Source of the DNA: Rubrivivax sp.
GTDB taxonomy: Bacteria; Pseudomonadota; Gammaproteobacteria; Burkholderiales; Burkholderiaceae_C
Assembly (NCBI GenBank): GCA_018780805.1
Contig: JADMJD010000112.1
Span: forward strand, 1-64,000
DNA length: 64,000 nt
Reading direction: 5' to 3'
Shown here one piece after another: positions 1-64,000 of the stretch (position 1 is its first letter; the number at the start of each line of letters is the position of its first letter). The notes beneath the pieces were generated by a model. That model made no database searches. It had not been told where the DNA came from and was given only the letters and a program-made list of their open reading frames with translations. The translations under genes and the position numbers were made by a program.

Positions 1-1953
1 ATCGGCATCCTGGTCGACGACGCCATCGTGGTGGTGGAGAACATCCACCGCCACCAGCAGCTCGAACCGGGCCGCGCGCTGCGCGACATCATCCCGGTGG
101 CGGTGGACGAGGTGGGCGGCCCCACCATCCTGGCCACGCTGACGGTGATCGCGGCGCTGCTGCCAATGGCGTTTGTCACCGGCCTGATGGGGCCGTACAT
201 GAGCCCGATCCCGATCAACGCCAGCCTGGGCATGGCGATCTCGCTGGCCATCGCCTTCACCGTCACACCCTGGCTGGCGCTGAAGCTGATGAAGCCGATG
301 TCGGCAGCACACGCGCACGCCGAGCCCACCGGCCTGGCCGCGCGCCTGCCGCGTGTCTTCACCGCGTTGCTGATGCCGCTGCTGAACAGTGCGAAGAAGC
401 GTTGGCTGCTGCTGGCCGGCATCGTCGCGGCGCTGGCGCTCAGCATCGGCCTGGCGCTGGTGCAGTGGGTGGTGCTGAAGATGCTGCCCTTCGACAACAA
501 GAGCGAATTTGCGCTGGTGGTCGACATGCCGGCCGGCACCCCGCTGGAGGACACCGCCGCCGCGCTGCATGAGATGGGCGCGCTATTGGCTCGCCAGCCC
601 GAGGTGCGCGACCTGCAGGGTTACGCCGGCACGGCCAGCCCCATCACCTTCAACGGCCTGGTGCGCCAGTACGACCTGCGCGCCGAGGCCGAACTGGGTG
701 AGTTGCAGGTGAACCTGGTGCCCAAGTCAGCGCGCAAGGAGCAGAGCCACGTGATCGCGCAGCGCCTGCAGCCGGCGCTGCAGCAGATCGCCGCCCGCCA
801 CGGCGCGCGCCTGAAGGTGGTGGAGGTGCCGCCCGGCCCGCCGGTGCTGAGCCCCATCGTCGCCGAGGTCTACGGCCCCGACGAAGCCGGCCGCCAGCGG
901 CTGGCCGCGCAGCTGGCCCAGCGTTTTGCCGCCACGCCCGACATCGCCGGTGTGGACAGCACGCTGCGCGAAGACGCGCCGCGCGCCTTCCTGCGCATCC
1001 ACCGCGCCCGCGCCGAGGCGCTGGGCATCCCGGTGGCCAGCATCGCGCAGACGGTGCAAGGCGCGCTCTCGGGTGTGGACGCGGCCTGGCTGCACGACGG
1101 CCGCAGCCTGCGCCCGGTGCCGGTGCGTCTGCAATTGCCGCGCGCGGAGCAGGTGGGCCTGGACGCGTTGCTGGCGTTGCCGATGCGGGCCGCCAACGGG
1201 CAACTGGTGCCCTTGTCGGAGCTGGTGCACGTGGAACATGGCGTGATCGACAAGCCGCTGTACACCAAGAATTTGCAGGGCGTGAGCTATGTCTTCGCCG
1301 ATGTGGCCAGCGGCGGCGCCACACCGGATTCGCCGCTCTACGGCCTGTTCAAGCTGCGCGCGGCGCTGCCGGAAGGCGTGGGCGAATACTGGATCCAGCC
1401 GCCCAGCGACCCCTACCGTGCCTACGCCGTGAAGTGGGACGGTGAATCGCAGGTCACCTACGAGACCTTCCGCGACATGGGTGCGGCCTATGGCGTGGGC
1501 CTGATCCTGATCTACCTGCTGGTGGTGGCGCAGTTCAAGAACTACAGCACGCCGCTGATCATCATGGCGCCGATCCCGCTGACGCTGATCGGCGTGATGC
1601 CGGGCCATGCGCTGCTGGGCGCGCCGTTCACCGCGACCAGCATGATCGGCATGATCGCGCTGGCCGGCATCATCGTGCGCAACTCCATCCTGCTGGTGGA
1701 CTTCATCGAGCTGCAGGTGGCGCGTGGCGTGGCCTTCAAGGACGCGGTCGTGCAGTCGGCCGCGGTGCGTGCGCAGCCCATCGCGCTGACGGGCCTGGCG
1801 GCCATGGTCGGCGCATTTTTCATCCTCGACGACCCCATCTTCAACGGCCTGGCGATCTCGCTGATCTTCGGCATCTTCGTGTCGACGCTGCTGACGCTGG
1901 TCGTGATCCCGGTTCTCTACTTCGCCTTCCATCCCCAGGAGTCTTTGACATGA
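1..1953 (+). CDS. RND efflux transporter permease, C-terminal part (5' truncated by window)
   Basis: The reading frame is open from base 1, so the start lies outside the window. The visible 650 residues hold a large periplasmic porter domain between two blocks of membrane helices, as in the second half of AcrB/CusA-type proton-driven pumps. The LVDDAIVVVENI segment at the left edge is the RND transmembrane signature, and GIIVRNSILLVDFIEL in the C-terminal half is its repeat. The substrate cannot be read from this part. The neighbours (DUF2892, CsoR-type repressor, OsmC) fit a stress-linked efflux operon. The stop overlaps the next start (ATGA). Confidence 0.93.
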   Translation: MGILVDDAIVVVENIHRHQQLEPGRALRDIIPVAVDEVGGPTILATLTVIAALLPMAFVTGLMGPYMSPIPINASLGMAISLAIAFTVTPWLALKLMKPMSAAHAHAEPTGLAARLPRVFTALLMPLLNSAKKRWLLLAGIVAALALSIGLALVQWVVLKMLPFDNKSEFALVVDMPAGTPLEDTAAALHEMGALLARQPEVRDLQGYAGTASPITFNGLVRQYDLRAEAELGELQVNLVPKSARKEQSHVIAQRLQPALQQIAARHGARLKVVEVPPGPPVLSPIVAEVYGPDEAGRQRLAAQLAQRFAATPDIAGVDSTLREDAPRAFLRIHRARAEALGIPVASIAQTVQGALSGVDAAWLHDGRSLRPVPVRLQLPRAEQVGLDALLALPMRAANGQLVPLSELVHVEHGVIDKPLYTKNLQGVSYVFADVASGGATPDSPLYGLFKLRAALPEGVGEYWIQPPSDPYRAYAVKWDGESQVTYETFRDMGAAYGVGLILIYLLVVAQFKNYSTPLIIMAPIPLTLIGVMPGHALLGAPFTATSMIGMIALAGIIVRNSILLVDFIELQVARGVAFKDAVVQSAAVRAQPIALTGLAAMVGAFFILDDPIFNGLAISLIFGIFVSTLLTLVVIPVLYFAFHPQESLT

Positions 1954-2174
1954 CCATCGAACGCTACATCCGCATCTTTGCCGGCCTCTTCATCCTGGTC
2001 TCGCTCGCGCTCGGCGTGCAGGGCAGCCCGCTGTTCGTCAGCCCCTGGTGGCTGGCCTTCACGGCGTTTGTCGGCCTGAACCTGTTCCAGTTCGGCTTCA
2101 CCAACTTCTGCCCGCTGGGCCTGATCCTGAAGAAGCTGGGCGTGCCGGAATCGGCGGCCAGCTGCGCCCGCTGA
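1950..2174 (+). CDS. DUF2892 (YgaP-like) small membrane protein
   Basis: This 74-residue protein has two hydrophobic helices (about residues 8-25 and 32-50) and an FGFTNFCPLGLILKKLG segment, the usual pattern of DUF2892, the membrane part of YgaP-like rhodaneses. It lacks the rhodanese domain. Its start overlaps the stop of the RND permease gene (ATGA), so the two are translationally coupled. Burkholderiales RND operons often end with such a gene. Its role is unknown; in other contexts the family is linked to sulfide or metal stress. Confidence 0.85.
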   Translation: MTIERYIRIFAGLFILVSLALGVQGSPLFVSPWWLAFTAFVGLNLFQFGFTNFCPLGLILKKLGVPESAASCAR

Positions 2175-2226
2175 AGACCAGACAATGGCCGCCTTACCCG
2201 ACACCGATGCCACCGAGGATTGCGCC

Positions 2227-2517
2227 ATGGCCGTGCTGACCGACGAAAAAAACCGCACCGACCTGCTGAACCGCCTGAAGCGGGCCGAAGGCCAGCTGCG
2301 TGGCATCCAGCGCATGATCGAAGAAGGCCAGCCTTGCCTGGACATTGCCAGCCAGATGGCCGCGGTGCGCAAGGCGCTGGACAGCACCTACGTGCGCATG
2401 ACGGTGTGTTTCATGCAGCAGGAGCTGGGTGCGCGGCTGGGTGAAGACGCCGTCATGCAGGCCCAGTTGGCACCGATGCTCGAAGACGTGCAGACCTTGC
2501 TGGGGAAGGTGCGATGA
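2227..2517 (+). CDS. CsoR/RcnR/FrmR-family transcriptional repressor
   Basis: This 96-residue all-helical DUF156 protein follows the NRLKRAEGQLRGIQRMIE pattern of the CsoR/RcnR/FrmR repressors. I chose ATG 2227 because GAGGA lies 7 nt upstream; ATG 2185 would add 14 unconserved residues. Cys37 matches the first CsoR/FrmR ligand. Aligning without gaps, the His normally 25 residues later is Phe62 and the residue 29 later is Glu66, while a Cys sits at 61. The effector is therefore probably not a standard Cu or Ni ion. It likely controls the flanking RND/DUF2892/OsmC genes. It overlaps the OsmC gene by ATGA. Confidence 0.88.
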   Translation: MAVLTDEKNRTDLLNRLKRAEGQLRGIQRMIEEGQPCLDIASQMAAVRKALDSTYVRMTVCFMQQELGARLGEDAVMQAQLAPMLEDVQTLLGKVR

Positions 2518-2957
2518 GCGGCACTCCCACCGTGCATCTGCAGCAGGTCCAGGACTACCAGTTCGACATCGGCTTCGGCCCTGAGCTGCCGCTGCTGCGC
2601 GGCGACGAACCGCCGCCGCTGGGCCAGGGCCAGGGCCCGACGCCGGTGCAGCTGCTGGCCGCTGCGGTGGGCAACTGCCTGAGCGACTCGCTGCTGTTTG
2701 CACTGCGCAAGTTCAAGCAGCAGCCGGAGCCGATCCAGGCCTCCGTCACGGCGGATGTCGGCCGCAATGCGGACGGCCGCACGCGCGTGCTGGGCCTGGA
2801 CGTCACGCTGACACTGGGCGTGCCGACGGCTCAACTGGAACACCTGGACCGGGTGCTGGCCACGTTCGAGGCCTATTGCACCGTCACGCAGAGCGTGGCC
2901 GGCGCGATCCCGGTGACGCTGCAGGTCAAGGATTCAGACGGCGCCCTGCTGAAATGA
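2514..2957 (+). CDS. OsmC-family protein
   Basis: This 147-residue OsmC/Ohr-like protein carries the two conserved peroxidatic cysteine contexts, GNCLSDSLLFAL and AYCTVTQSV. Family members are homodimeric thiol peroxidases that reduce organic hydroperoxides or related sulfur species in the cytosol. The gene overlaps the upstream CsoR-type repressor (ATGA), so it is the last gene of the operon with the RND pump, DUF2892 and repressor. A role in peroxide or persulfide stress is inferred from this context. Confidence 0.85.
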   Translation: MSGTPTVHLQQVQDYQFDIGFGPELPLLRGDEPPPLGQGQGPTPVQLLAAAVGNCLSDSLLFALRKFKQQPEPIQASVTADVGRNADGRTRVLGLDVTLTLGVPTAQLEHLDRVLATFEAYCTVTQSVAGAIPVTLQVKDSDGALLK

Positions 2958-3034
2958 AGCCCCCAGCTCACTTCGTTCGCAGCCCCCCCGAGGGGGCGCA
3001 GGCCTCCCTTGGGGCGGCCCGGCGGGAGGCCTGA
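2957..3034. repeat. GC-rich inverted repeats, typical Burkholderiales intergenic element
   Basis: The gap holds a CCCCC-CGA-GGGGG hairpin (about 2983-2995) and a perfect 8-bp inverted repeat, GGCCTCCC (3001-3008) with GGGAGGCC (3024-3031). The second arm contains the Shine-Dalgarno of the next gene. From memory, similar C-rich/G-rich elements are dispersed in Comamonadaceae intergenic regions. Confidence 0.5.
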
Positions 3035-4009
3035 ATGAAACCCGCACTGAAGTACCTGTTCCCCGGCTGGTACGCCATCCCGATGGGCCTGTCGGGCCTG
3101 GCGCTGGCCTGGCACCGGGCCGTGCCGCTGATGGGCGAGATGGCCGGCGCCGTGGCGATGCTCGTCGGCGGCGCGGCGGCCTTGAGCCTGCTGGTCCTGC
3201 TGGTGGCCACGGCGCTGCGCGGCTGGCACCATGCCGAGGCCTGGCGCGAGGACCGTGTGCACCCGGTGCGCCACACCTTCATCGCCACGCTGCCGATTGC
3301 CACGCTGCTGGTGGGCACCGTGGGCGTGGCCTTGTTCGGCCCGAACCCCGTGGCCCACGCGCTGTGGTGGGCCGGCAGCGGGGGGCAGCTGTTCACCACG
3401 GTGTGGGTGCTCGGCCGCTGGTGGGGCCGGCTGGCCTGGCCGTCGGTGACGCCGGCGCTGTTCATCCCCATCGTCGGCAATGTGCTGGTGCCGCTGGCCG
3501 GTGTGCCGCTGGGCCACACCGAGTGGGCGGCCGCGCAGTTCGGCATCGGGCTGCTGTTCTGGCCCGTGGTGCTGGTGTTGATCATCGCCCGCACCGCGGT
3601 GCAGGGCCTGTGGCCCGAGCGGCTGCGGCCGACGATCTTCATCTTCATTGCGCCCCCGGCGGTGGTGGGCTTGTCGGCGCTGCAGTTGGGCGCGCCGCTG
3701 CTGCTGGGCTGGATGTGCTGGGGCATGGCGCTGTTCAGCTTCCTGTGGGTGGGCACGCAGGCCAAGGTGATCGCAGCGCTGCCGTTTGCGCTGCCGCACT
3801 GGGCGCTGTCGTTTCCGATCGCGGCGCTGGCGGCACTGACGCTGCGGCTGGCCACGCCCGGCTCGCCGCTGACCGTGCTGGGCCCGCTGCTGCTGGCGCT
3901 GGCCTCGCTGGTGGTGCTGGCGCTGTTGCTGGCCACGCTGCGCGGGCTGCGCGACGGCTCGCTGCTGGCGCCCGAGCCGGTGGCGCCGCTGGTGGCCGCG
4001 GCTAGCTGA
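3035..4009 (+). CDS. TDT/SLAC1-family (TehA-like) anion transporter
   Basis: This 324-residue integral membrane protein has about ten hydrophobic helices and the N-terminal signature LFPGWYAIPMGLSGLALAW of the tellurite-resistance/dicarboxylate transporter (TDT) family, which includes TehA, SLAC1 anion channels and the sulfite exporter Ssu1. The substrate is not evident. Sulfite would fit next to OsmC and DUF2892, but that is inference. The Shine-Dalgarno GGGAGG lies in a predicted stem, so translation may be regulated. The 3' end overlaps the convergent exporter gene by 8 bp. Confidence 0.8.
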   Translation: MKPALKYLFPGWYAIPMGLSGLALAWHRAVPLMGEMAGAVAMLVGGAAALSLLVLLVATALRGWHHAEAWREDRVHPVRHTFIATLPIATLLVGTVGVALFGPNPVAHALWWAGSGGQLFTTVWVLGRWWGRLAWPSVTPALFIPIVGNVLVPLAGVPLGHTEWAAAQFGIGLLFWPVVLVLIIARTAVQGLWPERLRPTIFIFIAPPAVVGLSALQLGAPLLLGWMCWGMALFSFLWVGTQAKVIAALPFALPHWALSFPIAALAALTLRLATPGSPLTVLGPLLLALASLVVLALLLATLRGLRDGSLLAPEPVAPLVAAAS

Positions 4010-6062
4010 CCAGGCGCCCGCCGACCAGCGTGATCACGCGGTCGGCCGCGGCCACGGTCTGCGGCCGGTGCGCGATGGCCACACGTGTCAGCGCCAGGCT
4101 GCGCACGGCGTCGTTCACGGCCTGCTCGCGCGCCAGGTCCAGCGCGCTGGTGGCTTCGTCCAGCAGCAGCACCTGCGGTCTGCGGTACAGCGCACGCGCC
4201 AGCAGCACCCGTTGTTTCTGGCCGCCGGACAAGGTGTGGCCCAGGTCACCGACCAGCGTGTGGTAACCCATGGGCATGGCCTCGATCTCGTCGGCCACCG
4301 CCGCCAGGCGCGCGCAGGCAGCCACCCGCGCGAGGTCGGGCTGGGGTTCGAAGCCGGCGATGTTGTCGGCGATGGCGCCGGCAAACAGCGGTTCGTCCTG
4401 CATCACCGCACCGACACGTGCACGCCACGCCGTCAGCCCCACGCGCGCCAGCGGCAGGCCGCCGACCACGATCTGCCCGGACGTGGGTGCGTACAGGCCC
4501 AGCAGCAGCTTCATCAACGTGCTCTTGCCACCACCCGAGGGCCCGGTGATGGCCACCGATTCGCCCGCTTCGATGCGCAGCGACAGGCCGCTCAGCACCT
4601 CGGGCTCGCCGTCGGCGTAGCGGAAGCCCACGTCCACCAGCTCGATGGCCGGCGGGCCCGGGGGCAGCACCGCATCGCCGAGAGCCAGGGCTTCGGGTTC
4701 GGCCAGCGCGATGTCGGCCAGACGTTCGGCCTGCAGGCGCAGCATCCAGAGCTCGACCCCGCGGTCGATCAGCGTGCTGCAGCGCTGGCTGAACTGCTCC
4801 TTGTAGGCCAGGAACGCGAACAACATGCCCAGGCTGAGGCGCTGGTCCAGCACCAGCAGCGCACCCACACACAACACGGCCACACGCTCCAGGCCGAAGA
4901 GCAGCCGGTGGCCGGTGGAAAAACCCAGCGCCAGACGGCGTGCGGCCACGTCGGCGTTGGTGGCGTCCACCACCAGGCTCGCAAACCGTGACCCGCGGTC
5001 GGGCTCGGCACCGAAGAGCTTGATCGCGGCCATGCCACGCAGCGATTCCAGGAAGTGGCTGGCCTGCCGCGCTTCGTGTACCAGCACGGCCTCACTCGCG
5101 CGGCGCAGCGGGCGGAACCCCAGCCAGCGCAAGCCGGCGTACAGCAGCACCACGCCCGTGGCGATGGCCGCGAGCGTGCCGCTGTACAGCAGCATCAGCA
5201 CCAGCGTCAGCACCACCAGCAGGCCATCGAGCACCGCTTCGACAAAAGGGCCGGTGAGCGTGTGCTGGATCTGCTGCACCGAGCCAAAGCGCGACCAGAT
5301 GTCCCCCGCGTGGCGTTTCTCGAACCAGGGCAGCGGCAGCCGCAGCAGGTGCGCAAACACGTTGGCCAGCCACTGCTGGTTCAGCTGCGCTGACAGCGCC
5401 AGCACGGCCCAGCCGCGCAGCGCCGAAGTGGCGGCCTGCGCCAGCACCAGGCCGCCAAAGCCGATGGCCAGCACCAGCAGCAGGTCGCGGTCGGCGCTGA
5501 TCAGCACGTCGTCCACCACCCACTGCAGCAAAAAGGGGTTCAGCAGCACGAAGGCTTCCAGCACCAGCGCCAGCAGCAGGATCTGCCCCAGCGCGCGCTT
5601 GAGCCCGGCCACCGGACCCACCAGCGAGCCCAGGCGCAGGCGCACGGCCTCGTGCCGGGGCTGGAAGGCCGGCATCGGCGTCAGCTCCAGCGCGATGCCG
5701 GTGAAATGCGGCGAGGCTTCGGCCAGCGTCAGCCGGCGCGCGCCGCTGGCCGGGTCGTGGATCCACACATGGCGGCCGCTGACCCGCAGCAGCACGACGA
5801 AGTGGTTCAGGTCCCAGTGCAGGATGCAGGGGGTCTTGAGCTGTGGCAGCTGGTCCAGCTCGGCGCGCAGCGCCCGGCCCTGCAGCTGCAGCGTGGCGGC
5901 CATGCGCACCAGGTCGGCCAGCGTCAAGCCCTTCAGCGACAGCGAAAGGCGGCGGCGAAGCGCCGGCAGGTCGGTGACCAGGCCGTGGGCGCCGGCCACC
6001 ATGGCCAGGCAGGCCAGGCCACATTCGGCGGCCTCGGTCTGCAGGATGAGCGGGACTTTCAC
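4002..6062 (-). CDS. C39-peptidase ABC exporter for double-glycine peptides (CvaB-like)
   Basis: This is a bacteriocin-type ABC exporter of 686 residues if it starts at GTG 6062, where a GTGA overlap with the adaptor stop suggests coupling; an ATG at 6101 would add 13 residues. Domains in order: peptidase C39 (residues 1-125) with Cys14 in TEAAECGLACL, His87 in DLNHFVVL and Asp103 in IHDPASG; a six-helix membrane domain; and an ATPase with GPSGGGKST, LSGGQKQR, LLLDEATSALD and the AIAHR switch. The family cleaves leaders after Gly-Gly and pumps out the mature peptide. The LPRGTW-repeat peptide upstream is the obvious substrate. Confidence 0.93.
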   Translation of the reverse strand: MKVPLILQTEAAECGLACLAMVAGAHGLVTDLPALRRRLSLSLKGLTLADLVRMAATLQLQGRALRAELDQLPQLKTPCILHWDLNHFVVLLRVSGRHVWIHDPASGARRLTLAEASPHFTGIALELTPMPAFQPRHEAVRLRLGSLVGPVAGLKRALGQILLLALVLEAFVLLNPFLLQWVVDDVLISADRDLLLVLAIGFGGLVLAQAATSALRGWAVLALSAQLNQQWLANVFAHLLRLPLPWFEKRHAGDIWSRFGSVQQIQHTLTGPFVEAVLDGLLVVLTLVLMLLYSGTLAAIATGVVLLYAGLRWLGFRPLRRASEAVLVHEARQASHFLESLRGMAAIKLFGAEPDRGSRFASLVVDATNADVAARRLALGFSTGHRLLFGLERVAVLCVGALLVLDQRLSLGMLFAFLAYKEQFSQRCSTLIDRGVELWMLRLQAERLADIALAEPEALALGDAVLPPGPPAIELVDVGFRYADGEPEVLSGLSLRIEAGESVAITGPSGGGKSTLMKLLLGLYAPTSGQIVVGGLPLARVGLTAWRARVGAVMQDEPLFAGAIADNIAGFEPQPDLARVAACARLAAVADEIEAMPMGYHTLVGDLGHTLSGGQKQRVLLARALYRRPQVLLLDEATSALDLAREQAVNDAVRSLALTRVAIAHRPQTVAAADRVITLVGGRLVS

Positions 6063-7321
6063 AGCCGCTGTTGTAGCCCGAGCAGTGGCTCGAACAGCCA
6101 TTCAACCAGGCGGCGCCGCTCCAGCATCACGTCGGCCTGCAGGCGCAGGCCGCTGGCCAGCGGGCGCTGGGCCCAGGCCGGGGGCAGCGTGTCCAGCACC
6201 ACGGTGATGCGGTAGAGCGGTTCGCCGCCGTGTGCGGCGCCCGGCGTCAGGCCTAGCAAGGGCAGGCTGGCCAGCTCCGCCCCGGCCAGCGGCACCTGTG
6301 CGATCTGCCGCACCACGCCGGCCAGCGCGCCGAACCTGGCGTGCGGCCAGGCCTCCAGCCGCAGCCGCGCGGCCTGGCCCACACGCAGCGGCCCCAGGTG
6401 CCGGCCGGGCACATACAACTCGGCCAGCAGTTGGCTGCCGGCCGGCAGCAGGCTGGCCAGCGCCGTGGGCGGTGCCACGCTCTGACCGGGCTGGGCCAGC
6501 AGGCCGTGCACGGTGCCGTCCTGCGGTGCACGCACGGTGATGCGGCGCTCGCCCTGCAAACCGGCCCCGTCGCGTGTGGCCTCGGCGATCTGGGCGTCGA
6601 GCTGCGCCAGCACGCTGTCGCGCTCGGGGCCCACGGCCGCCAGTTCACCAACGAGCGCCGCGCGTTCGCGGGCCAGCGCGGCGGCTTCGCGGCCCAGCGC
6701 CTGGGCGGCGCCTTCCAGGGCCAGCACCTCTTCCTGGCGCGCCTGCAACTGGGCATCGGAGACAAAGCCCTGGCCCTGCAAGGCCTGCAGCCGCGCGAGC
6801 GAGTCGCGCGCCAGCGCCAGGCGGCGCGTCTGCAGGGCGGCTTCGGCCTCGGCGCGCGTGGTGGCCAGGTCCAGGGCCTTCAAGCGGCGCTCCAACGCAG
6901 TACGGCGGGTGTCGGCCAGTGCACGCTGGCGGTCTGCGGCGGCCTGCAGGCTGCTGCGCTGGGCTTCCACGGCGCGGTCCACCGCGGCCTGGCGCGCGTC
7001 GTCGCGCGAGAAGCTGTCCTGGGCCAGCACGAACAAGACGTCGCCGCGGCGCACGGCCTGGCCTTCGGCCACGTGGCGCTCCAGCAAGGTGGCGGGGGCG
7101 GCGGGCACCAGGCGCAGCAGGCCCCGGTCGGGCACCAGCACACCGGGCACGACGGCCTTGCGGGTGTAGGACCCCAGCGACAGGAACAACGCGGTCGCCA
7201 GAGCCAACAACAACACCGCCAGCGCGAGCCAGCGCAAGGCCAGCGGCTGGGCCAACTGCACAGGACCCAGCCACTGCTGTTGCACGGCCTGCACGGCCTC
7301 GGGCCGGAACAGGCTGCTCAA
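6059..7321 (-). CDS. HlyD-family periplasmic adaptor of type I secretion
   Basis: This 420-residue membrane fusion protein has a short cytosolic N-terminus, one transmembrane helix (about residues 30-50), a barrel-sandwich half, a long alanine/arginine/glutamate-rich coiled coil (about 110-240), and a second lipoyl half with the TVRAPQDGTVHGLLAQPGQ signature. It would bridge the C39 exporter to an outer-membrane TolC channel, which is not encoded in this window. Its stop overlaps the exporter start (GTGA). A hairpin terminator separates it from the upstream peptide gene, so its expression probably depends on read-through. Confidence 0.92.
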   Translation of the reverse strand: MSSLFRPEAVQAVQQQWLGPVQLAQPLALRWLALAVLLLALATALFLSLGSYTRKAVVPGVLVPDRGLLRLVPAAPATLLERHVAEGQAVRRGDVLFVLAQDSFSRDDARQAAVDRAVEAQRSSLQAAADRQRALADTRRTALERRLKALDLATTRAEAEAALQTRRLALARDSLARLQALQGQGFVSDAQLQARQEEVLALEGAAQALGREAAALARERAALVGELAAVGPERDSVLAQLDAQIAEATRDGAGLQGERRITVRAPQDGTVHGLLAQPGQSVAPPTALASLLPAGSQLLAELYVPGRHLGPLRVGQAARLRLEAWPHARFGALAGVVRQIAQVPLAGAELASLPLLGLTPGAAHGGEPLYRITVVLDTLPPAWAQRPLASGLRLQADVMLERRRLVEWLFEPLLGLQQRL

Positions 7322-7370
7322 GGGGCGGTCAACCGGTGATCAACGGGTTCTCAAAGGGTGACACGGGCAG

Positions 7371-7400
7371 CAAAAAATGCGGACCGGGATCACCCGGCCC
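7371..7400 (-). terminator. Intrinsic terminator between the peptide gene and the exporter genes
   Basis: Read on the minus strand, an 8-bp stem (GGGCCGGG with CCCGGUCC, one G-U pair, 4-nt loop UGAU) is followed by GCAUUUUUUG. It lies 59 nt past the peptide stop and 50 nt before the HlyD start. It should trim most transcripts after the peptide gene and allow limited read-through to the exporter. Confidence 0.75.
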
Positions 7401-7458
7401 GCCGACGCAAAGGATCTCCGGAGAGGAGCCCTGCCGCGTCAAGCCACCCAAAGGCACA

Positions 7459-7662
7459 TCACCAGGTGCCTCTGGGCAATGCAGATTCCCAGGTTCCCCG
7501 GGGCAAAGCTTCAACCTCAGACCAGGTCCCACGGGGCAGACCCAGCGGCTCGGACCAGGTGCCACGCGGCAGGCCACCAGCGACTTGGCACATCTGTGCC
7601 GGGTCGAGCTCCACCGGGGCAGCAGTGGAATGAAAACTGCCGTTGTTCGTGATTTGTTCCAT
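7459..7662 (-). CDS. Double-glycine leader peptide with four LPRGTW repeats (novel secreted-peptide precursor)
   Basis: This encodes a 67-residue precursor. Residues 1-30 form a leader ending in ELDPAQMCQVAGG, which fits the double-glycine leader pattern (hydrophobic at -12, -7 and -4, Gly-Gly at -2/-1). Residues 31-67 are the core: LPRGTW at 31-36, 42-47, 53-58 and 62-67, separated by SEPLG, SEVEA and ESA. The six codons of the four repeats differ at silent positions, so the peptide itself is under selection. GGAG lies upstream of ATG 7662. Genes for a C39 exporter and adaptor follow, and a LuxR-type regulator precedes it on the same strand. I know no described family with this core. It may be a signal, a bacteriocin or a modified peptide; no maturation enzyme is obvious. 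Confidence 0.85.
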   Translation of the reverse strand: MEQITNNGSFHSTAAPVELDPAQMCQVAGGLPRGTWSEPLGLPRGTWSEVEALPRGTWESALPRGTW

Positions 7663-7703
7663 GATGACGCTCCACCAATCCGCTGATTTGTGCCAAATGC
7701 ACC

Positions 7704-7717
7704 GCGTTTTTCAACGC
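7704..7717. promoter_or_regulatory. Inverted repeat GCGTT-N4-AACGC upstream of the peptide gene
   Basis: A perfect 5-bp inverted repeat with a 4-nt spacer lies 42 nt upstream of the peptide start. It may be an operator or a small leader hairpin. I have no independent support for either. Confidence 0.3.
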
Positions 7718-7753
7718 CACGGATTGATTGCAGCAGCCAACGGCGCTGCGGGG

Positions 7754-7773
7754 TAGTGTCATCTCTTACAGGG
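7754..7773. promoter_or_regulatory. Partial lux-box-like dyad upstream of the LPRGTW peptide gene
   Basis: The 20-bp sequence TAGTGT-N8-ACAGGG has the spacing of the classical lux box (ACCTGT-N8-ACAGGT), with five of six matches in one half and TGT conserved in the other. It lies 91 nt upstream of the peptide ATG, which leaves room for a promoter centred about 42 nt downstream. It is a plausible binding site for the adjacent LuxR protein. Confidence 0.4.
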
Positions 7774-7811
7774 TGCACACGGTACAACGACCTTCAGTGC
7801 AACGCCATGAC

Positions 7812-8561
7812 TCAGTGGATCAAACCCAAACGAAGGGCCTTCAGAACGGCCTGGTGCTTGTTTGCACAGCCCAGCTTGTGCATGGCGTTGTTCACGTGCA
7901 GCACAGCCGTGCGTTCACTGATGCCCAGAATCTGGCCCACCTCCCAAGCGGTCTTGCCTTCCATGGTCCAGGAGAGCGCCTCAATCTCACGGGGCGTCAA
8001 GGCCGGGCGTTCCGGCTGCTGCGCTTCAGGCAGCAACAGGCGCAAGGCAGCCTCCTGGGCATGGACCGCAAACAACTGAAGGTCAGCAACAACGCGTTGC
8101 AGTTCCCCCACATTGCTGGGCAGGGGCTGATCCCGGTCCACGCCGAGCAAGAAGTGTCGTCCTTCAGGCAAGTGCAGGGCCATCGCGATCCCTGTGGTGA
8201 AACCGAAGTGGGACTGGTGCTCCCACAGGTCAATGGCGCCGCTGGCGATGTAGGTACTTTGATCCCAGATGATCGGCACGCTCTGGCGCTTGAGATGCTG
8301 CATCACCGGGTCGCGGCGGCCGAGTGTCGGGGCAAAGTAGGCGTCAACATAGGCGGCCGGGGTGTTGTCGACGATGATGAATTCGCTTTGGCCGAGGCCC
8401 CTGTCGACAACTGTGGTGGCCGACACGGTCTCGAAACCCAGCCCCTGCGTGAAGCGCACGACGGCGTCGCGGAACTCTTCGCGGTTCCGCGCTTCAAGGA
8501 CTGCCGTGTAGCCAGTCGGAAGCAGCATCCGTTGATCACGCTCCACGTGCAAATGGCGCAC
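7812..8561 (-). CDS. LuxR-family regulator with autoinducer-binding domain (LuxR solo)
   Basis: This 249-residue protein (GTG 8561; ATG 8528 also possible) has an N-terminal autoinducer-binding domain and a C-terminal LuxR helix-turn-helix (about residues 180-245, LTPREIEALSWTMEGKTAWEVG). Of the acyl-homoserine-lactone pocket residues, the Asp-Pro (RRDPVM), the later Trp (PIIWDQ) and the Gly (GFTTG) are present, but the Trp four residues before the Tyr of the W-x3-Y pair appears to be Tyr. No luxI lies in the window. It precedes the LPRGTW peptide and its exporter on the same strand and probably controls them. Base composition is visibly less GC-rich than the surroundings. Confidence 0.88.
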   Translation of the reverse strand: MRHLHVERDQRMLLPTGYTAVLEARNREEFRDAVVRFTQGLGFETVSATTVVDRGLGQSEFIIVDNTPAAYVDAYFAPTLGRRDPVMQHLKRQSVPIIWDQSTYIASGAIDLWEHQSHFGFTTGIAMALHLPEGRHFLLGVDRDQPLPSNVGELQRVVADLQLFAVHAQEAALRLLLPEAQQPERPALTPREIEALSWTMEGKTAWEVGQILGISERTAVLHVNNAMHKLGCANKHQAVLKALRLGLIH

Positions 8562-8573
8562 GCAAACTAGGGG

Positions 8574-8584
8574 CCCTGACAGGG
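8574..8584. promoter_or_regulatory. Palindrome CCCTG-A-CAGGG upstream of luxR
   Basis: A perfect 11-bp palindrome lies 13 nt before the luxR start, in the divergent luxR/8620 intergenic region. It shares ACAGGGT with the lux-box-like site before the peptide gene, so it could be an autoregulatory LuxR site. Confidence 0.35.
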
Positions 8585-8619
8585 TTTACAGCTTTCGGCG
8601 GAAGCGGCGATGACGAAAC

Positions 8620-9057
8620 ATGAGCACCATGCAAACCAGCACCGCACTCCGCCATTCACCCCCTCCGCCCTCCATCACGCCCGCGGTCGCACCGTGGACC
8701 TTGCGGGCGTGGCCTCCTTTATTGTGGCAGGCAGGGGAGACACCGGGCGCCCGGTTCCGGCACCTTGGCACACGGATCACGTTCACGGGCGACCGCATGG
8801 TGCGCATGGCCGGCCAGACGCTCTGGGGGGGCAGCCTGGACGACGGCGACGCCGGTGTCGCCTGGGACTGGGTTCAGATCTCGCGCGGCGTGGTCGCGCT
8901 GGCCGACCCGATGTCGGTGGTGACCAACCTGCGCCTGGTGGGCGACGAGGGCGAGGTGCTCACCGCGCTGCAGTCGTCGCTGTACCTGAACGCCCTGGTG
9001 CACGGCCTGCCGTGGCAGTCCGAGGTGGAACGCGCGCTGCGCGGCGCGCCGAATTGA
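8620..9057 (+). CDS. Hypothetical protein
   Basis: This is a 145-residue protein of unknown function (ATG 8620; ATG 8629 would remove three residues). The first 40 residues are proline-rich and probably disordered. The rest looks like a small compact fold with ITFTGDRMVRMAGQTLWGGS and an acidic, tryptophan-containing middle. I see no signal peptide, membrane helix or catalytic motif. It is divergent from luxR with a short shared intergenic region, so it could be controlled with the peptide locus, but nothing in its sequence ties it to peptide modification or immunity. Confidence 0.6.
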   Translation: MSTMQTSTALRHSPPPPSITPAVAPWTLRAWPPLLWQAGETPGARFRHLGTRITFTGDRMVRMAGQTLWGGSLDDGDAGVAWDWVQISRGVVALADPMSVVTNLRLVGDEGEVLTALQSSLYLNALVHGLPWQSEVERALRGAPN

Positions 9058-9134
9058 GCGCGCTGCTGTGACGTTGTCGGCGTCGTCAGCGCCGGCCGCA
9101 GCTCAGACGTTCAGCGCCTCAGCAATTCAACACC

Positions 9135-10301
9135 TCAGCGCACCGCCGCCGTCTTCAGCGTGCGCGCCACGTAGGCCACCGCCAGCACCGTCAGCGCGAT
9201 GCACACGCCCAGCGGCACGGCGTGTTCCAGCAGCGCGGTGGGTTCACCCTTCAGCACACGGCCCATCAACGTCACCTGGGCCAGGGCCGGCACCCACAGG
9301 TGCCAGGCCTGCACACCCTCCTGGTTGAACAGCGTGGCCAGCGGCAGCATGGACACACCCAGCACCACGACGGTGGCATTGGCCTGGGCCTCCTTGAAGC
9401 TCTTGCAGCGGATGGCGATCGCCATCAGCAACGCGGCCAGGGCGCCGGCCAGCGGCAGCAGCAGGGCCAGGAAACGCAGCATCTCCGGGGCGCCGAAGCG
9501 GAACAGCGCCGCCAGCGTCTCGCTCTTGAGCAACCACTGTCCGGGCAGGAAGCTGAAACACGAGAGCACCGCGATCAACATGCCGACGCTGGCCACCGCG
9601 CCCCACTTGCCCAGCACCAGGGCCGTGCGCGCCGCCGGGTTCATCAGCAGCGGCTCCAGCGAACCCCGCTCACGCTCGCCGGCCGTGGTGTCCAGGGCCG
9701 CGTTCAGCGCACCGTACAGCACCGCCATCAGCACGAAGTACGGCACCATCGTGGCCAGTTGCGCCGCGCGCGTGGCGGGGTTGGCGATGTCGCGCTCCTC
9801 CACCTGCATGGCCTCCAGCGCCGCCGGCGACAGCCCGCGCACCGCCAGCCGCAGCGTGGCCTGCTCGCGGTTGTAGCCCTGCAGCAAGTTCACCAGGCGC
9901 CGCATGCCGGTGTTGGCACGCTGGTTGGCGCTGCTGCCCACCACCTCGACCACGGGCGCGTCACCCCGTGCGAGTTGGGCCTCGAAGTCAGCCGGGATCA
10001 CCAGCACAGGGTCGCCGAGTTTGCTGTCCTGCAGCTGTTTTTCCCAGTCGGCCGGCGCGGGTTTGAGTGTGTAGGTCTGGCGCTGCAGGTAGTTCACCAG
10101 CGAAGGGCCATGGTCGAGACCGAGCACGACGATCTCACGCGCCTCGGCGCGTTTTTCCATGCCCGAGACCAGGGCCGAGATCAGCACCAGCACCAGCGGC
10201 CCGATGGCCACCGAGCTGAGCAGCACCATCAGCAGCGTGCGGCGGTCGCGCAGCGCATCCAGCAGTTCCTTGCGGAAGACGGTGAGGGCGTCGCGGATCA
10301 C
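9135..10301 (-). CDS. ABC-2 type transporter permease (NatB-like)
   Basis: This 388-residue permease has an N-terminal helix after RKELLDALRDRRTLLMVLLSS, a large extracytoplasmic domain (about residues 50-180), then five or six C-terminal helices. TTAGERERGSLEPLLMNP is the ABC-2/NatB hallmark preceding the membrane core. NatAB of Bacillus exports sodium, but homologues in Proteobacteria are largely uncharacterised. The start overlaps the ATPase gene stop (ATGA), and both follow a secreted hydrolase gene in one operon. The substrate is unknown. Confidence 0.88.
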   Translation of the reverse strand: MIRDALTVFRKELLDALRDRRTLLMVLLSSVAIGPLVLVLISALVSGMEKRAEAREIVVLGLDHGPSLVNYLQRQTYTLKPAPADWEKQLQDSKLGDPVLVIPADFEAQLARGDAPVVEVVGSSANQRANTGMRRLVNLLQGYNREQATLRLAVRGLSPAALEAMQVEERDIANPATRAAQLATMVPYFVLMAVLYGALNAALDTTAGERERGSLEPLLMNPAARTALVLGKWGAVASVGMLIAVLSCFSFLPGQWLLKSETLAALFRFGAPEMLRFLALLLPLAGALAALLMAIAIRCKSFKEAQANATVVVLGVSMLPLATLFNQEGVQAWHLWVPALAQVTLMGRVLKGEPTALLEHAVPLGVCIALTVLAVAYVARTLKTAAVR

Positions 10302-11071
10302 GATTGGCCTCCGCGGGCGCGTTCGTCGTCGGTGAAGGCCAGGTGCACAAAGGTCTCCTCGAAGTCGGTCTGCCCGGCGCGGGCGTTGAGTTCGGCCACC
10401 GTGCCTTCGGCCACGGTGCGGCCATGCGAGACCAGCACCACGCGGTCACAGAGGTAGGCCACCTCCTGCATGATGTGGGTGGAAAACACGATGCACTTGC
10501 CGTGTTCGTCGCGCAGGCGGCGCAGGGCCTCGCGCAGCGCGCGTGTGGCCAGCACGTCCAGGCCGTTGGTGGGCTCGTCCAGGATGATGTTGGCCGGGTC
10601 GTGCACCAGGGCACGGGCCAGCGCGGTCTTCATGCGTTCACCCTGGCTGAAGCCTTCGGTGCGGCGGTCCAGCAGGGCCTGCATCTCCAGCATCTGCGCC
10701 AGGGTCTCGGCGCGCTCGGCGGCCTGCTCGGCGCCCATGCCGTGCAGCCGGCCGTAGTAGACGATGTTCTCGCGCGCCGTCAGCCGCGGGTACAGGCCGC
10801 GCGCGTCGCTCAACACGCCCAGGCGGGCCAGGGCCTCGCGCGGCTTGCGGGCGACGTCGATGCCATCCACCGCGATGCGGCCGCTGTCGGGCTCGATCAG
10901 CGCCGCGACCATGCGCAGCGTGGTGGTCTTGCCGGCGCCGTTGGGGCCCAGCACGCCGGTGATGGCGCCGTCGTCGGCCGTCCAGCTGACACGGTCCACG
11001 GCCTGCACGGTGCGCGCCTTCTTGCCACGGCCCTGCACGAAGCGCTTGGCCAGGTCCTGCACTTCGATCAT
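10298..11071 (-). CDS. ABC transporter ATP-binding protein (NatA-like)
   Basis: This is a 257-residue ATPase with Walker A GPNGAGKTTTL (about residue 43), signature FSQGERMKTALARAL, Walker B NIILDEPTNGLD and the switch His in VFSTHIMQE. The wording is that of DrrA/NatA-type importers-turned-exporters. It pairs with the NatB-like permease downstream (ATGA overlap) and overlaps the hydrolase gene upstream by ATGA, so all three are translated from one message. Confidence 0.92.
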   Translation of the reverse strand: MIEVQDLAKRFVQGRGKKARTVQAVDRVSWTADDGAITGVLGPNGAGKTTTLRMVAALIEPDSGRIAVDGIDVARKPREALARLGVLSDARGLYPRLTARENIVYYGRLHGMGAEQAAERAETLAQMLEMQALLDRRTEGFSQGERMKTALARALVHDPANIILDEPTNGLDVLATRALREALRRLRDEHGKCIVFSTHIMQEVAYLCDRVVLVSHGRTVAEGTVAELNARAGQTDFEETFVHLAFTDDERARGGQS

Positions 11072-12531
11072 GACGGGCTCCCGGGTTGGATGGGCTGCCG
11101 TATGGGCTGGAAGACCGGCGGGCGCGGGATGGCCTCCACGCAGGCGGTGTCGACCTTCAGCGCGTCGGCGCCGGCTTCGGCGTCGATGAAGCGGAACAGC
11201 ACGTCACGCATGCAGCCGATGCCCATCACACCGTGGCCCGCGTTGGGCACCACCACGTGGCGGGCCATCGGGCCCAGCGCCTGTGCCGTGCGGGCGCCAT
11301 GGCGCGGCGGGGTCACCGGGTCCAGGCCACCGGACAGCACCAGCGTCGGCGCGCTGGCTGCCGGCATCTTGTAGAAGTCCGCCGGCACCACGCCGCGCGG
11401 CCATGTGGCGCAGGTTTCCTGGTACAGACGGGCGGCAAAGTCACCCAGGTCGGCGCCGGGGGCGTCCGTCGCGGCCGCCATGCGCGGCGCGTCTTCGGCG
11501 CAGACCACCGAGAAGTGCATGCCCTCGGCCATCTGGCCAAAACCACGGCGGCCGTTCAAGGCCCCGGCCACGCCGAAAAACGCCTCGAAGCGGCCGGCCG
11601 CAGCCTCGGCGATGGCCAGCGGCAGCGCCGAGGCCAGTGCCGGCGCGTACAGCGGCGCGCGCAGCAGCGCGCCGGCCATGTCGGCCGTCAACACCACCCG
11701 CTCAGGCAGGCCGGTGACCGGGTGCGTGAGCGTCACCTCCCGCGGTAGCGAGGCCAGCAAGCCCCGCCACTGGGCGCGCAGATCGGGGCTGCGGGCGCGG
11801 CAGGCGGCGTCGGCCTGGCACTGCGCCACCAGGGTGTCGAAGGCCGACTGGCCGTCGGTGGAGAAGCTGACCGGCAGCACCATGTCCGGCGGCGCCACAC
11901 CGTCGATCACCGACCGGCGCACGGCCTGCGGGAACAACCGTTGGTACTCCAGCGCCGCACGCGTGCCGTAGGAGCCGCCCACCAGGTTGATCTGCGCCGC
12001 ACCCAGGGCCTGGCGCACGGCGTCCACGTCGGCCATCGCGATGGTGGTGGTGTACTGGCGCAGGTCGCCGTGCGCCAGCTTCTGCAAGGCGTCGCGGCAG
12101 CGGGCCAGGCGCTCGCGCATCGCGGCCGGGTCGGCCTGCTCGCGCATCGGGCGTGTGGGGTCGGGCGCTTCGCAGGCCAACGGGGCGCTGCGGCCGGTGC
12201 CGCGCTGGTCGACCAGCACGATGTCGCGCCGGTTCGACAGCCGCGCCAGCAGGCGGCTCATCGGGCCGGCCAGCTCGATCGCACTCTGGCCCGGGCCGCC
12301 GGCAAAGAAGAAGACCGGGTCGGGCTTCTTGTTGCGCGCCAGGGCCGGCAGCACGGCGTAGTGGATGTCGATGCTGGGGCCGTCGGGCCGGGCCGGGTCG
12401 AGCGGGCGGGCGACGGTGCCGCACACAGCGTCGTGTTCGACACCGCGCAGGCGGCAGGGCTCGGGCAAGGCAGCGTCGGCCAGGCTGGCACCAAGGGCCA
12501 AGGCCAGGGGCAGGAGGTGGTGGGGTCTCAT
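11068..12531 (-). CDS. Secreted alpha/beta hydrolase, tripeptidyl-aminopeptidase-like
   Basis: This 487-residue protein has a signal peptide (cleavage near ASLADA). Family S33 features: the oxyanion segment FFFAGGPGQSAIE, DQRGTGRSAPL, the nucleophile elbow GGSYGTRAALEY, the acid in LSGGLDPVTPP and the His in NAGHGVM. Relatives (TAP, SlpD/E, prolyl aminopeptidases) release short N-terminal peptides. It is the first gene of an operon with a NatAB-like transporter (ATGA overlap), which suggests a joint role in handling a peptide or other small molecule. The exact substrate is unknown. Confidence 0.88.
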   Translation of the reverse strand: MRPHHLLPLALALGASLADAALPEPCRLRGVEHDAVCGTVARPLDPARPDGPSIDIHYAVLPALARNKKPDPVFFFAGGPGQSAIELAGPMSRLLARLSNRRDIVLVDQRGTGRSAPLACEAPDPTRPMREQADPAAMRERLARCRDALQKLAHGDLRQYTTTIAMADVDAVRQALGAAQINLVGGSYGTRAALEYQRLFPQAVRRSVIDGVAPPDMVLPVSFSTDGQSAFDTLVAQCQADAACRARSPDLRAQWRGLLASLPREVTLTHPVTGLPERVVLTADMAGALLRAPLYAPALASALPLAIAEAAAGRFEAFFGVAGALNGRRGFGQMAEGMHFSVVCAEDAPRMAAATDAPGADLGDFAARLYQETCATWPRGVVPADFYKMPAASAPTLVLSGGLDPVTPPRHGARTAQALGPMARHVVVPNAGHGVMGIGCMRDVLFRFIDAEAGADALKVDTACVEAIPRPPVFQPIRQPIQPGSPS

Positions 12532-12605
12532 GGCGCCGCATTGTGGCGGCGGGGTCCGCCCCCGGCGGGCGGCTGCGGACGAACGGCCGGCCGGCGCGGC
12601 GAACG

Positions 12606-12621
12606 GCCCGCCCTGGCGGGC
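12606..12621 (-). terminator. GC-rich hairpin after the thioredoxin-domain gene
   Basis: GCCCGCC and GGCGGGC form a 7-bp inverted repeat with a 2-nt centre, 43 nt past the stop of the gene ending at 12664. No real U-tract follows, so it is only a weak terminator candidate. Confidence 0.3.
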
Positions 12622-12663
12622 GGGCGGCGGCTCAGGCCGGGTTCAGGCTCGACTCAGCGCAGT

Positions 12664-14229
12664 TCAGGCCGATTTGGCAGCCGGCTTCAGCAGGCCTTGG
12701 CAGGCCTCGCGCGCCGAGGCCTCGACCCCCCGGCAGACACCGTCCAGCTGGCGCTGCAATCGCTGCAGCGCGGCGGCCTGCTTGCCGTCAGCGTTCCAGC
12801 TGACGAGCTTTTTGCCCAGCCGCTGCAGCGAACGCACGCTGCGGCCGCTGAAGGCGCTGCTGTCCTTGCCGGCCTCGGTGATCAGCTGCGCGGCGGTGGC
12901 CTCGATGCGCTTGCTGTCCTGCGGCGCCAGGTCCACCAGCGCCGTCAGGTAGCTGTTGCCCCATTGCAGCCGGGTGGCGGGCCCTTCGCTCTTGGCAAAA
13001 GCCTGGCCGTACCAGTCCAGCGCCTGCGCGGTCTGGCCGCGCTTGCGCGCGTTGCCGCCGAGCTGGCTCATCAGGTAGTAGGGCGAGTGGCTGCGGGCCA
13101 GGTTGCTTTTGAGCAGCGCATCGCTGTCGTCCCACTGGCCGACCTGGCCCAGCGCGTAGGCGGCGGCAGTGATCACGGCCTGGCGCTCGTAGCCGTCGGT
13201 GATCTCGCGGTCGTCGCGCGCCACATGCGTTTTCACCTCGGCCACCAGGGCGGCCGGCAGATCGGGCTTGATGCTGTCGCGCGGCTGGCCCAGGCGGGCC
13301 AGCGCGATGCGGCCGATCAAGGCCGAGATGCGGTCGCCACGGGACAGGCCGGCGTCGGCCTCCAGGCGGCGCAGGGCGGCGGCGAAGTTGGCCACCAGCG
13401 GCGCACGCTCGGCGCTGTCGTCGTCCGTCAGCGCGCGCACGATCTCGGCGGCTTCGTTGGCCAGCACGTCGGCATGACGGCGCGCCAGCGCCGGATCGGC
13501 CAGCACCTTGGCCACACGTTCGCGCAGCGCGGCGTCGGCCTTCAGGCCCTTGCCTTCGTCGCTGGCGGCCACGGCCTTGAGCCACAACCGGGTGCTGGTG
13601 TCGGCATCGGCGGCAGGGGCGGCCAGCGCCAGCTGGGCCAGCACGCCGGGCAGATCGGTGTCGGACACCAGCCGCTGCTCGTCGGTGCCGAACGAATAAA
13701 ACGCCAGCATGCGCCACTCGCCAGCCGTCAGCGGCTTGCCGGCGCGGGCATCGGCCAGCACCTCGGCCACGGTGCGGCCACCGGCCAGGCCCAGCTGCAG
13801 CACGGCCATCATGCGCTCGGGGTCGGCTTCGCCCGGCAGGCGGGTGATCTCGGCCCCGGCCGGGTTGAACAGCACCACGGTGGGGTAGCCGCTCACCTTG
13901 AACCGGCTGCCGATCTTCTGCGCGCCGGGGCGGTCACCGTCCACGTGCACGGCCACGAAACCACGCGAGGCCTGGGCAAAGTCCTGGCGGTTGAAGAACG
14001 TGGCCTTCAGCTGGTTGCACGGCGGGCACCACGTCGCGCCCCAGTACATCAGCAGAGGCTTGTTCTGCGCCTTGGCCTGGGCAAAGAGCCGGTCGACATC
14101 GGCGTCCACCGCGGCGGGCAGCCAGGTGACGTTGCTGGACGGGGGGCCGATGGCGGCCTGGGCAGGGTTGACGGCGGGCGCGCAGATCAGCGCACAAATG
14201 ATCGTCATGGCGCGCAGGGCAGGGGTCAT
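12664..14229 (-). CDS. Secreted thioredoxin-domain protein with long helical C-terminus
   Basis: This 521-residue protein starts at ATG 14229, with GGAG 8 nt upstream; an ATG at 14250 is less likely. A signal peptide (cleavage near NPAQA) is followed by a thioredoxin fold (about residues 30-150) with active site ATWCPPCNQ and a cis-Pro in SGYPTVVLF. The remaining 370 residues are Ala/Leu-rich helices resembling tetratricopeptide-like repeats. It probably acts as a periplasmic thiol-disulfide enzyme or scaffold. It is divergent from prsT. No redox partner lies next to it. Confidence 0.82.
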   Translation of the reverse strand: MTPALRAMTIICALICAPAVNPAQAAIGPPSSNVTWLPAAVDADVDRLFAQAKAQNKPLLMYWGATWCPPCNQLKATFFNRQDFAQASRGFVAVHVDGDRPGAQKIGSRFKVSGYPTVVLFNPAGAEITRLPGEADPERMMAVLQLGLAGGRTVAEVLADARAGKPLTAGEWRMLAFYSFGTDEQRLVSDTDLPGVLAQLALAAPAADADTSTRLWLKAVAASDEGKGLKADAALRERVAKVLADPALARRHADVLANEAAEIVRALTDDDSAERAPLVANFAAALRRLEADAGLSRGDRISALIGRIALARLGQPRDSIKPDLPAALVAEVKTHVARDDREITDGYERQAVITAAAYALGQVGQWDDSDALLKSNLARSHSPYYLMSQLGGNARKRGQTAQALDWYGQAFAKSEGPATRLQWGNSYLTALVDLAPQDSKRIEATAAQLITEAGKDSSAFSGRSVRSLQRLGKKLVSWNADGKQAAALQRLQRQLDGVCRGVEASAREACQGLLKPAAKSA

Positions 14230-14344
14230 CAGAGCTCCAGGGTGTGACACAGTCCCGCAAATTGTGCGCCGGGTTGAACCAATGTGTGTGGCGTCGCGTC
14301 AATCCGCACAGGGCAAAAGGCCGGTGGTGGCCTAGGATCAGCGG

Positions 14345-17164
14345 GTGAAACCATCGAACTTGAGCATGCGTGCGCGTGGGGCGGCCCTGGCCGTCGCCTT
14401 GTTGTTGTCGGCCGTCGGCAGCGGCGCGACGGTCAAGCCCGAAGCTGCACGCTTTTATGAAGACGCCTTGGTCCGCTTCGACAAGAAGGACTACAAGGGT
14501 TCGATCATCCAGCTCAAGAACGCGCTGCAGGTCGACAAGGAAATGCTGCCCGTCCACCTGCTGATGGGGCGCGCGCTGCTGGAGGATGGGCAGCCGGGCC
14601 AGGCGGAGATCGCCCTGTCTGAAGCGTACCGCCTGGGCGTGAACAAGGCCGAGTTGATCCTGGACCTGGCACGCAGCCTGTCGGACCAGGGCAAACAGGC
14701 CAGCCTGCTGACCGATGCGCGGTTTGCGTCGACCGGCCTGCCACCTGCCGTGCAGGCCAAGCTGGCGCTGGCCAAGGGTTCGGCCGCAGCCGACATCGGC
14801 AACCTGCGCGAGGCCTACCGCCACCTGGCCGAGGCGCGCAACCTGGCACCACGATCAGCGGACCCCTGGCTCGCCGAGTCCACGCTGCTGCTGCGCGAGC
14901 GCAAGTTTGAAGCAGCCTCGGCAGCGCTGGACAAGGTGGTGGCCCTGTCGTCTGAATCGGCCGCGACCTTGTACCAACGCGGCCAGATCGAACACCTCGG
15001 GAGCCGATTGCCGGCCGCCGTCGCGCTGTACACCAAGGCCCTGCGCCTGGACCCGGCGCACCTGGAGTCGCTGCTGGCCAGGGCCGGCGTGCTGATCGAC
15101 CTGGGCCAGCACCAGGAAGCCGCCAAGGACGTGGCCGAAGCCCGCCGAGTGCAACCCGGTGACGCGCGGGGCCCGTTCCTGGGGGCGCTGCTGGCCGAAC
15201 GCACGGGGGACACCCAGGCGTCTCGGGCCGACCTGAAAACCGTCACCGCACTGGTAGACCCGGTGCCTCTGGACTACATCAAGTACAAGGCGCAGATCCT
15301 GATGTTGAACGGACTGGCCCACTTTGGCCTCGGCGAGCGCGAAGCAGCGCTGCCATACCTCGAGGCCTACCACCGTTTGGACCCAACAGGGGGTGTCGCC
15401 AAGTTGCTGGCACGCATTCAGCTGATCAACAACAAGCCGGCAGCGGCCATCACGAGCCTTGATCTTTACCTGCGTGCACATCCTCGTGATCCGCAAGCCC
15501 AGACGCTGCTGGCCAGCGCCCACATGGCCCAGGGCAACCCTGGCCGCGCGGTGGCCATCGCCCGCGAGGCACTGAAGTCGGCCGACACCGCCGAGTTGCG
15601 CACCGTGCTGGGCATGGGCATGTTGCGCAGCGGCCAGGTGCGCAACGCGCAGGCCGACCTGGAGGCCTACCACCGCAAGAACCCCAAGGAAGTGGGCACC
15701 GCCACGCTGCTGGCCAACATCTACATCCGCCAGGGCCAGGGCGCCAAGGCGGCCGCGCTGATCGAACCCCTGCGCAAACAGGCGCCCAAGGACGTGGGCC
15801 TGACGGTGCTGCTGGGCCAGGCACGCCTGGCAGCCAAGGATGCGGCGGGCGCCCGCAAGGTGTTCGAAGAGGCGCTGGCACTGGCGCCCAACTCCAAGCA
15901 GGCCAGCATGCCCCTGGTGCGGCTGGACATGCTGGAGCGCAAACCCGATACCGCTGCCGCACGCCTGGGGCAGCTGCTTCAAATCAATGACAAGGACCCT
16001 GAACTGCTCTTCACGCTGGCCTCGGTGGAAGAACAGCGCGGCAAGCTGTTGGACGCCCAACGCAAGCTCGAGCGCGCCAATGAGCTCTCCGGCCCGCGCG
16101 ACGCACGCGCCGGCCTGGCCCTGATCGACCTGCACATGCGCTACAAGCGGCCGGCCGAGGCCGCCGCCGCAGCCAAGTCGCTGACGGCCCGCATGCCGGA
16201 AGAAGTGAAGCCGCAGCTGGCGCTGACACGGGTCTTGTTGTCGCAAGGTGATCGCGAAGGGGCCAAGGCCGCTCTCAGCCAGGCAGCGCGTGTGGCCCCG
16301 CTCGAAGCCGAGGTGCAGGTCGAGATCGGCCTGCTGCAGATGATGGCCGGCAACCTGCCAGCCTCCGCGTACAGCCTGGAAAAGGCTTTGCAGGCCGAAC
16401 CTGGGTTCCTGCCCGCCCTGGCCGCGCTGACCGAGGTCGACCTCAAGCGTGGCGATGCCGAGGTGGCCAGGAACCGTGCGACCGAGATCGTGCGCCAGCA
16501 CCCCAAGCAGGCCATCGGCCACAGCCTGCTGGGCGACATCGCCTGGGCACGCGGCGACGTCAAGGCCGCCACAGCGGCTTACCAGCAAGCGCATCAGGTG
16601 GAGCCGAGCACCAACACGATGGTCAACGTGCACCGGGCGCTGCGCTGGCGAGACGGCCCGCCGGCCGCGCTGGCCTTCGGTGAGCAGTGGCTCAAGGCCA
16701 GGCCACAGGATGATCGGGCACGGGTGGTGCAGGCCGGCTTGTTGGCCAGTACCGGTCAGCCTGCCGTGGCGCGGCAACAGTACGAAGCCGTACTGAAACG
16801 GCGCCCGAACGACCCACAGGTGCTGAACAACCTCGCCAACGTGCTGCTGACACTGGACAAGGCAGCCGCGCTGGCCGTGGCCGAGCGCGCACTGGCCGCC
16901 GCACCCGCCGATCCGGGCGTGATCGACACCGCCGGCTGGGTGCTGCTGCAGAACGGTCAGACCGAGCGTGCGCTGCAATTGCTGCGCGATGCCCGGCTGC
17001 GGCGCCCCGCGGACCCGACCATCCGCTACCACTTGGCCGAGGCCCTGGTACAAGTTGGCAGAAAAGGCGAAGCGAAGGCGGAATTGGACGTTGCGCTGGC
17101 CGCGGCCCCTCGCTTCGAGGGTTCCGAGCAAGCCCGGACTTTGCTCCAATCGCTCCAGAGATGA
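14345..17164 (+). CDS. prsT: PEP-CTERM system TPR-repeat protein PrsT
   Basis: At 939 residues (GTG 14345; an ATG at 14366 is possible) the protein matches the length of the PrsT family found in exosortase/PEP-CTERM genomes. After a hydrophobic signal (about residues 12-28) come some 25 tetratricopeptide repeats, starting AARFYEDALVRFDKKDYKGSI. Family members are often lipoproteins, but no lipobox Cys is visible here (LLLSAVGSGATV). PrsT is associated with extracellular polysaccharide and sorting machinery, which is absent from this window. A PEP-CTERM gene follows directly. Confidence 0.88.
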   Translation: MKPSNLSMRARGAALAVALLLSAVGSGATVKPEAARFYEDALVRFDKKDYKGSIIQLKNALQVDKEMLPVHLLMGRALLEDGQPGQAEIALSEAYRLGVNKAELILDLARSLSDQGKQASLLTDARFASTGLPPAVQAKLALAKGSAAADIGNLREAYRHLAEARNLAPRSADPWLAESTLLLRERKFEAASAALDKVVALSSESAATLYQRGQIEHLGSRLPAAVALYTKALRLDPAHLESLLARAGVLIDLGQHQEAAKDVAEARRVQPGDARGPFLGALLAERTGDTQASRADLKTVTALVDPVPLDYIKYKAQILMLNGLAHFGLGEREAALPYLEAYHRLDPTGGVAKLLARIQLINNKPAAAITSLDLYLRAHPRDPQAQTLLASAHMAQGNPGRAVAIAREALKSADTAELRTVLGMGMLRSGQVRNAQADLEAYHRKNPKEVGTATLLANIYIRQGQGAKAAALIEPLRKQAPKDVGLTVLLGQARLAAKDAAGARKVFEEALALAPNSKQASMPLVRLDMLERKPDTAAARLGQLLQINDKDPELLFTLASVEEQRGKLLDAQRKLERANELSGPRDARAGLALIDLHMRYKRPAEAAAAAKSLTARMPEEVKPQLALTRVLLSQGDREGAKAALSQAARVAPLEAEVQVEIGLLQMMAGNLPASAYSLEKALQAEPGFLPALAALTEVDLKRGDAEVARNRATEIVRQHPKQAIGHSLLGDIAWARGDVKAATAAYQQAHQVEPSTNTMVNVHRALRWRDGPPAALAFGEQWLKARPQDDRARVVQAGLLASTGQPAVARQQYEAVLKRRPNDPQVLNNLANVLLTLDKAAALAVAERALAAAPADPGVIDTAGWVLLQNGQTERALQLLRDARLRRPADPTIRYHLAEALVQVGRKGEAKAELDVALAAAPRFEGSEQARTLLQSLQR

Positions 17165-17220
17165 GGGTCGCCAAGCGGGCCCAGCGGCTGTCGGAAATGC
17201 TTACAGTTCTGAAGTCGCCT

Positions 17221-17265
17221 TTGTCGAAGACTGCGTAAGTGCTTGATATTAAATAATTTTTTATC
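17221..17265 (+). promoter_or_regulatory. AT-rich probable promoter of the PEP-CTERM gene
   Basis: An AT-rich tract (TGATATTAAATAATTTTTTATC, about 17244-17265) stands out in this GC-rich sequence. TTGTCG (17221) and GATATT (17245) at 18-bp spacing give a weak sigma-70-like promoter. The tract ends are also a TGATA/TATCA inverted repeat. Confidence 0.35.
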
Positions 17266-17319
17266 AGGCACACCGATTGCTTAGAACCTGTGACTGCTGA
17301 CAAGCAGGCGGAGATCAAG

Positions 17320-18162
17320 ATGAAGAAGGTTTTTGTGTCGTTGTTGGCCCTCGCGGGTGCCGTGCTGCTGGCAGCACCGGCCCACGCAGTGACCTACCAG
17401 TTCCTGGACGACACGCCCCCTGATGGCGTTTGCACAGGCTCTGGTACAAACGTCGGGAACAGCTACAGCTGCCAGGCGCAAGGCTCACAGACGACGTCCT
17501 TGACCGTCACGGCGTATTCAAACACCGGCTCCGGCGGCACCTTTGCTGCTGCGAAGGTGGGCGATTACGACGACGGGACCGGCAACGGGGACCCGGAATT
17601 TGACCAGTACGGCTATGGGGTCACCACCGGGACAGAAACAAGCTCTGGCGGCCAGCATGCGCTGGACAACAACGGAAACCTCGAGTTCTTCTTGCTGTCG
17701 TTCAACGAGAGCATCGCGCTGACGACGGTGCGGGCCGGCTGGATTCAGACCGACTCGGACATCAGTGTGTTGGCCTACACCGGCTCCGACGTGGCCAACG
17801 CCGTGTCGGCCGCCACCAGCTCGACAGCGAGCACACTGCTGAACACGGGCTGGGATCTGGTGCAGAACTATTCCGATATCGGCACCGGCGAGATCAACAT
17901 CAACAGCCAAGCCGTGAGTTCGAGCTACTGGATCATCAGCGCCTACTCGAACACGTTCGGCAGCGACAACTGGTCGATGGGCAACGACTACCTGAAGCTG
18001 ACCAAGATCACCGGCAACTTCACTTGCGCCAACTCCAACGACCCGAGTTGCGATCCGGCGCCGCCGGGCGTGCCGGAACCCGCCTCGCTGGCCTTGGTGG
18101 GTGCTGCGTTGCTGGGTGCATTCGGTGGCCGCCGCCGCGCGCTGAAGGCCCAGAAGGTCTGA
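17320..18162 (+). CDS. PEP-CTERM surface protein (exosortase-dependent, XDP1-like)
   Basis: This 280-residue secreted protein starts at ATG 17320, preceded by GGAG; an earlier in-frame start at 17290 would spoil the signal peptide. The signal peptide is KKVFVSLLALAGAVLLAAPAHA. The C-terminus is a textbook PEP-CTERM tail: VPEPASL, a hydrophobic helix and GRRRALK. Exosortase would cut the tail and transfer the protein to the surface. The mature part is Ser/Thr/Gly/Asn-rich with WDLVQNYSDIGTG and YWIISAYSN, resembling the XDP1 group. No exosortase gene is present nearby. A strong terminator follows. Confidence 0.9.
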   Translation: MKKVFVSLLALAGAVLLAAPAHAVTYQFLDDTPPDGVCTGSGTNVGNSYSCQAQGSQTTSLTVTAYSNTGSGGTFAAAKVGDYDDGTGNGDPEFDQYGYGVTTGTETSSGGQHALDNNGNLEFFLLSFNESIALTTVRAGWIQTDSDISVLAYTGSDVANAVSAATSSTASTLLNTGWDLVQNYSDIGTGEININSQAVSSSYWIISAYSNTFGSDNWSMGNDYLKLTKITGNFTCANSNDPSCDPAPPGVPEPASLALVGAALLGAFGGRRRALKAQKV

Positions 18163-18183
18163 ACCGTCTGCGCACCTTGAAAG

Positions 18184-18207
18184 GCCAGCCTCGCGCTGGC
18201 CTTTTTG
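18184..18207 (+). terminator. Intrinsic terminator of the PEP-CTERM gene
   Basis: GGCCAGC (18184-18190) and GCTGGCC (18196-18202) form a 7-bp stem with a 5-nt loop, preceded by AAA and followed by TTTTT. It lies 22 nt past the stop. Confidence 0.9.
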
Positions 18208-18279
18208 CTTTTCAAGGGCTTGGGGCTTGAAGCCAGCATGCAAAGCTGCGCAAACGCAGGTGGGGCCCGGCACCCTACC

Positions 18280-19146
18280 ATGCTGCTCATGGACACCCCC
18301 ACCCTGCACCACCCCCGCCCCGTCGAACGCCTGATCGCCGGCCAGCCCACCAGCGACGGTGCCGGCGTCAAGCTGGTCCGGGTGCTGACGCAGAACCTGC
18401 AGCGCCGGCTGGACCCCTTCCTGATGCTGGACAACTTCGGCACCGAGAACCCGGGCGACTACATCGGCGGCTTTCCCGACCACCCGCACCGCGGCTTCGA
18501 GACCATCACCTACATGCTCGCAGGCCGCATGCGGCACCGTGATTCAGCCGGCAACGAAGGCCTGCTGGAGCCGGGTGGCGTGCAATGGATGACGGCCGGC
18601 CGCGGCGTGATCCACAGCGAGATGCCGGAGCAGGCCGAAGGCCGCATGGCCGGCTTCCAGCTCTGGTTGAACCTGCCGGCGCGCGACAAGATGCAGCCAC
18701 CGGCTTACCGCGACATCCCGAGCGCTCAGATTCCGCAGGCGCAAGCGCCTGGGGTCAGGGTGCACGTCATCGCAGGCCAGGCCCTGGGCGTGGCCGGCGC
18801 CATGCAGCGGCCCGTCACCGAGCCTTTGTATCTCGACTTCGTGCTGGAAGCCGGCGCTCACTTCGAGCAGCCTTTGCCGGCGAACCACAATGCCTTTGTC
18901 TACGTCTACGAAGGCACGCTGGACATCGCCGGCACCACCGTGCCCATGCAACGCATGGCCATCCTGGCCAACACACCGGGCGCCGATGGCGTGGCCTTGC
19001 AGGCCGGCCCGGCCGGCGCCCGTGCCATCCTGGTGGCCGGCGCGCCGCTGAACGAACCCATCGCGCAATACGGGCCCTTCGTGATGAACACCAACGAAGA
19101 GATCTTCCAGGCGGTGGAAGACTTCCGCCGGGGTGCGCTGGCCTGA
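18280..19146 (+). CDS. Pirin-family protein
   Basis: This 288-residue bicupin (ATG 18280; ATG 18289 equally possible, upstream in-frame starts lie inside the terminator region) has the pirin metal-binding segment GFPDHPHRGFETITYML and WMTAGRGVIHSEMPEQ. Pirins bind iron at His-His-His-Glu. Some bacterial members have quercetinase activity, and others bind partner proteins. The gene stands alone, so its role here cannot be deduced. Confidence 0.92.
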   Translation: MLLMDTPTLHHPRPVERLIAGQPTSDGAGVKLVRVLTQNLQRRLDPFLMLDNFGTENPGDYIGGFPDHPHRGFETITYMLAGRMRHRDSAGNEGLLEPGGVQWMTAGRGVIHSEMPEQAEGRMAGFQLWLNLPARDKMQPPAYRDIPSAQIPQAQAPGVRVHVIAGQALGVAGAMQRPVTEPLYLDFVLEAGAHFEQPLPANHNAFVYVYEGTLDIAGTTVPMQRMAILANTPGADGVALQAGPAGARAILVAGAPLNEPIAQYGPFVMNTNEEIFQAVEDFRRGALA

Positions 19147-19164
19147 ACACCGGTTGGTCGACGG

Positions 19165-19446
19165 TCAGTCGACGATCTGCACACCCTTCCAGAACGCAAC
19201 CCGGCCCTTGATCTCACGCGCGGCTTCGGTCGGCTCGGGGTAGTACCAGACGGCGTCGGGGTTCATCTCCCCGTTGACCAGCAGGCTGTAGTAGTGCGCC
19301 TGGCCCTTCCAGGCGCAGCCGGTGCGGTGGTTGCTGAAGGTGGTGTAGGCCTTGTTCAGGCTGGCCTCGGGGAAGTAATGGTTGCCCTCGACGACCACGG
19401 TGTCGTCGCTCTCGGCCAGAGTCACGCCGTTCCAGATGGCTTTCAT
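19165..19446 (-). CDS. DUF427 domain protein
   Basis: This 93-residue protein starts at ATG 19446 with GAGGAG 8 nt upstream. It is a single DUF427 domain: MKAIWNGVTLAESDDT, GNHYFPEASL, a central NHRTGCAWKGQAHYYSL and WYYPEPTEAAREIKGRVAFW. The fold is a small cupin-like beta sandwich of unknown biochemical function, widespread in Proteobacteria. It lies 10 bp downstream of a DUF4397 lipoprotein gene on the same strand and may share its transcript. Confidence 0.85.
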   Translation of the reverse strand: MKAIWNGVTLAESDDTVVVEGNHYFPEASLNKAYTTFSNHRTGCAWKGQAHYYSLLVNGEMNPDAVWYYPEPTEAAREIKGRVAFWKGVQIVD

Positions 19447-19456
19447 AGGGGTCTCC

Positions 19457-20734
19457 TCAACGGTCCTTGGACAGGATGCCGGTCGGGTTGTCCACCGGAC
19501 CGACCATGAACAGGCTGTAGACGGCACCGGCGGCCAGCGTGCGCTCGGTGGCGGTCCAGACGGTGCTGCTGCGGCCCAGCGCGGTGACGGTGAGCGTGGC
19601 GTCGGTGCTGGCATCCAGCTGCGTGGGCGTGGACGCGGTGCCGCCGGCCACACCGCCGGCGGCGGGGATGAAGTTCACCGTCAGCGCCAGGGTCGCGCTG
19701 TCCGCCAAGCCGGCCAGACCATGCACCAAGCGCAGCTTGGCCCGTGTGCTCACGGTCGGCGCGCGGTTGTCGTCGGCGATCCAGGCCGCGGCTGGCGCAG
19801 CGGCCGTGCCCCAGACCAGCAGCGTGTGGTCCGTGCCGCTGGCCAGTGTGGCCGCCGGCACGGTGACGGCCATGCCGTTGACCAGCACCGTGGCTGTGGT
19901 GGCCCCCGACGGCACCAGCGTGTAGAGCCCGGAGGCCGGCGAGCCGATGCCGGTCATCAGCGCGGTGCCGCCCACCGTGGCCGTGACCGCGCCACTGTCG
20001 GTGACACCGGCGATGGCGCGCACGCGGGCGCTCGCGCCGTCGAGCGCGGCAATCGCGCCCCGCTGCGTGATGACCAGGGCATTCACCAGCGCCCCGCCCG
20101 CGCCGGGCGTGACCACCACGGTCACCGTCTGCCGGCTGGCCAGCACGATGCCGGACAGGTCCAGGCGCAAGTCGTCACGGTCGCCGGCCGCGGTGACACG
20201 CAACCGCCAGGTCGCGGCGTTCACCTCGGTGAAGGCGCTGACGACACCGGCCGCGGCCGCGCTCTGCAGTGCCTCGGCGTCGGCGAGCGGCGCGTCGGCC
20301 GCCGTCAGGTAGACGTCGACATGGCCGGCGCCAGGTGCGGCATTCAGGACACGCACACGGGCCTTGCCACTGTCGGGCTGGTCGGCGTTGTCGTCCAGCA
20401 GCACGGCGGCCAGTGAACCTTCTGCACCATAGGCCACCAGCGTGTAGCGGTCGCCTTCGTTGAGGGCTGGTGTGGTACTGACCAACGCGGTGGTCGAGCC
20501 CGGCAGGGTGACCTTGGTGGCGGTTTCGTCGGGGTCGACCTCGGCGTAACTCGCCGTGCCGCCGTAGGCCACGCTGTTTTGCAGGCGCTGGTCGTCCACC
20601 ACCAGGTCCAGCGCGCTGTAGCCGCTGCTGGCGTTGACCAGCCGCACCTGGGCCTTGGAAAGGTCTTCACCACCACCGCAGGCCACCACCACGGCGGCCA
20701 GGGCCAAGCCCATGCAACGCATCAGGGTTCTCAA
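19457..20734 (-). CDS. DUF4397 domain lipoprotein
   Basis: This is a 425-residue lipoprotein with signal peptide and lipobox (AVVVACGGG, Cys about residue 19). The mature part contains two DUF4397 beta-sandwich units, each opening with a variant of VRLVNASSGYSALDLVVDD or VRVLNAAPGAGHVDVYLT; a third related stretch follows near residue 300 (LRLVHGLAGLADSATLAL). DUF4397 occurs in secreted and surface proteins and is probably structural or adhesive. No enzyme motif is visible. It is followed closely by the DUF427 gene. Confidence 0.82.
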   Translation of the reverse strand: MRTLMRCMGLALAAVVVACGGGEDLSKAQVRLVNASSGYSALDLVVDDQRLQNSVAYGGTASYAEVDPDETATKVTLPGSTTALVSTTPALNEGDRYTLVAYGAEGSLAAVLLDDNADQPDSGKARVRVLNAAPGAGHVDVYLTAADAPLADAEALQSAAAAGVVSAFTEVNAATWRLRVTAAGDRDDLRLDLSGIVLASRQTVTVVVTPGAGGALVNALVITQRGAIAALDGASARVRAIAGVTDSGAVTATVGGTALMTGIGSPASGLYTLVPSGATTATVLVNGMAVTVPAATLASGTDHTLLVWGTAAAPAAAWIADDNRAPTVSTRAKLRLVHGLAGLADSATLALTVNFIPAAGGVAGGTASTPTQLDASTDATLTVTALGRSSTVWTATERTLAAGAVYSLFMVGPVDNPTGILSKDR

Positions 20735-20786
20735 GGTTTTGTCCTTGTTGCTGTTTCAGTAGCCACTCTAACCCGGTGGCCACGAC

Positions 20787-20818
20787 AAAAAAATGGCGCC
20801 CGGGGTGACCAGGGCGCC
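20787..20818 (-). terminator. Intrinsic terminator (minus strand)
   Basis: Read on the minus strand, GGCGCCC and GGGCGCC form a 7-bp stem with a 10-nt loop, followed by A and seven T. It ends transcription from the small gene at 20931-21176, about 113 bp downstream of its stop. Confidence 0.85.
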
Positions 20819-20930
20819 GAAGGAGGAGTGGGTGTGCCCGATCAGGGCACGGATCAGACTCTAGGCAAGGGCCGGCGCAGGCACCAGGACCACGCGACAA
20901 GCGGCGCCCTGGGAAGAACCAGACGCGGTG

Positions 20931-21176
20931 TCAGCGGACGGGCGGCAGCGCAGCATCCAGTTCCCAGGCCAGCCACCACGACAGGGGCACCAGGCGCGCC
21001 ACGGCGTCGGGCGGCAGTTCTTCGTTCACCCGCAGGCCATGCCGCAGCTCGTGGCTGGAGTCGAACCAGCCACAACCCGGGCAGTGCAGCTCGGCGGGCG
21101 GGGGGGTTTCGGGACGGACGGGGCGCCCGAGGGGCGCGGCGGGGGCCGCAGGCAGGCGGCGCTTGAAGCTGAACAT
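20931..21176 (-). CDS. Small CxxC hypothetical protein
   Basis: This encodes an 81-residue protein (ATG 21176). After a basic, proline-rich N-terminus it has HCPGCGWFDSSHELRHGLRV, where the Cys-x2-Cys plus nearby His residues suggest a zinc-ribbon-like half site, followed by a hydrophobic WWLAWELDAAL segment. I do not recognise a named family. Its own terminator downstream supports it as a real gene. Confidence 0.6.
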   Translation of the reverse strand: MFSFKRRLPAAPAAPLGRPVRPETPPPAELHCPGCGWFDSSHELRHGLRVNEELPPDAVARLVPLSWWLAWELDAALPPVR

Positions 21177-21301
21177 GGCGGGCTCCGGCGGGTTGGCAAG
21201 GCAGGCCGCCATGGTCTGCTGCCAAGCGGCGCCCGGCCATCACCCCGGCGGCGGGCCGAGGGGGGCCCCCAGCCGGGGGCCCTCCTCCACGCCAGCCGAT
21301 C

Positions 21302-21880
21302 TCAGCCGAAGGGCCGCACGCCGAACAACTTCGCGTGGGCCCAGAAAGCGAACACCGCCCAGACCACCACACCGAGCACCACCACCAACACCGTGGGCCC
21401 GGCCCGGCCGGCCGGGTAGACGGTGCCATTGGCCCGGTCGCGTCCGCGTGCAGCGCGAAAGCTCAGCGCCGCCCAGACCAGGAAGCCGCCGAACAGCAGC
21501 GCATCGGCCAGCGTGTTGTTGGCCAGCAGGTGCGCCAGTGCCCAGACCTTGACCGCCAGCACCATCGGGTGGTGCAGCCGGGCCTTGATGGCGTTGCCCG
21601 GCACGTAGGTGGCCATCAGCAGCACCATCGCCAGCAGCACCAGCAGCGCAGCCAGGTGGCGCGTCCAGCGGGGCGAGGACCACAGCACCACCGGGTCCAG
21701 CCGGGCCTGGCCGTAACCCCAGACGAGCAGCGCAAAGCCGGCCAGCGACACCACCGTGTACAAGCCCTTCCAGGCCTGCGGCCCGCGGGTCGCGATGAAG
21801 TTGGTGCGCCAGCCCTCGGCAAAGATGCGCGTGGAGTGCACGCCCAGGAAGAGCGCGAGGCCGAGGATCAGCAGGGTCAT
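21302..21880 (-). CDS. NnrU-family membrane protein
   Basis: This 192-residue protein has five or six hydrophobic helices and the family wording HSTRIFAEGWRTNFIATRGPQAWKGLYTVVSL and LHHPMVLAVKVWALAHLLANNTLADALLFGGFLVW (in separate helices). NnrU was named from the nitrite/nitric-oxide reductase cluster of Rhodobacter and is distantly related to the isoprenylcysteine methyltransferase-like membrane fold. No denitrification gene is in this window, so its role here is open. It is divergent from the MaoC-like gene. Confidence 0.85.
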   Translation of the reverse strand: MTLLILGLALFLGVHSTRIFAEGWRTNFIATRGPQAWKGLYTVVSLAGFALLVWGYGQARLDPVVLWSSPRWTRHLAALLVLLAMVLLMATYVPGNAIKARLHHPMVLAVKVWALAHLLANNTLADALLFGGFLVWAALSFRAARGRDRANGTVYPAGRAGPTVLVVVLGVVVWAVFAFWAHAKLFGVRPFG

Positions 21881-21953
21881 GGCAGGGCCGGGCAGACCCG
21901 GTCAGGCTGGAGATGCGCGACTGTAGCGCCGGCTGGGTATGCTCCCGGCCACC

Positions 21954-22442
21954 ATGCCCCCACGCTACTTCTGGGAAGACTTCACCGAAGGCGCCGAGTT
22001 CAGCTTCGGCGAGGCCACGCCCACGCGCGACGAGATCATCGCGTTTGCCAGCGCCTACGACCCGCAGCCCTTCCACCTGGACGACGAAGCCGCAGCCGCC
22101 TCGCTCTTCGGCGGCCTGTGCGCCAGCGGCTGGCACACCTGCGCGATGACGATGCGCATGATGGTGGACGGCTACCTGAAGGACAGCGCCAGCCTGGGGT
22201 CGCCGGGCATCGACGAGCTGCGCTGGCTCAAACCCGTGTTCCCGGGCGACACGCTGCGCGTGCGCATGCGGGTGCTGCAATCGCGCCCGATGGCCAGCCG
22301 GCCCGGCGTGGGCCTGTCACTGCAGCGCTGGGAGGTGGACAACCAGCACGGCCAGACGGTGATGACGATGCAGGGCTGGGGCATGTACCGGCAGCGCGGA
22401 ACCCTGGCCGCGGAATCGGGTCCTCCGGCGGCCGGTGATTGA
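21954..22442 (+). CDS. MaoC-family hotdog dehydratase
   Basis: This 162-residue protein (ATG 21954; ATG 21939 possible) is a single hotdog domain with the (R)-hydratase motif: the ASAYDPQPFHLDDEAA helix, with catalytic Asp and His in D-x4-H, and GGLCASGWHTCAMTMRMM. Enzymes of this type hydrate enoyl-CoA thioesters in the cytosol. The solitary gene gives no pathway clue. Confidence 0.88.
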   Translation: MPPRYFWEDFTEGAEFSFGEATPTRDEIIAFASAYDPQPFHLDDEAAAASLFGGLCASGWHTCAMTMRMMVDGYLKDSASLGSPGIDELRWLKPVFPGDTLRVRMRVLQSRPMASRPGVGLSLQRWEVDNQHGQTVMTMQGWGMYRQRGTLAAESGPPAAGD

Positions 22443-22496
22443 CGTTGTTGCCGGACAATCCCGTTTTTCCCTCCACTCCCACCCACTCAGACGCCC

Positions 22497-23603
22497 ATGA
22501 AGCTCACGCCCCGACTGTTGGCCGCCACCCTGGCGCTGGCCGGCGCCGCCGCGCAGGCCCAGACCGCCGAACCCAAGGTCCTCAACATCTACAACTGGGC
22601 GGAATACATCGCCGAGGACACGCTCAAGAATTTCGAGAAAGAAACCGGCATCAAGGTCCGGTACGACAACTACGACACCAACGAGATCCTGCACGCCAAG
22701 CTGGTGGCCGGCAAAACCGGCTACGACATCGTCGTGCCCAGCGCGCACTTCGCGAAGACGCAGATCGAAGGCGGCCTGTTCCAGAAGCTGGACAAGACCC
22801 TGCTGACGAACTGGGGCAACCTGGACAAGGCGCTGCTGGAGCAACAGGCCAAGGTGGACCCGGGCAACCAGCACCTCGTCACCTGGCTCTGGGGCTACGT
22901 GACGGTGGGCATCAACACCGCCAAGGTGAAGGCCGCGCTGGGTGCCACACCGATGCCGGCGAACCCCTGGGACCTGCTGTTCAAACCCGAACTGGCGGCC
23001 AAGGTCAAGGGCTGCGGCGTCAGCGTGCTCGATTCCGCGTCCGAGGTGCTGCCGGTGGCCATGGCCTACGTCGGCCAGCCGCCCTACAGCCGGGATGCCA
23101 AGGCCTACGAACCCGCGCGCAAGATGCTGATGGCCGCGCGCCCCTTCGTCACGCGGCTGTCGTCCTCGGGTTACATCGACGAGATGGCCAACGGCCAGCT
23201 CTGCGTGGTGATGGGGTATTCGGGCGACATCAACATCGCACGCCAACGCGCCATCGACGGCAAGACCGGGCAGGACATCCTGGCCCTGGTGCCGCCCGCC
23301 GCGGCCACGCTGTTCTTCGATTCGATGGCCATCCCCAAGGACGCGCCGCACCCGAAAAACGCGCACCTGTTCATCAACTACATCCTGCGCCCCGAGGTGC
23401 ACGCGTCGCTGACGAACAAGGTCTTCTACGCCAACCCGAACGCGGCGTCGAAGAAGTTCGTCAAGAAGGAAGTGGCCGACAACCCCACGGTCTTCCTGTC
23501 GGCCACCGACATGGCCAAACTCACCGCGCCCGACAGCGTGCCGCAGGACATCCGCCGCCTGCAGACGCGCATCTTCACGAGCTACCGGGCGAATGTGAAG
23601 TGA
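22497..23603 (+). CDS. Polyamine ABC transporter periplasmic binding protein (PotF/SpuD-like)
   Basis: This 368-residue protein has a cleavable signal peptide (LTPRLLAATLALAGAAAQA) and the type-2 periplasmic binding fold of the putrescine/spermidine binders: VLNIYNWAEYIAEDTLKNFE at the start of the mature chain, YDIVVPSAHF, and the SSGYIDEMANGQLCVVMGYSGDI core. It would capture polyamines for an ABC importer, but no permease or ATPase genes adjoin it, so it is an orphan or works with a remote PotGHI. A 14-bp tandem repeat overlaps its last codons. Confidence 0.9.
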   Translation: MKLTPRLLAATLALAGAAAQAQTAEPKVLNIYNWAEYIAEDTLKNFEKETGIKVRYDNYDTNEILHAKLVAGKTGYDIVVPSAHFAKTQIEGGLFQKLDKTLLTNWGNLDKALLEQQAKVDPGNQHLVTWLWGYVTVGINTAKVKAALGATPMPANPWDLLFKPELAAKVKGCGVSVLDSASEVLPVAMAYVGQPPYSRDAKAYEPARKMLMAARPFVTRLSSSGYIDEMANGQLCVVMGYSGDINIARQRAIDGKTGQDILALVPPAAATLFFDSMAIPKDAPHPKNAHLFINYILRPEVHASLTNKVFYANPNAASKKFVKKEVADNPTVFLSATDMAKLTAPDSVPQDIRRLQTRIFTSYRANVK

Positions 23604-23636
23604 CGGACGTGAAGTGAAGGACGTGAAGTGAGGTGA
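23595..23636 (+). repeat. Three tandem 14-bp units at the potF stop codon
   Basis: Three copies of GTGAAGTGA plus five variable bases run from the last potF codons (stop within unit 1) to seven bases before the next start. The last unit, ending in GGTGAGGTGAA, supplies the purine-rich ribosome-binding region of the DUF924 gene, so copy-number change would alter its spacing. Confidence 0.7.
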
Positions 23637-23642
23637 GGTGAA

Positions 23643-24200
23643 ATGACCGACGCACAGGCGGTGCTGGACGTCTGGTTCGGCCCGCCGCCGCTGCAGGTTC
23701 GCACGGCCTGGTTCCGCAAGGACCCGGCCTTCGACGACAGCATCCGCGCACGTTTCGGCGCCACGGTGGAGGCCGCGCTGGCCGGCGAGCTGTGCTGGCC
23801 CGGCACCCATGGCCTGCTGGCGCAGACCCTGGTGCTGGACCAGTTCCCGCGCAACCTGTTCCGCGGCCAGGCGCGCGCCTTCGGCGGCGATGCCCAGGCC
23901 CGGGCGATTGCGCTGCAGCTGATCGACAGCGGCGCCCACCTGACGCTGCACCCGCTGCAGCGCTGGTTTGTCTACCTGCCGCTGGAACATGCCGAAGACC
24001 TGGCGCTGCAGGACCGCAGCGTCGCCTTGTTCAGCAGCCTGGCCGCCGACGCCGGCATGGCCGATGCGCTGGACTACGCCGAGCGCCACCGCGACGTGAT
24101 CCGCCGCTTCGGGCGCTTCCCACACCGCAATGCCGCATTGGGGCGGCCCAGCACCGCCGAGGAACTGGCCTACCTGGCCACGCCTGGCAGCGGCTTCTGA
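23643..24200 (+). CDS. DUF924 family protein
   Basis: This 185-residue soluble helical protein has the DUF924 wording: AVLDVWFG at the start, LVLDQFPRNLFRG, a central HPLQRWFVYLPLEHAED and C-terminal ERHRDVIRRFGRFPHRNAALGR. The fold resembles tetratricopeptide-like helical bundles and its function is unknown. It is 39 bp downstream of the polyamine-binding protein gene and may share its transcript. It converges on the formaldehyde-detoxification operon. Confidence 0.9.
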   Translation: MTDAQAVLDVWFGPPPLQVRTAWFRKDPAFDDSIRARFGATVEAALAGELCWPGTHGLLAQTLVLDQFPRNLFRGQARAFGGDAQARAIALQLIDSGAHLTLHPLQRWFVYLPLEHAEDLALQDRSVALFSSLAADAGMADALDYAERHRDVIRRFGRFPHRNAALGRPSTAEELAYLATPGSGF

Positions 24201-24207
24201 CGGCGCC

Positions 24208-25034
24208 TCACAGCCGCTCGGCGTGCCAGCGCAGGTGGTCCTCGACGAAGCTCTGGATGAAGAAGTAGCCGTGGTCGAAGCCGGCGTGCCGGCGCAGCGT
24301 CAGCGGCTGCCGGGCCGTGTCGCAGGCGGCCTCCAGCTGCTCCGGCAGCAGCTGCTCGACCAGGAATTTGTCGGCCAGGCCCTGGTCGACCAGGATGCCA
24401 TCAGGGTACGGCGTGGCGGCCTGCGCCATCAGCGCGCTGGTGTCGTGCGCGGCCCAGGCGCTGCGGTCATCGCCCAGGTAACCTGAAAACGCCTTCTGGC
24501 CCCAGGGGCAGAGGCTGGGTGCGCTGATCGGTGCAAACGCCGACAGCGACTTGAAGCGGCCCGCGTGCCGCAGCGCCAGCGTCAAGGCGCCATGGCCGCC
24601 CATCGAATGGCCGGTGATGCCGGTGCGCGCAGGGTCCAGGCCCAGGGTCTGCTGCACGGCGGGCAGCCACTCCTGCAGCAGCCAGCTTTCCATGCGGAAG
24701 TGCCGGGCCCAGGGCGCGGCCGTCGCGTCCAGGTAGAAGCTGGCGGCGGTGCCGAAGTCCCAGGCCGCGTCCACGCCTTCGATGCCGGTGGCGCGCGGGC
24801 TGGTGTCGGGCATCAGCAGCGTCAGGCCCAGCTGGGCCGCCACACGCTGCGCGCCGGCCTTGATGGCAAACGTCTCTTCGTTGCAGGTCAGGCCCGCCAG
24901 GCAGACCAGCGACGCGCCACTGGGCCGGGGCGGCTGGTAGACCCCGAAGCGCATCGGCAGGCCGATGGTGGCCGCCGCATGCCGCCAGAACGACTGCGTG
25001 CCGCCGAAGCACGCGTGCGCGGCCAGCTGCTCCA

Positions 25035-25035
<1 letters not shown>
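24208..25035 (-). CDS. fghA: S-formylglutathione hydrolase
   Basis: This 275-residue esterase-D family enzyme hydrolyses S-formylglutathione to formate and glutathione, the second step of formaldehyde detoxification. The nucleophile elbow is GHSMGGHGALTLAL, the acid lies in ILVDQGLADKFL and the catalytic His in FDHGYFFI. PDTSPRATGIEG and CLAGLTCNEETF are typical of the family. The start codon overlaps the stop of the dehydrogenase gene (TGATG), so the two enzymes are made together. Confidence 0.95.
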
Positions 25036-26144
<1,109 letters not shown>

Positions 26145-26190
26145 GGGCAAGGCTCCTCAGGTCTGAACCCCGAACGCTAACCGATGCCGG

Positions 26191-27594
26191 CTACATCACC
26201 GTGGCGTGGGGGTGGCGCGGGTGATCCAGCGTGTCGGCGATCAAGCGCAGCGCGGTGTCGCAGTCGTCGCGGCTCAACGCGCCGCCCAGGCACACGCGCA
26301 CCGCCTCGGGCGGGTCGCCATCGGTGCTGAAGGCCGGGCTGGCCAGCACCGCCACGCCCTGGGTGCGCAGGTAGGACGCAAACTCCACGCCGCGCCAGGC
26401 GCCCGCCGCCTCGCCGCCCAGCGGCAGCCAGAAGTGGAAGCCCTCGGGCTGGGAGTGCAGCGCGTGATGGCCCAGGTGCCGGGCCGCCATCGCCATGCGT
26501 GCCGAACATTCGGCGCGGATCGCCTGCAGCACGGCCTCGGCCGTGCCGTCGCCCACCCAGCGCGTGACCAGCGCGTTGGTCACCGGCGAGGCCATCACCG
26601 TCGTTGCCCGCAAGGCGCCGGCCAGGCGCAGCGCGTGGGTCACCGTCGGTGCCAGCACATACCCCGTGCGCAGGCCGGCGCCCAGGCACTTGGAAAAACC
26701 GGTGACGTGGTACGTGAGCCCCGGCGCCAGCGTGGCCAGGGCCGGCAGCGGCTTCAAGGGCAGCATGCCGTAGGCATCGTCTTCGACGATGGGCACGCTG
26801 TAGCGCAACGCCACATCGGCCAGCGCCTCGCGGCGTGCGCGCGAGGTGGTCAGCGTGGTCGGGTTGTGCAGGTTCGGGTTGATGAACAGCGCCTTGGGAT
26901 GCAGCGTGCGGCAGGCTGCCTCGAAGGCCTCGGGGTCCATGCCTTCGTCGTCCATGGGCAGCGGGTGCAGCTGGATGCCGAACTGCGCCGCCAGCGCCTT
27001 CAGCCCCGGGTAGGCCAGGGCCTCGGCGCAGACCAGATCGCCCGGGCGCGCCAGCAAGGTCAGCAGCGCGGCCAGCACGCCATGGATGCCGGGCGCGACC
27101 AGGGTGCGCGCGGCGTCGGCCTGCGGCAGGCGCTGGCGCAGCCAGCTGGCGGCGGCATCGCGGTCCTGCGCCGTGCCGCCGAAGTCCTGGTAGCGCAGCA
27201 GCTGGTAGAGATCGGCCCGCGCCAGGGTCTCGCCTGCCGTCTCGCGCAGGCGGGCCACCAGGCCTGGGTCGGCCGGCTCGGGCGGCAGGTTCATCGTCAT
27301 CTCGGCCGCGCTGCCGCCGCGCAGCGGCAGAGCCGGGCTGCGGCTCTTCACCAGCGTGCCCAGGCCCGGGCGCGAATCGATCAGGCCACGCTGGCGGGCC
27401 TCGGCATACGCCCGCGCGACGGTGGTGTAGTTCAGGTCCAGCAGCGTGGCCAGGTCACGCAGCGGGGGCAGGCGCTCGCGAGCGCTCAGCCGGCCGCTGC
27501 GCATGTCCTCGGCGATCAGGTCGGCGATCAACAGGTAGGCCGGGCGGTCGCCCACCGCCAGGCGGCGTTGCCAGTGGGCAAATCGTTGGGGCAT
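26191..27594 (-). CDS. MocR-family regulator (GntR helix-turn-helix fused to aminotransferase domain)
   Basis: This 467-residue protein starts at ATG 27594; longer in-frame starts run into the repeat-rich intergenic region. Residues 10-80 form a GntR winged helix (SARERLPPLRDLATLLDLNYTTVARAY in pieces), joined to a fold-type-I aminotransferase domain. The PLP-binding Lys is in TGFSKCLGAGLRTGY and the Asn/Asp/Tyr contacts are near INPNLHNPT and VEDDAYG. MocR proteins sense amino acids or vitamin B6-like ligands and bind direct repeats. Six TTGATCG repeats lie just upstream. It sits next to frmA-fghA and is divergent from the nitrilase cluster, so it may control either. Confidence 0.92.
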   Translation of the reverse strand: MPQRFAHWQRRLAVGDRPAYLLIADLIAEDMRSGRLSARERLPPLRDLATLLDLNYTTVARAYAEARQRGLIDSRPGLGTLVKSRSPALPLRGGSAAEMTMNLPPEPADPGLVARLRETAGETLARADLYQLLRYQDFGGTAQDRDAAASWLRQRLPQADAARTLVAPGIHGVLAALLTLLARPGDLVCAEALAYPGLKALAAQFGIQLHPLPMDDEGMDPEAFEAACRTLHPKALFINPNLHNPTTLTTSRARREALADVALRYSVPIVEDDAYGMLPLKPLPALATLAPGLTYHVTGFSKCLGAGLRTGYVLAPTVTHALRLAGALRATTVMASPVTNALVTRWVGDGTAEAVLQAIRAECSARMAMAARHLGHHALHSQPEGFHFWLPLGGEAAGAWRGVEFASYLRTQGVAVLASPAFSTDGDPPEAVRVCLGGALSRDDCDTALRLIADTLDHPRHPHATVM

Positions 27595-27611
27595 GGCGGC
27601 TCCTGCGGCGC

Positions 27612-27830
27612 ATTGATCGGGTGGTGCCGCCGACTTGATCGCATGGACCGTGCCCGCCGGAAACGGCCGCAGCGCCCCAGCAGCGTGCCTGCGCCCCATT
27701 GATCGGAGGCATTGATCGCATGGGCTCAGCCTCAAGCCGGTGCATGCCCCTCACACCCTTGCGGGCATCACCCGGGCGGTGTGGGCACGCCAGAGGGCGC
27801 CAGGGTTCATTGATCGGCCCTTGATCGCAG
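27612..27830. promoter_or_regulatory. Six TTGATCG repeats in three pairs in the mocR/nitrilase intergenic region
   Basis: The 325-bp gap 27595-27919 has no gene but carries ATTGATCGG (27612), CTTGATCGCATGG (27634), ATTGATCGG (27698), ATTGATCGCATGG (27711), ATTGATCGG (27809) and CTTGATCGCAG (27820). Each pair is one ...GATCGG copy followed by one ...GATCGCA copy, with offsets of 22, 13 and 11 bp. Direct repeats of this kind are the known binding mode of MocR regulators. Confidence 0.7.
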
Positions 27831-27887
27831 CCGATGTGCCGCCGCTGGCATGCGCGATGCAAAGAGCAAGGGGCGCGCACCCATTCA

Positions 27888-27898
27888 CCCCCCCCCCC
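27888..27898 (+). repeat. Run of eleven C in the leader of the Nit1C cluster
   Basis: A homopolymer of 11 C lies 21 nt upstream of the first cluster gene, just before its Shine-Dalgarno (GGAG). Runs of this length are prone to slippage and could tune expression. Confidence 0.6.
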
Positions 27899-27919
27899 TG
27901 TTGTCCACGGAGTTCTGCC

Positions 27920-28405
27920 ATGCCCAAGGTCACCCACCCCGCCCACGCCAAAGGCGATTTCCTCGTCGACTACGAAGAGAAGGTGTTCGAGGACGTCAAG
28001 TCCACCGTGCCCGGCGAAAAGGCGCTGGTCACCTTCCACACCGTCGCTTTCGAAGGCTCCATCGGCTTCGTCAACCTGCTGCAGGCCACGCGACTGCAGC
28101 GCAAGGGTTTCGACACCAGCATCCTGCTCTACGGCCCGGGCGTGACGCTGGGCGTCAAACGCGGCTTCCCGACGCTGGGCGACGAGGCCTTCCCCGGCCA
28201 CCTGAACTTCAACAAGCAGATCGAGAAGTTCATCGGCGAAGGTGGCAAGGTCTACGCCTGCCGCTTCGCGCTGCAGGCGCTGTACGGCCACGGCGAGCCC
28301 AGCCTGATCGAAGGCGTGAAGCCGATCAACCCGCTGGACGTGCTGGATTGCATCCTGCTGCACCGCAAGGAAGGTGCCTTCATCCTCAACACCTGGACGC
28401 TGTGA
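27920..28405 (+). CDS. Nit1C cluster protein, MSMEG_0572/Sll0783 family
   Basis: This 161-residue protein is the first gene of the Nit1C cluster, preceded by GGAG. It matches the nitrogen-starvation-response family typified by Synechocystis Sll0783: [37 protein letters not shown] (in pieces) and [16 protein letters not shown]. The fold resembles DsrE-like proteins and the biochemical role is unknown. In Nit1C-bearing bacteria the cluster is induced by nitrogen starvation or cyanide. The nitrilase gene starts 1 bp after the stop. Confidence 0.92.
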
Positions 28406-28406
28406 G

Positions 28407-29378
28407 ATGAAGATTCGTGCCGCGGCGGTGCAGATGGCCCCCGACCTCGAGAACGCCGGCGGCACGCTGACGCGGGTGCTCGACGCCATCGACCGCGCGG
28501 CCGCCCAGGGCGCCCAACTGGTGGTCTTCCCCGAGACCATCCTGCCCTGGTACCCGTACTTCAGCTTCGTGCTGCCGCCGGTCAGCCAAGGCCCGGCGCA
28601 CCTGCGGCTGGTCGAACACGCGCCGCGTGTGCCGGGCCCGGAAACGCAGGCCGTGGCCGAGCGGGCGCGCCGGCACGGCATCGTCGTCGTGCTGGGTGTG
28701 AACGAACGTGACCACGGCAGCCTGTACAACGCCCAGCTGGTCTTCGACGCCGATGGCACGCTGCTGCTCAAGCGCCGCAAGATCACGCCCACGTACCACG
28801 AGCGCATGGTCTGGGGCCAGGGCGACGCCGCTGGCCTGAAGGTGGTGGACACCGCCGTCGGCCGTGTCGGCGCACTGGCCTGCTGGGAGCACTACAACCC
28901 ACTGGCGCGCTACGCGCTGATGGCGCAGCACGAACAGATCCACGTGGCGCAGTTCCCGGGCTCGATGGTGGGCCAGGTCTTCGCCGACCAGATGGCCGTG
29001 ACCATCCGCCACCACGCGCTGGAGTCGGGCTGCTTCGTCGTCAACGCCACCGGCTGGCTGAGCGACGCGCAGATCCAGGCCATCACACCCGACCCGGCCC
29101 TGCAGCAGGCGCTGCGCGGCGGCTGCCACACCGCCATCGTCTCGCCCGAGGGCAAGGACCTGGCGCCGCCGCTCACGGAGGGCGAAGGGATGGTGATCGC
29201 CGACCTGGACTTCGCGCTCATCACCAAGCGCAAACGCATGATGGATTCGGTGGGCCACTACGCCCGCCCCGAGCTGCTGAGCCTGGCGATCAACGCCACG
29301 CCGGCCCAGACCACCTTTGCCATGACCCGGAGCCCCGCCCATGAACCCGAGCCCGAACCCACGCAGCCTGCTGACTGA
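28407..29378 (+). CDS. nit1: Nit1C nitrilase (Sll0784 family)
   Basis: This 323-residue carbon-nitrogen hydrolase shows the complete triad Glu43 ([11 protein letters not shown]), Lys125 ([17 protein letters not shown]) and Cys159 ([11 protein letters not shown]). These enzymes hydrolyse nitriles to the acid and ammonia. In Pseudomonas fluorescens NCIMB 11764 the Nit1C nitrilase is required for growth on cyanide. The gene is tightly packed between the Sll0783-type gene and the radical SAM gene, overlapping the latter by 38 bp. Confidence 0.95.
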
Positions 29379-30450
29379 ACTGCAGTCCTTCGGGCTGCGC
29401 CTGGCGGACCCGACCGCGGCCCGTGCCGGCGTGGCCAGCCGCCGCGGCGGTGCCGGCCCGTCGGACCACAAGGCGGTGACGGTGGACGGCCACACGATCA
29501 TGGTGCCGGTGCACACGCACGCGTCAGCCGAGTCGCCCTTCGTGCTGCACGAAGCCGATGCCCAAGGCCAGCGCACGCTGACACGCGGTGCGATCCCGAT
29601 CGCGCAGATCAGCTTCCCCAAGCAACCGCGCTTCTACGCGATGCAGACGCTGGACGGCGTGCCGTATTCGCACATCGCGCAGCTGCACGGCGCCGACGTG
29701 CTGGCCACCACGGTGCTGCAGAACTGCATCCGCTATGAAAGCCGGCGCAAGACCTGCAAGTTCTGCGCGATCGGCCAGAGCCTGGCCGCGGGCCGCACCA
29801 TCGCGCACAAGACCCCGGAGCAGCTGGCCGAGGTGGCCCGCGCGGCGGTGCTGCTGGACGGCGTCAAACACATGGTGATGACCACCGGCACACCCAACGC
29901 CACCGACCGCGGCGCAGCGGTGCTGACCGAGAGTGCGTTTGCGATCAAGGCGGCCGTCCATCTGCCGCTGCAGGGCCAGTGCGAACCACCCGACGATGAC
30001 CGCTGGTTCCAGCGCATGCACGCCGCCGGCATCGACACGCTGGGCATGCACCTGGAGGTGGTGACGCCGGCCCTGCGCGCCCAGATCATGCCGGGCAAGG
30101 CCACGGTGCCGGTCGAGCGCTACATCACGGCGTTCGAGGCCGCGGTGCAGGTCTTCGGCCGCGGCCAGGTCAGCACCTACATCCTGGCCGGGCTGGGCGA
30201 CACACGCGAGGCCATCCTGGGCATCAGCGAAACGCTGCTCAAGATCGGCGTCTACCCCTTCGTCGTGCCCTTCGTGCCGATTGCCGGCACGCCGCTGGAA
30301 GACCACCGCAGCCCGAGCCCGGAGTTCATGCGCAGCATCCTGGAGCCGCTGGGGGCGATGGTCGCGGATGCCGGCCTGCGCTCGGCCGACATCAAGGCCG
30401 GCTGCGGCAAGTGCGGTGCCTGCTCGTCGCTGAATGTCCATGAAGGCTGA
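29341..30450 (+). CDS. Nit1C radical SAM protein, MSMEG_0568 family
   Basis: This 369-residue radical SAM protein has a non-standard cluster motif, Cys-x9-Cys-x2-Cys ([15 protein letters not shown]), instead of Cys-x3-Cys-x2-Cys. A Cys-rich end, [13 protein letters not shown], could hold an auxiliary iron-sulfur cluster. [18 protein letters not shown] resembles biotin/lipoyl synthase-like barrels. The reaction is unknown, but the gene is a constant part of Nit1C clusters. It overlaps the nitrilase gene upstream and the acetyltransferase gene downstream. Confidence 0.93.
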
Positions 30451-31009
30451 CACCACGCTCTGCGAGCTGCCGACGGCATTTGCGCCGGCGGCATACCGCG
30501 TGAAATGGGTCGAACCCGGGGCCGACGCCGGCTGGGAGCTCAACCAGGCCCGCGCACTGCGCCGGGCCGTGTTCTGCGCCGAACAAGGTGTGTTCGTCGG
30601 CGACGACCTCGACCGCATCGACGCCCATGCGCAGACGCTGGTGGCCTTGTCGCTGGTGGGCGGCATGCCGGACCAGGTGGTCGGCACGGTGCGCATCCAC
30701 GCCGACGAAGACGGCACCGGCATCTGGTGGGGCTCGCGCCTGGCGGTGCACGCCGCTTTCCGGCGCCAGGCGGCCATCGGCGCCACGCTGATCCGGCTGG
30801 CGGTGAGCAGCGCACACGCACGCGGCGCAGCGATCTTCCTGGCCCATGTGCAAAGCCAGAACCTGGGCCTGTTCCAGAAGATGCACTGGCAGTCGCTGCG
30901 CGCCGAGACCCTGCACGGCCGGCCGCACCACCTGATGCAGGCCGACCTGGCGATGTACCCGCCCTGCCACGACCCGCTGACGGGCTTCACCTGCCGGGCC
31001 CGGCCATGA
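30434..31009 (+). CDS. Nit1C GNAT acetyltransferase, MSMEG_0567/Sll0786 family
   Basis: This 191-residue GNAT-fold protein contains ALRRAVFCAEQGVF near the N-terminus and an acetyl-CoA loop region RLAVHAAFRRQAAIGATLIRLA (shown in part), as in autoinducer-synthase-like and Sll0786-type acetyltransferases. The substrate is unknown. It overlaps the radical SAM gene by 17 bp and the AIR-synthase-like gene by ATGA. Members of this family are almost exclusive to Nit1C clusters. Confidence 0.9.
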   Translation: MSMKADTTLCELPTAFAPAAYRVKWVEPGADAGWELNQARALRRAVFCAEQGVFVGDDLDRIDAHAQTLVALSLVGGMPDQVVGTVRIHADEDGTGIWWGSRLAVHAAFRRQAAIGATLIRLAVSSAHARGAAIFLAHVQSQNLGLFQKMHWQSLRAETLHGRPHHLMQADLAMYPPCHDPLTGFTCRARP

Positions 31010-31962
31010 CGCTGGAAGCCTTGGTGGCCGAACTGCGCGCCAGCCGCGGCTTTGCGCACAAACGCGACATCGAAGGCGCGTTGACGCAACTGGCGCCAGC
31101 CTTCGCTGCCGGCATCGCGGTGGGCGACGACTGCGCCGCGATCCCCGACGGCCAGGGCGGCCACCTGCTGTTCGCCATCGAGGGTTTCGTCGAGGACTTC
31201 GTGCGCGCCATGCCCTGGTTCGCTGGCTGGTGCGGCGTGATGGTGAACCTGAGCGACATCGCGGCCATGGGCGGCCGCGCCACCGCGGTGGTGGATGCGC
31301 AATGGGCACCCGATGCCACATCGGCCGCACCGGTGCTGGCCGGCCTGGCCGCCGCCTGCCAGGCCTACGGCGTGCCGCTGGTCGGCGGCCACAGCAACCA
31401 CCGGGCAGCGCAGGCCAACCTGGCGGTGGCCGTGCTGGGCCGCGCGCAGAAGCTGCTGACCAGCTTCGACGCCCGGCCGGGCGATGTGCTGGTGATGGCG
31501 GTGGACCTGCGAGGCGCCTTCGAAGAGCCCTACCCGTTCTGGAACGCCACGCGCAACGCGCCGCCGGCCCGCCTGCGCGGCGACCTGGCGCTGCTGCCCG
31601 GGCTGGCCGAAGACGGCCTGGCCGACGCCGCCAAGGACATCAGCATGGCCGGCACCCTGGGCAGCACGCTGATGCTGCTGGAAGGTTCGCGCGTCGGCGC
31701 CGTGGTGGACCTGGCCACCCTCCCCGCGCCACCGGGCGTGCCGCGCAGCCGCTGGCTGCAGGCCTTCCCGAGCTTCGGCTTCGTGCTCAGCGTGCGGCCG
31801 CAGCACCTGGCCGACGTGCTCGCGCGATTCCACGGCCGAGACATCGCCGCCGCCGCCATCGGCACGGTGACGGCCGAACCGCAGTTCTGGCTGCGCGACG
31901 GTGCCGAACGTGTGCTGCTGTGGGACGTGGCCGCCGAACCCTTCATCGCACCGCTCGCGTGA
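31006..31962 (+). CDS. Nit1C AIR synthase-related protein, Sll0787 family
   Basis: This 318-residue protein starts at ATG 31006, overlapping the acetyltransferase stop (ATGA). It has the PurM-type ATP-binding fold: GDDCAAIPDG with metal-binding Asp pair, VNLSDIAAMGGRA, LVGGHSN and a C-terminal domain with KDISMAGTLGSTLMLLEGS. PurM-like enzymes phosphorylate amide or carboxyl oxygens. The Sll0787 branch is of unknown reaction but belongs to every complete Nit1C cluster. Confidence 0.92.
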   Translation: MTLEALVAELRASRGFAHKRDIEGALTQLAPAFAAGIAVGDDCAAIPDGQGGHLLFAIEGFVEDFVRAMPWFAGWCGVMVNLSDIAAMGGRATAVVDAQWAPDATSAAPVLAGLAAACQAYGVPLVGGHSNHRAAQANLAVAVLGRAQKLLTSFDARPGDVLVMAVDLRGAFEEPYPFWNATRNAPPARLRGDLALLPGLAEDGLADAAKDISMAGTLGSTLMLLEGSRVGAVVDLATLPAPPGVPRSRWLQAFPSFGFVLSVRPQHLADVLARFHGRDIAAAAIGTVTAEPQFWLRDGAERVLLWDVAAEPFIAPLA

Positions 31963-31966
31963 CCCG

Positions 31967-33082
31967 ATGAAGGTCGGCCTGCTCACCCATTCCGTCAACC
32001 CGCGCGGCGGCGTGGTGCACGTGCTCGAGCTCGGCACGGCGCTGCAGGCTGCAGGGCATGACGTGACGGTCTGGGCCCCGGCCGCCCCGGGGCAGGCGCT
32101 GTTCCGGCCCGTGCCCTTCTGTTTTTCGCCGGTGCCGCTGCCGGCCACGGCCCCCGCCGGCACGGCCAACCGCGTGGCGCAGCGCATCGAGGCCTACCGG
32201 CAGCACCTGGCCACGCAGGCGCTGGAGCGTTTCGACGTGCTGCACTGCCACGACGGCATCGGCGCCAATGCACTGGCGGACCTGGGCCTGCCCTTCGTGC
32301 GCACCGTGCACCACCTGGACCCGTTCGACGACCCGCGCCTGGCCGCCTGGCAGCAGCGCAGCGTCACCGCCGCGGCGCAGGTGCTGGTGGTCAGCGCGCT
32401 CTGGCAGCAGGTGCTGCAAGATGACTGGGGCGTGCACGCACAACGGGTGCACAACGGCGTCGACCTCACGCGCTACCGCGCTCGCCCCGACGCGTACGAC
32501 GCCGACCTTTGCCGGCGCCACGGCCTGCGCCCCGGCGCGCCGCTGTGGTTGGCCGTGGGCGGCATCGAAGAACGCAAGAACTCGCTGCGGCTGCTCGAGG
32601 CCTTTTTGCTGCACCGCGCCGTGCACCTGCAGGCCCAGCTGGTGATCGCCGGCGGTGCCAGCCTGCTGGACCATGCCGATTGCCGGGCCCGGTTCGACGC
32701 GCTGCTGGCCGCCAGCCCGCACCGCGACGCCGTCGTCATCACCGGCCCGGTGCCGGATGCGGCGATGCCCGCGCTCTACCGCGCCGCCGACGGTGTGCTG
32801 ATGCCCTCGCTGCGCGAAGGTTTCGGCCTTGTCGTGCTGGAGGCGCTGGCCAGCCAGACACCGGTGGTGGTGTCGGACTGCGCGCCCTTCACCGAATACC
32901 TGGCGCCAGGCGACGCGCACTGGGCCGACCCGGGGCAGGCCACCAGCATCGCCGCCGCGATGCAGCGCGCGCTGGACGCGCCGCCGCTGCAAAGCGTGCC
33001 CGCCGTGTGCCACCGCCACGACTGGACCACCAGCGCGGCGCGCCACCTGGACATCTACACCTCCCTCGCCGCCCTGGCCTGA
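31967..33082 (+). CDS. Nit1C glycosyltransferase, MSMEG_0565 family
   Basis: This 371-residue GT-B glycosyltransferase (family GT4-like) starts at ATG 31967, 4 bp after the previous stop. It has the N-terminal acceptor domain HSVNPRGGVVHVLELGTAL and a C-terminal nucleotide-sugar domain with GGIEERKNSLRLLEAF and LMPSLREGFGLVVLEALA (EX7E type). A sugar step in a nitrile-linked pathway suggests a small glycosylated metabolite, but the product is unknown. Confidence 0.92.
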   Translation: MKVGLLTHSVNPRGGVVHVLELGTALQAAGHDVTVWAPAAPGQALFRPVPFCFSPVPLPATAPAGTANRVAQRIEAYRQHLATQALERFDVLHCHDGIGANALADLGLPFVRTVHHLDPFDDPRLAAWQQRSVTAAAQVLVVSALWQQVLQDDWGVHAQRVHNGVDLTRYRARPDAYDADLCRRHGLRPGAPLWLAVGGIEERKNSLRLLEAFLLHRAVHLQAQLVIAGGASLLDHADCRARFDALLAASPHRDAVVITGPVPDAAMPALYRAADGVLMPSLREGFGLVVLEALASQTPVVVSDCAPFTEYLAPGDAHWADPGQATSIAAAMQRALDAPPLQSVPAVCHRHDWTTSAARHLDIYTSLAALA

Positions 33083-33087
33083 ACACC

Positions 33088-33384
33088 ATGCCCCAGATGC
33101 ACTTCCACCTGCAGTGGCCCGACGGTGACGTCTCGCGCTGTTACTCCCCCTCGCTGGTGGTGCGCGAGCACCTCACGGTCGGCCAGTCGTACCCGCTGCC
33201 GGAGCTGCTGCACCGCGCCCGCACGGCGCTGCACATCGGCTCCGAACGGGTGCGCGCCAAGTACGGCTTTGCCTGCTCGGCGGCGCTGGACCAGCTGCAG
33301 CGCATCGAGCAGGACGCCGAACGTTTCCGCGATCAACCCGGTGCGCGCGTCACCGTCACCGCCTTCGACCCGAGCGACGAATGA
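33088..33384 (+). CDS. Nit1C small protein, MSMEG_0570 family
   Basis: This 98-residue protein starts at ATG 33088, 5 bp after the glycosyltransferase stop. MHFHLQWPDGDVSRCYSPSLV and ALHIGSERVRAKYGFACSAA (each shown separately) are the conserved parts of the nitrogen-response family MSMEG_0570. Function is unknown. The stop overlaps the flavoprotein gene (ATGA). Confidence 0.9.
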   Translation: MPQMHFHLQWPDGDVSRCYSPSLVVREHLTVGQSYPLPELLHRARTALHIGSERVRAKYGFACSAALDQLQRIEQDAERFRDQPGARVTVTAFDPSDE

Positions 33385-34640
33385 CCATGAACATGCCCCA
33401 CATCCCCGTGCTCATCGTCGGCGGTGGCCAGGCTGGCCTGAGCGTGAGCTGGTGCCTGAAGCAGCGCGGCATCGCGCACGTGGTGCTGGAAAAACACCGC
33501 GCGATGCACGTCTGGCGCGAGCGCCGCTGGGACAACTTCTGCCTCGTCACACCCAACTGGCAATGCCAGCTGCCCGGCTGGCCCTACCGGGGCGACGATC
33601 CGCACGGCTTCATGACCAAGCCGCAGATTCTGGACTACCTGGAAGGCTTCCTGCGCCACGTGGCCCCGCCGCTGCACGAAGGTGTGGCCGTGCAGCGCGT
33701 GCGGCCGCGCGAAGGGGGTGGCTTCGAGGTGCACACCAGCGCCGGCGACTGGACCGCCGACCAGGTGGTGGTGGCCAGCGGCGGCTACCACACGCCCATC
33801 GTGCCACCCTGGGCGGCGGCGCTGCCGCCCGAGGTGTTGCAGATCCACTCCGAGCAGTACCGCAGCACCACGCAGTTGCCGCCGGGCGCGGTGCTGGTGG
33901 TGGGCTGCGGGCAGTCGGGCGCGCAGATCGCCGAAGACCTGCACCTCGCAGGGCGGCCGGTGCACCTGGCCACCGGCCCGGCACCGCGCTGCGCCCGCTT
34001 CTACCGTGGCCGCGACGTGGTGGACTGGCTGGCCGACATGCGCTACTACGAGATGCCGGTGACCCAGCACCCGCTGCGCGAGGGTGTGCGCGACAACACC
34101 AACCACTACGTCACCGGCCGCGACGGCGGGCGCGACATCGACCTGCGCCGCTTTGCGCTCGAAGGCCTGCAGCTCTACGGCCTGGTCGACGGTTACGCCG
34201 ACGGGCAGCTGCGCTTCCAGCCCAACCTGCGCGAGCACCTGGACGAGGCCGACCGGATCTACAACGGCATCAACGCCAGCATCGACCGCCACATCGAGGC
34301 GCAGGGCCTCAGCGCCCCGCCGGGCGGTGTCTACACGCCGGTCTGGGCGCCGGCCGAGGAACGCACGGCGCTGGACCTGCGCGCCGCCGGCATCACCAGC
34401 GTGGTGTGGTGCATCGGCTTCCGGCCCGACTTTGGCTGGCTGCAGGCCCCGGTGTTCGACGGCCGCGGCCAGCCTGTGCACACACGCGGGCTGACGGCGG
34501 TGCCCGGGCTCAGCTTCATCGGCCTGCCCTGGCTGCACACCTGGGGCTCGGGGCGGTTCTCCGGCGTGGCCGCCGATGCCGAGCACCTGGCCGAGCATCT
34601 GGCCGATCAGGTGGAGCGCGCGGTGGCCGTGGCGGCCTGA
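33381..34640 (+). CDS. Nit1C flavin-dependent oxidoreductase, MSMEG_0569 family
   Basis: This 419-residue flavoprotein resembles flavin monooxygenases (CzcO-like). The FAD-binding VLIVGGGQAGLSVSWCLKQRG is at the N-terminus, an NAD(P)-binding AVLVVGCGQSGAQIAEDL lies mid-chain, and WRERRWDNFCLVTPNWQCQLPG is family-specific. It closes the Nit1C cluster, overlapping the previous gene by ATGA. The substrate is unknown. Confidence 0.93.
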   Translation: MTMNMPHIPVLIVGGGQAGLSVSWCLKQRGIAHVVLEKHRAMHVWRERRWDNFCLVTPNWQCQLPGWPYRGDDPHGFMTKPQILDYLEGFLRHVAPPLHEGVAVQRVRPREGGGFEVHTSAGDWTADQVVVASGGYHTPIVPPWAAALPPEVLQIHSEQYRSTTQLPPGAVLVVGCGQSGAQIAEDLHLAGRPVHLATGPAPRCARFYRGRDVVDWLADMRYYEMPVTQHPLREGVRDNTNHYVTGRDGGRDIDLRRFALEGLQLYGLVDGYADGQLRFQPNLREHLDEADRIYNGINASIDRHIEAQGLSAPPGGVYTPVWAPAEERTALDLRAAGITSVVWCIGFRPDFGWLQAPVFDGRGQPVHTRGLTAVPGLSFIGLPWLHTWGSGRFSGVAADAEHLAEHLADQVERAVAVAA

Positions 34641-34656
34641 GAGCCCGAGAGCCGGC

Positions 34657-34675
34657 GGGCGCCCACCCGGCGCCC
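34657..34675. terminator. Hairpin between convergent operons
   Basis: GGGCGCC and GGCGCCC pair over 7 bp with a 5-nt loop between the Nit1C stop (34640) and the convergent gene end (34678). There is no T-tract in either direction, so efficiency is doubtful. Confidence 0.4.
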
Positions 34676-34677
34676 GC

Positions 34678-35574
34678 TCAGGGCAAGGCCAGCAGCAGGA
34701 ACCAGCCGCTGCCGGGTTGACCGCCGTCGTCGCTGACCAGCAGGCAGCGTCGGCCGTCCAGGCAGGCCAGGCCTTCCAGGTTCAGCGTGGGCGGGGCTGC
34801 AGCCGGCAGCGGCACGGCCCAGGCGGGCGGCGTGCAGGGCTGGGCACCGCCGCAGCGCGCCAGATCCACCCGGCGCAGCACGTGCTGGTGGGCATCCCCT
34901 TGTTTGAAGCGCTCCAGCACCAGCAGCTGGCCGTCGGGCAACAGCTCCAGGGCCTTGACGTGGGAGCGGGGGGCGGCGGCGCGCAGGTCCCAGTGGACGC
35001 CCGTGCCGCCGTACAGGCGGTGCACCCCCGGCGGCACACCCGCCAGCGGGCGCTGAGCAGCCGCCAGCCAGCCGTGCACCGGGTGCCAGGCCAGGCCTTC
35101 CACGCCGTTGTTGCTGCCGCGGCGAGCGTGGCTGTCGCGCAGCGGGGCCGGCAGCGGCTGGCCAGCGCCCAGCACACCGTCCGGCGAGACCGGCCACACC
35201 TGCGGCGCGGTTTCGTCGGCCACCACCAGCGTGGGCGCCGGCAACACCTGCCACGCCAGGGCCTCTGCGTTCAGCACCTGGCCATCGTGCACCAGCGTGT
35301 GCACGCTCAGCGGCTGCAGGCCGTCGATCAGCCCCTGCGACCAGCGCAGCTGCCAGCGGAACAGGCGCCCGCGGTCGGACACCGCCAACAAGGTCTGCCC
35401 GTCGGGTGACCAGGCCAGGCCCGACAGCTCGCGCGGCTTGACCCCAGCCGCGGCGGTGCCGGGCACCGGCAGCGCCTGCAGCAGGGTGGCGGCCACGGGC
35501 GGCACCGGCTGGGCCTGGGCCTGTGCAGACACCCACGGCAGCCAGCCCAGAAGGACCAATCTCAGCAGCTTCAC
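34678..35574 (-). CDS. Secreted phytase-like esterase domain protein
   Basis: This 298-residue protein starts at GTG 35574, which overlaps the porin stop (GTGA) and opens directly into a signal peptide (KLLRLVLLGWLPWVSAQAQA). The mature chain is a beta-propeller of the family called esterase-like activity of phytase: LSGLAWSPDGQTLLAVSDRGRLF, NAEALAWQ, GVEGLAWHP and a C-terminal NLEGLACLDGRRCLLVSDDGG (in part). The exported location and the company of VTC, DUF4956 and an OprP-like porin suggest phosphate-ester handling. Confidence 0.82.
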   Translation of the reverse strand: MKLLRLVLLGWLPWVSAQAQAQPVPPVAATLLQALPVPGTAAAGVKPRELSGLAWSPDGQTLLAVSDRGRLFRWQLRWSQGLIDGLQPLSVHTLVHDGQVLNAEALAWQVLPAPTLVVADETAPQVWPVSPDGVLGAGQPLPAPLRDSHARRGSNNGVEGLAWHPVHGWLAAAQRPLAGVPPGVHRLYGGTGVHWDLRAAAPRSHVKALELLPDGQLLVLERFKQGDAHQHVLRRVDLARCGGAQPCTPPAWAVPLPAAAPPTLNLEGLACLDGRRCLLVSDDGGQPGSGWFLLLALP

Positions 35575-36698
35575 CGCCACCACTCCGAACGAATGACCCA
35601 CGAGCGGCCGGACTGGCCACGGGGCGCATCATGGGCCCGGGCGTGGGCCAGGGCCATGGCCATGGCCAATTGCAGGCGCACATCGGCGCTCCACCGCCAT
35701 TCCACACCGCCCAGCGTTTCCTGCAACCGCCCGCCGGGCGAAACGTCCAGCCAGCTGCTGCGGATGAACCAGGTGGTGGCCGCAGCGTCGCCACGGACCG
35801 ACGGCGGCGCACGCAGGCGGCCCTGCACGGCATCGATGCGCCGCAAGCCGCCGCGGGGTGACCAGGCCAGCAAGGCCACGACGCCCTGTGCGTGGTGCGC
35901 CTCCGGTCCATGCACCTGGCGCCCGACCAGCTCCAGGCTGGCCAGCCAGGGTGCGCGCAGCACCGTCAGGTCCAGGCCCCAGGCCTGCGCATGTGTGACA
36001 TCGCCGCGTGGCGCCAGCGTGAGCCGGCGGCCACGCGGGTGTTCGGCCGTGCCGCGCACACCCACACGGCTGCGCAGGCGGCCGTCGTCGGCCACATCAC
36101 CTTGATGGGCCCAGGAGAAACCTGCCAGCCAGGTGTCATCCCCCCGGGTGAGCCGCAGCTGCCATTGCGGCGCGCGGCCGTCCCGGTGCAGGCCGCTGGC
36201 CTGCAGTGACCAGAGGCCTTGTTCAGCCGGCCACCAGCGGCTGAGCGCCAGCAGCTCCGCGCCCTCGGCGTCGTCCAGCGCTGGCAGGCCGTCCCAGACC
36301 GGCGACGGCTCCGGGGCCAGCCGGGCGCTGGTGCCACTGGTGGGCGCCAGCCCGAAGGCGGGGTCGAAACGCCCAACGGCCACGGCCCAGCCCTGCGGTG
36401 CCTCCCGGCCACTGCGCCAGCTGATTCGCCATTCGTTCAGATCCCAGCGGCCACTGCTGCCACGCTGTGTGTTCAGGTCCAGCCGCCAGGGCCCGTGCGC
36501 CAGCCGGGCGCCCAGTTCGGCGCGCCGCAGCCAGGTGGCCGCCGCGCCCGGCTCGGCGTGCAGGCCAACAAATTGATCGTGGGCCAGCGTCACCCGCGCT
36601 TGCCAATCGATGGCCGGCTCCGGCCCAGGCTCGGCCCAGGCAGGCTGCAGCAGCAGCGCGGCCGGCAGCAGCCAGGTGGCGCACGACCGGTGCCCCAT
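35571..36698 (-). CDS. Outer-membrane porin, OprO/OprP-like
   Basis: This 375-residue protein starts at ATG 36698, at a signal peptide (LLPAALLLQPAWA). The mature chain alternates aromatic and polar residues in beta strands and ends in WVIRSEWWR, a typical outer-membrane barrel terminus. GRFDPAFGLAPTSGTSA and the strand wording resemble phosphate-selective porins O and P, though it is somewhat short. It sits in an operon with VTC and phytase-like genes, supporting a phosphate or polyphosphate role. Confidence 0.7.
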   Translation of the reverse strand: MGHRSCATWLLPAALLLQPAWAEPGPEPAIDWQARVTLAHDQFVGLHAEPGAAATWLRRAELGARLAHGPWRLDLNTQRGSSGRWDLNEWRISWRSGREAPQGWAVAVGRFDPAFGLAPTSGTSARLAPEPSPVWDGLPALDDAEGAELLALSRWWPAEQGLWSLQASGLHRDGRAPQWQLRLTRGDDTWLAGFSWAHQGDVADDGRLRSRVGVRGTAEHPRGRRLTLAPRGDVTHAQAWGLDLTVLRAPWLASLELVGRQVHGPEAHHAQGVVALLAWSPRGGLRRIDAVQGRLRAPPSVRGDAAATTWFIRSSWLDVSPGGRLQETLGGVEWRWSADVRLQLAMAMALAHARAHDAPRGQSGRSWVIRSEWWR

Positions 36699-36700
36699 GT

Positions 36701-36931
36701 TCAATGGCCGCGCCGGTCCGCCTCTTGTTCCCGGCGCAGCGCCTCCAGCGCATAACGGTGCAGGAACACCGGCAGGAAGGCCGTGACCCGCGCATCGCTG
36801 AACTCCTCTTCCAGCAGCTCCACGATCAAGGCCTCGATGCGTTCGTCCGGCACGCTGGTGCCCAGCGACTGGCTGACCTTGCGCACGATGGGGCCGAGTT
36901 CCACGGGTGAGCCTCCAACCGCCGGGTTCAT
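36701..36931 (-). CDS. Small hypothetical protein in the VTC operon
   Basis: This 76-residue protein (ATG 36931, overlapping the VTC gene stop by ATGA) is acidic and helical: ELGPIVRKVSQSLGTSVPDERIEALIVELLEEEF and FLPVFLHRYALEALRR, shown in parts. The layout resembles short DUF3562-like regulators, but I cannot assign it. It lies between VTC and the porin with no gaps, so it should be co-expressed. Confidence 0.6.
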   Translation of the reverse strand: MNPAVGGSPVELGPIVRKVSQSLGTSVPDERIEALIVELLEEEFSDARVTAFLPVFLHRYALEALRREQEADRRGH

Positions 36932-37722
36932 GCGGCGGCCCCGCCAACCTGCGGCAACGCCTGCAGCTGGGCCAGCGCCCCCAGCTTGCGCAGCGCCGGG
37001 CGAAAGCGGTTGAACTTCTGCACCGCCCCGGTGACGCTCATGCCCACGCAGTACTTGGAGCAGCCATTGGTGGGGTGCTGGTGCTGGCGCCGCAGGATGG
37101 CGTCGGCCAGGCCGTGGCCGTTGGCCGACTTGGTTTCGACGATGAAGACGTCGTCGTCGGTCTGGCGCTCGTCGGTGCCGAGGAAGCGGATGTGCGTGTC
37201 GATGGTCATGCGCTCGCCGCCCTCGCGCGCCACCAGGGTCACGCGCCGGTAGCTCATGCGCAGCACCGGCTCCAGCAGGCGGTCGAACGGGCGGCCGTAC
37301 AAAGCCGCGTGGCATTGGCGCACATGGGCCATCGCTGCGTCGTCCAGGGTGCCGTATTTGTCCATGTCGTAGGGCAGACGCTTCTTGACCGTGATGCCAC
37401 GTTTGTCCTTGAGCTTGACCTCCACAAAACACAGGCCGGCGTCCACGTAGCGGCGCACGCGCACCTTCATGCGCTGGCGGCGGCCCTGGTGGTGGTCGTG
37501 GTAACTGCGGCGCTCGGGGTCGTCGAAGTAGCAGGTGTCGTAGGTGAAGGCCCGCTGGCCGTCGATCTCCAGCACGTCGAACTGTTCGGCCAGGTCGGCC
37601 ACGGCGTCCTGCAGCACGGCAGCGCGCACCACGTACTTGTTGTCCAGTCGTTCCAGCATGGCGGCCTTGCTGTTCAGGGCCTGCAGGCTGATGGGGCGGA
37701 AAGCAGCGAACAAGGGGTCCAT
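36928..37722 (-). CDS. VTC domain protein (polyphosphate polymerase-like)
   Basis: This 264-residue protein matches the VTC domain of the yeast vacuolar transporter chaperone, whose tunnel fold makes polyphosphate from ATP. Conserved lysines and arginines line the expected strands: MLERLDNKYVV at the N-terminus, RMKVRVRRYVD, FVEVKLKDKRGITVKKR and the late Glu in FIVETKSANG. Bacterial VTC proteins commonly neighbour DUF4956, as here (3-bp gap upstream). It likely acts at the inner membrane with that protein. Confidence 0.9.
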   Translation of the reverse strand: MDPLFAAFRPISLQALNSKAAMLERLDNKYVVRAAVLQDAVADLAEQFDVLEIDGQRAFTYDTCYFDDPERRSYHDHHQGRRQRMKVRVRRYVDAGLCFVEVKLKDKRGITVKKRLPYDMDKYGTLDDAAMAHVRQCHAALYGRPFDRLLEPVLRMSYRRVTLVAREGGERMTIDTHIRFLGTDERQTDDDVFIVETKSANGHGLADAILRRQHQHPTNGCSKYCVGMSVTGAVQKFNRFRPALRKLGALAQLQALPQVGGAAA

Positions 37723-37725
37723 GGT

Positions 37726-38310
37726 TCAGGCCTTTCGGTAGAAGACGGTGATGCGCGCCATGTCGTTGATGTAGTCCAGCGCGGTGATCTGGTAGGACAT
37801 GACCTGCACACCCAGCCGGCTGGACAGGTCGGCCCGCATGCGGTCGGGCTGCGAGAGCGCGTGGTGGTCGATCTTGTCCAGCGTGATGCGGATGCCGTCC
37901 ACCGACTGCAGCACACGCGGGTGGTCGATCAGCCAGGCGCCCAGCAGCACCAGCGCCGTGATACCGCCGGCAAACAGCGGGTCCGTGCCCTGCACCGAGT
38001 TGATGACGGCAATGGCCACGCTGCCAAAGAAGTAGGTGATCTCGGTCTTGCCGATGGGCTCGGAGCGCAGCGTGAACATCGCCAGGATGGCGAACAACCC
38101 AAAACCTGCCGCGATGCCGAACTCCACCTTGGACAGCACCGTCAGCACCGAGAAGATGAAGACGTTGAACAGCGCCGCCGCCGTCACCAGCTCCTTGTCG
38201 CGGTAGCGCCGGTAGTACAGGCCGAACACCAGGATCAGCATGGCCCCCAGGTCCAGGGGCAAGCGCCAGTGCAGGCCGCTGGCGATGAAGGTCTGGGGGA
38301 TCTCGGTCAT
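37726..38310 (-). CDS. DUF4956 membrane protein
   Basis: This 194-residue protein (ATG 38310) has three or four membrane helices: LGAMLILVFGLYYRRYRDKELV, AALFNVFIFSVLTVLSKVEFGIAAGFGLFAILAMFTLRSE (in part) and ALVLLGAWLIDHP. A C-terminal cytosolic domain of about 70 residues follows (LSSRLGVQVMSYQITALDYIN). DUF4956 is the usual membrane partner of bacterial VTC proteins. It is the first gene of the 38310-34678 operon. The pair may couple polyphosphate synthesis to the membrane. Confidence 0.9.
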   Translation of the reverse strand: MTEIPQTFIASGLHWRLPLDLGAMLILVFGLYYRRYRDKELVTAAALFNVFIFSVLTVLSKVEFGIAAGFGLFAILAMFTLRSEPIGKTEITYFFGSVAIAVINSVQGTDPLFAGGITALVLLGAWLIDHPRVLQSVDGIRITLDKIDHHALSQPDRMRADLSSRLGVQVMSYQITALDYINDMARITVFYRKA

Positions 38311-38404
38311 GGGACGGCCTTGTGGATGCTGTGGACAGGTGCGTGGGGGACCCGGGTCCGTCACACGCTTGTCACACAGAGCAGGGCCGCTCAGTGCCGA
38401 TACA

Positions 38405-39217
38405 TCAAACCGTCACATTCGTTTGTGACAGCGTTTCGCCGAAGAACCGGGCCACGTCTTCGGCCAGCCGGCCGCGACGGTCGCAGGCGGTGAACGAGTG
38501 GCCGGCGCGTGGAATGCGTGTCACCACCGGGGCCTGCGCGCGGCCGGCCGCGGCGAGTGCCTGGGCCCAGTTTTCGGCACGCGCCAGCCGGCTGCCACCC
38601 TGCCACGCGCTGAGGTCCGCGCTCTCGCGGAAGTGGCGGCCCGGCCCGTCGTCCTGTTCACCCACCCACAGCCGCAACGGCAGCCGCAGAAAGGCTGCGG
38701 GGTCTGCGCCGCCCAGCCGTTCGTCCAGGCCGCCCCAACCTTCGGGGTAAACCCGGGCGGCGTCGGGCCAGGTGTACCAACCCGCGGCGCCGACGCCCAG
38801 GGTGGCGATGCGGTCCGGGTGCCGCAGCGCAAAGCGGTGCGCAAACTGCGCGCCTGCAGAGAAGCCGAACAGGCCCCACCCGGTGCGCGCCAGGCCGTGC
38901 ACGGGCGCCAGGCGTTCGACCAGCGCGATGAGCGCCAGGTCCGACCGCGTGCCGCGGCGCGGGTGCAGCAGCTGCTGGTAGCGGCGGTGGTGGCGCTCGT
39001 CGAACACCGGCACCAGCAAGGCCCAGCCCCGGGCCAGCACCGGCGGCGCCATCGCCGCGGCATGCTCCAGCGGCTGGCGCGTGAAACCGTGCACGCTGAT
39101 GACCAGTGGCACCGGGTGCGCGCGCTCGGCCGGCAGCGCCAACAGGCAGGGCAGCTCATCCCGTCCCGCGGCGGGCAAAAACACGGTGGTGTGCATGGCG
39201 ACTGGGCGTGTTGGCAC
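38405..39217 (-). CDS. Alpha/beta hydrolase
   Basis: This 270-residue hydrolase (GTG 39217 preceded by AGAAGG; ATG 39196 possible) shows the oxyanion motif VISVHGFTRQP, the nucleophile elbow LFGFSAGAQFAHR, an acid after LRLWVGEQDD and the His in IPRAGHSF. It resembles dienelactone hydrolase/poly-hydroxybutyrate depolymerase-like esterases without a signal peptide, so it should be cytosolic. It lies just downstream of the ABC exporter gene on the same strand. Confidence 0.8.
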   Translation of the reverse strand: MPTRPVAMHTTVFLPAAGRDELPCLLALPAERAHPVPLVISVHGFTRQPLEHAAAMAPPVLARGWALLVPVFDERHHRRYQQLLHPRRGTRSDLALIALVERLAPVHGLARTGWGLFGFSAGAQFAHRFALRHPDRIATLGVGAAGWYTWPDAARVYPEGWGGLDERLGGADPAAFLRLPLRLWVGEQDDGPGRHFRESADLSAWQGGSRLARAENWAQALAAAGRAQAPVVTRIPRAGHSFTACDRRGRLAEDVARFFGETLSQTNVTV

Positions 39218-39231
39218 GCCCTTCTCTTTAT

Positions 39232-40920
39232 CTAGTGATGCAGCGGTTTGATCGGGGCCGCTGCAACGCCACGCACGGCCCAGGCGTCCTTCACCTGGCC
39301 GCCGTCCAGCACCCAGACCTCGTCGGCCATGGTGGCCAGCACGGCGTCCTGCGTGCTGTAGATCAAGGTGCCCGGCCAGGCGCCGATCAGCCCGGCGAGC
39401 GCCGCCTCGGCTTCCCCTGGCAGACAGGCGTGCACATCGTCGATCAGCAACACGGCCGGTTCGGCCATCAGCGCTCGGGCCAGCTGCAGCGCCCGACGTT
39501 CACCGTGGCTGAGGTTGCAACCCGCGTCGCGCACCCGCGTGCGCAGGCCCTGTGGCCAGCGCGCGAGCATCACGTCCAGGCCGGACAAGGCCAGGCAACG
39601 CTGCAACAGGGCCGGCTCCGGCTCGGCGCCGTGGTACAGCAGGTTCTCACGCACGCTGCCGCGCATCAGCGGCAGATCGGGCGACAGCAAGGCCACCGCC
39701 CGCGCACGCGCCGTCGGGCCCAGTGCGGCCAGCGACACCCCGTCCAGCTGCACGGCACCGTCGCTCAGCGGCTCCAGACCGGCCAGGGCCAGCAGCAGGC
39801 TGGTCTTGCCCGCACCCGAGGGCCCGCAGATGGCCACGCGGCGACCCGGGAGCACCCACGCATCCGGCCCACGCACCCGTTCTGCGACCACCGGCACCTG
39901 CACCCTCATCACAGCGGCGCCGGACGGCAGCGGCTCGCGGCCCGCCGGCGGCAGCGACGGCACGGCCAGAAACTCCTGCACACGCTGGCGCGCCACACGC
40001 GCCGCCACCCAGGTCTCCGCGACCCGGCCCAGGTCGCGCAACGGCCCCACCATCAACCCCACGACCACGGCGACCCCGAACACCGAACCGGCCTGGCCCA
40101 GGCCGGTGCCATGGGCCACCTGCCAGCCGGCAAAGGCCGCCATCATCAACGTGGCGCCCCCCGTGGCCATGGCCACCAGGGCGCGGTGGCGCCCCCGCCA
40201 TTCGGCACGGGTCTGCAAGGCCTGCCGCAGGCGACGGTTCTGGCGCCGCAGCCGCGTGCGTTCTCGCTCGGCCTGACCGGCCATCTGCAAGGTGGGCAAG
40301 GCCGCGATGCGGTCGCCCATGGATGCCGCGATGCCGGCCTGACGGTCACGCGCCAGCACCGTCGCGTCGAACAGACCGGCGTGCAGGCGCCCGAGTGCCA
40401 ACGCCAGCAGCAAGCTCAACACACCGACGCCCGCCGCCAGCAAAGGCGCCAGCCATGCCAGCAGCGCCAGCAGCAGGATCAGCGTGCTCCCGGCCACCAG
40501 CAAGGTGGCAATGCCGCGCCCGACCCATGCGCGCAGCGCCTGCACATCGCCGATGAAGCGCATCAGCACACCGCCGCGGCTGCGTTGTTGCGCCACGGCC
40601 AGGCTCAGGCGGGTGAGGTGGTCGAACAGGCGCAGGCGGACATGCGCGATGTAGTGCTGCGCCAAGGCCTCGGCGTCCACGGTTTCACGCTGGCGCAGCC
40701 AGGCCGATGCCGCCACGCCGACGGCCATGATGGCCAGCCACCAGGGTGCTGCGGGCGCCCAGGACCAAAGCGCCGCCGCAGGCTGCACCAGCGCGCGCAC
40801 AGCCAGCACCAGCACGCCGGCCAGCAGCGCGCGTGCCACCCCGTTGCCCAACAAGGCCAGCAACCAGGTGCGGCGCTGTCCGGCAAAGACCGCCGGCAGC
40901 GCATCCGCCGGCAGGGTCAC
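39232..40920 (-). CDS. ABC exporter (membrane + ATPase) with degenerate ATPase motifs
   Basis: This 562-residue half-transporter starts at GTG 40920, overlapping the DUF1611 stop (GTGA). Residues 1-310 form six helices of an exporter fold; the rest is the ATPase. Walker A is normal (GPSGAGKTS), but other motifs are altered: the Q-loop Gln is missing (ALLSPDLPLMRGSVREN), the signature reads LSHGERRAL, Walker B is followed by Asp not Glu (LLIDDVHA), and the switch His is absent (IYSTQD). It may be a weak ATPase or one half of a heterodimer. The substrate is unknown. Confidence 0.85.
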   Translation of the reverse strand: MTLPADALPAVFAGQRRTWLLALLGNGVARALLAGVLVLAVRALVQPAAALWSWAPAAPWWLAIMAVGVAASAWLRQRETVDAEALAQHYIAHVRLRLFDHLTRLSLAVAQQRSRGGVLMRFIGDVQALRAWVGRGIATLLVAGSTLILLLALLAWLAPLLAAGVGVLSLLLALALGRLHAGLFDATVLARDRQAGIAASMGDRIAALPTLQMAGQAERERTRLRRQNRRLRQALQTRAEWRGRHRALVAMATGGATLMMAAFAGWQVAHGTGLGQAGSVFGVAVVVGLMVGPLRDLGRVAETWVAARVARQRVQEFLAVPSLPPAGREPLPSGAAVMRVQVPVVAERVRGPDAWVLPGRRVAICGPSGAGKTSLLLALAGLEPLSDGAVQLDGVSLAALGPTARARAVALLSPDLPLMRGSVRENLLYHGAEPEPALLQRCLALSGLDVMLARWPQGLRTRVRDAGCNLSHGERRALQLARALMAEPAVLLIDDVHACLPGEAEAALAGLIGAWPGTLIYSTQDAVLATMADEVWVLDGGQVKDAWAVRGVAAAPIKPLHH

Positions 40921-42017
40921 GCTGCCACACCCGCCGTGCGCCGCTGCGCCGCCTGCGCCCACAACCCACGAGCCGTGGCGGGGGCGCTGAGCTCGTCCAG
41001 GCCCAGCACCGGCAGGCCGGTCGCGAGGGCCGCTTCGGTGCGGGCCAGGGGCGAGCGTGTCAGGGTGCCGGCCAGCGCCAGCGGCGCGAGCCCGGCACTG
41101 TGCAACCACTGTGCTCCGGCGGCAGCACCCATGGCGTCGCCCGCCGAGAAGATCACGCCATCGACCAGGGCCTGGAACAGCGGCGACTTCAGCAACGCGG
41201 CCGTCTCGCGCTGGTACAGCCCATCGGCCACCTCCAGCACGATCGCGTCCACCTGCGGCTGGGCCAGGTGCGCCACCAGCAGCCGCGCGGTCGATTCCAG
41301 CTCTCCCAGGGACAGGCCGCAGGTCGACGCCCAACCGGCATCGACAAAATCCAGCACCGTCGTGGCGCCGGCGTCGCGCAGCAGGCCAGGGTCGTTGCCA
41401 GACCCCGTGCCGGTGACCTTGGCGGCGGCCACACGAAGCCCCGAGCGCGTCAGGCCGCGGATCAGGTAGGCCGCCGAGGTGGTCTTGCCGGCGTTCATCG
41501 ACGTGCCCAGCGACACGATGGTCACCGGCTGGCGCTGAGGTACCAACACGGTCGGTGCGATGGCGCAGCGCGCCAGGTTGGCACGCACGCCGGACACGTC
41601 GCACAGCAGGCCGATCGGCTCGATCTCGGTCGGTGCACCGACACCGGCATGGCGCGCCACCACCAGCCCGGCCACGCCGCCACCGGCGGCCAGGTGACAC
41701 GGCGCCAGCGACGCCGGCAGCTGGGCATCGAACTGGTCGGGTGCGTAGCGCGCCGCGCAGGCGACAACGATCTCGTCACCGACGAACAGCGCCGAGCGCC
41801 GGCTCACGGTGCTTTCCAGCGAGGCGTGTTTGCCCAGCTTGTTGACACGCGCCAGCATCAGGTCCCCCGCCTGGGGCACGGGTTGCGGGCCGGTCAGCAG
41901 GTGCGTCATCGCGGCCAAGGGCACGCGGCGCGTGGTGTAGGCGCGCTTGGCCTGCGTGATGCGAGCCGTCGAAGGGCCGGTGAGGTGGTCGGCATCCAGG
42001 AAGCTCAGGGTGGTCAT
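40917..42017 (-). CDS. DUF1611 P-loop protein
   Basis: This 366-residue protein (ATG 42017 with GAGGAT upstream; a longer frame exists) is a DUF1611 member. It has an N-terminal domain with TRRVPLAAMTHLL, and a P-loop SLGTSMNAGKTTSAAYLIRGL with a following KVTGTGSG and VLDFVDAGWAST. This P-loop resembles dethiobiotin synthetase/MobB-like ATPases. Some DUF1611 proteins (DgcN) are N-acetyl-D-glutamate dehydratases. It overlaps the odd ABC exporter, suggesting both handle one compound. Confidence 0.85.
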   Translation of the reverse strand: MTTLSFLDADHLTGPSTARITQAKRAYTTRRVPLAAMTHLLTGPQPVPQAGDLMLARVNKLGKHASLESTVSRRSALFVGDEIVVACAARYAPDQFDAQLPASLAPCHLAAGGGVAGLVVARHAGVGAPTEIEPIGLLCDVSGVRANLARCAIAPTVLVPQRQPVTIVSLGTSMNAGKTTSAAYLIRGLTRSGLRVAAAKVTGTGSGNDPGLLRDAGATTVLDFVDAGWASTCGLSLGELESTARLLVAHLAQPQVDAIVLEVADGLYQRETAALLKSPLFQALVDGVIFSAGDAMGAAAGAQWLHSAGLAPLALAGTLTRSPLARTEAALATGLPVLGLDELSAPATARGLWAQAAQRRTAGVAA

Positions 42018-42215
42018 GTTCAATCCTCGGCAAGGGTGGTCCAGTTGTTCAGTGGCGGCAGGCATCGTGCTCACCCGCCGTGCCTGACAGAGCGTCGGCG
42101 CCGTCTGTCACGTACACGTCACGGTTGCAACGAAGGGCGTCGCACAGTCGGCGCAACAGCCCCTGGTGCCAAAGGCGTTGCCAGTGGAACCGTCGGGCCA
42201 TCGGCACGGCAGGCC

Positions 42216-42665
42216 TCAGCGCCACCCCAGCACCTTGTGGCCACGCTCCTTCATGCACAGGTCCACGTACTCGCGGTACACCGTGTCGGGTTCGTTCCAG
42301 TTCAGCACCACCGACGTCACCGTGCCGGCCATGGCGCCCGCCGCCGCGCCGCGGGCTTTTTCGTAGGCACTGCGCGAGCCGTTGACGACCGACTCCACGG
42401 CCTTGTCCACAAACGCCACGGCGCCCCGCTTGGCGGTGCCGGCGGACACCTTGGTGGCCTTGGTGCTGTTGATGCCCACCGAGGTTTCGGCCTCGGCCCG
42501 ACAGGCCTGGAGGTCGGCATCGGCACGGGCTGCCACAGGCGCTGGCCCGACCTTGTAGACCACCGGGGTGGCGGTGCTGGCACAACCGGCCAACACGGCA
42601 GCGGCCGACAGGATCAGCACCAGGCGGGGGGACAGACTCACACGGGACAGGGCAGGACGGTACAT
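42216..42665 (-). CDS. Small lipoprotein, hypothetical
   Basis: This 149-residue protein (ATG 42665, GGAG upstream) has a lipoprotein signal peptide ending in the lipobox VLAGCAS. The mature part has one Cys near ADLQACRAEAET, a glycine/alanine-rich helix (KARGAAAGAMAGTVTSVVL) like outer-membrane SlyB/Rick_17kDa helices, and a C-terminal YREYVDLCMKERGHKVLGW, so a disulfide between two Cys is possible. It is probably anchored in the outer membrane. Function is unknown. Confidence 0.75.
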   Translation of the reverse strand: MYRPALSRVSLSPRLVLILSAAAVLAGCASTATPVVYKVGPAPVAARADADLQACRAEAETSVGINSTKATKVSAGTAKRGAVAFVDKAVESVVNGSRSAYEKARGAAAGAMAGTVTSVVLNWNEPDTVYREYVDLCMKERGHKVLGWR

Positions 42666-42793
42666 CGGGTTCTCCGGTTCAAGGGTTGGACGCCGGACAG
42701 AGCACGCAGACCGCACCGGAAATACCGCAGGCCCCCATGGGTGCAAGTTCTGACGAAACGCAGGCCCCAAGTCGCGGTTTCGCGGCCGTGGCA

Positions 42794-42822
42794 TGTATTT
42801 CTTCAGCGCGCGGGCGCTCAGT
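42794..42822 (+). promoter_or_regulatory. ECF-type promoter P1 (TGTATTT / GCTCAGT)
   Basis: TGTATTT (42794-42800) and GCTCAGT (42816-42822) match four other sites in this locus, with the same 22-bp offset between the GTAT and CTC cores. It lies 20 bp upstream of the first gene of module A. Confidence 0.7.
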
Positions 42823-42841
42823 CCATCAACCCGACACAGAC

Positions 42842-43354
42842 ATGAGCACGATGACGCCCCCCTTCGTTTCAGACATCGGCTGCGCGCTGCACCAGAGCCG
42901 CACCCTGGTCGATGCACCCGAGGCGCTGGTGCTGCAGGCGGTGGCCGTGTTTCAGCAGCGCCCGCTGGCGGCGACGACAGCCCGGCCCTGGCGTCAACTC
43001 GTCGCCCACCTGAGCTTCGACAGCACACTCGCCGGCGCTGCCACGGCCGCCGTTCGGCACCACCAGGCGGACACCCGGCAACTGCTCTTCGAGGCCGACG
43101 GGCGAGAGGTCGAGCTCCGGATCTCGGCCGTCCCGGGCACCGACCGCTGGCACCTCAGCGGCCAGGTTCTGGGGCCGGAGGACAGTGGCTGGGCGTGTTT
43201 GAACAGCAACGACGGCTACAGCGCCGAATCCACCTGGAGCGATCTGTCCGAGTTCAGCTTTGAAGACGTGCCGCCCGGGCTGTGCACGGTGGTGCTCCGC
43301 GGTGGCGACTGGGAGTTGTTCCTGCCGGACCTCGCCATCCCGCGCGACATCTGA
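42842..43354 (+). CDS. Small cytosolic protein paired with CHAT protease (module A)
   Basis: This 170-residue soluble protein has no signal peptide or membrane helix. It is paralogous to the protein at 48346-48855: both have a helical N-terminus with LVDAPE and a lF(Q)xR end, a middle D(T)RQ(L/I)LF...EGR(E/D)V(E/D)LRIS, SGQVLGP(E/D) and a C-terminal EFSF(E/Q)(D/G)VP...L.G.DWE(L/I). The second half looks like a beta sandwich. Each copy directly precedes a TPR-CHAT gene. It could be a CHAT substrate, an inhibitor or an anti-sigma factor; none is proven. Confidence 0.75.
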   Translation: MSTMTPPFVSDIGCALHQSRTLVDAPEALVLQAVAVFQQRPLAATTARPWRQLVAHLSFDSTLAGAATAAVRHHQADTRQLLFEADGREVELRISAVPGTDRWHLSGQVLGPEDSGWACLNSNDGYSAESTWSDLSEFSFEDVPPGLCTVVLRGGDWELFLPDLAIPRDI

Positions 43355-43388
43355 GCAGGTGTGATGTGAACCTGGTGGCACACAGAAC

Positions 43389-46139
43389 ATGGCCTCCGCG
43401 CTGGTGATCGATGCAGCCGACGCTGCGCGCAGCGCGGCCGAGGCGCGTGGCTGGGCCTTGAAGGATGCCTGTTATGCCGCGTGGCACAGCGAGCCCGCCC
43501 AGGCCAGCGCCAGCGCTGCGGCGCTGGCTGAACTGGCCAGCCACCACCGCGGTGGGGCGCTGCCGGCCTTGCAACACTGGACGGCCGGGATCGCCGCGCT
43601 GGCCACCGGGCAACTGACCGCTGCACTGGCGGCCCTGGAAACCGCGCAAGCCGCCTTCGAGACACGCGGCGACCTGCTGCATGCGGCGCAGACCCAGGTG
43701 CCGCAGATGGTCGCGCTGTCGATGCTGGGCCGCGACAGCGAAGCGGTGGCCCGCGGCCAGCTGGCGCTGACCCGCTTTGCCGACGCGGGGGACGAACGAT
43801 CGGCCGGCAAGATAGAGCTGAACCTGGGCAGCATGCTGTTCCAGCAACACCGCCACCTGGAGTGTGAGCAGCTCTACCGCCGTGCTGCCGTGCGTTTTGC
43901 CCGGGCAGGCGACGACGAATACTCCATCGTGGCCGACATCGGGCTGGCCAACACATTGAGCTGGCAGCTGCGTTTCGACGAGGCTTTCCGCGTCAACACC
44001 CGCGCCCGCATGCGGGCCGAACAACGTGGCCTGGGCATCCTGGCGGCCCAGGCCGAACAGGCCATCGGCCGGCTGGAACTGCTGCGCGGGCACTGGCAGC
44101 CCGCCTTGCGCGCCCTGCTGAGGGCCAGTGCCCGGCTGGCGGCCGACCAGGCCCCGCCGCACCGCGTGCTGGATGTCGAAGGCACGCTGGCCGACGCCTA
44201 CGTGGAAGTGCAGCTGCTGGCAGAGGCCGCGGAGCTGCAAGGCCGCGTGGCCCGCAGTGCCCAGGCGCTGGGGGCGCCCGCGGAGCAGGCCTGGGCCCTG
44301 TTGCAACAAGCGCGTGCCCTGACACGGCTGGGGCAATTGCGGGCCGCCCAGCAAGGCCTCGACCAGGCCGCGGCCCTGTACGCCGAACAAGGCAACCCCA
44401 CGGCGGCGGCCTACACCGAGGTGTGCCGGGCCGAGCTGGCGCTGGCTGACAAGCGCCCTGCGGCCGGCCTGGCCCACGCCCGCCAGGCCGTGCTGGGCCT
44501 GGCCGATGACGGTGCGGGCGCCTGGGCCCAGGAGGCCATGGCGCTTGAAGCCCAGGCCCTGCAGGCGCTGGGCCGCTGGGACGCCGCCCAACGCGCCTTC
44601 CAGCGCCTGTTGCGCGAATCCCTGACACCGCTGGCCGTGCGGCTGCGCGGCCACATCGGCCTGGGCCAGCTGGCCGCGCGCGTGGACAACCGCGACACGG
44701 CGCGCGGCCACTTCGAAGCCGCGCTGGAACAACTGGAGCAGGCGCGCCGGCAGCTGACACACGACGAGTCGCGCAGCGCGCTCGGCCGCCTGGCAGACCA
44801 GGCCACGCAGGGCCTGGTGGCCCTGGCGCTGGCCGATGGTGAAGCCGGCCGCCTGCTGGTGGAGCTGGAACGTGGCCGTGCACAAGCGCTGGCGCTGGGG
44901 TTGGCGCGTTCCAGCAGCAGCCAGACCTTCGATCCGCAGTCCCAGCGCGTGCAATGGCTGCGCGACCGATGGCGGGCCGCCGTGGCCGAGGGCGACAGCG
45001 CTGGGCGCAGCCACATCGGCGAACGCCTGCAGGGCCTGGAGGCCGAGCTGGCCGAGGCGCAACGGCGCGTGGCGCTGGCCTCGGGGCCTGCGCCCGGTTG
45101 GCAGGCGTACCGCGGGCCCACCGACGCGCGTGAACTGCGACGCGCACTGCCGGCGGACACCGCCGCGCTGCTGCTGTCGCTGCAGGGCAACCGCCTGGTG
45201 GCCTGTGTCGTGCGGCCGGATGCCATCATGCATGGCATCGTGGAGCAGCCCGAACTGGCACAACGTGTGCGCAGCCTGCGGTTCCAGATCGAGACCCCGC
45301 GCTTCGGCGGCAGCCAGCGGCTGCAGCAGCATGCCGAGCAACTGCAGGCCCGCAGCCTGCGCCAGCTGCAGGCCTTGTACCAGGCCGTCTGGGCGCCCTG
45401 GGCCCCGCTGCTGGGCGTGGCCCGGCGAATCGTGCTGGTGCCTGATGGACCGCTGCACTACCTGCCCTGGGCCGCGCTGCACGACGGACAACACTTCCTG
45501 CAGCAGCGCCACGAGCTGGTCATGGCCCCCAGCCTGGGCACCTGGCTGCACCTGCAACAGCAACCGGACCCCAGCACGCACCGGACACTGGTGGTCGGCG
45601 CCGCCGACCCGGCGCTGGTGCATGTGTCGGCCGAGGTTCAGGCGGTGGCGCAGACCTGCCGCGTGCCGCCCGTGCTGCTGCAGGGCCCGCAGGCCACCGC
45701 AGCGGCCGTGCTGGCCGCTGCGCGCCACGCCGACGTGCTGCACCTGGCCTGCCACGGCCGGTTCCGGGCCGACAACCCGGCGTTCTCGGAGCTTCGCCTC
45801 GCCGACGGACCCCTGACGCTGATGGATGTGCGCGATGCCCAGCTGAGCACCCGCCTGGTCGTGCTCTCGGCCTGCGAGACCGGCCAGGCCCAGCACACGG
45901 CGGGCGGTGAACTGCAGGGCCTGGTGCGGGCCTTCCAGCTGGCCGGCGCCCACAGCGTGCTGGCCAGCCTGTGGCCGGTGGACGACGCCGCCACCGCCGG
46001 GCTGATGCAGCAGTTCCACGCCGGGCTGGCCCGCGGCCTGCGGCCCGCCGCCGCCCTGCGGCATGCGCAGCGACAGGCGGCCGCCGGGGGACAGCACCCG
46101 TTTTACTGGGCCGCGTTCCAGCTGCATGGCAAGGCTTGA
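43389..46139 (+). CDS. TPR-CHAT caspase-like protease (module A)
   Basis: This 916-residue protein has tetratricopeptide-like helices over roughly residues 1-560 and a C-terminal CHAT peptidase domain. The catalytic dyad is His789 (LHLACHGRF) and Cys829 (VLSACETG), with DGPLHYLPWAALHDG upstream. CHAT proteases belong to the caspase/separase clan and cut after a sensor partner changes state; the TPR region normally binds that partner. It follows its small partner gene by 34 bp and precedes a subtilisin gene. It is clearly homologous to the protein at 48852-51569 along its whole length. Confidence 0.92.
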   Translation: MASALVIDAADAARSAAEARGWALKDACYAAWHSEPAQASASAAALAELASHHRGGALPALQHWTAGIAALATGQLTAALAALETAQAAFETRGDLLHAAQTQVPQMVALSMLGRDSEAVARGQLALTRFADAGDERSAGKIELNLGSMLFQQHRHLECEQLYRRAAVRFARAGDDEYSIVADIGLANTLSWQLRFDEAFRVNTRARMRAEQRGLGILAAQAEQAIGRLELLRGHWQPALRALLRASARLAADQAPPHRVLDVEGTLADAYVEVQLLAEAAELQGRVARSAQALGAPAEQAWALLQQARALTRLGQLRAAQQGLDQAAALYAEQGNPTAAAYTEVCRAELALADKRPAAGLAHARQAVLGLADDGAGAWAQEAMALEAQALQALGRWDAAQRAFQRLLRESLTPLAVRLRGHIGLGQLAARVDNRDTARGHFEAALEQLEQARRQLTHDESRSALGRLADQATQGLVALALADGEAGRLLVELERGRAQALALGLARSSSSQTFDPQSQRVQWLRDRWRAAVAEGDSAGRSHIGERLQGLEAELAEAQRRVALASGPAPGWQAYRGPTDARELRRALPADTAALLLSLQGNRLVACVVRPDAIMHGIVEQPELAQRVRSLRFQIETPRFGGSQRLQQHAEQLQARSLRQLQALYQAVWAPWAPLLGVARRIVLVPDGPLHYLPWAALHDGQHFLQQRHELVMAPSLGTWLHLQQQPDPSTHRTLVVGAADPALVHVSAEVQAVAQTCRVPPVLLQGPQATAAAVLAAARHADVLHLACHGRFRADNPAFSELRLADGPLTLMDVRDAQLSTRLVVLSACETGQAQHTAGGELQGLVRAFQLAGAHSVLASLWPVDDAATAGLMQQFHAGLARGLRPAAALRHAQRQAAAGGQHPFYWAAFQLHGKA

Positions 46140-46219
46140 GCGCGCCGGGCCGTCCCAAGGTCGAATTCCGGAGCGCGCAGTGCGAAGGTACGCCAGTGAG
46201 GCGCGCCACGCCCACCGGA

Positions 46220-46248
46220 CGTATCAAAGCGCTGCATGGCCGCTCTGT
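46220..46248 (+). promoter_or_regulatory. ECF-type promoter P2 (CGTATCA / GCTCTGT)
   Basis: CGTATCA (46220-46226) and GCTCTGT (46242-46248) carry the shared locus pattern at 22-bp core offset. It lies 40 bp upstream of the subtilisin A gene and should also transcribe the sigma factor gene, giving autoregulation. Confidence 0.7.
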
Positions 46249-46287
46249 GCGGCGCAGCTGTCACCCCGACAGGACCACGAGACCAAC

Positions 46288-47670
46288 ATGCCATCACCCT
46301 CGCGCCTGACCCTGATGACCGCGGCCGTGCTGAGCCTCGCCGCCTGCGGCGGTGGTGGCAGCCCCACGGCCGACACCGACCGCGTCCCGGCCGGGGCCGG
46401 GGAGGCTGGCGGCGCCGAGCTCATCGTTCGCCTCGGCGCCGTGGACGTGGCCAGCCTCGCCGCCAGCAACGGCCTGACGGTGCTGGACCAGTTTGGCCGT
46501 CGCCCCATCTGGCGCCTGCGGCTGCCCGCCGGCGGCGACGCCGCGGCGGTGCTGGAACGCCTGCGCGGCGTGTCCGGCGTGCTGAACGCCGAGTTGAACC
46601 AGCAGAGCCAGACCCCGGAGGCCCGTGCGCGCAACGTCGTCTGGGCCATCGGCGGCGACGCCGGCAGTTATGCCAGCCAATGGGGTCCGGCGGCGGTTCG
46701 GCTGCCGCAGGTCGAGGGCGTCGCGCCGGGCACGGGTGTGCGCATCGCCATCCTGGACACCGGCGTCGACATGACCCACCCCGCCTTGGCCGGCCGTCTG
46801 GCGCGCCGCGCCGACGGGCGTGTGCTGGGTCGGGACTTTGTCGACGGGGACGACGACCCGTCGGACGCCGGCAGCCGTGCCGATGCCGGCCACGGCCACG
46901 GCACACATGTCGCCGGCCTGGCGGCGCTGGCCGCCCCCGACGCGACGCTGATGCCGGTGCGGGTGCTCGACAGCCAGGGCGCCGGCAACCTCTGGGTGCT
47001 GGCCGAAGCCCTGGCCTGGGCGGTCGACCCCGACGGGGACCCCACCACCGACGACGGCGCCCACGTGATCAACCTCAGCCTGGGCACCGCCCAGCCAACG
47101 GAACTGCTGCGCCTGATCACCGCCAGCGTGACCTGCGGTGACGACGATGATGACGACGACGAAGACGGTGACGGCGAGGTGGACGATGACGAACGCGACG
47201 CCGCCGTTCGCTGCGCCGCCGGCCACGGTGCAGTCGTGATGGCCGCCGCCGGCAACGATGGCAGTGACAGCGTGTTGAACCACCCGGGCGCCGAGGGCGT
47301 ACCGGGCAGCCGCGCCGTGACGGCCAGCAACGCGCAGCGCCAGCTGCCAGGCTTTGCCAACCGGGCCAGCCACGTCAAGCTGGCGGCGCCGGGCGAGCAG
47401 ATCATCAGCACCGTGCCGGGTGGTGGTTGGGGCGTCTGGTCGGGCAGTTCGATGGCCGCCCCCTGGGCTTCCGGGGTGGCGGCACGGGTGCTGGGTACCC
47501 TGCCACCGGGTGGCGACGCCAGCCGCCCGACGCTGCGCCAATGGCGGCCGGAAGACGTGGCCAAGCGGCTGGAGGACCGCAGCGCGCTGCTGTGTGGCAC
47601 CTCCATCCGGCAGTTGGATGCCGCCGCGGCGGTGCTGGACCTGCCGGGCGACGACACCCCCTGTCCTTGA
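46288..47670 (+). CDS. Exported subtilisin-like protease (S8) lipoprotein (module A)
   Basis: This 460-residue peptidase S8 has a lipobox (LSLAACGGGG), so it is probably anchored to a membrane facing the periplasm or outside. A propeptide-like segment (about 40-120) precedes the catalytic domain with Asp157 (AILDTGVDMTHP), His207 (GHGTHVAG), oxyanion Asn323 (AAAGNDGS) and Ser388 (SGSSMAAP). A Cys-flanked loop (Cys283-Cys309) is extremely Asp/Glu-rich, probably for calcium. It precedes the ECF sigma factor gene by 45 bp. Confidence 0.93.
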   Translation: MPSPSRLTLMTAAVLSLAACGGGGSPTADTDRVPAGAGEAGGAELIVRLGAVDVASLAASNGLTVLDQFGRRPIWRLRLPAGGDAAAVLERLRGVSGVLNAELNQQSQTPEARARNVVWAIGGDAGSYASQWGPAAVRLPQVEGVAPGTGVRIAILDTGVDMTHPALAGRLARRADGRVLGRDFVDGDDDPSDAGSRADAGHGHGTHVAGLAALAAPDATLMPVRVLDSQGAGNLWVLAEALAWAVDPDGDPTTDDGAHVINLSLGTAQPTELLRLITASVTCGDDDDDDDEDGDGEVDDDERDAAVRCAAGHGAVVMAAAGNDGSDSVLNHPGAEGVPGSRAVTASNAQRQLPGFANRASHVKLAAPGEQIISTVPGGGWGVWSGSSMAAPWASGVAARVLGTLPPGGDASRPTLRQWRPEDVAKRLEDRSALLCGTSIRQLDAAAAVLDLPGDDTPCP

Positions 47671-47715
47671 ACCGTGCGGCACAGGCCGGGTGTGCGCCAA
47701 TGGCATGATGCATGG

Positions 47716-48276
47716 GTGGACCTCTCAGAACTCACCGATGCCGCCCTGGTGGAACGTTGCCGCGAAGGCCAGGCTGCCGCCTGGAGCACGCTGGTCCGGC
47801 GCTACCAGCGCCTGGTCTACACCGTGCCGCGGCGCGCCGGCCTGGGCGATGACCTGGCCGCGGACGTGTTCCAGATCGCCTTCCAGCGCCTGTATGAATC
47901 ACTCGACCGGCTGGACGACGGCAGCCGGGTGCGCGCCTGGCTGGTCACCACGGCCAAGCGCGAGACGCTGCGGTTGCTGGCCGAGCGCCAGCGCACGACC
48001 ACGGGCGAGGAGGCCAGCGACGCCATCGATGCCCAGGTGGACCCCGCGCCGCTGCAAGACGCCCAGCTCGCCGCGCTGCAGGACCTGGACCGCCTGCGCC
48101 AGGCCGTGGACCGCCTGGCCGCGCGCGACCGGCAGTTTGTGGAGCTGTTGTTCCTTCAGGAAGAACCCCTGGCCTACGACGAGATTGCGCGGCGCCTGCA
48201 GATGGCCGAAGGCAGCATCGGCCCCACCCGGGCCCGTTGCCTGGCCAAGTTGCGCAGCATCCTGGCCGAGATGTAA
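47716..48276 (+). CDS. ECF-type RNA polymerase sigma factor
   Basis: This is a 186-residue sigma-70 family factor with regions 2 and 4 only (GTG 47716 best fits the family start; GTG 47674 is possible). Region 2: YQRLVYTVPRRAGLGDDLAADVFQ and VRAWLVTTAKRETLR; region 4 helix-turn-helix: YDEIARRLQMAEGSIGPTRARC. It lies between the two CHAT/subtilisin modules and no classical anti-sigma gene adjoins it. Five matching bipartite promoters around it suggest that it transcribes both modules and, through P2, itself. Confidence 0.92.
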   Translation: MDLSELTDAALVERCREGQAAAWSTLVRRYQRLVYTVPRRAGLGDDLAADVFQIAFQRLYESLDRLDDGSRVRAWLVTTAKRETLRLLAERQRTTTGEEASDAIDAQVDPAPLQDAQLAALQDLDRLRQAVDRLAARDRQFVELLFLQEEPLAYDEIARRLQMAEGSIGPTRARCLAKLRSILAEM

Positions 48277-48283
48277 CTGTTCT

Positions 48284-48313
48284 TGTATTTTCAGGGGGGT
48301 GCACATGCTCTGT
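48284..48313 (+). promoter_or_regulatory. ECF-type promoter P3 (TGTATTT / GCTCTGT)
   Basis: TGTATTT (48284-48290) and GCTCTGT (48307-48313) repeat the locus pattern with one extra spacer base. It begins 8 bp after the sigma factor stop and 62 bp before module B. Confidence 0.65.
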
Positions 48314-48345
48314 GTGCCGACTGACCCGATTGGCTGGAGCCTCCG

Positions 48346-48855
48346 ATGACACGTGCGACCCATTCCGACGACGACCTGACCGCCGCCCTGCTGCGCAGCC
48401 GTCTGCTCGTGGACGCGCCGGAGCCGGTGATCAACCGCGCACTGCAGCTCTTCCAGGCCCGGCGCCCGGCACCCGCCGCCTCGCCCCTGGTGCGCTCGCT
48501 GGCGGCGCGTCTGCAGTTCGACAGCGCAGGCCTCACCGCCCAGGCCGCCGGCGTGCGCAACGTGGGCGAAGACACACGCCAGATTTTGTTCAGCGCCGAG
48601 GGCCGGGATGTGGACCTGCGCATCAGCCCGGAAGGTGAGGGCTGGCTGCTGAGCGGCCAGGTCCTGGGCCCGGACGCGACCGGACGCGCGCAGCTCGCGG
48701 TGGGCGCCTACCGTGGCGACGTGGCCTGGAACGAGCTCTGCGAGTTCAGCTTCCAGGGTGTGCCCGAAGGTGAAGCCACCCTCACGCTGCAGGGCAGCGA
48801 TTGGGAGATCGTGCTGCCGCTGATGCAGCTCCAGGCTGCGCGCCGACCCCGGTGA
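48346..48855 (+). CDS. Small cytosolic protein paired with CHAT protease (module B)
   Basis: This 169-residue protein is a paralogue of the 42842-43354 product, with the same LVDAPE opening, EDTRQILFSAEGRDVDLRIS middle and EFSFQGVPEGEATLTLQGSDWEI (in part) end. There is no export signal. It overlaps the following CHAT gene by GTGA, so the two proteins are made in a fixed ratio, which supports a direct complex. Confidence 0.75.
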   Translation: MTRATHSDDDLTAALLRSRLLVDAPEPVINRALQLFQARRPAPAASPLVRSLAARLQFDSAGLTAQAAGVRNVGEDTRQILFSAEGRDVDLRISPEGEGWLLSGQVLGPDATGRAQLAVGAYRGDVAWNELCEFSFQGVPEGEATLTLQGSDWEIVLPLMQLQAARRPR

Positions 48856-51569
48856 ACACACCGGCCGTGCCGCTGCGCGCCCGGGCCTGGGCCCTGAAGG
48901 CGCGCTGTTACGAAGCCTGGCATACCGATCCGACACAGGCAGAAACGGCAGCCGACGAGCTGGCGGCCCTGGCCTTGGCCTGTGGTGAAGGCGAGCTGGA
49001 GATCCAGGCCCTGGCCGATTGGGCCGACGGCATCGCCAGCCTGGCCAAGGGCCAGCTGGCGCAGGCCCTGCTGCGGCTGGAGCAGGCCCAGGCCGGCTTT
49101 GCCGCGCTGGGCGACGCCCAGCACGCGGCCGAGACCCAGGTGCCGCAGATGGTGGCCCTGGCCATGATGGGCCGGGACGACGACGCCGCGGAACGCGCCC
49201 GCCACGCCTTGCAGCTGTTTTTGCAGACCGGTGACGAACGCTCCGCCGGCAAGATCGAGCTGAACCTGGGCACGATGCTGTCGCGCCAGGACCGGCATGC
49301 CGAGGCCGAAGCGCTGTTCCGCCAGGCGGCGGTGCGGTTTGCGCGTGCCGACGACGCCGAACACTCCATCGTGGCCGACATCGCACTGGCCAACGCCCTG
49401 ACCTGGCAGTTCCGCTTCGACGATGCCTTGCGTGTGAATGCACGCGCGCGCATGCGGGCGCGGGCGCGCGGGTTTGCGATCTCGGCGGCCCACGCCGAGC
49501 AGGCCATCGGCCGCATCGAGCTGCACCGCGGCCGCTGGCAGGCCGCGCTGCAGGCCCTGGTGGCCGCCTGCTCGCAGCTGACGGCGGCCCATGCACCGCC
49601 GCAGCGCCGCATCGAGGCCGAGGCGGCCCTGGCCGACGCCTACCTGGCCGTGAACATGTTGCGCGAGGCCGTGCAGCTGTACGACCAGGTCATCGCCCAG
49701 GCCGACCAGATGACCGCCCCCGCCGAAGCCGCCTGGGCCCAGGTGCAGCGGGCCCGCGCACTCGGCCTGCAGGGTGAACACACCCGCGCGCTGGCGGGTT
49801 TGCAGCAGGCGCGCGCCCGGTATGTGGACCTGGGCCACCCCACCGCCCTGGCCTATGCCGATCTGTGCGCGGCCCGGGTGGCGCTGGAGGCCGGTGATGG
49901 CGAGGCCGCGCTGGCCAGCGCCCGCCGTGCCGTGCAGGGCCTGGCCACCAGCGGCATCCGCGGCTGGCTGCTGGAAGCGCGCACCCTGGAAGCCTGTGCC
50001 CTGCACGCCGTGGGGCAGGCCGACGAGGCCAGCCGGGTGGTCGCCGAGACCCTGGCCGCGGCGCCCGACCTGCCCGCGGTGCGGCGCCTGGGCCTGCGCC
50101 TGCTGGGCCGCATCGCCGAAGATGGGCAGCGCCTGGCCCAGGCCCGCGGCCACTACGAGCAGGTGCTCGCGATGGTGGACGACGAACGGCAAGGCCTGGA
50201 CGACGACGACATCCGCGTCGCCCTGGGCGGCGACGCGGAGTTTGCACACGAGCGGCTGGTGCAACTGGCCGCTGCGCGCCTGGACCCGGCCGAACTGCTG
50301 CAGGCCATCGAAGGCGGCCGGGCGCGGGTGCTGGCGGCCAGCCTGCCGGGCGACACCCCGGCGCCTGCCCCGGCGGCCGAACACACGCAGCTGCACTGGT
50401 TGCGCGCACGTTGGCAGGAAGCCGTGGTCGAAGGCGACGACACCCGCCGGCAGACGCTGGAACACAGCCTGCTGGAAACACAACGCCGGCTGGCGCTGAC
50501 CGGGCACACCGCGACGGCCGACGCCCGCCTGCGGCCCGGCCCGCAGGCCTTCCACACCGCCGCGCTGCAGGCCCGGCTGCCGGCCGACACCGCGGTCGTG
50601 TTGTTCCACCTGGCGGCGGACCAGGTGCATGGCGTCGTCGTGCGGCGCGACGGGCTCTGGCAGGTCAGCACCCCGGTGCAGGGCATGGACGAACAGCTGC
50701 GTGCACTGCGCTTCCAGTTCGACACCTGGCGCTTCGGGGCCAGCCCGTCGCTGCAGCGGCACGCCGCGCTGCTGCAGCAGCGCGTGCAGGCCCGGCTGCA
50801 GGCCTTGTACCGCCAGGTCTGGGCACCGCTGGTGCCCGGGCTGGGCGACGCCCGGCACGTGGTGGTGGTGCCGCACCGCGGCCTGCACTACCTGCCGTTC
50901 TGTGCATTGCACGACGGGCAGGACTGGCTGCTGGCGCGCCACACGCTCACCCTCGCGCCCAGTGCCGAGGTGTGGCAACGCCTGCAGAGCCGGCCGGTGC
51001 CATCGGCGGGCCCGGCCCTGGTCGTCGGTGTGGGCGGTCCCGCCCTGCCCTGGGTGGCGGCCGAGGTGCAGGCGGTGGCCGCGGCGCTGGGGCCGGGCAC
51101 CCAGGTGCTGGCGGAAAACCAGGCCACGCTGGCGGCGCTGCGCCAGGCGGCGCCGCAGGCCCGGCTGCTGCACCTGGCCTGCCACGGCCGCTTCCGCGCC
51201 GACAGCCCGGCGTTTTCGGAGCTGCACCTCGCCGACGGCCCGCTGACGCTGATGGACCTGCGGCGCTGGCAGCTGGACGTGTCGCTGGTGGCGATGTCGG
51301 CCTGCGAGACCGGTGTCAGCCGGGTCGACCCGGGCGGGGAGCTGCTCGGGCTGGTGCGTGCGGGCCTGCAAGCCGGTGCGCGCAACGTGCTGGCCACACT
51401 CTGGCCGGTGCAGGACGAAGCGAGTGCCCACTTGATGAGCGGTTTCTACCAGCAGCTGCAGGCCGGTGCCCGGCCAGCCGCCGCGTTGCAAACAGCGCAA
51501 CTCGCGCTGGCGCGCCAGGGCGCCCATCCGTGGCATTGGGCCGGCGTTGCGCTGCACGGACGGGGTTGA
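48852..51569 (+). CDS. TPR-CHAT caspase-like protease (module B)
   Basis: This 905-residue homologue of the module A protease starts at GTG 48852, overlapping the small partner (GTGA). It has the same order: tetratricopeptide-like helices, then the CHAT domain with His778 (LHLACHGRF) and Cys818 (AMSACETG), 40 residues apart as in module A. Stretches such as AETQVPQMVALAMMGRD and DERSAGKIELNLGTML are nearly identical to module A, showing tandem duplication. It precedes subtilisin B. Confidence 0.92.
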   Translation: MNTPAVPLRARAWALKARCYEAWHTDPTQAETAADELAALALACGEGELEIQALADWADGIASLAKGQLAQALLRLEQAQAGFAALGDAQHAAETQVPQMVALAMMGRDDDAAERARHALQLFLQTGDERSAGKIELNLGTMLSRQDRHAEAEALFRQAAVRFARADDAEHSIVADIALANALTWQFRFDDALRVNARARMRARARGFAISAAHAEQAIGRIELHRGRWQAALQALVAACSQLTAAHAPPQRRIEAEAALADAYLAVNMLREAVQLYDQVIAQADQMTAPAEAAWAQVQRARALGLQGEHTRALAGLQQARARYVDLGHPTALAYADLCAARVALEAGDGEAALASARRAVQGLATSGIRGWLLEARTLEACALHAVGQADEASRVVAETLAAAPDLPAVRRLGLRLLGRIAEDGQRLAQARGHYEQVLAMVDDERQGLDDDDIRVALGGDAEFAHERLVQLAAARLDPAELLQAIEGGRARVLAASLPGDTPAPAPAAEHTQLHWLRARWQEAVVEGDDTRRQTLEHSLLETQRRLALTGHTATADARLRPGPQAFHTAALQARLPADTAVVLFHLAADQVHGVVVRRDGLWQVSTPVQGMDEQLRALRFQFDTWRFGASPSLQRHAALLQQRVQARLQALYRQVWAPLVPGLGDARHVVVVPHRGLHYLPFCALHDGQDWLLARHTLTLAPSAEVWQRLQSRPVPSAGPALVVGVGGPALPWVAAEVQAVAAALGPGTQVLAENQATLAALRQAAPQARLLHLACHGRFRADSPAFSELHLADGPLTLMDLRRWQLDVSLVAMSACETGVSRVDPGGELLGLVRAGLQAGARNVLATLWPVQDEASAHLMSGFYQQLQAGARPAAALQTAQLALARQGAHPWHWAGVALHGRG

Positions 51570-51601
51570 ACCCCCAAACCCACCGATTCCGGGGGGCCTG
51601 A

Positions 51602-51630
51602 CGTATCAGGCGGCGGGCAGACTGCTCTGT
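51602..51630 (+). promoter_or_regulatory. ECF-type promoter P4 (CGTATCA / GCTCTGT)
   Basis: CGTATCA (51602-51608) and GCTCTGT (51624-51630) have the same cores and spacing as P2, which also drives a subtilisin gene. It lies 21 bp upstream of the subtilisin B start. Confidence 0.7.
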
Positions 51631-51650
51631 CCGTCAGGAGACACGCCCCC

Positions 51651-52967
51651 ATGCACAACACCCTTCGCCAGATGGTCCTGGCCATCACCCTCGGCTCCGG
51701 TCTGGGCCTGCTGCAGGCTGGCGCGGCCACGCTGGTCGTCGTCGAGCTCAACCGTGGTGCCAGCATTGGCCCCATCGCCGCCGGGCTGGGGCTGACGGTG
51801 AAGGACCAGCTGGGCCGCCGACCCATCCACCTGCTGGAAATCCCGACCGGCACCGACCCCGGGCCCGTGTTGACGGCCCTGCGCCAGACACCGGGGGTGC
51901 TGCTGGCCGAAGACAACGTGGACAGCGTGTCACCCGAGGCCACCAAAAATTCGCAGTGGGCCATTGGCAGCGACGCCGGCGAGTACGCCGAACAATGGGC
52001 GCCCCAGGCCCTGCGCCTGCCCGAAGCCCACGCCCGCAGCACCGGTACCGGCGTGCGTGTGGCGGTGCTGGACACCGGCGTCGATCTGACGCACCCGGCC
52101 CTGGCGGGGCGTTTTGCCACCGTCAACGGCGCCGTGCTGGGGCGTGACTTCGTGGACGGTGACAACGACCCGTCCGAAGTCGGCAGCCGCGCCGACCTGG
52201 GCTTTGGGCACGGCACCCACGTGGCCGGCCTGGTGGCCCTGGCCGCCCCCGGCGCCAAGCTGATGCCGGTGCGTGTGCTGGGCCCGCAGGGCGGCGGCAC
52301 AGCCTGGGCCCTGGCGCGGGGCCTGCTCTGGGCCGTGGACCCGGACGGCCAGCCCGGCACCGACGACGGCGCCCACCTGATCAACCTGAGCCTGGGCAGC
52401 ACCCAGCCCACGCAGATGCTGGTGCGTGTGGTGGGCCTGGTGAGCTGCAACCTCGACGACGACGACGGCGGCTACGACCACCCCGCCTACCGCGCCGACC
52501 GCCAGCGCTGCGCGCGCAACCACGGCGCTGCGGTGGTGGCCGCTGCCGGCAACGGCGGCAGCCCGGATGAGCTGTGGTACCCGGCGGCCGAGGTGGTGAA
52601 GGGCTCACGCGCCATCGGCGCCAGCACCGCCCTGGGCACGCAGGCGGCGTTTTCCAACTACGGCGGCTGGATCAAGCTGGCCGCCCCCGGCGACCTGATC
52701 ACCAGCACCGTGCCCGGCGGCGGTTATGGCGTCTGGTCCGGCACCTCGATGGCCGCCCCGCTGGCCACGGGCGCCGCGGCGCTGGTGATGGCCACGTTGC
52801 CGCCCGGCGGCCAGCCGCGCCGGGCGCCCCAACGCCAATGGCTGAGCGAGGACGTGCTCAAGCGCCTGGAAGACCGCAGCGCCCCGCTGTGCAGCGGCCC
52901 GCTGAAGGCGGTGGACGCGGCCGCAGCCGTGACCGACACACAAGCCCCGGGCCCGGCCTGCCCCTGA
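51651..52967 (+). CDS. Secreted subtilisin-like protease (S8) (module B)
   Basis: This 438-residue peptidase S8 has an ordinary signal peptide (MVLAITLGSGLGLLQAGAA) instead of a lipobox, so it should be released into the periplasm or beyond. Catalytic residues are Asp141 (AVLDTGVDLTHP), His190 (GHGTHVAG), Asn301 (AAAGNGGS) and Ser366 (SGTSMAAP). It shares with subtilisin A the propeptide-like start and a Cys-flanked acidic loop (Cys266-Cys287). The C-terminal KRLEDRSAPLC...DAAAAV tail is also shared. Confidence 0.93.
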   Translation: MHNTLRQMVLAITLGSGLGLLQAGAATLVVVELNRGASIGPIAAGLGLTVKDQLGRRPIHLLEIPTGTDPGPVLTALRQTPGVLLAEDNVDSVSPEATKNSQWAIGSDAGEYAEQWAPQALRLPEAHARSTGTGVRVAVLDTGVDLTHPALAGRFATVNGAVLGRDFVDGDNDPSEVGSRADLGFGHGTHVAGLVALAAPGAKLMPVRVLGPQGGGTAWALARGLLWAVDPDGQPGTDDGAHLINLSLGSTQPTQMLVRVVGLVSCNLDDDDGGYDHPAYRADRQRCARNHGAAVVAAAGNGGSPDELWYPAAEVVKGSRAIGASTALGTQAAFSNYGGWIKLAAPGDLITSTVPGGGYGVWSGTSMAAPLATGAAALVMATLPPGGQPRRAPQRQWLSEDVLKRLEDRSAPLCSGPLKAVDAAAAVTDTQAPGPACP

Positions 52968-52971
52968 GGCG

Positions 52972-53000
52972 TGTATTTCCGGGGCGCCTGGCTGCTCAGT
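52972..53000 (+). promoter_or_regulatory. ECF-type promoter P5 (TGTATTT / GCTCAGT)
   Basis: TGTATTT (52972-52978) and GCTCAGT (52994-53000) have the same cores as P1 and the common 22-bp offset. It starts 4 bp after the subtilisin B stop, 39 bp before the last gene of the locus. Confidence 0.7.
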
Positions 53001-53039
53001 GGGGGTGCGCAATCCGCGCGGAACCACCAGGAGATCCCC

Positions 53040-53597
53040 GTGAAGACCCCATTTGCTCTCTGCGCCGCCGCCCTCGCGTCCGCTCTCGCCTTGGCCGCCC
53101 TGCCGGCCCAGGCCGAGGAGTTCCGCTGCACCGGCACGGTGGGGGCCGTGTCGCTGGTCAACATCTTCGTGCCCGACGGTGCCAGCTGCGTGCTGAACCG
53201 CACGCGCGCCCAGGGCAGCATCGTGGTGGGCACCGGCGCCACGCTGCTGGCCACCAGCGTGGCCGTGGTGGGCAACCTGCAGGCCGAAGGTGCGGCCGAC
53301 GTCACCGTGACCGGCCGCTCCACCTTCGGCGGCTCGGTGCAGATCGTTCAGGGCGGCTCGGCCAGCATCAGCAAGGCGCGCATCAACGGCGACATCCTGT
53401 TCGACGAACAGACTGGTCCGGTGACCGCCAGTGGCAACATCGTCGGCGGCGTGCTGCAGGCCTTCCAGAACACCGGCGGCGTGACGCTGCTGAACAACCG
53501 CATGAACGGCAACCTGCAGTGCAAGGAGAACATCCCGGCGCCCACCGGCGGTGGCAACCGTGCACCGCTGAAGGAAGACCAGTGCGCGCGCCTGTGA
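53040..53597 (+). CDS. Secreted protein with beta-solenoid-like repeats
   Basis: This 185-residue protein (GTG 53040, AGGAG upstream) has a signal peptide ending LPAQA. The mature chain shows short repeating strands with alternating hydrophobic residues, such as GSIVVGTGATLLATSVAVVGNL and GSASISKARINGDILF in parts, like a small right-handed beta-helix or bactofilin-like solenoid. Cysteines near both ends (FRCTG, LQCKEN, DQCARL) could form disulfides. It has its own copy of the locus promoter (P5), so it is probably an effector or a target of the exported subtilisins. Confidence 0.7.
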   Translation: MKTPFALCAAALASALALAALPAQAEEFRCTGTVGAVSLVNIFVPDGASCVLNRTRAQGSIVVGTGATLLATSVAVVGNLQAEGAADVTVTGRSTFGGSVQIVQGGSASISKARINGDILFDEQTGPVTASGNIVGGVLQAFQNTGGVTLLNNRMNGNLQCKENIPAPTGGGNRAPLKEDQCARL

Positions 53598-53725
53598 TGG
53601 CCTCATAGTGCCCCCAAGGGCTGGGCTGCGCCCTGCCCGCCCCCCGCGGGGGAGTCAGGTGCCCGGCAAAGCCGGTTCACCTTCAGCGCACACGCTGATC
53701 GCCCGGCGCGGGTATCGTCACCCGC

Positions 53726-54847
53726 ATGAAAAGCCTGGGCAAACGCGCAGAGGGCGAGCGCCTCGAACGCATGCAGGCCTCGCCGCGCTGGGGCGGCGGG
53801 GGCTTCCGCAACCTGCACCCCATCACCCCGGGGCTGCGCGACCCCGCCGTGGCGATGCCGTCGGTGGCGCAGTTCCTGTGCGGCGGCGAACGCCGCGTGC
53901 CGCGCCACGCCCTGCCCAGCCAGGACCCGCGCCCGCTGTGGCTGCAGCCGCCGGCGAGCGGCTTGCGCGCCACCTGGCTGGGCCACTCCACCGTGCTGGT
54001 GGAAATCGACGGCCACCGCGTGCTGACCGACCCGGTCTGGGGCCCGCGGGCCTCGCCTTCGCGACTGGCCGGGCCTAAACGCTTCCAGCCGGCCCCGCTG
54101 CGGCTGAGCCACCTGCCGACGCCGGACGTGGTGCTGGTCTCGCATGACCACTACGACCACCTGGACTACCCCACGGTGCGCGCGCTGGCGCGGCACACCG
54201 CCGTGCCCTTTGTCACCTCGCTGGGCGTGGGTGCGCACCTGCAGGCCTTTGGCGTGCCGCCCGAGCGCATCACCGAGCTGGACTGGTGGGAAACCCACGC
54301 CGTGCCCGGCACCGGGCTGGAAATCACCGCCGCGCCGTCGCAGCACTTCTCCGGCCGCGGGCTGAAGGACCGCAACGCCACGCTGTGGTCGTCGCTGGTG
54401 ATCCGCGGGCCGCGGCATGCGGTGTTTTTCAGCGGTGACACCGGGCTCACGAGCGAGTACGCGACGATCCGCGAACGCCTGGGGCCCTTCGACCTGGTGA
54501 TGCTGGAGGTGGGCGCCTTCCACCCGGCCTGGGGCGACATCCACCTCGGCCCGGCCAACGCGCTGAAAGCCCATGCACTGCTGGGTGGCGGCGTGTTCCT
54601 GCCGGTGCACTGGGGCACCTTCAGCCTGGCGATGCACGCCTGGGACGAACCGGCCGACACCCTGCTGGCGCTGGCCGAGCCGCTGGGCGTGCCACTGCTG
54701 ATGCCCACGCTGGGCCAGCCGGTGGAGCCGGCGCAGGCACCGGGCCGGGCGGCGCAGCCCTGGTGGCGTGCGGTGGACAGCGGCCAGGCCGCCCCGCCGC
54801 AGCCGGAGCAAGCACTGCCCGGCGCGATGCCCTGGCCGGTGGACTGA
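53726..54847 (+). CDS. MBL-fold metallo-hydrolase (UlaG/NAPE-PLD-like)
   Basis: This 373-residue metallo-beta-lactamase-fold hydrolase has the zinc ligands SHDHYDHLD, His in PSQHFSGRG, Asp in FFSGDTG and His in PVHWGTF. The set and length match the RomA/NAPE-PLD-like branch, which cleaves phosphodiester or lactone bonds. No signal peptide is evident. It stands alone between the CHAT locus and the small-peptide cassettes, with a C-rich/G-rich hairpin (about 53638-53650) upstream. The substrate is unknown. Confidence 0.88.
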   Translation: MKSLGKRAEGERLERMQASPRWGGGGFRNLHPITPGLRDPAVAMPSVAQFLCGGERRVPRHALPSQDPRPLWLQPPASGLRATWLGHSTVLVEIDGHRVLTDPVWGPRASPSRLAGPKRFQPAPLRLSHLPTPDVVLVSHDHYDHLDYPTVRALARHTAVPFVTSLGVGAHLQAFGVPPERITELDWWETHAVPGTGLEITAAPSQHFSGRGLKDRNATLWSSLVIRGPRHAVFFSGDTGLTSEYATIRERLGPFDLVMLEVGAFHPAWGDIHLGPANALKAHALLGGGVFLPVHWGTFSLAMHAWDEPADTLLALAEPLGVPLLMPTLGQPVEPAQAPGRAAQPWWRAVDSGQAAPPQPEQALPGAMPWPVD

Positions 54848-55000
54848 GCCTGCACGTGCAGCCCCGGAAGGGGTTGCACGGCGGGCAAAGGCCGGCGGGC
54901 GATTTCACGCCCGACGGCTGAGGCCACCGTTCGTCGCCTTCGTCTGCGCTTCATCCAGCGCCGCCGTCGGCTCGTCGCAGGTGGCTTTCAAGGCGCGTGG

Positions 55001-55017
55001 TGAACACCGATAGTTCA
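55001..55017. promoter_or_regulatory. Conserved dyad TGAAC-N7-GTTCA, copy 1
   Basis: A 17-bp inverted repeat with spacer ACCGATA lies 39 bp upstream of the first small peptide gene. It is identical in all three cassettes and is a candidate operator. Confidence 0.5.
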
Positions 55018-55056
55018 TCCATCGCAACGCCACGCAGCCCCCAAAGGAACCTGATC

Positions 55057-55200
55057 ATGACCACCCGCACCGTCAACGCCGCCGCCCTGATCCTCTCCTT
55101 CGTGATGACCTTCGGTGTTTTTGCCAGCGTCACCAGCCTGGCCGTGCCGGCCCACAGCGGCGCGCTGCTGGTGCAAGCCGAACAAGCCCCGCGCAGCTGA
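55057..55200 (+). CDS. Small one-helix peptide, copy 1 (47 aa)
   Basis: This 47-residue peptide starts at ATG 55057 with AAAGGAAC upstream. After a short polar start (MTTRTVN) it has one hydrophobic helix (AAALILSFVMTFGVFASV) and then the tail TSLAVPAHSGALLVQAEQAP-RS. Three further copies lie within 4.4 kb. The helix could be a membrane anchor or an uncleaved signal, and an AxP-like stretch (LAVPA) might be cut. I do not recognise the family. Small toxic or regulatory membrane peptides look alike, but no antitoxin is evident. Confidence 0.75.
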   Translation: MTTRTVNAAALILSFVMTFGVFASVTSLAVPAHSGALLVQAEQAPRS

Positions 55201-55226
55201 CACCGCCACGCGCTGCGTGGCGCAGC

Positions 55227-55253
55227 AACGGCCCCGCCTTGGCGGGGCCGTTT
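55227..55253 (+). terminator. Terminator of peptide copy 1
   Basis: AACGGCCCCGCC and GGCGGGGCCGTT form a 12-bp stem with a 2-4 nt loop, ending in TTT. A second hairpin, GCCACGC-GCT-GCGTGGC, lies just upstream. Confidence 0.85.
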
Positions 55254-55257
55254 GCAT

Positions 55258-55944
55258 TCAGGCGCTGGACCGCACGCCGACACGGCGTCGCACAGCACCC
55301 AGGCAGGCCAGCCCCGCCAGCCCGATGAACAGGGTGGACGGCTCGGGCACCGCCGCCGCCTCCCGGTAGAACCACCCGGCGTAAGCGGCATTGCTCTGCG
55401 CCGGTGACACCCCTGCACTGACGCCGGCGCCGACATAACTTTCCCAACCACAGCTCGGGCCACTGCAGATGAAGGCCGCTTGGCCGGTGGTGTTGAAGCC
55501 CAGCTGGTCCAGGCCGTTCATGAAGCCGAAGCTGCGCAGGTCGTTGCTGCTGGTCTGCCCCATGGCCGCGATCAGCGCTGCCGCCCAGGCGTGGTCCTGC
55601 GTGCCATGGCCGTTCTGCGACAAGATCACAGCTTCAGCGGTGTTGTCGCCGTCCGCGACCATGAAGCTCTGGATCAGGTCGACCACCTCGTCGCGGCCGG
55701 CCCAGGTCCAGCCGGTGAGGTCGTAGCCGCTGCTGGCCAGTCCGGCGCAGGCGCCGGGTGTCTCAGTGGCGCTCTGGCAGACACTGTTGATCGAGTTCCA
55801 GCTGGAACCGGTCACCAGCGTCATGTCCAGCCACTCCCGGTTCTGGCTGTCGACGTAGTTGGCCGCTGGCGCTGCCCCGGCGAACCCGAGGCAGGCGGCC
55901 ACTGCAAACACGAGCCTCAGCGTCGTGAAAATTTGTTGAGCCAT
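55258..55944 (-). CDS. PEP-CTERM protein
   Basis: This 228-residue exported protein (ATG 55944) has a signal peptide (FTTLRLVFAVAACLGFAGAAPA) and a PEP-CTERM tail: VPEPSTL, a hydrophobic helix and VRRRVG. The mature part contains WLDMTLVTGSSWNSI, DLTGWTWAGRDEVVDL and several Cys, a layout seen in many PEP-CTERM proteins of unknown function. Exosortase would process the tail. Its stop codon falls inside the end of cassette 1. Confidence 0.9.
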   Translation of the reverse strand: MAQQIFTTLRLVFAVAACLGFAGAAPAANYVDSQNREWLDMTLVTGSSWNSINSVCQSATETPGACAGLASSGYDLTGWTWAGRDEVVDLIQSFMVADGDNTAEAVILSQNGHGTQDHAWAAALIAAMGQTSSNDLRSFGFMNGLDQLGFNTTGQAAFICSGPSCGWESYVGAGVSAGVSPAQSNAAYAGWFYREAAAVPEPSTLFIGLAGLACLGAVRRRVGVRSSA

Positions 55945-56068
55945 CACAACGCACCCCGCGAGTTGCCCCGCTGGCAGCTTGTCCGCGCCTCGGGTGCTTG
56001 GGCGGTTGAGCGGCGCCACCAGCAGCCCACTCCCCTCGGTCAAGGGGCGCGGGAAACCCGGCCCGTTG

Positions 56069-57235
56069 TCAGGCCACAGGGGCCAGCCGCCAGAGCGAGG
56101 TGGTTTCGGCCACCCGCGCCAGGTGCAGCGGGTCGGTGGCATCCGAGGCCTTGGCGTGGCGCGGCCGGGTGTCGTGGCGGCCCAGCACCTGCAGGCCACC
56201 GGCGGCGATGGCGGCCATCAGATCGGCCCGCGTGCGCAGGCCCAGGTGTTCGGCCAGATCGGACATCAGCAGCCAGCCCTGGCCACCCGGGCGCAGGTGC
56301 GCCGCCAAACCGGCCAGGAACCCGGCCAGCATGCGGCCATCTTCGTCGTAGACCGCGCGCTCGATGGGCGCACTGGGCCGCGCCGGCAACCAGGGTGGGT
56401 TGCAGACGATCAGGTCGGCCTGGCCCTCGGGAAACAGGTCGGCCGCCACCAGCTGCACCTGATCGGCCACACCCAGGCGTTCGAGGTTCTCGCGGGCACA
56501 GGCCAGGGCACGCGGGTCCAGGTCGGTGGCCACCACCTGCGCGGCTCCTCGTTGGGCCAGCAGCGCGGCCAACACGCCGCTGCCGGTGCCAATGTCGAAG
56601 GCGACGCCACCGTCCGGCCCCCAGGCCGGCAGCGGGGCCTCGGCCACCAGCGCGACGTATTCACCCCGCAAGGGCGAAAACACACCGTAGTGCGGGTGGA
56701 TGCTGGCGCCCAGCGCCGGCACCGGCACGCCCCGGCGGCGCCATTCGTGCGCGCTGGTGATGCCCAGCAGCTCGCGCAGCGAAACCACCGAGGCTTCGCT
56801 GACCGGCTCCGGCCCCCAGGCCTGGTTGCAGGCCTCGCGCACATCGGGGGCGCGGCGCAGGTCCAGCACCTGCTCGGCGTCCAGCGCCACCAGCACCGCG
56901 CCCAGCACCCGCGCGCGGTGCGCCTGCGCCTGGCGGTGGCGGTGGAAGGCGGCCGGGTCACCGGCGGCCAGCGGCGCCACCGGCGCGCGGCGCTGGTTCC
57001 GCTGCGGCACCCGGTCCAGCCGCCGGTCCAGCGCCTGCAGCATCTGCCGCGCCTGGTGGAAATCGCCGCGCCACAGCCAGGCCGTGCCTTCGCAGGCGGC
57101 GCGGTAGACGGTGTCGGCCGGCGTGGTGTCCTTGGCCAGCTGCACCTGCTGCGGCGGCGCGGCGCCTCGTTCAGAGCGCCAGCGCGCGCTGCGGGGCTGG
57201 CCGGCTTCCTGCCAGTGGATGAGCGGGGTTTCCAT
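56069..57235 (-). CDS. Class I SAM-dependent methyltransferase
   Basis: This 388-residue protein has an N-terminal domain of about 190 residues and a C-terminal methyltransferase domain of the MTS/HemK-RsmC type. The SAM-binding loop is AFDIGTGSGVLAALLAQRG, the acidic ribose-binding end of strand 2 is TDLDPRALACARENL, and the substrate motif is CNPPWLP. The NPPW motif points to N-methylation of an amide or exocyclic amine in protein, rRNA or a small molecule. No operon partner identifies the target. Confidence 0.88.
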   Translation of the reverse strand: METPLIHWQEAGQPRSARWRSERGAAPPQQVQLAKDTTPADTVYRAACEGTAWLWRGDFHQARQMLQALDRRLDRVPQRNQRRAPVAPLAAGDPAAFHRHRQAQAHRARVLGAVLVALDAEQVLDLRRAPDVREACNQAWGPEPVSEASVVSLRELLGITSAHEWRRRGVPVPALGASIHPHYGVFSPLRGEYVALVAEAPLPAWGPDGGVAFDIGTGSGVLAALLAQRGAAQVVATDLDPRALACARENLERLGVADQVQLVAADLFPEGQADLIVCNPPWLPARPSAPIERAVYDEDGRMLAGFLAGLAAHLRPGGQGWLLMSDLAEHLGLRTRADLMAAIAAGGLQVLGRHDTRPRHAKASDATDPLHLARVAETTSLWRLAPVA

Positions 57236-57336
57236 CCGGGGATTGTCGGCGGTGAACGGCAGCGGTTCATCGGCGTGGATGGCGCTTCATCCACCGCCGC
57301 CGTCGGCTCGTCGCAGACGGCTTTCAAGCCGCGTGG

Positions 57337-57353
57337 TGAACACCGATAGTTCA
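57337..57353. promoter_or_regulatory. Conserved dyad TGAAC-N7-GTTCA, copy 2
   Basis: The same 17-bp inverted repeat as in cassettes 1 and 3 lies 38 bp upstream of the peptide gene. Confidence 0.5.
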
Positions 57354-57391
57354 TCCATCGCAACGCCACGCAGCCCCCAAGGAACCTGATC

Positions 57392-57538
57392 ATGAACACC
57401 ACTCGCACCGTGAACACCGCCGCCCTGATCCTGTCTTTCGTGATGACCTTCGGTGTCTTCGCCAGCGTCACCAGCCTGGCCGTGCCGGCCCACAGCGGCA
57501 CGGTGCTGGTGCAAGCCGAACAAGCCCCGCGCAGCTGA
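57392..57538 (+). CDS. Small one-helix peptide, copy 2 (48 aa)
   Basis: This 48-residue peptide (ATG 57392, AAGGAACC upstream) differs from copy 1 at only a few positions: MNTTRTVNT at the start and SGTVLV in place of SGALLV. The hydrophobic helix ALILSFVMTFGVFASVTSLA is unchanged. Amino-acid conservation with silent changes between copies supports expression as protein. Confidence 0.75.
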   Translation: MNTTRTVNTAALILSFVMTFGVFASVTSLAVPAHSGTVLVQAEQAPRS

Positions 57539-57564
57539 GAAACCCACGCGCTGCGTGGCGCAGC

Positions 57565-57590
57565 AACGGCCCCGCTTCGGCGGGGCCGTT
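57565..57590 (+). terminator. Terminator of peptide copy 2
   Basis: AACGGCCCCGC-TTCG-GCGGGGCCGTT has an 11-bp stem with a stable UUCG loop. Compared with copies 1 and 3 the loop bases changed while the pairing was kept. Confidence 0.85.
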
Positions 57591-57619
57591 TGCATTTCAG
57601 GGCCACGCTACGATGGGCC

Positions 57620-58585
57620 ATGCAACGCCGCCACCTGCTGCTGGGCCTGCTGGCAACGAAGCCGGCAGGCGCCCAGCCGGCCTTCGACACGCTGGCCCGC
57701 CACATCGAAGACGAGCTGCCCGATGTGCAGAGCGTGGTGGCACACCGGGCCGGCCAGGTCCGCTTCGAATTCCACCGTGCCGGCAGCGGGCCGCAGACGC
57801 TGCGTGACCTGCAGTCCGTCACCAAGAGCGTGCTCGGCATGGCCGTGGGCGTGGCGCTGGCGCGGCGCGAGATCACCAGCCTGGACCAGCCGTTGCTGCC
57901 ACTGCTGCCCGAGCTGCAGGACGTGGCCGACGGCCGTGCGATGCGGGCGTTGAACTGGCGCCACCTGCTGGGCCTGACGGCGGGTTTTGACACCACCGCA
58001 CCACTCACCCGCCGCCAGTGGGACGACCCGCTCGCCATCGGCAGCCGGCCCTTCGCCAGCACGCCGGGCGAACGTTTCCAGTACGACAACCACAGCAGCA
58101 ACCTGCTGTCGGTGGCGCTGCAGCGGGCCGTGGGGCAGAAGACGGCCGACTACACCCAGCGGCACCTGTTGGCACCACTGGGCATCTCCGCGTTCGATTG
58201 GGCCACCGGCCCGCAAGGCCACAGCGTGGGCGCGCTGGGCCTGCAGCTGCGCACAGGCGACCTGGCCCGGCTGGGTGAGGCCATGCTGGCCGACGCAGAA
58301 ACACCGCTGGGCACGGCCTTCCGCCAGGCGGCCACGCAGCCGCAGAGCGCCGGTGGCGCGCCGGGAGGCCTGCCCTATGGCCTGGGCTGGTGGGTGGTGC
58401 CGGCGCGCGAAGGCCAGCGGCCCACCTTCTTCGGACTGGGGTTTGGCGGGCAGTACCTGTGGGTGCACCCACCGCTGGGCCTGGTGGTGGCCGCCACATC
58501 CGTGGTGTCCAGCGCCAGCGTCGGCCGCGCCCAGGCGCTGGGCCTGATCCGCGGACGGTTGTTTACGGCCCTGACGGCGCGCTGA
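57620..58585 (+). CDS. Serine hydrolase, beta-lactamase/penicillin-binding fold (class C-like)
   Basis: This 321-residue protein (ATG 57620) has a twin-arginine-like signal (MQRRHLLLGLLATKPAGA). The active-site motifs of the class C/esterase family are present: Ser66-x-x-Lys69 in LQSVTKSVLG and the Tyr-x-Asn in FQYDNHSSN. The third motif is not a clear KTG. It is probably a periplasmic esterase or peptidase rather than a true beta-lactamase. It lies between cassettes 2 and 3. Confidence 0.85.
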   Translation: MQRRHLLLGLLATKPAGAQPAFDTLARHIEDELPDVQSVVAHRAGQVRFEFHRAGSGPQTLRDLQSVTKSVLGMAVGVALARREITSLDQPLLPLLPELQDVADGRAMRALNWRHLLGLTAGFDTTAPLTRRQWDDPLAIGSRPFASTPGERFQYDNHSSNLLSVALQRAVGQKTADYTQRHLLAPLGISAFDWATGPQGHSVGALGLQLRTGDLARLGEAMLADAETPLGTAFRQAATQPQSAGGAPGGLPYGLGWWVVPAREGQRPTFFGLGFGGQYLWVHPPLGLVVAATSVVSSASVGRAQALGLIRGRLFTALTAR

Positions 58586-58665
58586 GGCTTGCGGTTCATC
58601 GGCGTGGATGGCGCTTCATCCCCCGCGGCCGTCGGCTCGTCGCAGACGGGTTTCGCGTTCACTGA

Positions 58666-58682
58666 TGAACACCGATAGTTCA
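58666..58682. promoter_or_regulatory. Conserved dyad TGAAC-N7-GTTCA, copy 3
   Basis: Here the dyad extends to a perfect GATGAAC-N7-GTTCATC (58664-58684), 36 bp upstream of the peptide start. Confidence 0.55.
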
Positions 58683-58718
58683 TCCATCGCAACGCTACGC
58701 CGCCCAAGGAACCACACC

Positions 58719-58865
58719 ATGAACACCGCCCGCAACGTCAACGCCGCCGCCCTGATCCTCTCCTTCGTGATGACCTTCGGTGTTTTTGCCAGCGTCACCA
58801 GCCTGGCCGTGCCGGCCCACAGCGGCGCGCTGCTGGTGCAAGCCGAACAAGCCCCGCGCAGCTGA
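58719..58865 (+). CDS. Small one-helix peptide, copy 3 (48 aa)
   Basis: This 48-residue peptide (ATG 58719, CAAGGAACC upstream) starts MNTARNVNA and is otherwise the same as copy 1 from the helix to the AEQAPRS end. It is the third unit of the dispersed cassette. Function is unknown. Confidence 0.75.
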   Translation: MNTARNVNAAALILSFVMTFGVFASVTSLAVPAHSGALLVQAEQAPRS

Positions 58866-58891
58866 CGCCGCCACGCGCTGCGTGGCGCAGC

Positions 58892-58916
58892 AACGGCCCC
58901 GCCTTGGCGGGGCCGT
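58892..58916 (+). terminator. Terminator of peptide copy 3
   Basis: AACGGCCCCGCC and GGCGGGGCCGTT form the same stem as in copy 1, followed by GTCATTT. A GCCACGC-GCT-GCGTGGC hairpin precedes it. Confidence 0.8.
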
Positions 58917-58918
58917 TG

Positions 58919-59308
58919 TCATTTCAGGATAGACAACAAGGCGGTTTGCAGCGGCTGACCGGGCCGCAGGCCCAGGGCCGCCGCCGCGGCGTTCACGTGC
59001 GAGATGTGGCCGGCACCCCAGGTGTCGAGCGCGTCACCGATGCGCGCCGAATCGTGCGCCACCGCCACGGCGGCCGTGCCCGCGGCCTGCAGCAGCGCGA
59101 GGCCGGCAATGCCCGCCCCGTCCTTGCCGACACCGGCATCGTTGAACACCGCGCCGGCCAGCGGCAGCGCCAGCGCATAGGCCGCCGCACTGGTGCCGCC
59201 ATGCGAGCCGCTCACGGCCCAGACACCGGCATCGGCCGCGGTCAGCTGCGTGATGCTGTCGATCAGCAGCACGCCCGGCACGGCGGTTTCGCGGTGCTGG
59301 CCACTCAT
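58919..59308 (-). CDS. Conserved hypothetical protein with GSHGG motif
   Basis: This 129-residue soluble protein has glycine-rich loops VSGSHGGTSAAAYAL and FNDAGVGKDGAG, then alternating hydrophobic strands and helices, suggesting a small Rossmann-like or nucleoside-binding fold: LLIDSITQLTAADAG at the start, AVAVAHDSARIGDALDTWGAG near the end. I recall similar unnamed proteins in Burkholderiales but no function. It sits between small-peptide copies 3 and 4, convergent with copy 3. Confidence 0.65.
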   Translation of the reverse strand: MSGQHRETAVPGVLLIDSITQLTAADAGVWAVSGSHGGTSAAAYALALPLAGAVFNDAGVGKDGAGIAGLALLQAAGTAAVAVAHDSARIGDALDTWGAGHISHVNAAAAALGLRPGQPLQTALLSILK

Positions 59309-59446
59309 GGCACCGGCCCGTTCATCGCCGCCGTTGGCGCTTCAGCGCGCCACGCTGACCATTCATCGCAGCGCGCTGGAAGCGCAGGCCGCACACGCCG
59401 ATCATTCATCCATCGCCACACCGAACCCACCGCACAGGAGCCCACC

Positions 59447-59596
59447 ATGACCACCCCCCGCACCGCCCGCTTCGTCTCTTTTGCCCTGTCCCTGATCATG
59501 ACGCTGACGATCTTCTCCAGCGTCACCAGCCTGTCATCGCCGGAGCATGCCGGCCAGCTGCTGGTGCGTGTGAACAGCGAAACGCCGCGCGTGTGA
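59447..59596 (+). CDS. Small one-helix peptide, copy 4, diverged (49 aa)
   Basis: This 49-residue peptide (ATG 59447, CAGGAG upstream) is a distant paralogue of copies 1-3: same length and layout, with FALSLIMTLTIFSSVTSLSS as the helix and P-x-H-x-G-x-LLV after it. The shared skeleton SVTSL..P.H.G.LLV marks the positions under selection. Its upstream region lacks the TGAAC arm but keeps several TTCATC elements. It has its own, different terminator. Confidence 0.75.
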   Translation: MTTPRTARFVSFALSLIMTLTIFSSVTSLSSPEHAGQLLVRVNSETPRV

Positions 59597-59620
59597 ACAC
59601 GGTTCGGCGTGTCGCGAAAC

Positions 59621-59645
59621 AAGGGGCCCCGCGGGGCCCCTTTTT
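59621..59645 (+). terminator. Terminator of peptide copy 4
   Basis: AAGGGGCCCC-GC-GGGGCCCCTTTTT is a 10-bp stem followed by a T-run, 25 nt past the stop. Confidence 0.9.
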
Positions 59646-59657
59646 CATGCGCGCCGT

Positions 59658-61004
59658 TCAAACGCGGAAGAGCTGTTCCATCTCGCGCCGCAGCGCATAG
59701 GCGCGGGTGGTGGTGTCCATCGCCACGTCGTCCCAGGTCAGGCTCTGGCCTTGTTTCACCGGCCGCAGCAGCTTGACGTCGTGCGCCAGGCCCAGCGGCA
59801 GGCCGCCCATCGCGGCACTGGTGGTGGCCGGCAGCAGCTTGCCCCAGACGCAGTAACCACCTTCACCGTCGAGCACTTCGCCCGGCTGCAGGTCGCGTTT
59901 GGCGGTGGCCACCACGTCGGCGTTCCATTGCGAAGCGGCACCGGTGTGTTCACCGCGCAGCGCAACGCTGGCGACACTGAAGCCCACCTCCAGCCCGATC
60001 AGATGCCAGCGTTTGTAGAGCGTGAAATAACGCCCGCTCGGGTCGGTGTGCGCGTTGTATTCCTCGAAGCAGTTTTTGACGTAATCGGTCTCGGCTTCGA
60101 CCGTGACCCACACACCCATGCGGATGTCGTACGGGATCACGCGGCCATCGGTCTCCAGGCTGCTGATGACCTCGACCATGCCCTTTTTTTCGAGAACGCC
60201 GCCTTCGCTGCGCGGGCGAGTGACACGCGGGATGTCGGCCACGCTGGCCGGTGGGTAGAGCAGGCCGTTGCTGGGCACCGCCAGGCCGGTGGCGTTGGCC
60301 ACGGCCGTGCTTTCGATGCTGGGTTTGGAGCCGTCGAGGAAGCTGTTGAACATCTTCGGGTTCAGCCCGCCGCGTGTGGCCTGCTCGGGCGTGAGGCCGT
60401 AGTAGCCCCAGACCGTCTCGGGTGTGCTCTGCGCAAAGTGCGGCAGCCACTTGTGGCCACGCCCGGCGGCCACGACCGGAAACCCGCAGGTGCGCGCCCA
60501 GTCCACCAGGTCGCAGATCAGCGCCGGCTGGTCGCCGAAGGCCAGCGAGTACACAACACCCGCCTCCTGCGCGCGCCGCGCCAGCAACGGGCCGCAGAAG
60601 GCATCGGCCTCCACCGTGACGTTGACCACGTGTTTGCGCTGCGTGAAGGCTTCCAGGCAGTGGTCCACTGCGGCGATGGGGTGGCCGGTGCATTCGACGA
60701 TCACATCGATGGCCGGGTGCCGCACCAGCGCCAGCCAGTCGTCACCCACGTGTGTGCGGCCGTCCTTCAGCGCGGCGTCCAGGCTGGGCGCCTGGATGCG
60801 CTCGGCAGCCCAACCCACACGCGCCAGGTTGCGGCAGGCGGCCTCGGGGTTGAGGTCGGCGATGCCGACCAGGTGCACACCGGGTGTGCGCGGGATCTGG
60901 GCCAGGTACATGCTGCCGAACTTGCCGGCGCCGATCAGGCCCACGCGGATGGGCCGGCCCTCGGCGGCGCGCTGCTGCAGCTTGGCGTAGAGGGGCGTGC
61001 TCAT
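59658..61004 (-). CDS. Homoserine dehydrogenase-like oxidoreductase with SAF domain
   Basis: This 448-residue NAD(P)-dependent oxidoreductase has a Rossmann fold (VGLIGAGKFGSMYLAQI), VECTGHPIAAVDH and a C-terminal SAF domain (about residues 360-430, AKRDLQPGEVLDGEGGYCVWGKL in part). This composition is that of the predicted homoserine dehydrogenases with SAF domain, some of which act in sugar-acid or branched carbohydrate catabolism. It overlaps the PhyH dioxygenase gene by ATGA. The substrate is unknown. Confidence 0.88.
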   Translation of the reverse strand: MSTPLYAKLQQRAAEGRPIRVGLIGAGKFGSMYLAQIPRTPGVHLVGIADLNPEAACRNLARVGWAAERIQAPSLDAALKDGRTHVGDDWLALVRHPAIDVIVECTGHPIAAVDHCLEAFTQRKHVVNVTVEADAFCGPLLARRAQEAGVVYSLAFGDQPALICDLVDWARTCGFPVVAAGRGHKWLPHFAQSTPETVWGYYGLTPEQATRGGLNPKMFNSFLDGSKPSIESTAVANATGLAVPSNGLLYPPASVADIPRVTRPRSEGGVLEKKGMVEVISSLETDGRVIPYDIRMGVWVTVEAETDYVKNCFEEYNAHTDPSGRYFTLYKRWHLIGLEVGFSVASVALRGEHTGAASQWNADVVATAKRDLQPGEVLDGEGGYCVWGKLLPATTSAAMGGLPLGLAHDVKLLRPVKQGQSLTWDDVAMDTTTRAYALRREMEQLFRV

Positions 61005-61873
61005 TTGGCGAAGCTCAGTTCATCGAGGGAGGTTTCCAGCGCGCGGGCCGGCATGCCGTCGCGCCAGGGCAGATCGACGGCCACGTTGCTCAGCAGGCAG
61101 TCATCGGGCAGGCAGGGGATGGCGTCGAATTCGCGGTGTGCGATGTACTCCGGCCGCTTGAAGCGCCGGATGTGGTTGCTCACCGCACACAGGCTCAGGT
61201 AGACGCTGACGCGGTTCCAGGGGCTCAGGTTGCTGGTGGAGGCATGCACCAGGCAGCTGTGGAACAGGATCATCGACCCGGCCGGGCCCTTGGGCGAGAC
61301 GATGCCGCCTTGTTTGCCGCCGGCCCGCTCGACCAGCTGCGTGATCAGCGCGTTGTCCACCGTCCACAGCGGGTAACTGGTGGTGCTGAGGTCGTGTTGG
61401 GCATCCACGACACCCTTCTTGTGGCTGCCGGGGATGAACATCAGCGGGCCGTTGAACTCATTGACGTCGTCCAGAAAGATGGCGACGTTCATGGCCCGCT
61501 CGGTGGGCATCAGGTCGTCGTTTTTCCAGGTGCCGTAGTCCTGGTGCCACTGCCAGACATCCCCTTCGAAGGCCATCTTGCCGTTGATCTTGAACTGGTG
61601 CATGTAGAGCTCTTCGCCCAACAGATCCTGCACTGGCTCCACCATGCGCGGGTGGCGGGCCAGCTTGGCATAGGGCTCGCTGTACAGGTGCGCGGCGAAG
61701 TTGGTGCGCACGGCGTCACTGCCCTTCTCTCGCACGTTGTAGGCCTCGCGCCGGGCGTACAGCGCCGGCACGGCCGCGTTCAGCGTGGCCACCTCGTCGG
61801 GCGTGAACAGCGAGGGGAAAAACAGGTAACCGTCGCGCTGAAACTGCGCGTGTTGTTCGGGGGTCAGTTTCAT
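61001..61873 (-). CDS. Phytanoyl-CoA dioxygenase (PhyH) family protein
   Basis: This 290-residue iron/2-oxoglutarate dioxygenase shows the His-x-Asp in WHQDYGTW, the distal His in FHSCLVHASTSNLSPWNR, and an Arg soon after for 2-oxoglutarate. Family members hydroxylate small metabolites (phytanoyl-CoA, ectoine, phosphonates). It is coupled on both sides: ATGA overlap with the SAF dehydrogenase and with the upstream GntR gene. A two-step hydroxylation-oxidation of one catabolic substrate is the likely purpose. Confidence 0.9.
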   Translation of the reverse strand: MKLTPEQHAQFQRDGYLFFPSLFTPDEVATLNAAVPALYARREAYNVREKGSDAVRTNFAAHLYSEPYAKLARHPRMVEPVQDLLGEELYMHQFKINGKMAFEGDVWQWHQDYGTWKNDDLMPTERAMNVAIFLDDVNEFNGPLMFIPGSHKKGVVDAQHDLSTTSYPLWTVDNALITQLVERAGGKQGGIVSPKGPAGSMILFHSCLVHASTSNLSPWNRVSVYLSLCAVSNHIRRFKRPEYIAHREFDAIPCLPDDCLLSNVAVDLPWRDGMPARALETSLDELSFAK

Positions 61874-62550
61874 GCTTTGTCTCCGGCGTTGGCGGGCAGC
61901 GCATCAAGCGCGCGGCCCAGGTGGTGGCTGGCGTCGTCGCCATGGCGGCGCGCCAGATCGGCGGCCAGGTCGGCATCACCCGCGGCAACGGCCTCGGCGA
62001 TGGCGGTGTGTTCGTCCCACACGGTGCGGCGCGCGGCGCCAGCCTGCAGCACGGCGCCCATGGCGCGGCGGATCTGGCACCAGTGCGGCGCCGCGCTGCG
62101 TTCGATCAGCGGGTTGCCGCTGGCTGCGTAGAGTGCGCGGTGGAAGGCCAGGTCGGCGTCGATCATCGCCATCACGTCGCGGCCCTTTGCGGCGGCCCGG
62201 CCGGCTTTCAGCAGCGCGGGGGGCAGCACGGCCCGGCGCTGCGCCGCCAGGCGCGCGGCCAGCGCATCGAGCGCACCGCGCACCGCGTAGACCTGGGCGA
62301 TGCCGGCGGCGGACAGCGCCGCCACCTGCAAGCCGCGGCCCGGTGCGTCCTGCACCAGGCCGTCGGCCTTCAGCAGGCGCAGCGCCTGCAGCACCGGCTG
62401 GCGAGACACGGCCAGGCGTTCCGCCAGGTCCTCCTGCGTGATGCGTTGACCGGGGGCGAGTGCGCCGCTGGCGATGGCATCCACCAGGGCGCGGTAGACC
62501 TGGTCGACCAGGCCGGGCGCAGCGGCGATGCGGTGCAGTTCGGTGGCCAT
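61870..62550 (-). CDS. GntR-family regulator, FCD (FadR-like) type
   Basis: This 226-residue repressor starts at ATG 62550, with GGAG inside an adjacent dyad. The N-terminal winged helix is QRITQEDLAERLAVSRQPVLQALRLL. The C-terminal FCD domain has the metal/ligand-binding Asp and His residues in DADLAFHRALYAASGN and WDEHTAIAEAV. It is the first gene of the operon with PhyH and the SAF dehydrogenase, so it probably represses its own operon until the substrate binds. Confidence 0.92.
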   Translation of the reverse strand: MATELHRIAAAPGLVDQVYRALVDAIASGALAPGQRITQEDLAERLAVSRQPVLQALRLLKADGLVQDAPGRGLQVAALSAAGIAQVYAVRGALDALAARLAAQRRAVLPPALLKAGRAAAKGRDVMAMIDADLAFHRALYAASGNPLIERSAAPHWCQIRRAMGAVLQAGAARRTVWDEHTAIAEAVAAGDADLAADLARRHGDDASHHLGRALDALPANAGDKA

Positions 62551-62554
62551 GGGC

Positions 62555-62573
62555 TCTGTACTCCGTATACAGA
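62555..62573. promoter_or_regulatory. Operator-like dyad TCTGTA-N7-TACAGA
   Basis: A perfect 6-bp inverted repeat with 7-bp spacer begins 5 bp before the GntR start and covers its Shine-Dalgarno (GGAG). Position and symmetry suit autorepression by the FadR-like protein. Confidence 0.65.
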
Positions 62574-62712
62574 CCATAGGCGAACACTGCCCTTGCAGCC
62601 CCCGTGCTTTCCCGCAGCCCGGTGTAAGGACGGCCGCGACCGAACGACGCAGCCTCTGACCGGTTCACCGAGCCGGCCTGAAAAGCCTCAACCCCCCACA
62701 GGAGTTCCCACC

Positions 62713-63000
62713 ATGACCCGTTCCAACCCCGCCCTGGCCGCCGCTGCAGCGATGTTTGCGTTGTCCACCGCCGCATTCGCCGCCACCCCGCCGGCTGGCA
62801 GCAGCGGCCTGGCCGTGGCCGCCACCGACAAGGTGCACTGTTACGGCCTGCACAGCTGCAAGGGCAACGCCGATTGCAAGACCACGGAAAACGCCTGCAA
62901 GGGCCAGAACGCCTGCAAGGGCCACAGCTTCAAGGGTGTGGCCGCGGCCGAGTGCCTGAGCAAGGGCGGCACCATCGGTGACCTGGTTGCCAAGAAGTGA
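62713..63000 (+). CDS. bufA: Bufferin-type metallophore precursor (BufA2-like)
   Basis: This 95-residue precursor (ATG 62713, AGGAG upstream) has a cleavable signal peptide ([15 protein letters not shown]) and a Cys-rich core [29 protein letters not shown] (in part) with six Cys in all. In bufferins, Cys residues are converted by the MNIO enzyme to thiooxazole/5-thiooxazole groups that bind copper in the periplasm. The MNIO gene follows 4 bp later. An upstream in-frame extension is antisense to GntR and is not real. Confidence 0.9.
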
Positions 63001-63004
63001 CCTG

Positions 63005-63811
63005 ATGTCCGGGATCTTCGGCCTGGGCCTGCGCACGGCGCATTACCGCGACTTCCTCGCGGACGAGGCGCCCGCGGTGGACTGGCTGGAGATCCTGTCC
63101 GACAACTACCTGGTGCCCGGCGGCAAGCCGCTGGTGATGCTGGACAACATCCGCGCGCGTTACCCGATGGCCATGCACGGCGTGGCCATGTCGCTGGGCA
63201 GCGTCGCGGGGCCGGATGCGCAGTACCTGCGCGACATCGCCGCGCTCGCACGGCGCGTGCAGCCGCTGTGGGTGTCGGACCATCTGTGCTGGACCGGTGT
63301 GCACGGCCGCCAGCTGCACGACCTGATGCCCCTGCCCTACACCGACGAAGCACTCGCCGTCGTGGTGCAAAACGTCAAACGAGTGCAGGACGCGCTGGGC
63401 CAGCGCATCCTGGTGGAAAACGTCTCCAGCTACCTCGAATTCAGCGCTTCGACGATGAGCGAAGCGCAGTTCCTGCACCACCTGTGCGAAGAAGCCGATT
63501 GCGAGCTGCTGCTGGACCTGAACAATGTGCACGTCAGCGCCGTCAACCACGGTTTTGACGCGGCCGAATTCCTGCGCGGCATCCCGCGCGGCCGCGTGCG
63601 GCAAATCCACCTGGCCGGCCACACCGACCATGGCGACCATTTGATCGACACGCACGACCACCCCGTGGCCGACCCGGTGTGGGCGCTGTACCGGCAGGCA
63701 CTGGCCCGCTTTGGCCCGGTGCACACCATGATCGAACGCGACGACCACATCCCGCCGCTGCCCGAGCTGCTGGCGGAGTTGGACATCGCCCGCCGCATGG
63801 TGGCGGCGTGA
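63005..63811 (+). CDS. bufB: MNIO-family (DUF692) peptide-modifying enzyme
   Basis: This 268-residue multinuclear non-heme iron oxygenase (ATG 63005) is a TIM barrel with many metal-binding residues: [61 protein letters not shown] and [11 protein letters not shown]. It would oxidise core cysteines of the BufA peptide. The stop overlaps the next gene (GTGA). Confidence 0.93.
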
Positions 63812-64000
63812 GTGCCTTGCTCGCGCTGCAGACGGCGCTGCAGCAGCATGTGCTGGACGCTGCCGAAGGCATCCGTGCGGCGATCGCGCCAGGCCCCGGC
63901 ATCGCGGTGGACCGCCGGCTGCAGATCTACCACCACGCCTACCGCGCACGCCTGGTCGAGACCCTGGCCGACACCTTCGGCCACACCGCCAGCTACCTGG
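63808..64000 (+). CDS. bufC: DUF2063 (BufC-like) partner protein, N-terminal part (3' truncated by window)
   Basis: The frame opens at GTG 63808, overlapping the bufB stop (GTGA), and runs off the window after 64 residues. [21 protein letters not shown] is the conserved opening of the DUF2063 putative DNA-binding fold, found in MNIO partner proteins that recognise the precursor peptide. It completes a bufABC operon for copper handling. Confidence 0.88.

What the first reader, a model, noticed from the sequence alone, without database searches (positions are those of the whole stretch)
4002..8561. Candidate undescribed peptide system: LuxR solo, double-glycine LPRGTW-repeat peptide, HlyD adaptor, C39 exporter
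Seen: a 67-residue ORF with a leader ending ELDPAQMCQVAGG and a 37-residue core made of four LPRGTW hexapeptides spaced 11, 11 and 9 residues apart. On the same strand follow an adaptor and a C39-peptidase ABC exporter with intact Cys14/His87/Asp103, and a LuxR-type regulator precedes. Known: C39 exporters cleave double-glycine leaders and secrete the product. Inference: several short peptides, or one repetitive peptide, are exported as a signal or bacteriocin, perhaps under quorum control. I know no family with this core.
Basis: partly seen in the sequence, partly recalled or inferred. Interest (0 to 1): 0.92.

Follow-up and report, generated by a model that had tools for sequence, protein, structure and literature searches.

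The report
Peptide signal read by LuxR
The DNA encodes what looks like a bacterial communication system in which a LuxR-type sensor, from a family known for detecting small fatty molecules, instead recognises a short gene-encoded peptide made by the cell itself.

Summary
Copies agree within a precursor but differ between genomes: 66 distinct cores in 113 pairs. Peptide residue 5 co-varies with LuxR residue 81 (LasR Ala70, ligand pocket): in 23 of 23 phylogenetically disjoint contrasts the pair with Gly at peptide 5 has the larger LuxR residue; no other of 111 columns comes close. Two clades lost leader and adjacent exporter but kept core and box. An RsaM-like divergent gene lies beside luxR at all 89 loci (one 1.5 kb away). 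No LuxI was found in 25 of 25 genomes of the genus. Best reading: LuxR is the direct receptor of a ribosomal peptide and activates that peptide's operon, an AHL-free quorum circuit. Export, re-import, final trimming and the regulon are inferred. Nothing was tested at the bench.

The parts
7459..7662 (-). peptide precursor gene, 67 aa: GG leader plus four LPRGTW copies
   Evidence: relatives; no Pfam family at E<=0.001 and no NCBIfam family at E<=1
7573..7662 (-). 30-aa leader ending VAGG; predicted C39 cleavage after Gly30
   Evidence: sequence; leader alignment; cleavage is inferred from the C39 family
7462..7572 (-). 37-aa core; LPRGTW copies at 7555-7572, 7522-7539, 7489-7506, 7462-7479
   Evidence: codons
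7755..7771 (-). lux-box-like operator CTGTAAGAGATGACACT, 40 nt after the luxR stop and 92 nt before the precursor ATG
   Evidence: only match with at most 2 mismatches in the 5.18 Mb own genome
7812..8561 (-). LuxR solo, predicted peptide receptor; Gly81 is the residue that co-varies with peptide position 5 (profile match 7815-8525, so the true start may be internal)
8620..9057 (+). RsaM-like (distant DUF4902/PF16245) gene, divergent from luxR
   Evidence: homologue near luxR at 89 of 89 loci
6059..7321 (-). HlyD-type periplasmic adaptor
4002..6062 (-). C39 peptidase ABC exporter (GTG start at 6062; open frame runs to 6101)
9135..12531 (-). linked block: ABC-2 permease, ABC ATPase, TAP-like alpha/beta hydrolase; role in the system unknown
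   Evidence: Pfam; permease homologue in 64 of 80 named loci; also in 44 of 150 family genomes, 10 of them without the LuxR

Best explanation
An AHL-free quorum circuit. The precursor is translated, its leader is cut after GG and the core exported by the C39/HlyD exporter (inferred from those families). A short form ending in PxxxW (here LPRGTW) re-enters or is kept in the cytoplasm (inferred) and binds LuxR in the pocket that holds AHL in LasR; peptide residue 5 packs against LuxR residue 81 (supported by co-variation, not by a structure). Liganded LuxR binds the box at 7755-7771 and activates precursor-HlyD-C39, closing a positive loop (box shown, binding inferred). The divergent RsaM-like protein probably restrains the loop, as RsaM does in AHL systems (inferred). 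Several copies per precursor would raise signal dose.
For: Family: ORF ending PxxxW after luxR in 75 of 88 loci vs 1.3 expected. Selection on the core: 36 of 40 multi-copy precursors have identical PxxxW copies; 96 synonymous vs 8 nonsynonymous codon differences between copies in 405 codon comparisons. Regulation: box in 88 of 89 loci, score 14-20 of 20 against 9-14 for the reversed pattern (L095 scored 11 because its contig ends); in 15 of 15 other genomes one of the box matches is the precursor promoter. Receptor: 77-tip set, Thr5 with Gly81 in 31 of 31, Gly5 with Gly81 in 0 of 31; 15 disjoint contrasts, size class at 81 switches in 14 (strict Gly 11), controls 1 of 24; Gly81 ranks first of 432 residue/column splits; later-fetched set, 36 distinct LuxR: Thr5 with Gly81 in 7 of 10, Gly5 in 0 of 21, p 4.6e-5; all 113: the Gly5 member has the larger residue 81 in 23 of 23 contrasts, also with residues 60-90 left out of the tree. 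Residue 81 aligns with LasR Ala70, listed as a LasR ligand-detection residue in PMC9654057 (passage). No LuxI in 25 of 25 genomes of the genus, while the profile passes cut-off in 3 other-family genomes of the 41 searched. RsaM-like gene at 89 of 89 loci. Leaderless versions keep core, box and LuxR.
Against: All computational. The first branch test, counting any residue change, did not place peptide 5 / LuxR 81 among its top 25 pairs (peptide 4 / 81 was there, z 3.36), and showed no general excess of coupling in the ligand domain over the HTH. The small/bulky class was drawn after seeing the data; strict Gly gives weaker figures (11 of 15; 16 of 23 vs 5 of 35). 10 of 52 Gly5 peptides pair with Ala/Ser/Cys at 81. 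No uptake system is linked. Strict box matches beyond the precursor promoter are near background (11 extra vs 8 control hits), so no output genes are known. 13 of 88 loci failed the automated PxxxW test; reading them by eye gave divergent cores in 8 loci and other start codons or end positions, and L150 showed neither box nor precursor. RsaM membership is weak in the window copy (E 0.01, below cut-off).
Confidence: 0.78

Rival explanations
1. Intracellular gauge: LuxR senses its own peptide inside the producing cell (a timer or metabolic gauge), and the exporter merely clears or disposes of the peptide; there is no cell-to-cell signal.
For: LuxR is cytoplasmic by family; two clades lost the GG leader and the adjacent exporter but kept core, box and LuxR; 7 of 9 such genomes have no C39 exporter match at E<=1e-60.
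Against: A leader and exporter beside the precursor are the rule (68 of 80 named loci have the C39 gene, 67 also HlyD); 4 of 4 genomes tested with a GG leader but no adjacent exporter hold a C39 exporter elsewhere.
Confidence: 0.13
2. Secreted bacteriocin or other effector peptide, with LuxR responding to an exogenous small molecule (AHL, plant compound).
For: GG leader plus C39/HlyD is also the class II bacteriocin layout; LuxR solos that sense plant compounds or exogenous AHLs are known (PMC10134790, passages).
Against: Peptide residue 5 and LuxR residue 81 co-vary in 23 of 23 contrasts, unexpected if LuxR does not see the peptide; cores of 5-7 residues in precursors such as GG-LPKATW and GG-APRPMW are small for a bacteriocin; leaderless versions persist. 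No immunity gene was looked for.
Confidence: 0.06
3. Co-variation is indirect: a third partner (for example the RsaM-like protein or a peptidase) sees the peptide and LuxR adapts to that partner.
For: The RsaM-like gene is present at 89 of 89 loci; no structure of the complex exists.
Against: The top column lies at a ligand-pocket position of the LuxR fold and the change is size-complementary.
Confidence: 0.03

Closest known systems
LuxI/LuxR AHL quorum sensing with rsaM (PMC10710839, passages)
   Same: LuxR with Autoind_bind and GerE, lux-box-like operator, positive-loop layout, rsaM-like gene divergent from luxR. That review's type 6 topology (rsaM divergent from luxR, luxI absent or distant, in Pelomonas, Kinneretia, Albitalea and others) seems to be this locus.
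   Different: No LuxI found in the genus; the signal gene encodes a peptide. The word peptide does not occur in the main text of that review (find).
Double-glycine peptide pheromones of streptococci (ComC/BlpC type; recalled, and reviewed in PMC7595303, listing only)
   Same: GG leader cut and exported by a C39 peptidase ABC exporter; auto-induction.
   Different: Receptor there is a membrane histidine kinase (recalled); here a cytoplasmic LuxR. Precursors here often carry several identical copies.
PipR/OryR LuxR solos (PMC4981722, abstract; PMC10134790, passages)
   Same: A LuxR solo that answers peptide-like inducers; a peptidase and a transporter are encoded nearby.
   Different: PipR inducers are exogenous (plant macerate, Ser-His-Ser at high concentration; an ethanolamine derivative is listed); no cognate peptide gene.
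RRNPP cytoplasmic peptide receptors and phage arbitrium (recalled; PMC12445099 and PMC13389391 seen as listings)
   Same: Short C-terminal peptide cut from a precursor and read inside the cell; signal and receptor diversify together.
   Different: TPR receptor fold and oligopeptide permease uptake in those; here a LuxR fold and Gram-negative hosts.

Membership tests
LuxI/LuxR AHL quorum sensing | LuxR-type regulator with autoinducer-binding and HTH domains | tested here: met
   Pfam; AlphaFold model (mean pLDDT 75.5) closest to QscR, RhlR, LasR, SdiA
LuxI/LuxR AHL quorum sensing | cognate LuxI synthase | tested here: not met
   PF00765 absent in own genome and in 25 of 25 genomes of the genus; 8 of those 25 are under 90% complete; the 14 control genomes also gave none, but 3 other-family genomes passed the cut-off
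LuxI/LuxR AHL quorum sensing | AHL-contact residues Tyr56, Trp60, Asp73 of LasR | tested here: inconclusive
   by alignment Tyr56 is Thr67, Trp60 is Tyr71, Asp73 is Asp84: one of three kept
LuxI/LuxR AHL quorum sensing | lux-box-like dyad at the target promoter | tested here: met
   CTG-N10-CAG type site in 88 of 89 loci; likeness to the V. fischeri lux box is recalled
RsaM family | PF16245 domain | tested here: inconclusive
   11 of 14 relatives match at E<=0.1, best 6.4e-5; window copy E 0.01, 16.2 bits against cut-off 25; PDB 4o2h, BCAM1869, E 0.22 and 0.43; that BCAM1869 is B. cenocepacia RsaM is recalled
double-glycine peptide with C39 exporter | GG leader and adjacent C39 exporter with catalytic triad | tested here: met
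   68 of 80 named loci have the C39 gene
double-glycine peptide with C39 exporter | cleavage and secretion of the core | not testable with these tools
   needs mass spectrometry
streptococcal-type peptide pheromone | histidine-kinase receptor beside the precursor | not tested
   neighbours scanned by Pfam in the window (9135-14250 and the locus itself) showed none, but no genome-wide search was made
peptide-responsive LuxR solo (PipR type) | responds to a peptide in the cytoplasm after uptake | not testable with these tools
   co-variation supports recognition only

The most novel reading that the evidence does not exclude
A new signal class for the LuxR family: ribosomally made xPxxxW peptides bound in the AHL pocket, spread through one Burkholderiales family in more than 60 specificities, with peptide and receptor co-evolving as matched lock and key and with leader and exporter lost twice.
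Probability: 0.72. Interest if true: 0.95.

Novelty: categorically new. Interest (0 to 1): 0.93.

Why it matters
Quorum sensing is taught as AHLs read by LuxR in Gram-negatives and peptides read by other receptors in Gram-positives. A LuxR receptor with its own gene-encoded peptide would cross that line, supply ligands for a set of LuxR solos that have none, and give a natural library (66 distinct cores in 113 receptor-peptide pairs) for decoding specificity. Each pair predicts its own ligand from sequence, so it is directly testable with short synthetic peptides and a reporter.

Tried and rejected
The single-sequence search lists 218 of 299 genomes at E<=1, nearly all chance; I translated 22 of the 30 loci it gave and kept 13 relatives. 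The profile of 14 precursors in the order gave 3 of 399, of which G588 (877-aa frame) was judged chance; few candidates per genome were scored, so misses are likely. The LuxR profile outside the family: 1 of 399 in the order (G409, L227, next genes differ), only the window itself of 369 in the class (at most 7 candidates scored per genome). Plasmids: no match. A regulon beyond the operon: not found. A wrong reading frame of the divergent gene was used and corrected. Alignment A3 held a stray 3-base row and was replaced by A4.

Rows dropped before counts: of 85 assigned cores 8 (no W, or seven residues: L047, L050, L053, L057, L058, L068, L072, L108) were left out of the 77-tip tests; L049, L090, L095, L103 had no core assigned then. 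From the later set I left out L150 (no box, no precursor), L153 (no W), L166 and L197 (paralogues), L168 and L169 (seven-residue core), L193 (stop in luxR), and extra LuxR paralogues in L158-L164; copies identical to loci already used were removed (50 candidates entered, 36 distinct). The later set comes from the same family, so it is a fresh sample, not an independent lineage.

Novelty searches: (CC-licensed PMC only, no bioRxiv preprints); two searches were for the LasR pocket and RsaM. Nothing describing this system appeared in their listings; most subscription papers are not held.
Full report
Observation. The four features reported are present at the stated places. The precursor carries four LPRGTW copies whose codons differ at synonymous sites.

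Relatives. A search with the single precursor in 299 genomes of the family gave mostly chance hits, but frames around 13 of them hold GG-leader ORFs with xPxxxW cores. In the 13 fetched regions a LuxR 62-71% identical to the window's lies directly before each precursor; HlyD and C39 follow in 11 of 13 (L037 and L041 lack them). A profile of those LuxRs found 80 named GTDB loci, the cap of that tool out of 169 relatives: Rubrivivax, Roseateles, Leptothrix, Rhizobacter, Piscinibacter, Ideonella, Methylibium, Aquabacterium, Aquincola, Paucibacter and unnamed Burkholderiales. Of these 80, 68 have the C39 gene and 67 also HlyD; three contigs end within 642 nt of luxR (L045, L088, L095); nine have 5 kb of sequence and no C39. 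LuxR orthologues or close paralogues (E<=1e-60) are in 81 of 299 family genomes and 38 of 141 genera, and nearly absent outside the family.

The core. 75 of 88 loci have an ATG ORF ending PxxxW within three residues of the stop, against 1.3 in shuffles and 1 on the other strand; 71 of 88 also have GG or GA before it, against 0.4. In 36 of 40 multi-copy precursors all copies are identical in PxxxW; codon differences between copies are 96 synonymous and 8 not. Between genomes the core varies: 66 distinct six-residue cores in 113 pairs. One clade of eight loci has lost the Trp (LPRVS, LPRIGG and similar).

Regulation. A site close to CTGTAAGAGNTGACAGT lies between luxR and the precursor in 88 of 89 loci, 14-20 of 20 positions matched against 9-14 for the reversed pattern; L095, whose contig ends, scores 11. 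In the own genome it is the only match with up to 2 mismatches. In 15 further genomes all 15 have it at the precursor; 11 further matches compare with 8 for the reversed pattern.

RsaM-like neighbour. A homologue of window 8620-9057 is found at 89 of 89 loci, on the strand opposite to luxR; in L122 it lies about 1.5 kb from luxR and in L097 it is cut by the contig end. 11 of 14 relatives match DUF4902/PF16245 weakly, the domain that PMC10710839 names as RsaM, a regulator of AHL quorum sensing (passages). That review reports divergent rsaM-luxR pairs without luxI in Kinneretia, Pelomonas and Albitalea; it does not mention a peptide in its main text.

Receptor evidence. Sorting LuxR sequences by core showed that the residue three before the conserved Asp-Pro is Gly when peptide position 5 is Thr, and bulky when it is Gly. 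On a 77-tip tree built without that column: Thr5/Gly81 31 of 31; Gly5 with W, Y, M, Q, F, H or I in 30 of 31, Ala in 1, Gly in 0. In 15 path-disjoint contrasts the size class switches in 14, strict Gly in 11, against 1 of 24 control pairs for both. Gly81 ranked first of 432 residue/column splits by association. A cruder test that counted any residue change on branches did not list peptide 5 with residue 81 in its top 25, because bulky-to-bulky changes dilute it (my explanation); it did list peptide 4 with 75, 67 and 81 and peptide 3 with 74, and showed no general excess in the ligand domain. The later-fetched LuxRs agree: Thr5 with Gly81 7 of 10 (others Ser, Ser, Ala); Gly5 with Gly81 0 of 21, bulky in 12 and Ala/Ser/Cys in 9. 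L103, whose core (seven GPRGTW copies, no leader) was read after the rule was stated, has Gly81 as predicted. Over all 113, bulky residues occur in 42 of 52 Gly5 pairs and 0 of 61 others; Gly81 in 0 of 52 Gly5 pairs. In 23 of 23 contrasts the Gly5 member has the larger residue 81 (two-sided sign test 2.4e-7); the next column of 111 has p 0.03; leaving residues 60-90 out of the tree changes nothing. Residues 67, 71, 75, 81 align without gaps to LasR Tyr56, Trp60, Tyr64, Ala70; PMC9654057 lists Trp60, Asp73, Tyr56 and Ser129 as polar contacts and Tyr64 and Ala70 among ligand-detection residues (passages). Size complementarity at a pocket position is what direct binding predicts.

Leaderless forms. 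Nine loci (L090, L100, L103, L104, L115, L119, L165, L167, L190) have 18-63 aa ORFs with core but no GG leader, for example MQATHQTQTTTLLPRNGW. On a FastTree phylogeny they form two clades (support 0.83 and 1.0). Seven of the nine genomes have no C39 exporter match at E<=1e-60; two have one elsewhere at 52-55% identity. All four genomes tested with GG leader but no adjacent exporter have one elsewhere. The leader thus tracks the exporter, while core, box and LuxR persist without both.

Mechanism. Shown: locus anatomy, conservation, operator, co-variation. Inferred: cleavage after GG, export, re-import, trimming to a short PxxxW peptide, LuxR activation, restraint by the RsaM-like protein. The leaderless forms leave open that some lineages sense the peptide inside the producer.

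Known and new. LuxR solos, GG peptides with C39 exporters and rsaM are each known. A LuxR with its own ribosomal peptide ligand is not in the listings of eight full-text searches nor in the passages seen of PMC10134790 and PMC13220807. PipR is the nearest precedent (abstract). The label categorically new refers to that pairing and depends on the receptor reading.

Noticed in passing
L158, L159, L160, L161: Tandem arrays of 3 to 5 LuxR paralogues at the peptide locus; only the one before the precursor has the box. Possibly receptors for foreign peptides.
   Followed up: no
window 9135-12531 and upstream of luxR in relatives: TAP-like hydrolase, ABC ATPase and ABC-2 permease block linked to the locus; permease homologue in 64 of 80 named loci, 57 of the 67 with at least 3.5 kb upstream, also in 10 family genomes without the LuxR.
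   Followed up: partly
rsaM-luxR intergenic regions: Degenerate box copies, best score mostly 11-13 of 16 against 9-11 for the reversed pattern; possible luxR or rsaM autoregulation.
   Followed up: partly
L227 (G409, another family of the order): Related LuxR (224 bits) with a DUF4902 gene and a nearby, seemingly unrelated GG-leader ORF.
   Followed up: no
Gly5 peptides with Lys, Arg or Thr at position 4: 8 of the 10 Gly5 pairs with a small residue at LuxR 81 have Lys, Arg or Thr at peptide position 4, as if position 4 shares the space.
   Followed up: no
L045-L085 group, L051, L059, L093, L097: Four precursors carry two unlike cores (for example LPHRTW and LPHGSW), perhaps two signals or a change in progress.
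   Followed up: no
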